DNA of 21,853 nucleotides. Source: a virus. The translations under genes were made by a program, and so were the position numbers. This document shows, piece after piece, positions 1 through 21,853 of the stretch; the stretch's first letter is position 1; each line of letters opens with the position of its first letter. Location of the stretch: positions 1 through 21,853 of the IMG/VR virus record IMGVR_UViG_3300027770_000279; one strand, 5' to 3'. The notes under the pieces were generated by a model that saw nothing but the letters and a program-made list of their open reading frames with translations, did not search any database and was not told the origin of the DNA.

Positions 1-2765
1 CCGTACTGGTCATAGCCAACATAGTTTGCTGGGCCAATGCCAAAGTCTGTAGTGCGTGGATCAATCGTTCCAACCTTGGACATATCAAAGCCAGCACTGT
101 TGTTTCCACTGCCACTGCTGAACAGGTCAGAGTTACCTAGCAACGCGCCCAGAACAGCCCCAGTCACACCAGCGCCAGTGTTGGTGTTGATACCAGCAAG
201 CAACTTGTCAATCGCGCTTTGTTGCTCACCTTCATCAATTTTTTTCTGTCTGTTTTCAGCCGCAATTTGTGCGGGCGTTTTGTTTGGTGTCAGGTCGTAG
301 CTTGTCTTTCCGCTACCTGCGCCTGTAATTGGCCCAGCATTTACTCGACCACCGCCCAAAGGAATTACTTTGCCTTCTGGGTCAAGAACTTTAACTATGT
401 TGCCATAGTAGTCACTGACAATTTGGTTGCCCTCGTCGTCATAGGTGGTTGTTTTTGCAAGTTCTGTTTTGCCATCAACATCTGTTGAACTAAACGCATT
501 TCCCTCCGCATCATAGGTAACGGTTGAACCATCATCAAATGTCTCAATGTAGGAGCCATCATCAAAGTATTGACGGTTGTCAGTTCCACCTTGCGAAGTT
601 CCACCAGTTGAGCTTCCGTCTGTTACCTCAGTCACATCCAACACATTGCCGTCGGTGTCATAAGTAATGGACGAGCCGTCATCAAAGAACTGCGTTATGG
701 TTCCATCGCCGTTGTCGTTTTCAGCAACAGGGTCAGCAACAGACGCGCTTGATGCTCTTGCGTAAGTGTTTCTAATTGGGCCACTTTGCGAATACAAAGA
801 CAGGTCACCAGTCATTGTGGGATCGTCAAACTCACCGTAGTTGTAATCGACATTTTGAAAAGGCTGGACTTCTTCTTCAGTGTCAGAGTAAACAGCGTCG
901 CCATCAGCAAAACTAGGCACTCCGCCTTTTGCCATACCAAACAAACCACCCTTTGCGCCAAAGTCAATTTCCTCGTCGTCAACAGATGCATATTCCGTGT
1001 CGTCTTCGTTGGTGTAGTCATCTGGGTTGTAGCCATCGGCGTAGGAAACCAAGTTACCGTCGTAGTCGTAGGTGTTGCCGTACTCATCTTCTTGGGTGAA
1101 ACCAGTGTGATCTGCTTCAGCAATCAGGTTACCGTCCCAGTCATAAGTGCTACCGTCGTCTGCGGTGTAAACGTAGTCCGAGTGATCCGCCTCGGCAATC
1201 AAGTCGCCGTTTGCGTCATAAGTGTTTCCGTAATCGTCGGTGTAGGCAACATCAGTATCGCCACCCTCTTCATATACGGAGCCATCAGCGTACTGAACTA
1301 AGTTACCTTCACCGTCATAGACATTACCTTCATCATCAGTAAAGTAGCCGTCAGCTACAGTGGTGTCATCACCAGTATCTATCGCGTCGGTAGAGTCAAC
1401 AACATCGCCAGTGATGTCCGTGGTCACGGTGCTACCGTCATCGTAAGTCACGGTCGTTGTGCCGTCGCCGTTGTCTACGGTGTCAGTCACTACGGCAGTG
1501 TCTGTGCCGCCCATGCCAACATAAACAGGATTGCCTTCTTCGTCCAGTTCGTACCCCGGCATCAAGTTGCCGTCGTCGTCGTATGCAACTCCAGTTACCC
1601 CTGTGCCAGTCGTATCAGTACCGCCAGTGGTTGCACCAGCCGCCGCGCCAGCAGTTCCCGCAATACCGCGAGTTCCGCCTGTGCCTGCTGGAGTCTTTGG
1701 GCCTGTGCCAGTAGGTGTTTTGGGGCCAGTAGACGTAGGAGTCTTAGGGCCAGTGCTTGTTGGTGTCTTAGGGCCAACAGTAGTCGTCGGTTTTACCACC
1801 GAGGTAGGAGTAGTTTTTGTTGTGCCAGTCGTGCCAGTTGTTCCCGTAGTCTTAACCACGGGAGTTTTAACTGGGGAAGTAACGGCAGTAGAACCAGTAG
1901 TGCCTGTAGTGCCCGTGGTCTTGAGGCCAGTACCAGAAGTGCCCGTTGTCTTAATACCAGTGCCTGAAGTTCCTGTTCCAATATTGGTGCCAAGAGGATT
2001 GGTTTTGCTTGTAAGACCTGTGCCACCACCCATAGTGTCAAGATTTTTGTTTCCAGTAACTTTTAAACCAGTTCCAGAATTTGCAGTGTTAGATGTGTTG
2101 CTGGTTTTGTTTCCGCCAGTAAATTTGTCAACGACAGCTTTTGTGCCAACACCTAAGGCGGCACCAGCCAATGCGCTGGTCAGTGTCTTGCCAAGCGAAG
2201 AGCCACTTGATGTGGTTTTTGCTGGCGTTGTAACAGGAGTTGTTTTAGCCGCACCAGACCCAGTAGAAGTCAAAGTCTTGGCTGGAGTGGTTGTTTTAGC
2301 CGCGCCAGAGCCAGTAGAAGTTAAAGAGGTCGCAGGTTTTGTTGCGCCTGTTGTACTTGTCAACGATGGCAATTTAGAAGACGTAGAAGCGGCAGGCTTT
2401 GTAGCGCCAGTTCCTGTTGAGGTAATTGTTTTAGGAGCCGCCGCAGTTGATCCTGCTGGCCTTGCTGATGACCCAGCTTGATTTGTTGGGGTGCCAGCCA
2501 AAGTGCTTGTTACGTTGCTTGCAGGGCGACCGCCAAAGCCAGCCGCGCCAGTACCCAAAACGCCTTCAGCGCCTCGACCACCCATAGGTCTAAAGCCTTG
2601 GTCTTCCATAGGGCCGTAGCCGCTTGTGCCAGCTAGTTGGCGAACAGCAGAAGTAATTGGGGTCTCACCACGCAGGGCGGCGGCACGGTCACCACCTCTG
2701 GTGTCCTGATAACGCTCAAAACGAGGAAGTTGTTTTGTTGATTTGCGCTTTTGCAAAATTGCCAT
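1..2765 (-). CDS. Large repetitive acidic protein, 3' end beyond window (putative virion/ejected protein)
   Basis: An uninterrupted minus-strand frame starts at ATG 2765 and stays open to the left edge, giving at least 921 residues. The N-terminus is basic (MAILQKRKSTKQLPRF). Residues about 100-360 are Thr/Gly/Pro/Lys-rich with two LTSTGSGAAKTT copies and four GPKTP octads. Residues about 476-578 hold four YD-type repeats (Y-D-x-x-G-N-L-x-x-x-A-D). Residues about 590-640 contain GLFGMAKGGVPSFADGD. Further FDDGS / TYDxxGN motifs lie near 720-800, and a Gly/Ala/Leu-rich hydrophobic stretch (GAVLGALLGN) near 860. It starts 3 bp after the stop of the 628-aa gene, with a GGGG-type SD. I do not recognise a named family. 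Position after nozzle and putative core genes suggests an internal or ejected virion protein; a fibre or an adhesin is the alternative. The frame is certain, the role is not. Confidence 0.85.
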   Translation of the reverse strand, partial: MAILQKRKSTKQLPRFERYQDTRGGDRAAALRGETPITSAVRQLAGTSGYGPMEDQGFRPMGGRGAEGVLGTGAAGFGGRPASNVTSTLAGTPTNQAGSSARPAGSTAAAPKTITSTGTGATKPAASTSSKLPSLTSTTGATKPATSLTSTGSGAAKTTTPAKTLTSTGSGAAKTTPVTTPAKTTSSGSSLGKTLTSALAGAALGVGTKAVVDKFTGGNKTSNTSNTANSGTGLKVTGNKNLDTMGGGTGLTSKTNPLGTNIGTGTSGTGIKTTGTSGTGLKTTGTTGTTGSTAVTSPVKTPVVKTTGTTGTTGTTKTTPTSVVKPTTTVGPKTPTSTGPKTPTSTGPKTPTGTGPKTPAGTGGTRGIAGTAGAAAGATTGGTDTTGTGVTGVAYDDDGNLMPGYELDEEGNPVYVGMGGTDTAVVTDTVDNGDGTTTVTYDDGSTVTTDITGDVVDSTDAIDTGDDTTVADGYFTDDEGNVYDGEGNLVQYADGSVYEEGGDTDVAYTDDYGNTYDANGDLIAEADHSDYVYTADDGSTYDWDGNLIAEADHTGFTQEDEYGNTYDYDGNLVSYADGYNPDDYTNEDDTEYASVDDEEIDFGAKGGLFGMAKGGVPSFADGDAVYSDTEEEVQPFQNVDYNYGEFDDPTMTGDLSLYSQSGPIRNTYARASSASVADPVAENDNGDGTITQFFDDGSSITYDTDGNVLDVTEVTDGSSTGGTSQGGTDNRQYFDDGSYIETFDDGSTVTYDAEGNAFSSTDVDGKTELAKTTTYDDEGNQIVSDYYGNIVKVLDPEGKVIPLGGGRVNAGPITGAGSGKTSYDLTPNKTPAQIAAENRQKKIDEGEQQSAIDKLLAGINTNTGAGVTGAVLGALLGNSDLFSSGSGNNSAGFDMSKVGTIDPRTTDFGIGPANYVGYDQY
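1032..1340 (-). repeat. Four tandem YD-type protein repeats
   Basis: Within the left-edge gene, four successive units of about 25-30 residues share Y-D-x-x-G-(N/D)-L-(I/V)-x-x-A-D. The cores read YDGEGNLVQYAD, YDANGDLIAEADH, YDWDGNLIAEADH and YDYDGNLVSYAD, each preceded by an acidic G-N/S-x-Y turn. The core resembles the RHS/YD repeat consensus YDxxGRL, but Arg is replaced by Asn or Asp and the units are much more acidic. Confidence 0.75.
1680..1775 (-). repeat. Four 24-bp tandem repeats encoding GPKTP octads
   Basis: Four in-frame 24-base units encode GPKTPTST, GPKTPTST, GPKTPTGT and GPKTPAGT in the left-edge gene. The DNA copies differ at synonymous sites (for example CCTAAGAC and CCCAAAAC), so the repeat is kept at protein level. 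It probably forms an extended Pro/Thr linker between the N-terminal part and the acidic repeats. Confidence 0.85.
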
Positions 2766-2768
2766 GAT

Positions 2769-4655
2769 TTACCCCGATTTCTTTAAGAGAGAAGTCAACC
2801 CTGAAATGTTTGCGAGTGGTGTCAGTTTACTCACATCCACCTTGACGGGGACTGATTTTGTTGCAGGCGACAGCTTGGAAATGTCTACCTTTTTAGGTGC
2901 GGCTTTTTGGATTGCAGACAACGCAGAACCTGTCAAAGCCTTTGGAACTGACAAGGCTGGCATCTTCTTGCCAGTCACGGCGCTGTTGATTGCACCCCTT
3001 GTTGCGGTGCCAGCAACTTTCTTGGTTGTGTCGCCAATGAGCTTCTTGACCAACGTGCCACCAAGTCCACTTGTGACGTTTGATGTGCCAGAGCCGCTGG
3101 TCACCGTATCGGTTCCAGTTACGCCTTGAACAGTGTCAGTGCCTGTACCACCAGTAACAGTGTCAGTGTTTTGCGCCAACGTATTCAAACCGCCAGTTGT
3201 GGTGGTTGCTGTTGTATCAGTAGCAGTTGTGTCAGTACCAAGCAAGTTATTTGTTGCTGTGGTTAGACCGCCGACAGGTGTGGTAGACCCAGTGGTGTCT
3301 GCGCCAGTAACCGTCACCGTGCCAGTGGTGGTATCGGTGCCAGTGGTTGTTGGAGTGCCGCCCGTTACAACAATGTCGTCATCTTCTTCATCGCCTAGGC
3401 CAGTCAAGCTAGTGCCAGTTAAACCAGTGCCAGTTGTGAGCGTACCGTTGACAGTTGTATCAGAAGTTGATGTGTTGTTTGTGGTTGAGTCTGTACCCGC
3501 CAAATTAGAGTTGGCAATAGTTGTCAACGCGCCTTTTGTGGTGTCTGTGTTTGTATCGTTTGCGCCGTTGATGTCCGAAATAATATCGTTGACATCCGTA
3601 CTGCCCCCAAAATTGGTGACGATTTGGTTGTTGTCGTCGCCCGTAAGCGTTGTACTGTTGGTGCTAGAGTCGGTGCCAGTGGTTTGACCGCTCAACGCAG
3701 TCTTGTCAACGTAGTCTCCAATCTGGCCCGTAACCACATTGCCCAACTCATTTGCGCCAAGGGTCAATAGGCCAGTGCCAACGTCCTTGTCGTTGATGAC
3801 ATCTCTGGTAATTGATCCAGCGGCCTTACCAGCAAGGTTAGAACCAGTCAAATCAGTAACTTCATTTGCAACCGTAGCACCAAGAAGGCTGGTTCCAATT
3901 GTTCCAAAGTCAACATTCTGTCCATGCGCGGCGGAGTTTAATGTTGAGGACGCAACCTGACCAACTATTTTTGAGCCAGTCTCAGCGGCGATCTCGCTAC
4001 CAACAAAGCCAGTACCCACAGAGATCAAAGAATCTGTCAGGGCTTGACCAAAGTCACCACCATTGGTTGCGGTATTGATTGCAACCTTGCCAGCCAATTG
4101 CTGAACTGACGCGCTGGCATCAGGCAACAAAGTCTCGCCAATGGTTGTAAGAATATTATTTGCGCCCTGCGATAGGGTGCTTGCCGCATTTGTCACAGCA
4201 TCAAAAGCGCCGCTTGCGGCTTCGACAAAACTAGATGTTGTAACAGTGCCTGCGGACGCAGTAGACACAGCCTCAACTACCGTTGCTCCTTCAGCAACCA
4301 AAGAAGCGCCAGTTGCGGCGGCTTCGACTGTAGCGCCAGCCTCAATCAAAGTTGTTGCGGCAACAGTTTCTGCGCTTGCAATTGCGGTTACAGCCTCAGT
4401 GGCCTCCAGCACAGCCGTACCAACCTCCACGGCCTCCAGTGTTCCAGCCACCTCAAGAGCGCCCACAATGCCAGCCTCTGCGGCAAGATAACTTAGCGCA
4501 TACGGGGCCGCAATAGCCGCAACAATCAACAGAGGATTCTCTGCGACCGCATCCATGACCTTGCCTGCAACCTCAACAACGGTCTCGACAACGTCACCAA
4601 CAGCCTCAACGATGCCTTCAACAGCATCAACAATTGCATTAACTATGGCGCTCAT
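2769..4655 (-). CDS. 628-aa Ala-rich/low-complexity protein, putative internal virion protein
   Basis: Three parts are visible. Residues 1-130 are dominated by Ala, Val and Glu in helical heptad-like spacing, with a possible membrane segment near 41-58 (PLLIVAAIAAPYALSYL). Residues about 170-310 look globular, Gly/Ala-rich, with GDFGQALTDSLISVGTGF and similar repeats ending in LGANELGN. Residues about 325-545 are almost only Thr, Gly, Asp, Asn and Val. The C-terminus is basic and has two copies of KVD(I/V)SKL(S/T)P at 589-597 and 605-613. Start ATG shares one base with the preceding stop (TAATG), with GAGGGG upstream as SD. No family is recognised. An amphipathic, Ala-rich protein in this position could be an ejection/core protein, by analogy with the T7 gp14-gp16 region; that is inference only. 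Confidence 0.85.
   Translation of the reverse strand: MSAIVNAIVDAVEGIVEAVGDVVETVVEVAGKVMDAVAENPLLIVAAIAAPYALSYLAAEAGIVGALEVAGTLEAVEVGTAVLEATEAVTAIASAETVAATTLIEAGATVEAAATGASLVAEGATVVEAVSTASAGTVTTSSFVEAASGAFDAVTNAASTLSQGANNILTTIGETLLPDASASVQQLAGKVAINTATNGGDFGQALTDSLISVGTGFVGSEIAAETGSKIVGQVASSTLNSAAHGQNVDFGTIGTSLLGATVANEVTDLTGSNLAGKAAGSITRDVINDKDVGTGLLTLGANELGNVVTGQIGDYVDKTALSGQTTGTDSSTNSTTLTGDDNNQIVTNFGGSTDVNDIISDINGANDTNTDTTKGALTTIANSNLAGTDSTTNNTSTSDTTVNGTLTTGTGLTGTSLTGLGDEEDDDIVVTGGTPTTTGTDTTTGTVTVTGADTTGSTTPVGGLTTATNNLLGTDTTATDTTATTTTGGLNTLAQNTDTVTGGTGTDTVQGVTGTDTVTSGSGTSNVTSGLGGTLVKKLIGDTTKKVAGTATRGAINSAVTGKKMPALSVPKALTGSALSAIQKAAPKKVDISKLSPATKSVPVKVDVSKLTPLANISGLTSLLKKSG
3023..3683 (-). 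repeat. Thr/Gly/Asp low-complexity tract
   Basis: This part of the 628-aa gene encodes a long run of short imperfect TGTDT / TTATDTT / GTDTV units, including DTVTGGTGTDTVQGVTGTD. On the plus strand it reads as a Val/Pro-rich open frame, which is only a shadow of the codon bias. The tract separates the helical N-terminal part from the basic C-terminal tail. Boundaries are approximate. Confidence 0.6.
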
Positions 4656-5104
4656 TATTTATTTCCCCTCGCTGGGCCAAGCACCAACGTAACTTGCAGT
4701 CCGCCATCGGTTGTCTTTTGTGCGCTGTAGCCCATGCCTTCACGCACAGGGTCGCGGGCAATTGCCTTGAACAAACCAAGCAAGCTCAAGTCACTGAATT
4801 GAGTCACCACCACATCAAAGCCAACCTTGTAGGCGGCATCTGCAAAAACTCGGCTATTTTGTAAAAAGTTACGGGCACTGTCTGCATTCAAGGCGCGAAA
4901 GAAACCATAGCCAGCCTCTTTGCTTTTGTGAACAATGAAAAGCGTATTGCCTTCGCGCATCTTCCACACGTTAGGCATCCGAAACTCAACGGTCAGCATC
5001 TCCTTGACCTCTTTGATCGGGCGACCAACTTTGGTGTTCTCAGCGGCTATCTCAATGATCTGCTCACTGGTCAACTGCTGTTGACTGCTGTCTATCATGT
5101 TCAT
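4655..5104 (-). CDS. 149-aa unknown protein coupled to the ketosynthase gene
   Basis: ATG 5104 overlaps the ketosynthase stop by four bases (ATGA), with GAGGA six bases upstream as SD, so translation is coupled. The N-terminal 40 residues are polar and helical. The core from about residue 46 alternates strands and helices: NTLFIVHKSKEAGYGFFRAL, a helix with SARNFLQN, then GFDVVVTQFSD, SLLGLFKAIARDP and a final strand QVTLVLGP. This pattern is compatible with a small GNAT-like alpha/beta fold of the type seen in T7 gp13-like (DUF2833) proteins, but I cannot confirm an acetyl-CoA loop. If it is an acyltransferase-fold protein it could take acyl groups from the neighbouring ACP. If it is gp13-like it belongs with the following core-protein candidates. 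Confidence 0.85.
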   Translation of the reverse strand: MNMIDSSQQQLTSEQIIEIAAENTKVGRPIKEVKEMLTVEFRMPNVWKMREGNTLFIVHKSKEAGYGFFRALNADSARNFLQNSRVFADAAYKVGFDVVVTQFSDLSLLGLFKAIARDPVREGMGYSAQKTTDGGLQVTLVLGPARGNK

Positions 5105-6216
5105 GTCAGTTCCTCGAATATTGCGGCGGAATAGATATTCCCCATACCAGCCGCGAGACTAAGAATCAAACCATCTGGCTTGGAAACTGATTCCGAAAGG
5201 AATACCAAATCGGTTTCTGTTCTGTTCTCAATCGCAGGCACATACCCAGATTTTAAATCGTCTAGCAATAAAAGTGTTTCCAATAGGCCACTGGAACCCA
5301 TCGTGTGCCCAATTTTTTGTTTATACGAGGTAGCAACAAACTGGTCTAATGAGTTTAGAAGGGCAGTCTTTTCAGCTTTATTGTTTGACTCAGTGCCCGT
5401 GCCGTGAGTCTTGACGATGCCTATTTCGTCCGCTAAGACGCTGGAATAGTGCATAGCGCCCATGATTGCCTTGAAGAAGCCATCACCATCCTCTAGCTGT
5501 CCAATCGCGTTTGTAGAGGCTTCTGACGCGCTGTAGGCACCAACCAGACGGGCGTGAGGGGTTGCATCGAGCTTACCCACGGCGTAGTCAGACTCAAATA
5601 CCGCCAGCGCGGCTCCTTGGCCTATTCTGAAGCCAAAGTTCTTGCTGTCAAAAGCAGAGGGCTGAATGCCTGTCTCTTCCTGCTTCTGGGTCAAAACGGC
5701 CTTGGCCTCGCCAAAAAACTCCAACACGGCATTGGTGATCCCATCCTCGACGGTCAGGACGATGACCCTATCAAAGTGATAGTGGTTGATCAGGTTCTGC
5801 ACATCCATCATCACCTTGAGGCTGGAAGCGCAGGCCGAGGAATCGGTCGTCACCATGTCCATCTTGCCAAAGGCTTGGGCAGTCCGCCCTGCATAGACCT
5901 GCGTCAGGGTGAATGGCAAGAACTTGTAGACGTAGTTCAGGCTGTTGTTTGGGTAGGGCCGCTGGTTGATACCAGCAAAGTGGGCATTGCCAGCCGCCAA
6001 AATGAATGCAGTCTTGCCTACCTGATTCTCACGCAAGTAGGTCAGCAACTCAGGGTCAAGAACCTTTTCCGCGAGCTTGTGAGGGACGTAGAACATTCCG
6101 CTCTTGGCGCGGGCGTAGGTATCAGGGAACCAGTGAACCTTCTGAGGGTAGACAATGTCGTCAAACAAGTTGATCGTGGTTGTGGAGGCCGTCCGATAGT
6201 GGGTAAGGTAGATCAC
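5101..6216 (-). CDS. Beta-ketoacyl-ACP synthase (KAS I/II-type) encoded by phage
   Basis: 371 residues; thiolase-fold condensing enzyme expected to join an acyl group on its cysteine with malonyl-ACP and release CO2. The nucleophile is Cys129 in TTDSSACASSLKV. The first catalytic histidine is His271 in KTHGTGTESNNKAE, matching HGTGTxxND. The second is His304 in KQKIGHTMGSSG, with the conserved lysine at 299. The Cys-His-His set separates it from KAS III (Cys-His-Asn). The C-terminal GFGG gate loop is represented by AAGMGN (355-360), where Met replaces the gating Phe. It is shorter than typical FabF (about 410 aa). The start is GTG 6216, overlapping the ACP stop as GTGA; no other start is needed. 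Substrate and product are unknown. The family call is strong; a metabolic role in the phage is inference. Confidence 0.92.
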   Translation of the reverse strand: MIYLTHYRTASTTTINLFDDIVYPQKVHWFPDTYARAKSGMFYVPHKLAEKVLDPELLTYLRENQVGKTAFILAAGNAHFAGINQRPYPNNSLNYVYKFLPFTLTQVYAGRTAQAFGKMDMVTTDSSACASSLKVMMDVQNLINHYHFDRVIVLTVEDGITNAVLEFFGEAKAVLTQKQEETGIQPSAFDSKNFGFRIGQGAALAVFESDYAVGKLDATPHARLVGAYSASEASTNAIGQLEDGDGFFKAIMGAMHYSSVLADEIGIVKTHGTGTESNNKAEKTALLNSLDQFVATSYKQKIGHTMGSSGLLETLLLLDDLKSGYVPAIENRTETDLVFLSESVSKPDGLILSLAAGMGNIYSAAIFEELT

Positions 6217-6497
6217 TTGATCTGCTCCTTGATCTTCTCAATGGACTCAGGCTCTATGGTCTTGTGGGCCATAAGCAGGTCGTGACACTCTTGCACGGTG
6301 GTTGGGTGCCATTCTTTGCTGGTCTCGTCGTCTACGCCGTAGATTTCGCAGAAGTACATTAGCATCACCAAACCATCCAAGCTGTCAATGTTCAATTCAG
6401 CCATTGCGTCCTCCATAGCCTCGGCGGGCTTGAAAGACATATGGACGGGCTTTGCCACCCTTGCCACGACGTTGAAGATTTCAATAAAGTCAATCAT
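6213..6497 (-). CDS. Acyl carrier protein
   Basis: 94 residues from ATG 6497, which overlaps the preceding stop (ATGA); a longer upstream extension is possible but not needed. The carrier motif is LNIDSLD, with Ser39 as the expected 4'-phosphopantetheine site. It is followed by a helix II (GLVMLMYFCEIYGV) and by the TTVQE motif that opens the last helix in bacterial ACPs. Length, acidity and motif spacing fit the family. The following gene, joined by a GTGA overlap, is a ketosynthase, so the two are probably partners. No phosphopantetheinyl transferase is visible here, so activation would depend on a host AcpS or Sfp-type enzyme. The extra C-terminal tail (EPESIEKIKEQIK) is Lys/Glu-rich and could be a docking or additional helix. 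Confidence 0.9.
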   Translation of the reverse strand: MIDFIEIFNVVARVAKPVHMSFKPAEAMEDAMAELNIDSLDGLVMLMYFCEIYGVDDETSKEWHPTTVQECHDLLMAHKTIEPESIEKIKEQIK

Positions 6498-6757
6498 TCG
6501 TATGGTTGCTCTGTTGGTTGGTTTATAGCGCCGACGATGGCCTGCGCCCAGTCCTGCCAATTCTCAAAGATGTAGGGGCCGGGGATGCCCTCGTTTGTAA
6601 AAACATCAATCGCCTTCAACCCCGCCGCCCACTGCTTCCAATCCTCTTCTGGAGTATTCATTGATAGCTGTTGCGACGCATACGCCTCGCACATAAGACT
6701 CGTCCACGAGTTCCATGTGTGATACCGAGGGTCGTATACAAGCGCAAGAAGTGCCAT
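6494..6757 (-). CDS. 87-aa hypothetical phage protein, Trp-rich
   Basis: I chose ATG 6757, one base after the nozzle stop, because GGA lies seven bases upstream (ACGGAACTTAACATG). An ATG at 6781 would add eight residues and overlap the nozzle gene, but has no visible SD. The protein is small, acidic and rich in aromatic residues: TWNSWTSLM, EDWKQWAAGLKAIDVF, FENWQDWAQAI. Spaced W/WA pairs suggest two packed helices. No membrane segment or catalytic motif is seen. Its stop overlaps the ACP start as ATGA. I do not recognise a function; a small tail-associated or ACP-associated accessory protein are both possible. Confidence 0.8.
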   Translation of the reverse strand: MALLALVYDPRYHTWNSWTSLMCEAYASQQLSMNTPEEDWKQWAAGLKAIDVFTNEGIPGPYIFENWQDWAQAIVGAINQPTEQPYE

Positions 6758-6758
6758 G

Positions 6759-9011
6759 TTAAGTTCCGTAAGGTCTGACATCGCCAAGCGTTACGCTCAA
6801 CAACACCCTACCCATTTGATAATTTCCACCACTTACGTTACTTCTAAAACGCAAACGAATTTCACGCCTTTGCTGGCGCATATCAATTTTGCCCGTATCT
6901 GGGGAAAACACATAAGGATCAGACGCTACGTCTGCTGACTGCGCGTAGGGGCGACCAATCACTTGAAAAGTCATCTCGCCTTCTTGGATAAAATCAGGCT
7001 CAACACGCTCTAAATTGACCCAAAAGTTTTCGCCCACTGGTGCGGGTTGGGAAGGCCCGCCAGCTACAAAACCCAAATCACTTGTTTCAAAGTAACTTTC
7101 AATAGCGTCTGTGGTTTCATCAATAACTTGGTCAGTTCCAATTTCATGTTGCCACAAAATTATTTGATTAGCCACGGTATCAAAGTTTGCGGTTTCAATT
7201 ATTGTTGCCGTTGCGTTTGCAGACAAAGTCAAACTCAAACCAGAAAACGACATTGTTCCTGATACAGCACTGCTGTTGACCACAGACAAAGTGATGGTCG
7301 TTCCCGCAATAATGGTCACAACAGCGCCCACGCCAATACCAGTTCCTGCAACGGATTGATTTAAAACTATGCCTGTTGCACTATTTACCACAATAGTGCT
7401 TGCCCCAGAAGTGCCAGTTGCTGTTGGTGATGCCGCATTAGGCGTAATCAAACTGACCAATGCCCCAGAAGGTACGCTTGTAGATACAACTTGCTGACCC
7501 ACAGCAACTAAATTGTTTGGGGAAATTGTGATGACAGCACTTGCATTCGTTGTTGAGATTGATGCAGAGAAAATAACCTCCTGCTCACTCAATGTTGCCC
7601 CAGCATTGATGGGGTAATGGAACACTTGAGAAAAGTATCCAGCCGTGCGACGAGCGCCTAAAGCCTCGCCTGCGTCATACCAACAATCTTCTCGCACGTT
7701 GTAGATGATGCAGTCGTTGCACTCTTCTGAATCGCCAGAAGGAAAGAACCACCAAATTTCACCAAAACGTGGAACTTTGTTGACAAAGACTTTTTGCTGT
7801 TGAGCATAGTTCAAGTTGTCAAAAAAGTAGTTTTGATTGAACGTGTTTTTTATTTCCTTAACCACGCCGTTGTACATCAAGAAGCGGTCAACACCAATCC
7901 AATAGTAGATGCCGTCATATTCAATGACACACTGGCTGGAGAGAATAGAAGACTGGCTGGAAATGATGTCATAGCGCCAGTAGAAGGTTTGGGGGTTTCC
8001 AGCAATCGTTATGGTGGTTGGGGTGTAACTGACGCGAATCAACGAGTCTAACGCCCAGAACAGCCCAGAGGGAGCGTTAGAGCCACCTCGCACTGGCAAA
8101 CCCTTGACAATCTTTGTGGAGGCCACGTTGGTCTCGTTGGAGTCAGCACCATTCCAATCATATGGGTCTCCAGCAACACAATTCTTGATTAAACCGTTGT
8201 CTCCATACACAAAGACGTATGGGTGCAAAACCACTACACCGCCAGCAACTTCAATAATGTCACCTGTTGGGGTTGCTCCATTGGTGTCTGTAAGCGGAGA
8301 CAAAGTAGTGCCATTGATGTTTCCAGCCAAAACTGGGGTCACCGTTGTTTGGTCAATCTGCGCTAAGTTACGACCAGCGTGAGCCAATAGCAATTGGTTT
8401 CCAGAACCCTGAGCATCAAACGTAGAGTCAAACTGCCATAAGTTTAAATCGCTTGCTGTAAAAGTGGTGATTGTGGCAACTTTAATTGAGAATCCAGAAC
8501 CACTACCACCAAGATTGGTGTTTGATGCGCTCAATGTATTGCCAACAACGTAGTTATTTCCATAACTTGTAAGAGTCACAGAGGTCACAGCACCACCAGA
8601 TACAACAATGGTAGCTTTTGCACCAGAGCCAGAACCCCCAGTTAACGGTACAGCCGTATAAGTGGCGTTTACATAACCAGAGCCACCAACAAGCGTGTTT
8701 AGCGTTAAGGCTCTTCCTGTAAAAGTAAATTGATTAACACCAGAACCAATGCCAAGGTTGTTGATGTTGACAACCTCAAGACCGTTGTTGTACCCGTTAA
8801 AAACCGAGTTGACACCATCGACTGAGTTGACATATATGCCGCGAGAGTATCCGTTTGCATTGCTGACAATTGCGCGATAGCCACCAACTTTTCTTGGGCG
8901 ACCACGTTGAAAGCGTACCCAACGAGCGTCCGTGTAGAAGTTCAGGTCAAACACGGTTCCATCGCGCTGGACGCCCGGCAACGTGTCAATGGTAAAAACT
9001 TTTTTGACCAT
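6759..9011 (-). CDS. Tail nozzle protein (tail tubular protein B-like) with two inserted modules
   Basis: 750 residues. The N-terminus (TLPGVQRDGTVFDLNFYTDARWVRF-like pattern, residues 9-35) and the repeated strand blocks with GIYVNSVDGV, YVFVYGDNG, DGIYYWIGVDRFLMYNG and CIIYNVREDCWYDAGEA fit the beta-propeller nozzle proteins of short-tailed phages. This protein forms the distal tail tube. Two stretches look inserted: residues about 105-180 (GGSGYVNATYTAVPLTGGSG, then GGAVTSVTLTSYGNNYVVG) and about 483-605 (Ser/Thr/Val/Gly repeats such as GTSGASTIVVNSATGI). Without them the length would be near 550. The start overlaps the previous stop by one base (TGATG). The C-terminus (VLLSVTLGDVRPYGT) resembles the conserved end of such proteins. 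Confidence 0.8.
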   Translation of the reverse strand: MVKKVFTIDTLPGVQRDGTVFDLNFYTDARWVRFQRGRPRKVGGYRAIVSNANGYSRGIYVNSVDGVNSVFNGYNNGLEVVNINNLGIGSGVNQFTFTGRALTLNTLVGGSGYVNATYTAVPLTGGSGSGAKATIVVSGGAVTSVTLTSYGNNYVVGNTLSASNTNLGGSGSGFSIKVATITTFTASDLNLWQFDSTFDAQGSGNQLLLAHAGRNLAQIDQTTVTPVLAGNINGTTLSPLTDTNGATPTGDIIEVAGGVVVLHPYVFVYGDNGLIKNCVAGDPYDWNGADSNETNVASTKIVKGLPVRGGSNAPSGLFWALDSLIRVSYTPTTITIAGNPQTFYWRYDIISSQSSILSSQCVIEYDGIYYWIGVDRFLMYNGVVKEIKNTFNQNYFFDNLNYAQQQKVFVNKVPRFGEIWWFFPSGDSEECNDCIIYNVREDCWYDAGEALGARRTAGYFSQVFHYPINAGATLSEQEVIFSASISTTNASAVITISPNNLVAVGQQVVSTSVPSGALVSLITPNAASPTATGTSGASTIVVNSATGIVLNQSVAGTGIGVGAVVTIIAGTTITLSVVNSSAVSGTMSFSGLSLTLSANATATIIETANFDTVANQIILWQHEIGTDQVIDETTDAIESYFETSDLGFVAGGPSQPAPVGENFWVNLERVEPDFIQEGEMTFQVIGRPYAQSADVASDPYVFSPDTGKIDMRQQRREIRLRFRSNVSGGNYQMGRVLLSVTLGDVRPYGT

Positions 9012-10243
9012 CAGAAAGTCCCGCCAGCAACACCACCCGTAAAGTTACCAGTTCCAACAATAGCTAAACCAGAAGCAGAAACTGTTGAACGCAAAACACC
9101 AAGAATAGAAATATTAAACTCACCAGAAGCCGCACGGTACACGCCTGTTGTGGTTTCTGATGAAAAGTTCAATGAAGGCGCTCCAACAGAGCCATTGTTT
9201 AAACTAATGTTTGAAGAACCCGCAAGAATTGTATTGGCGTTATACAAATTAACTGAATCACAAACCAATGTGGCTTGAGTTCCTGTCGTTAAAACCGCAG
9301 TACCGCCAGAACCCGTTGAAATTGTGACCGTGTATGCACCAGTTGTTGCATTGACAATGTAGTACACCTGCACCGTAGAGGGAACAATGATTGTTACGTT
9401 GCCCGTCAATGCGCCCGTGTACTTCTGAATGACGTTAGAAGCCTCTGAAGCAGTTAGGGTGTAGGTTCCAGTCAAAACTGCTTTAGATAATTGGGTAAAC
9501 GCAAATTGCGTATTTCGACCCAAACCAACTGTGTAAAACTGAGTTCCACTACAAACAACGATGCAAGAGTCTGCGGGTTGCAAAACAATTGACGCAGAAC
9601 CGTTTACCAAGTTACCGCTAGTTCCAGTTATTGTTAAAGCGCCCGTTCCACTGTTGCGAACAAACATAAACCAATTGTCGGCAAGCGTAGACGCAAGGCT
9701 CAAAGTCAAAGTTCCCGCACCACCAGTCCATACATAGGTGCTAGAGCGGTCAGTGGTAAGCGCAGTGTAATTAGAGGAAAAAGTTGTAACAGGCTGGGAC
9801 TGGTTCAGTGTTTGACCAATTGCCAACAAGCCATACCCAGCAAGAGTGGCGGCATCTTGACCAGAGGAACCAATACCAAAAGCAATGATGCCCCAAACAC
9901 CTTCTTCAGTACCGTTGTCGGTGATGTAGATGTACTGAGCCTCGCCTACCAACACGGTCACAATCGTGTTAATTCCAGCGTAGTCCATGACCGTGAAGTC
10001 TTCTCCACCAATATTGCGAATCAGTGCGTCTTGCCCTACCGAAGCCTGATTTGCAGGAGGCATCCACAACTCAGAAACGCCAGTTGTGGTGACCTCCATA
10101 ATACGAGCGGCGGCATCATTGGTTGTACTCCCGTTGATGGGCCATTCCAATTGAAGGGTTGTGTTCGCTATTGAAATCTCGCGATACGAAACATCCGTCG
10201 GTTGGATGACGTTGCCTGTGAAGGGGGAGTTGAATGACGACAT
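9011..10243 (-). CDS. Fibre-like structural protein, 410 aa, GGTF end
   Basis: The first 130 residues form a compact beta domain (ISIANTTLQLEWPINGST, ELWMPPANQASVGQDALIRN, VWGIIAFGIGSSGQDAATLAG), as seen at the bases of phage fibres. It is followed by Gly/Ser/Thr-rich strands with SRP-like GTGALTITGTSGN repeats. The C-terminus ends SSETTTGVYRAASGEFNISI and VAGGTF, like the 687-aa fibre. It lies between an adaptor and the nozzle gene, which suggests a tail-attached fibre or nozzle-associated spike. Start ATG 10243 lies two bases after the adaptor stop. The stop overlaps the nozzle start as TGATG, and the last codons (GGC GGG ACT TTC) hold that gene's ribosome site. Confidence 0.8.
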   Translation of the reverse strand: MSSFNSPFTGNVIQPTDVSYREISIANTTLQLEWPINGSTTNDAAARIMEVTTTGVSELWMPPANQASVGQDALIRNIGGEDFTVMDYAGINTIVTVLVGEAQYIYITDNGTEEGVWGIIAFGIGSSGQDAATLAGYGLLAIGQTLNQSQPVTTFSSNYTALTTDRSSTYVWTGGAGTLTLSLASTLADNWFMFVRNSGTGALTITGTSGNLVNGSASIVLQPADSCIVVCSGTQFYTVGLGRNTQFAFTQLSKAVLTGTYTLTASEASNVIQKYTGALTGNVTIIVPSTVQVYYIVNATTGAYTVTISTGSGGTAVLTTGTQATLVCDSVNLYNANTILAGSSNISLNNGSVGAPSLNFSSETTTGVYRAASGEFNISILGVLRSTVSASGLAIVGTGNFTGGVAGGTF

Positions 10244-10245
10244 GA

Positions 10246-10881
10246 TTAAGTATCCAATACAGAGGCTTGACGGTCACCAATACGCTGGACATCCTCAGAC
10301 TTCAAAGTCTGAATGATGAGGTCGTAATTCTGTTGCCACATTGGCATCCGCTCATCGTTCTTGACGTATGGCATAGCTTGCAACAAAGACCCATACAGCA
10401 ACGCCTGTGGGGCGTAAATGGTAAACCAGTTGGTTTGGTTGGAGGAATCAAGCGGCTGGAGCCGCTCGTAGTACAAAACTTCAAAATCATACGCAACAGC
10501 AGGCGAGGGAGCGACTAGCCAATGGGTGTAGTCGTAGTCGCCGTAATAAGCGGGCGCACCAGTCGTTGTTGCGTCTGGGGTGTACTCGCGTAGGTACTCG
10601 TACTTACGAAGCAAGACAGGTTGTTTCTCACCATCTACGGTCACGTTCATGGAGACCGTCTTGTGCCAGCGGGCTGGTTTATCAATGATAGGCTGACCAA
10701 TTGTCATGGTCGAGGTCTGAACCATCAAATTGCCAAGAAACTTGATTTGGCTGGCAATAATCTGCTCTGCCAGCATAATGAACAGCGGAATCTTGGCAAG
10801 CGTATCGTCATCAGTACGGTCTAGGTAAGACTGGATATTCTCGACCAAAGAGTCGTAAGTCATTACCGATGCGGTTGCCAT
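10246..10881 (-). CDS. Phage adaptor protein (SU10 adaptor-like)
   Basis: 211 residues with the features of head-to-tail adaptor proteins of the SU10 type. An N-terminal helix (TYDSLVENIQSYLDRTDDD) and a second (IPLFIMLAEQIIASQIKFLG) lead into a beta sheet with PARWHKTVSMNVTVDGEKQP and LRKYEYLREYTPDATTTGAP. Then comes YTHWLVAPSPAVAYDFEVLY and a C-terminal helical part (LLYGSLLQAMPYVKNDERM). These adaptors sit below the portal and connect to the nozzle. Start ATG 10881 lies two bases after the endolysin stop, with a GGGG SD. An internal ATG at residue 8 (MTYDSL) is possible. The window holds another adaptor-like protein at 19780-20841. Confidence 0.85.
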   Translation of the reverse strand: MATASVMTYDSLVENIQSYLDRTDDDTLAKIPLFIMLAEQIIASQIKFLGNLMVQTSTMTIGQPIIDKPARWHKTVSMNVTVDGEKQPVLLRKYEYLREYTPDATTTGAPAYYGDYDYTHWLVAPSPAVAYDFEVLYYERLQPLDSSNQTNWFTIYAPQALLYGSLLQAMPYVKNDERMPMWQQNYDLIIQTLKSEDVQRIGDRQASVLDT

Positions 10882-10883
10882 AT

Positions 10884-11225
10884 TTACCCCACGTTTCGTT
10901 CAAAATGTGGACAATCCACCAGTGATTTAAAGTTGCCACCCCAGCGGTTTTTGGGGTTCAAAGTTTCCCAATAAGCACCCAGCGGCGCGAGGATGCCCTT
11001 GTCCCATATTATCTGCCCTTCCTTGAAGAAGTTCAAGTCAATGGCGCACCGCTTGAGGTGAATAGAATTAAGGGTCTTGGAACGGCCTGTCTTAACGTAT
11101 ATGGCCTGCTGTTCAGGGGTTCTGGCTAACTCCCCCCCAGTAACCATAAAACCCTGCTCTGTGGCGTATTGGATGAGTTTGCAGGCATCTAGCAAGAATG
11201 CCGCCTGTTCTTGACTGAGGCTCAT
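10884..11225 (-). CDS. Endolysin, M15 L-alanyl-D-glutamate-type peptidase
   Basis: 113 residues; predicted zinc peptidase that cuts peptidoglycan cross-bridge peptides at lysis. The M15 zinc ligands are visible: His56 and Asp63 in NSIHLKRCAIDLNFF, and His107 in DCPHFER. Asp104 precedes the last motif. GGELARTPEQQAIYVKTGRS is the usual substrate-side strand, and NRWGGNFKSL the typical segment before the last histidine. No signal peptide is seen, so export depends on the holin. Start ATG 11225 overlaps the holin stop (ATGA) and has AAGGA upstream. This is about the minimal length of the single-domain class. Confidence 0.93.
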   Translation of the reverse strand: MSLSQEQAAFLLDACKLIQYATEQGFMVTGGELARTPEQQAIYVKTGRSKTLNSIHLKRCAIDLNFFKEGQIIWDKGILAPLGAYWETLNPKNRWGGNFKSLVDCPHFERNVG

Positions 11226-11740
11226 TCTTTGTCCTTCTTGCGCATCTCCATGACTTTCTCAACGGTGCGGCCACCAAAGTAGGCGGTCATCACCAACATA
11301 CCCCATTGACCCAACAAGTTGACGTAGGACTCGCTAATCTTGTATCCGCCGCCATCCAGCAATGCAAATATCAAATAAGCGGTCAGGAGGTACACCAGAG
11401 TACCGGGGCGCACATTCTTTGACAACCACGAGTCGGACGACATATCAGCCTTCCAACGGTCGCTGACATTGTTTTCTTGGTTGGCTTGAGCCGCTAACAG
11501 AACCCTAAGTTCTTCCTGTTCCAAACGGGCTTTTTCAATACCTAACTCAAGCAGACGCTCTTCATGGTCATATTGAAGTTGGCGTAACTTGGCAACTTCA
11601 GCGTCAGAAGGGTTGTCTGAAATCTTTACTCCAAGAGCGTTTTCAACAACCTCTTTGCCTTTTGCTTGAATCGCAGAAGACAAAAGGCCCAGACCATTCT
11701 GGGCCAGTGTGCCTAGCAGGGATGCAACGATTGGAATCAT
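11222..11740 (-). CDS. Holin, 3-TM GTA-type family
   Basis: 172 residues. The N-terminus is amphipathic (MIPIVASLLGTLAQNGLGLL). Residues 45-90 form a charged coiled-coil-like helix. Two clear membrane helices lie near 113-129 (GTLVYLLTAYLIFALLDGG) and 138-157 (SYVNLLGQWGMLVMTAYFGG), and the C-terminal tail is charged. The SDSWLSKNVRPG block before the first clear membrane helix is characteristic of the 3-TM holin family. Such proteins make the inner-membrane hole that lets the endolysin out. It lies directly before the endolysin with a four-base overlap. Start ATG 11740 is two bases after the previous stop, with AAAGGA as SD. Confidence 0.88.
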   Translation of the reverse strand: MIPIVASLLGTLAQNGLGLLSSAIQAKGKEVVENALGVKISDNPSDAEVAKLRQLQYDHEERLLELGIEKARLEQEELRVLLAAQANQENNVSDRWKADMSSDSWLSKNVRPGTLVYLLTAYLIFALLDGGGYKISESYVNLLGQWGMLVMTAYFGGRTVEKVMEMRKKDKE

Positions 11741-11741
11741 G

Positions 11742-12095
11742 TCAATCCTTTCCAGTTACAGTTTTGAGTGATTTGCTCACTGGAACCTTCTCTTCCAAGA
11801 TGGCAATGTGCATTCGGTTCTCGGCAATCTGGTCTCGGTTGCGTTGAATCTCTTTTTCAAGGTCTTGGCGCAGTTTTTCACGGGCCAGTTCGGCTCCAGT
11901 GTTTGAAGCCTGCTTGTTGTCTGATGTGACAACGAGCGAAATTTTGCTGTTGAGGATGGTGACCTCATGCGCCAAGTTGGATAAGGCGCTCATCAAATAG
12001 ACGACGCAAGAAAAAAGAAGAGGGAGAAGAGCAAACGTAATCTTCTCGATGAGTTGACTTTTGCTTTCCATTGCCTGAATCTTTTCCTCGCTCAT
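11742..12095 (-). CDS. Single-TM coiled-coil protein of the lysis module
   Basis: 117 residues: a short charged N-terminus, one membrane helix at about 20-38 (TFALLPLLFSCVVYLMSAL), and a long coiled coil at about 66-104 (Glu/Arg/Gln-rich). It sits between another small membrane protein and the holin. It could be an inner-membrane spanin-like or a holin-regulating protein, but no partner lipoprotein is visible, and no lipobox is present. Start ATG 12095 follows the previous stop directly (TAAATG) with GGGGG upstream. A second ATG at residue 9 is less well placed. Confidence 0.85.
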   Translation of the reverse strand: MSEEKIQAMESKSQLIEKITFALLPLLFSCVVYLMSALSNLAHEVTILNSKISLVVTSDNKQASNTGAELAREKLRQDLEKEIQRNRDQIAENRMHIAILEEKVPVSKSLKTVTGKD

Positions 12096-12311
12096 TTAAA
12101 CCCCCAGTAATTTTTTGACAAAATCTGCGGCAACCCCGGGGCCAAGCAACACGGCAAGAATGACTACATACAAGAGGTACTCAATCCTGTTCATGCGCTT
12201 GGAACCGTCGTCGAAGCGGGCTTGAATGCCCTCGTACCGTTGAGCGCAGATTGCTTCGTGAACACTCAGACGCTTGTCGGTCTCGGTGGCTAATTCGTGA
12301 ACCGCTTCCAT
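12096..12311 (-). CDS. 71-aa single-TM protein, holin-associated candidate
   Basis: A short soluble N-terminal helix with heptad character (residues 1-43) is followed by one C-terminal membrane helix at about 44-61 (EYLLYVVILAVLLGPGV) and a short positively charged tail. This topology resembles XhlA/hemolysin-type accessory lysis proteins, and it heads the membrane part of the lysis cassette. SD is AGGGGGAAGC before ATG. Function is inferred from position and topology only. Confidence 0.85.
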   Translation of the reverse strand: MEAVHELATETDKRLSVHEAICAQRYEGIQARFDDGSKRMNRIEYLLYVVILAVLLGPGVAADFVKKLLGV

Positions 12312-12320
12312 GCTTCCCCC

Positions 12321-12485
12321 TTAATTTACGGGTTCAGCAGTCACTTTCTCAACGGGTTGTTGAGCCTGTGCTTGTGCTTCTTTTTGGATGCCCTCAATCA
12401 ATTGAGCAACTTGAGCATAGGGTTGATTGCCCAAATACTGAAGAATGCCGTTGACCAGTTGTGTTGAAAGAGTCAGTTTTTCCAT
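12321..12485 (-). CDS. 54-aa hypothetical protein
   Basis: A small frame coding for about 54 residues (MEKLTLSTQLVNGILQYL..., ending VEKVTAEPVN). I prefer ATG 12485, because AAGGA lies eight bases upstream; an ATG at 12491 has only two bases between SD and start. The sequence suggests one short helix pair (VNGILQYLGNQPYAQVAQLI) and a polar C-terminal tail with Gln/Ala. No membrane segment. Role unknown; similar short proteins are common between tail and lysis genes in related phages. Confidence 0.7.
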   Translation of the reverse strand: MEKLTLSTQLVNGILQYLGNQPYAQVAQLIEGIQKEAQAQAQQPVEKVTAEPVN

Positions 12486-12497
12486 TGCCATTTTCCT

Positions 12498-12526
12498 TAA
12501 AAATTTCCGCTGTTATGGGTCAGCGG
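12498..12526 (-). terminator. Possible weak rho-independent terminator
   Basis: On the minus strand CCGCTG and CAGCGG form a 6-bp stem with an 8-base loop (12507-12526), followed by AAATTTTT. It lies in the 50-base gap after the DUF7936 gene, one of the few gaps in the operon. The T-run starts three bases after the stem, so it may only partly stop transcription before the lysis module. Confidence 0.45.
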
Positions 12527-12541
12527 TTCACCCTTCTTCTA

Positions 12542-12856
12542 TTATGCCCAAGGCAGTGGGGGTGTCACTACTGGTGGGTTAATCTGGTTTTGAATTTGTT
12601 GTGCTACAGCGGCTTCAGTTGCTGTCTGGTCAACACCGTTAGCCCAAATCCAACCAAGCACTTGATTTTGCGTCAGTTGGGCATAAGGGGTAAACGCGCC
12701 CTCGGGTGTAGGCACAGAGCAGGTTGAGTAGATGGAGGCGTTGTAAGTTCCGTCTACGCCAGAGCAAGTCCAGTGAACTGTAAAGACAACATCAGTGTTG
12801 CCACCCTCTTGTGGGTAGCAGTCCATTGCGGTCACAGACCAAGTAATCGTAGTCAT
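12542..12856 (-). CDS. DUF7936 family protein
   Basis: 104 residues. The N-terminal strand MTTITWSVTAMDCYPQEGG and the following DVVFTVHWTCSG are the signature of the DUF7936 family in phages. A middle PFTPYxQLT-like region reads AFTPYAQLTQNQVLGWIWAN, and the C-terminus ends INPPVVTPPLPWA. The fold is probably a small beta structure with one helix. Its role is not known; it usually accompanies tail-fibre genes. SD AAGGA lies six bases before ATG 12856 and overlaps the preceding stop (TAAGGA). Confidence 0.85.
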   Translation of the reverse strand: MTTITWSVTAMDCYPQEGGNTDVVFTVHWTCSGVDGTYNASIYSTCSVPTPEGAFTPYAQLTQNQVLGWIWANGVDQTATEAAVAQQIQNQINPPVVTPPLPWA

Positions 12857-12865
12857 AGTGAGTCC

Positions 12866-13324
12866 TTAAAGTTGTGCCATTGGGACATAGTCAGGATTGT
12901 GAGGCCAGTCCGAAAAGGTTCTTGGCTCTGTGATGGTCGCTGGCAAATCACGCAAAGCCTGACGGTATGTTGCCCATGCCGTCTTGTCTGCCGTGCTGTC
13001 TGCAATCTGCGTCCAATCACAGTCTTTGAGCAATTGATTGCGTTGATTGCGAATCTGAGCCATTGCAGAATTTTTAGCCGCTTGAATTTCATCAGCGGTC
13101 AATGACTCAACTTGAGCCATAGACACAAATTCACCGTCGTCATAAGGCGCACATGAAACCAACTTCTGTGTCAGTCGGTCATGGGCTTTGAACAGCGTAA
13201 CCTTCTTTGCGTTGTTGGCAGTCAAGAATTCATCAGATGGGCCACTCGCGCCAAAGGATGTATCGGGAAACAGTTCACGATAGTCGCCAACTGTAATGGG
13301 TGTTGTCAAAATTGCTACTTGCAT
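12866..13324 (-). CDS. Phage tail assembly chaperone-like protein
   Basis: 152 residues. The C-terminal half carries the tail assembly chaperone pattern: RNQRNQLLKDCDWTQIADST (residues 92-111), then AWATYRQALRDLP (116-128). The N-terminal part (VAILTTPITVGDYRELFPDT) appears specific to this locus. Such proteins help fold or assemble fibres and are normally encoded right after the fibre gene, as here. Start ATG 13324 is preceded by AAGGA (TTTAAGGAACTATT). No signal or membrane segment. Confidence 0.82.
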   Translation of the reverse strand: MQVAILTTPITVGDYRELFPDTSFGASGPSDEFLTANNAKKVTLFKAHDRLTQKLVSCAPYDDGEFVSMAQVESLTADEIQAAKNSAMAQIRNQRNQLLKDCDWTQIADSTADKTAWATYRQALRDLPATITEPRTFSDWPHNPDYVPMAQL

Positions 13325-13333
13325 AATAGTTCC

Positions 13334-15361
13334 TTAAACGGGGCCGATGTTGGGGAATGCCGCAGTGGGCGGTGTGAATGTTGTGGTGTATCGGGCGTAA
13401 CCTTTAGTAACACGCAAGTCATCTATGTAGCCGTTAAAATAAGATTGTGCGCCGTCCCAATTACCGCCGCCGATTCGGTTACCTAATTTACCCCAATCAA
13501 AATTAACGCTTGATGAAATTGTTGTTGATATAACAGATGAACCATCTCGATACATTGATATATTGGTTCCATTTCTTACCACAGCCAAATGATACCAAGT
13601 GTTTAATGAGTTGGTTGGGCCAGATGCAACGAAAGTACCCACATCGTAAAAGGCAAGAAAAAATTTATCGTTATACGACACCGAGTCAGCGTTGCTGTTT
13701 GTTATTGCAAGTGCGCCAGCAGAATAACCACCATTGTTGTTTCCAAAAATAAGAGGGTAATTTAATGTTCGGCTTGATATGTAAACCCAACATTCAATCG
13801 TCCAATTCCCTGTCGTCATGTTTAAATCTGGGGTTGCAGGGCTACTAAGGTTGTCGCCGTTCCCATCAAAATACAAAGACCCAGTTCCATACTTGTACAC
13901 GCTTGTAGAAATCTGTGCGTTACCCACAGTTGTCAAATTGTTCATCATGGCGTTGTCAAAGATGCCAGCGTTGCTTGTGTTGAGCAATAAAGTTGTATTT
14001 GTTACGGCAGTCAATGGAGCAGTGGGGGGTGTAAATGTAGTTGTGTAAAGGCAAGTCCCTTTAATCAAACGCACATTTGAAAGATAGCCTGTCCAATATT
14101 CACCCGTGGTGTAAGCAACTCCACCAACGCCTAAATTAGTATCGCTGTAAGTTCTTGCTGTGGCAGTTGATGAAACTAATACACCGTTTAAAAATAAGTA
14201 TTGAGTTGAACCACTTCTAGTAAACGCAACATGATTCCAAGTATTTAAAACAACAGAAATGCCTGTAAGAATAAAACCAGCGGCATAAACATACATAGTG
14301 CCGCCAGAGTCAGCGGCTAATGCCCATCCATTGCTAGTTCCGTTTGAAGCCCTTGTTTCTATCAGCGAACGGTAGCCGGGGTTTGAGGTGGCGTAATAAA
14401 AACACTCAGCAGTAAAATCTCCCGTGCCAAAAGCATAACCCGCATTTGTTGAAAAACTTAATTGGGATGACCCGTCAAAGTACCCTGACCCACCAATCAC
14501 GCTTGTGGAGTAGGCGGTAGAAGCACCAAATGGGTTGAAGCGTTGAACGCTTGGTGTGCCGCTTGTTGTAATGGTAAGTGGGCTTGCGCTGGTATCAATA
14601 AAACGATTGCTTTGGCAAGTTAAAAGGCTTGTGCCTGATATTGCAGTTAATGGTGTTGTGCTAGGCGTAAAATTAGATGTGTAAACTGCTGTGCCTTTAA
14701 CAACTCGCACATTAGATAAATATCCTTTAAAGTTACAAGACGCACTTCCATTATTACCAAGCCATACACTACCACCAATAGCAAGATTTAATGACGCAGA
14801 TGATGTTCCAGTTCCATCAGCAACACCATTTACATATAAAGTAAAAGTAGTTCCATTTCTTACAAGCGCAACATGATACCAAGCATTTGATGGATAGGTA
14901 TTAGTTGATGAAAAAAATGGATCGCCAACAGAATTCCAAAAAATTCCAAATTTATTTGAGTATGCTGTATTTGAATAACGAATATAAAAAGTACCCGTAG
15001 ACCAAGCAGATGATGGGGCAAACATTGATGGAAAACTTGTTGTTTGAGTATCAGGATTAACCCACATTTCAATAGTGCAGTTTCCAGTTCCCATATCAAG
15101 CGCAGAACCTCCTCCATTTGAAATGGCTAAATAACTACTACCATCAATATAATTTGACCAATTAGACCCATAAGGTGAGAAAGAACCTTGGGTTGTAGCG
15201 CCACTACGGGTAACAGTAGCGCCAGTTGATGATGAGTCAATAAATGTATTATTCTGTGCGCCATTAGTTCCATCGCCGTGCAAAAGCATAGTGACATAGT
15301 TGAACTGAGCGTCTATTGTGCTACCCGATGACGCACCTGCTGTTTTTCCTGCCGCAAACAT
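13334..15361 (-). CDS. Triple LamG-domain adhesin (receptor-binding candidate)
   Basis: 675 residues with three concanavalin-like LamG domains: about 24-238, 244-452 and 456-669. Each has a sheet with the pattern TIEMWVNP / FTAECFYY / TIECWVYI, a WYHVALVRNG-type strand (NTWNHVAFTRSG, NTWYHLAVVRNG), and a closing motif GYLSNVRVVKGTAVYTSNFTP, GYLSNVRLIKG and GYIDDLRVTKG. LamG domains of this kind bind carbohydrates and are common in phage fibres. The N-terminal 20 residues (MFAAGKTAGASSGSTID) could be the attachment peptide. The gene is AT-rich in domains 1 and 2 compared with its neighbours. SD AAGGA overlaps the previous stop (TAAGGA) before ATG 15361. Confidence 0.9.
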   Translation of the reverse strand: MFAAGKTAGASSGSTIDAQFNYVTMLLHGDGTNGAQNNTFIDSSSTGATVTRSGATTQGSFSPYGSNWSNYIDGSSYLAISNGGGSALDMGTGNCTIEMWVNPDTQTTSFPSMFAPSSAWSTGTFYIRYSNTAYSNKFGIFWNSVGDPFFSSTNTYPSNAWYHVALVRNGTTFTLYVNGVADGTGTSSASLNLAIGGSVWLGNNGSASCNFKGYLSNVRVVKGTAVYTSNFTPSTTPLTAISGTSLLTCQSNRFIDTSASPLTITTSGTPSVQRFNPFGASTAYSTSVIGGSGYFDGSSQLSFSTNAGYAFGTGDFTAECFYYATSNPGYRSLIETRASNGTSNGWALAADSGGTMYVYAAGFILTGISVVLNTWNHVAFTRSGSTQYLFLNGVLVSSTATARTYSDTNLGVGGVAYTTGEYWTGYLSNVRLIKGTCLYTTTFTPPTAPLTAVTNTTLLLNTSNAGIFDNAMMNNLTTVGNAQISTSVYKYGTGSLYFDGNGDNLSSPATPDLNMTTGNWTIECWVYISSRTLNYPLIFGNNNGGYSAGALAITNSNADSVSYNDKFFLAFYDVGTFVASGPTNSLNTWYHLAVVRNGTNISMYRDGSSVISTTISSSVNFDWGKLGNRIGGGNWDGAQSYFNGYIDDLRVTKGYARYTTTFTPPTAAFPNIGPV

Positions 15362-15371
15362 AGTTCAGTCC

Positions 15372-17342
15372 TTATGGTGTGTAGTTTTGACCAACAGTAG
15401 TTCCGTACCAGTTTGTGCCATCGCTGAAGAAACTAAAGATGTCCATTCTGGATGCGGTGCTTGTAAGGGTTGGGGCAGTGCCGCTAGGCCACTTCACCGT
15501 TGTCCATGTCACCGTGTAACCACCTGCACCAGTCTTTAACTTCAACAAGAACGACTTGCCTGCCGTAGCAGTTGGCATTGTGATTGTCGCAGTTCCTGTC
15601 AGCGTAATGACTTGGTCAGTACCGTTGGTTACGATGTTCAGCGTGATGGCTGTAGAACTGTTTGCAGTGAATGTCTGTTCTTGGTAGTCGTTCTTGAGAA
15701 TGAATGTACCGCTAGAGTCTATTCTGACTCGTTCTGTTAAATCAGCACCATTCGCACGAGTGTAGAAAGACAGCGCACTAGCGTAGTTGTCTGAAGTAGC
15801 ATTTTCTTTAATGCCTTGAATAGTAGCAAGCGTTGCATTGAAAGAACTCATCGTCTGAGTAAATGCAATACCCGCACCAACTCCAGAAGTTTGTGCGCCT
15901 GAGTTTCTTATGTTAGCAATGTATTTTGCCGTTGGGCCATCAGAACTATTTGCACCCACAACTGTTAAAACACCTGCCGCAGATGTTGTCCCAACCATCA
16001 AATTTCCACTTGCATCCAGAGTCATTGCCTGAGTAAAGGTGATAGCGTTTCCTGCTGTGCCTGATGCGGCTGTGTGCCAAGAGTGAATACTTTGATATTG
16101 TGTGTATCTGCTTGCAAAATCAGAAGCAATATATTTTCTTGTCCCTGCTTGGGAGTATGAATTGGCGCCATATTCAGCAAAAGACGAAAGAGAAGACCTT
16201 CCTTCTACTGTGGCGTATTGAACTTGAAAACCTGTTGCACTTGTCCAAGCACTCGGAGTAACTCCCAAGCCTAGATTGCCTGATGAACTAATAGTGGCTA
16301 CTTTTGTAATGCTTCCCGCATTAGGTCGAGTAAACAAACCAAGTGCGCCTGCGTAGTCTCCGTCTGTTGTGTTTTCTTTGTAAACAGAAATACCACCCAT
16401 TCCCGCAATACTGCCTCCTGTGTTGTATTTGTTTACAAACAGAATTCCAGACGTAGGCGTAAGGTTGTAAGCCTCAGTAGATTGAATACGAATTTGGTTT
16501 GGAAGTGCAGGGTCGCCTGCATTTGCCGCGCCAGATACATCAAGCATAGAGGCGGGACTTGTTAGGCCAATTCCAAGTTTGCCTGCGCTTGTGAGGCGCA
16601 TACCTTCTGTGCTATTTGTACTAAATCCTAACGAGTTAGCCGCTGGCAAGTACATACCATTGGTTGCAACAGTTGAACCACTTGGGATAAATCGTGTTGC
16701 AGTAGCAGAACCAGTTGTGGAAAAATTTGTTCCATCAAAAGTAAGCGCAGACCCAGTGGTCAATGCACTTGTACTAGAAGCGTAAACCACACCACCTGAT
16801 GTGAATGATGTTAAGCCTGTGCCACCGTTGGTTGTTGCCAAAGTTCCAGCCAATGTGACTGCACCTGATGTAGCGGAAGAGGGGGTGAAGCCTGTTGTAC
16901 CAGCACTGAAAGTCGTGACCGCCACGCCAGACAATGTAGACCACTGGGGTGCAGTACCAGTAGAGGTTAAGAATTGACCCGCTGTACCAATGGCAAGTTT
17001 GGACAACACTGAACCAGCCGCATAGTAGGGGACATCACCCGCTGTGAATGATGTCAGACCAGTACCGCCAGAGGTTGTATTTAACGTGCCTGCAAGCGTC
17101 ACCACGCCTGTTGTAGCCGTAGATGGGGTCAGACCACCCAAAGAAGTTTGGAATGATAAAACTGGCGCAGAGGTGGCGTTTGATGCCAACAACTTCACCG
17201 TACCAGCAGAGTTCTTAAAGTACAACTTTTCATCAACTGTATTGAGTGCTAACTCGCCAGCAACAAGATTTCCAGCAGACGGTGTTGCCGCCGCAGTGGT
17301 GCTGTAGTAGAGAGATATTGGGGTGTAGCCTGCTTGAGACAT
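15372..17342 (-). CDS. Modular tail fibre protein, 656 aa
   Basis: The N-terminus (YTPISLYYSTTAAATPSAGN, LVAGELALNTVDEKLYFKN) is the common start of fibres in this phage group. Two modules at about 62-118 and 141-197 repeat GLTPSTATTGVVTLAGTLNT and GGTGLTSFT(A/S)G. The middle (residues 200-560) is a set of peptide pieces like MLDVSGAANAGDPALPNQIR, VGTTSAAGVLTVVGAN, typical of phage fibre stalks. The last 100 residues are a compact beta domain (AITLNIVTNGTDQVITLTGT, KSFLLKLKTGAGGYTVTWTT). It starts with TAATG, sharing a base with the 687-aa stop; its SD GGAGGA lies in the last codons of that gene. Confidence 0.85.
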   Translation of the reverse strand: MSQAGYTPISLYYSTTAAATPSAGNLVAGELALNTVDEKLYFKNSAGTVKLLASNATSAPVLSFQTSLGGLTPSTATTGVVTLAGTLNTTSGGTGLTSFTAGDVPYYAAGSVLSKLAIGTAGQFLTSTGTAPQWSTLSGVAVTTFSAGTTGFTPSSATSGAVTLAGTLATTNGGTGLTSFTSGGVVYASSTSALTTGSALTFDGTNFSTTGSATATRFIPSGSTVATNGMYLPAANSLGFSTNSTEGMRLTSAGKLGIGLTSPASMLDVSGAANAGDPALPNQIRIQSTEAYNLTPTSGILFVNKYNTGGSIAGMGGISVYKENTTDGDYAGALGLFTRPNAGSITKVATISSSGNLGLGVTPSAWTSATGFQVQYATVEGRSSLSSFAEYGANSYSQAGTRKYIASDFASRYTQYQSIHSWHTAASGTAGNAITFTQAMTLDASGNLMVGTTSAAGVLTVVGANSSDGPTAKYIANIRNSGAQTSGVGAGIAFTQTMSSFNATLATIQGIKENATSDNYASALSFYTRANGADLTERVRIDSSGTFILKNDYQEQTFTANSSTAITLNIVTNGTDQVITLTGTATITMPTATAGKSFLLKLKTGAGGYTVTWTTVKWPSGTAPTLTSTASRMDIFSFFSDGTNWYGTTVGQNYTP

Positions 17343-19405
17343 TAAAAAGTTCCTCCGAAGATGCCAGTTGTTGCGGTTACCGTTGTCGCGGCTACAGTAG
17401 TAAATGCGCCCGTCGTAGGTGTTGTAGCACCAACAGTTCCGTTAATGTTAATCGATGCAGTACCAGTCAAGTTTGTAACCGTACCACTACTTGGTGTACC
17501 CAAAGCCCCATTGAACGTCACAAAAGCACCAGCAGAGCCTACGTTGACCGCTAAAGCAGTCGCAACCCCAGTACCCAACCCAGTGATGGAGCCGACCGCT
17601 GGAGTCACCGTAGTATTGCCCGCCAAAGTCAATTGACCCTGTGCATTGACCGTAAACGTACCCACTTGAGTTGCAGAGCCATACGAAGCCGCTGTGACAG
17701 CCGTATTGGTAATGCTGAACTGCGTACCCGTGAGGGTCAGTCCCGTGCCTGCGGTGTAAGAGCCTACACCAGCAAATTGAACCCAAGTGATGGGAGTCGT
17801 ACCCAAAGTACCGCCTGCGTTTGAAGTACAAACCCAACCAGTGTCAGCGTATAGGGTTCCTTGCTCGATAAAGGTGAATGCGCCGGGGACTTCCGCCCAA
17901 GTGTCCATATCCGTTGCACGAGTCCATGCGCCCGCCGCAACCAAGTAAATTCCATTGTTCTGGCTCAATGTCTGGTCTTTAACCAAGCACCTATCTCCAG
18001 CAATCAACGCCACCCCATCAATCGTCTGCGTTCCAGACAACGTAATGTTTGCCGTTGTTGCCGCCACGCAAGATGCTTTTGGGTCTAATCCTTGCGCTAC
18101 TGAATCAACATACTGCTTGGTAGCCAATTGCAATGCAGACACGGGGTCTTGAGTTACAGCAACAGAAGTCAGACCGCCCAAGGTAAGACTTGATGCGCCC
18201 AAGGCAATTGCCGTTGTTCCAACCGTCACAGACGAATTGGTCAGCGATGCGTTAGCGATGTTGGTCAGCGTGTTGCTTGCGCCGCTGATGGTCTTGTTTG
18301 TGAGCGTCTGATTTGCGGTCAGGGTAGCAACAGTGTCTGCCCCAACGGTTGCCGCTGTCATGTTGAACGTGCCACCCGTTACTGTTTTGCCAGAAAAAGT
18401 CAAAGCCACGGGCAAAGACAATGTGACAGTCGATGTACCCGTTGCGGTTATTTCGTTTGCCGTACCAAGGATGGTAGTCACTGCGCCAATAGAAGCGGCG
18501 CTGATAGCCACATCCCCAGCAAAAGTCAGTTGACCTTGCGCGTTGACCGTGAACTGACCCACATTGGTTGAACTGCCGTAAGTACCAGCAACAACGGTCG
18601 TGTTGGCAATAGAAATCGTGCCAGTGGTGGTGATTGGCCCACCCGTCAGACCTGTGCCAGTACCAACAGAGGTAACACCTGAACCCGTTGTAATTGCACC
18701 CCATACGCCGTTTGCGTAGCCTTCAAAGACGGCAAGGGTGGTGTTGTAGCGCAACATACCATTTACAGCAGAAGATGGGCGCGAACCCGTAGCGCCAATT
18801 GGTACGGTGACGCTCTCAAGACCGGGCAACACAGGGTTATCCGCCAAAGAAATTGTTGGATTACCGCTTACCCCAGTTCCGTTTGCAACGCTAATTTGGC
18901 TTGCAGTTCCCGTAATGGTCGCAGAAGTGATAGCGCCACCAGTCGAAAGCACCACAAGTCCATTAAAACTGGCATTGGCAAAATTCAACACTTGACCACT
19001 CAAAGCGATGGTCGGGTCGCCAGATATGCCAGAACCGTTTGTAATTGACAACCCATTGCCAGAAACAGCGATAGAACGCCCTGTAATGGCTGTAGAAGAC
19101 GTTTTAACCTGAAACCCAGTACCAGAGTTCACCAAAGACAATAAAGCGCCTGTGGTGCTTATATTGAAGACTCCCTGCGCTCCGCCGTCGGTGGTTACCA
19201 AACCATTGGTTGCGCCAACATAGCGACTGTTTGCAAGTTGAGGGGTCTGTGTGACCGTCAAATAGGTGTAGGTCTGAACGGGTGAGCCAGCAAGCGCCGC
19301 AGTCGTAGTTTGTACGGTCACCCCATTTTGGACAATCGGAACCGCCTCAGTACCTGTAATAGCACCAGCGGTTGGGAGTTGGAGTATGGTTACTTGTGCG
19401 GACAT
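17342..19405 (-). CDS. Modular tail fibre protein, 687 aa
   Basis: Gly/Thr/Ser-rich fibre built of repeated modules. ISVANGTGVSGNPTISL (171-187) repeats LSITNGSGISGDPTIAL (119-135); SIANTTVVAGTYGSSTNVGQ FTVNAQGQLTFAG (265-297) repeats SITNTAVTAASYGSATQVGT FTVNAQGQLTLAG (564-596). A conserved central segment starts at LATKQYVDSVAQGLDPKASC (427-446) and includes TQTIDGVALIAGDRCLVK and AGAWTRATD, widespread in fibres of short-tailed phages. The C-terminus ends GIFGGTF. No intramolecular chaperone or enzymatic motif is visible. ATG 19405 directly follows the previous stop (TAAATG), with only a weak SD (GAG). Confidence 0.85.
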   Translation of the reverse strand: MSAQVTILQLPTAGAITGTEAVPIVQNGVTVQTTTAALAGSPVQTYTYLTVTQTPQLANSRYVGATNGLVTTDGGAQGVFNISTTGALLSLVNSGTGFQVKTSSTAITGRSIAVSGNGLSITNGSGISGDPTIALSGQVLNFANASFNGLVVLSTGGAITSATITGTASQISVANGTGVSGNPTISLADNPVLPGLESVTVPIGATGSRPSSAVNGMLRYNTTLAVFEGYANGVWGAITTGSGVTSVGTGTGLTGGPITTTGTISIANTTVVAGTYGSSTNVGQFTVNAQGQLTFAGDVAISAASIGAVTTILGTANEITATGTSTVTLSLPVALTFSGKTVTGGTFNMTAATVGADTVATLTANQTLTNKTISGASNTLTNIANASLTNSSVTVGTTAIALGASSLTLGGLTSVAVTQDPVSALQLATKQYVDSVAQGLDPKASCVAATTANITLSGTQTIDGVALIAGDRCLVKDQTLSQNNGIYLVAAGAWTRATDMDTWAEVPGAFTFIEQGTLYADTGWVCTSNAGGTLGTTPITWVQFAGVGSYTAGTGLTLTGTQFSITNTAVTAASYGSATQVGTFTVNAQGQLTLAGNTTVTPAVGSITGLGTGVATALAVNVGSAGAFVTFNGALGTPSSGTVTNLTGTASININGTVGATTPTTGAFTTVAATTVTATTGIFGGTF

Positions 19406-19780
19406 TTAGGTACTCGTATTGTCTGGGGGGTTCGGCGCAATGGTGTCCTTGTTCCCCGTGTTTGTAGGAGTCTGAGTGTTTTGTTCGGTCGAAATCTGGA
19501 ATTGGCTTGAGCCATCCATTGATTGACTGCCAGTCATCAGATAGTTGTCGCCAGCACCGATAGGCGTGTCAGGACGCGCAAACCGCAGGTTAATACGTTC
19601 CGTCTTACGGGCGGCGAGGCGGTAGGGGTCAAACTGATCCCTGCATCCTTGGTCGCAGACTCGTAACCCGGGGAAGTTGGGGTCTGGCCCCAGCGTCACA
19701 AAGGCGCGTTTCATCTTGCATCGGTCGCAAACCCCGATGGCAAGGGACGTTAGCCCCGTTGTGTCTAAAAAGATTGGCAT
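19406..19780 (-). CDS. Small zinc-ribbon-like protein, 124 aa
   Basis: Two cysteine pairs, Cys18-Cys21 in VCDRCKMKR and Cys42-Cys46 in RVCDQGCRDQ, suggest one zinc site. The segment between them is GPDPNFPGLR. A conserved basic stretch follows (DPYRLAARKTERINLRFARP), and the last 45 residues are polar, low in complexity and probably disordered. Its position between adaptor and fibre genes suggests a minor structural or assembly protein. Start ATG 19780 shares one base with the adaptor stop (TAATG); no clear SD, so reinitiation is likely. Confidence 0.82.
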   Translation of the reverse strand: MPIFLDTTGLTSLAIGVCDRCKMKRAFVTLGPDPNFPGLRVCDQGCRDQFDPYRLAARKTERINLRFARPDTPIGAGDNYLMTGSQSMDGSSQFQISTEQNTQTPTNTGNKDTIAPNPPDNTST

Positions 19781-20841
19781 TAGGCCGTATACACCGAAAT
19801 ATTCGGTGCCCAGTAAATTGGTGAACGATCCCGCTCTTCAGCTTCAGCATCTGCCAAAAACTTATCCGCCATCTTTTCAAGATAGCCAACACGATCCATT
19901 GCAACCTGTGGCAACTCAAGCGCCATGCGGTGGGCAAGCATCATCTGCACAGCCTCATACCAACGCTGGGGAATCTCAAGCTCATCAGTGAGTGATCCAA
20001 CGTCTTCAATTTGACGCGAGTACCAGCAAACGATCTGCACAAAAGCAGTTGATGGCGTAGGCCACACATAAATCGATGGCTGGGGAATAGTGCGGTCAAA
20101 CCAATATTGATAAGGTTGGTTTGCTGTAAAGTTCTTGTTTGGCAGGTTGGTGTAGTCGTCGCGGTTCAGTGGAGACATCTGAACCTCAAGCGAGTTGTTC
20201 CCAAAGTACAACTCACGCAACGACAGGGTTGTCGTGTTGTAGGCGCGAATGCGGTAAAAAGCGACCGTTTGACCAGCCTCAATGTCAGTCCACACCCAAG
20301 TGTTGTTGACCACATCAATGGTGCCAAGATCAACCAAAGTGGCCCAAGTTGTGCCGTCTATTGAGTATTCATAAATGATTGACCACGAGCCAGTCGAAGC
20401 AGGCAAGAATCCAATGGAGCCAATATAAATTGGGTTGGATGTGCCGTAATTGACGGAAATGTTGCCATCAGCGGACGTTTGGGTGCAAATCGTCTGTGTA
20501 TCACCGTCATATACGTTTGCAACGGTTCCGCCAGCAGAACTGGTGTATGCGCCATTGGGGCGCGCCATTGTGCGATACAGCACGTTCCAGAGGTCAATTG
20601 TGCCTTTTGGAAGGGTGTAAAGGTAGTTGTCTATCTGTGAACCAAGAACCTTCTTGGTGATTGTCCAAAACTGAATACCTCGGTTTCCAAGATTGGAAAG
20701 CAAGAAGTACAGCGATTGTCGGGCTGACAGCACCTGCTCAGAAGTTAACTCTTCGGCGAGCTTTCCACAGCGTCTAGCGCCGTGATCAATCAATGTCTGT
20801 ACATTGATGACGGTCTGTCCTACGGTTCCAGAAAACGCCAT
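19780..20841 (-). CDS. Tail adaptor (T7 gp11-like) with inserted discoidin-like domain
   Basis: 353 residues from ATG 20841, chosen because AAGGA lies eight bases upstream; an upstream start at 20874 would overlap the preceding gene and lacks an SD. The N-terminal helical part (residues 1-80, SEQVLSARQSLYFLLSNLGN) and the C-terminal part (YQYWFDRTIPQPSIYVWPTP, YSRQIEDVGSLTDELEIPQR, then long helices with AHRMALELP) match tail tubular/adaptor proteins. A beta-sandwich of about 115 residues lies between (about residues 92-216): ANVYDGDTQTICTQTSADGN, GSWSIIYEYSIDGTTW, VAFYRIRAYNTTTLSLRELY. This resembles F5/8 type C (discoidin) carbohydrate-binding domains. Confidence 0.82.
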   Translation of the reverse strand: MAFSGTVGQTVINVQTLIDHGARRCGKLAEELTSEQVLSARQSLYFLLSNLGNRGIQFWTITKKVLGSQIDNYLYTLPKGTIDLWNVLYRTMARPNGAYTSSAGGTVANVYDGDTQTICTQTSADGNISVNYGTSNPIYIGSIGFLPASTGSWSIIYEYSIDGTTWATLVDLGTIDVVNNTWVWTDIEAGQTVAFYRIRAYNTTTLSLRELYFGNNSLEVQMSPLNRDDYTNLPNKNFTANQPYQYWFDRTIPQPSIYVWPTPSTAFVQIVCWYSRQIEDVGSLTDELEIPQRWYEAVQMMLAHRMALELPQVAMDRVGYLEKMADKFLADAEAEERDRSPIYWAPNISVYTA

Positions 20842-20852
20842 GTTATGTGTCC

Positions 20853-21377
20853 TTACCAGCCGGGGCAGTCCCACCGCTTCAGCGATGCTTTGGCGCGTGG
20901 AGCGTCCCCTTTTGAATGTTCAACCACCCCGCTCATGCGGGCACAAAATGAATCCTTACGGGCACCGCCTTGAGGCTGTGGAGCTTTCAAGTGAGAACCA
21001 GTCTCTCTATTGTATTTGTCTCTGCCCTTTTGCGTAAGCCCTGCGCCCTTTTCAACGGATAATTTTTCACCCCGTCCAACAGCAAGACTTGGCCCGCCAT
21101 CTTTTAATTTGGCGGTTTTTGCTGACTCTCGGAAGGCTTCAGCCGTTGGCGCACCTTTGCTACCCACTCGGCGCATTTTTTCGCCAGAACCTTCAGCGAT
21201 TCTTTGACGTTTTGCATTGATGTTGTCATATAGACCGCCTCCTTTAAGTTTTTTCCCCTCATCAGCACGAGCAAACTCTTTGCCAACTTTTTGGGGAATA
21301 CCCACCTTTTTGGCGAACGCAGGGTTATGTGCGACCGCCTCCATCAAACGATGTTGGGAAGGTGATTTGCTTGGCAT
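20853..21377 (-). CDS. DUF6321-type protein, 174 aa
   Basis: Basic and hydrophilic protein. The C-terminal 70 residues carry the DUF6321 pattern: GLTQKGRDKYNRETGSHLKA, ARKDSFCARMSGV and SLKRWDCPGW. The preceding 100 residues are a Lys/Gly-rich region with PQKVGKEFARADEGKKLKGG and repeated GxKM/KRR stretches. No membrane segment. Such proteins are found near capsid and tail genes; DNA binding or a minor capsid role is possible but not shown. Its stop TAA is part of the SD of the next gene (GGTAAGGACAC). Confidence 0.8.
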   Translation of the reverse strand: MPSKSPSQHRLMEAVAHNPAFAKKVGIPQKVGKEFARADEGKKLKGGGLYDNINAKRQRIAEGSGEKMRRVGSKGAPTAEAFRESAKTAKLKDGGPSLAVGRGEKLSVEKGAGLTQKGRDKYNRETGSHLKAPQPQGGARKDSFCARMSGVVEHSKGDAPRAKASLKRWDCPGW

Positions 21378-21379
21378 GA

Positions 21380-21796
21380 TTAACCTAGCGGATTTACATA
21401 ATGCTTGACCATTTCAAGCACTACAGTGTAAGTATCGCCAGCACTTGCATCCAAAGTGGTGAATGTAATTGCGCCATCCACGCCAGTGCCTGCATTGTTG
21501 GTCAATCCGCCAATTTTGCTGTAGTCTTGCGTGTACGAGTTGTTCTGTGGGATCGTTTCAATAACCACAGGCGTAGTTGCCTTCCACTTCAACTGCACTT
21601 CCATGCCGTGCGTCAACCCAGTGACTTTTGTAATCGTGACGCGGTCGCAAGCACCGCCAGAACCCGAAGAGGTCAGCGACGCAGGGTTAACCTTGACAAC
21701 ATTGGTCTCACCAGTGCCATCACTGGTGTTTGTAAATTTCATAATTGCAACACGCTCACCATCAAAGAGCGTTTGACTTCCAACTGCATCAGCCAT
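21380..21796 (-). CDS. 138-aa structural protein, beta-rich
   Basis: Mostly beta strands: ERVAIMKFTNTSDGTGE, DRVTITKVTGLTHGMEVQLK, PVVIETIPQNNSY, AITFTTLDASAGDTYTVVLE. No signal peptide. It follows a strong terminator directly, with GGAGA six bases before ATG 21796. A small abundant beta protein after the probable capsid gene could be a head decoration or a neck protein; I do not recognise a family. Confidence 0.8.
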   Translation of the reverse strand: MADAVGSQTLFDGERVAIMKFTNTSDGTGETNVVKVNPASLTSSGSGGACDRVTITKVTGLTHGMEVQLKWKATTPVVIETIPQNNSYTQDYSKIGGLTNNAGTGVDGAITFTTLDASAGDTYTVVLEMVKHYVNPLG

Positions 21797-21809
21797 AATT
21801 TATCTCCAA

Positions 21810-21835
21810 TTAAAAGCAGGGGCCGAAGCCCCTAC
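21810..21835 (-). terminator. Rho-independent terminator with UUCG tetraloop
   Basis: Read on the minus strand: GTAGGGGC, loop TTCG, GCCCCTGC, then TTTTAATT. The stem is 8 bp (one U-G pair), closed by C-G around UUCG, which is an exceptionally stable loop. It lies just upstream of the 138-aa gene and ends the transcript entering from the right, probably that of a highly expressed capsid gene. Confidence 0.88.
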
Positions 21836-21841
21836 CTTGTT

Positions 21842-21853
21842 TCAGCAATTCAC
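21842..21853 (-). CDS. Possible last codons of an upstream gene
   Basis: The last 12 bases read GTG AAT TGC TGA on the minus strand, that is a C-terminus VNC followed by a stop, seven bases before the terminator stem. This fits the end of an upstream gene, perhaps a major capsid protein, since a strong terminator follows. Only three residues are visible, so the frame is not certain. Confidence 0.35.
   Translation of the reverse strand: MNC

Follow-up and report, generated by a model that had tools for sequence, protein, structure and literature searches.

An acyl carrier protein, a ketosynthase and a predicted GNAT-fold protein form a cassette beside putative ejection genes of uncultured phages

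The acyltransferases of the RtxC/HlyC family and CdiC have a GNAT-like fold, take acyl-ACP as donor and act on target proteins that are bound for the envelope of another cell (PMC8339906, PMC8510554). ApxIC, an acyl-ACP-using member of the HlyC family, resembles GNATs, and the CoA-contacting elements are missing from it (PMC8339906). There is evidence that CdiC attaches 3-hydroxydecanoate to a protein directed at a second bacterium; its authors propose a lipid A anchor (PMC8510554). FeeM is likewise an exception among GNATs in drawing its substrate from a carrier protein (PMC6331615). In phages, fabF and acpP are known as metabolic genes and have been reported as single genes or in fabG-acpP-fabF sets (PMC8224337, PMC7029224). 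Finally, T7 gp13 (PF11090) and P22 gp14 (PF11039) lie just before the ejection proteins of their phages, and related viral models give them a resemblance to the GNAT fold. The way in which short-tailed phages form a channel through the host envelope is so far a matter of models, and we found no established role for GNAT-like genes beside their ejection genes.

The locus described here brings elements of these systems together. It lies in the window, by which we mean the whole of the 21,853-base virus record IMGVR_UViG_3300027770_000279, a contig fragment of 21.9 kb. The following genes are concerned, in the order in which they are read:

6759..9011, minus strand: nozzle-like virion protein (PHROG virion structural match, 8e-25; homologue in MW202545 annotated as phage stabilization protein; name inferred)
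6494..6757, minus strand: conserved small gene (about 87 aa with the start codon taken from homologues) that separates the nozzle-like gene from the cassette
6213..6497, minus strand: acyl carrier protein (ACP), 94 aa, carrier Ser39
5101..6216, minus strand: KAS I/II-type ketosynthase (KS), 371 aa, GTG start, with Cys129, His271, Lys299 and His304
4655..5104, minus strand: predicted acyltransferase of GNAT fold that lacks the usual CoA loop
2769..4655, minus strand: IVP1, a putative ejection protein with an M-S-A-I-V N-terminus and an amphipathic helix; candidate acyl acceptor
3..2765, minus strand: second putative internal virion protein, 921 aa, extending past the contig end

The label "nozzle" for 6759-9011 is based on weak family matches together with gene order. 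In the window the small gene, ACP, KS and the GNAT-fold gene are coupled by four-base overlaps, and the last three form a cassette that is flanked by the nozzle-like/small-gene pair on one side and by the putative ejection genes on the other. A first-pass annotation had described this locus as a pair. It was right about ACP and KS and missed the third member, the GNAT-fold protein at 4655-5104; the conserved, modification-like N-terminus of the neighbouring putative ejection protein had escaped it as well.

The KS of the window matched both ketosynthase domains of Pfam, ketoacyl-synt (1.2e-10) and Ketoacyl-synt_C (2.3e-12), with scores of 41.9 and 47.4 bits that exceed the curated cutoff of 20.8 and place it in the KAS I/II superfamily. 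The top NCBIfam model was fabF (2.4e-29); against the FabF equivalog TIGR03150 the protein reached 102 bits, far under the equivalog cutoff of 493.75. Alignment with E. coli FabF and FabB, the KAS II and KAS I enzymes of type II fatty acid synthesis (FAS), showed that Cys129, His271, Lys299 and His304 correspond to their catalytic Cys, His, Lys and His, a set that is invariant in all 141 distinct KS sequences. The phage KS therefore has the fold family and the catalytic residues in common with these enzymes, but differs from them in several respects. It has about 35 residues fewer ahead of the active-site Cys than FabF, the FabF motif HGTST..GD..E reads HGTGT.SNN..E, and the gate Phe in the GFGG loop of FabF is a Met (141/141). 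In a tree with bacterial KAS the phage KS formed a single, separate, phage-only clade, whose branch is very long and which is distant from all bacterial KAS. Because the stem of this clade is too long, the origin of the phage KS could not be placed. A recent transfer from bacteria was rejected: a single genome scan returned no close bacterial relative, and the phage KS make up one clade. Among the nearest relatives of the window, the median dN/dS was 0.07 for KS and 0.09 for both ACP and the GNAT-fold gene, with dS near saturation in some pairs. A collection of phages additionally gave FabF-like matches (H2-H15; 23-30% identity) in "phage" records of Listeria, Enterococcus and Staphylococcus that carry no annotation; these probably represent bacterial fabF, or bacterial DNA, inside those records.

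As a single sequence the window ACP gave no Pfam match. Members of its family matched Pfam PP-binding (best 3e-4), the family profile retrieved solved ACPs (best 9.9e-5), and an AlphaFold2 model (pLDDT 93) resembled ACPs in structure comparison. Its carrier serine, Ser39 in a DSLD motif, was invariant in 138 of 138 distinct ACP sequences. With ACPs of the AcpP type it shares the helical fold and the DSLD carrier serine. Unlike AcpP, it has a less acidic helix II (charge of about −2 versus −5 in the E. coli protein), an additional C-terminal helix in the predicted model, and no acidic residue at the position of AcpP Glu41 (0/138). The acidic residues of AcpP helix II are the ones used by the host FAS enzymes; with these residues reduced, the phage ACP looks specialised, or "private", for partners of its own. 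As to the identity of the two proteins, the Pfam matches, the FabF alignment and the family and fold matches bore out what the first-pass annotation had read from the letters, namely a complete KAS I/II-type KS and an ACP with carrier Ser39 within a structural operon.

The same held for its statement that the partner genes of fatty acid synthesis are missing. A search with PF01648, PF00698, PF13561 and PF07977, which gave matches in control genomes, found no phosphopantetheinyl transferase (PPTase), malonyl transferase, FabG-type reductase or FabA/Z dehydratase in the 19 long KS-bearing records. Since none of these records holds a PPTase, phosphopantetheinylation of the ACP would rely on the host.

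The third member of the cassette had no convincing match in Pfam or the PDB by sequence, and those searches gave no match to the RtxC/HlyC family either. Its AlphaFold2 model (pLDDT 89.5, pTM 0.82) has GNAT topology. Foldseek (probability 1.00) returned PDB structures of which the top ones were nearly all GNATs, led by RimI (E 4e-4). In further comparisons of this predicted model, the best Z of 11.1 was obtained with an aminoglycoside acetyltransferase (rmsd 3.5, 127 aligned), and the acyl-HSL synthase TofI matched with a Z of 9.5. The usual Q/R-x-x-G-x-G/A acyl-CoA loop is absent in the family, where the position reads LNAD(T/S)xxNF/Y. Because of this absence we speak of a predicted GNAT fold and not of an "acetyl-CoA GNAT"; similarity to the fold does not by itself establish function. 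Over 129 sequences Asp75, Ser6, Gly52 and Asn53 were invariant, while His59, considered with the catalytic His of the RtxC/HlyC enzymes in mind, was present in 118 and is not invariant. Fold comparison also showed a resemblance to viral models that bear the labels Internal virion protein A and DUF2824. Sequence homology to T7 gp13 or P22 gp14 was not detected by hhalign, which gave probabilities under 1% against single sequences.

KS relatives were found encoded in 393 viral contig stretches, a set that was extended by scans from divergent members. Among 216 fetched KS loci, in which some contigs are counted more than once, ACP lay immediately upstream of KS in every locus with room, and the GNAT-fold gene lay immediately downstream in all loci with room except four related fragments. 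When 80 loci were fetched by their ACP, KS was missing in one only, where the contig ends. The same gene order is present in MW202545 (Manatee Spring), a complete circular genome of 57 kb. Whether the ACP and KS genes recur next to the nozzle-like gene had been posed as a check on the original reading, and they do so in this order in the fetched loci with room. The alternative named there, homologues confined to bacterial chromosomes and a misassembled contig, does not apply: the sole close KS match in bacterial genomes, L083, is a contig in a Balneolaceae MAG on which phage-like genes occur together with this ACP-KS-GNAT module. Recurrence of the locus and of its order ruled out misassembly as well as a host operon, and KS-ACP does not stand as a lone metabolic gene either. 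The carriers are a large family of uncultured phages, which are probably short-tailed. In L083 (1738-9572) the nozzle-like gene and the cassette are separated by extra genes.

Relatives without the cassette were also found. RLK and GB2A, two cultured phages of Caulobacter, have a virion gene directly after the nozzle-like gene and the small gene, and this empty state was seen in about 60 more viral loci. The long records comprise 19 with KS and GNAT, 10 with neither (RLK and GB2A included) and two with GNAT alone; the 10 cassette-less records keep the nozzle-like gene, the small gene and the following virion gene. L316 and L317, the two contigs with GNAT only, are close to identical. In a tree of the nozzle-like protein they are nested in a KS-bearing clade, which suggests a joint loss of ACP and KS in this lineage, with GNAT retained. 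A different partial state was met in L203, where the ACP-KS pair (3602-4998) adjoins an SNF2-type helicase-like gene and small genes, not ejection genes; L206, L207 and L212 are arranged likewise, and no GNAT was seen on these four short fragments.

Directly after the GNAT-fold gene lies IVP1 (2769-4655 in the window), a putative ejection protein by its position. In T7 and P22 this position is held by the gene of a gp14-like protein, preceded by gp13 in T7 and by gp14 in P22. The gp14-like protein of T7 is the first to be ejected and enters the outer membrane. The GNAT-fold gene thus sits where T7 gp13 and P22 gp14 do, just ahead of the outer-membrane ejection protein; T7 and P22 have no ACP or KS there. 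IVP1 is highly variable apart from its N-terminus, which in the family typically reads M-[S/G/A]-A-V-V and continues into an acidic amphipathic helix. Among 47 dereplicated relatives, 45 have Ser, Gly or Ala as residue 2 and 40 start with M[SGA][AGSV][VIL]; the first 45 residues are acidic with an amphipathic moment of 0.51 versus 0.30 after shuffling. A small second residue that is bared by removal of the Met is a typical substrate of N-terminal acylation. Cassette-less phages have an unlike protein start at the IVP1 position, and in L316 and L317, which lack ACP and KS, the corresponding protein begins with MGWVKF or MGLFSW, a switch that represents a single evolutionary event. The motif could also be conserved merely as an amphipathic helix. 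Lysine acylation of the HlyC kind was rejected for IVP1, as no conserved lysine column was found among its relatives. At the other end of the putative ejection protein, a C-terminal motif DGE(F/Y)V..A.TV..LGNGS..AGA..L is conserved (L456, 4251-6062; L321; L195).

The interpretation that we tentatively favour is that KS charges the private ACP with an acyl chain, or lengthens one there, and that the GNAT-fold protein moves this chain to the N-terminus of IVP1, which would amount to virion lipidation. With somewhat more reserve we suggest that private ACP and KS feed the GNAT-fold protein so that the N-terminus of the ejection protein becomes fatty-acylated and gains a lipid anchor for crossing the envelope. 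The host PPTase would make holo-ACP, and host enzymes would supply the malonyl and acyl groups. KS, to judge from its catalytic residues, may use an acyl chain of the host, by condensation or by transfer, to charge the phage ACP, with acyl- or 3-oxoacyl-ACP as the product. The predicted GNAT-fold protein would accept the acyl group from the phage ACP and not from CoA and, once the Met has been removed, place it on the alpha-amino group of IVP1 at M-[S/G/A]-A-V-V, where it may aid packing of IVP1 in the head or its entry into the outer membrane during DNA ejection. By analogy, the cassette may act like the acyl-ACP-dependent protein acyltransferases HlyC or CdiC, with CdiC as the nearest working parallel. 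This comparison concerns the logic of the reaction: the known enzymes acylate lysines via the host ACP, whereas the phage cassette encodes ACP and KS itself and has an N-terminus as candidate acceptor. No sequence relation of RtxC/HlyC or CdiC to the GNAT-fold protein was detected, and we do not claim membership of their families.

In favour of acylation, GNAT accompanies KS in each of the 19 long KS records and both are absent in the 10 cassette-less ones. The GNAT fold lacking its CoA loop, the private ACP, the IVP1 start with no conserved lysine, the changed start in L316/L317 and the gene position shared with T7 gp13 and P22 gp14 count on the same side. Against it, GNAT is retained without ACP-KS in L316/L317, so that it can work or survive alone, and ACP-KS occurs without a visible GNAT in L203, L206, L207 and L212. 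These exceptions speak for an arrangement that we consider unlikely overall, in which the GNAT-fold protein is a non-lipidating assembly factor of the T7 gp13 / P22 gp14 type and ACP-KS is an independent inserted module. The gene position and the fold resemblance to the viral Internal virion protein A and DUF2824 models agree with it, as do L316/L317 and the separation of ACP-KS from GNAT in the L203-type fragments. However, wherever else there is room the three genes stand together, none of them is present in the cassette-less relatives, and no sequence link to gp13 or gp14 was found.

The L203-type fragments, with ACP-KS away from ejection genes, also bear on a proposal to which we give a similarly low probability, that ACP and KS modulate host lipids or fatty acids by diverting or altering host acyl chains, with GNAT a mere neighbour. 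This could take the form of a membrane change ahead of lysis or of malonyl/acyl sequestration. It would accord with earlier reports of fabF and acpP among the metabolic genes of phages (PMC8224337, PMC7029224), and without FAS partners of its own the phage must use host metabolism. It is opposed by the near-strict linkage to GNAT, the place of the cassette in a structural operon, an ACP surface unlike that of AcpP and the distance of KS from bacterial KAS. Unlike the reported phage metabolic genes, this locus has no reductase and is a fixed three-gene cassette in a structural operon. Among the three purposes that the first-pass annotation had offered, the present evidence favours the supply of an acyl group to a virion protein; a membrane change or sequestration of host ACP or malonyl groups would leave the GNAT linkage unexplained. 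The least probable of the alternatives is synthesis of a small N-acyl compound, an N-acyl amino acid or an acyl-homoserine-lactone-like molecule, as made from acyl-ACP by GNAT-fold enzymes of the FeeM and LuxI types. The GNAT fold with its match to the AHL synthase TofI, the precedent of FeeM as a GNAT drawing its substrate from a carrier protein (PMC6331615) and a 3-oxoacyl KS product that would suit a signal or surfactant point in that direction, but the cassette lies between virion genes and the conserved IVP1 start tracks it.

N-terminal acylation of IVP1, if true, would mean that fatty-acid-type genes of phages can help to build the particle and are not only metabolic helpers. A GNAT-fold protein encoded together with an acyl carrier and a condensing enzyme leads to a concrete prediction, a fatty-acylated ejection protein that is detectable by mass spectrometry. 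The literature searched, outside which lay most subscription papers and all preprints, did not contain an ACP-KS-GNAT cassette in a phage structural operon, nor did the searchable papers describe fatty-acyl attachment to an injected phage protein. There is a substantial chance that the cassette is a new kind of system.

Elsewhere in the window, matches to the SU10 adaptor family were obtained for 10246-10881 and 19780-20874 (E 2e-23 and 7e-6, respectively), and the window seems to encode two adaptor-like proteins. The product of 13334-15361 has three laminin G/concanavalin-like domains and is probably a fibre or adhesin.
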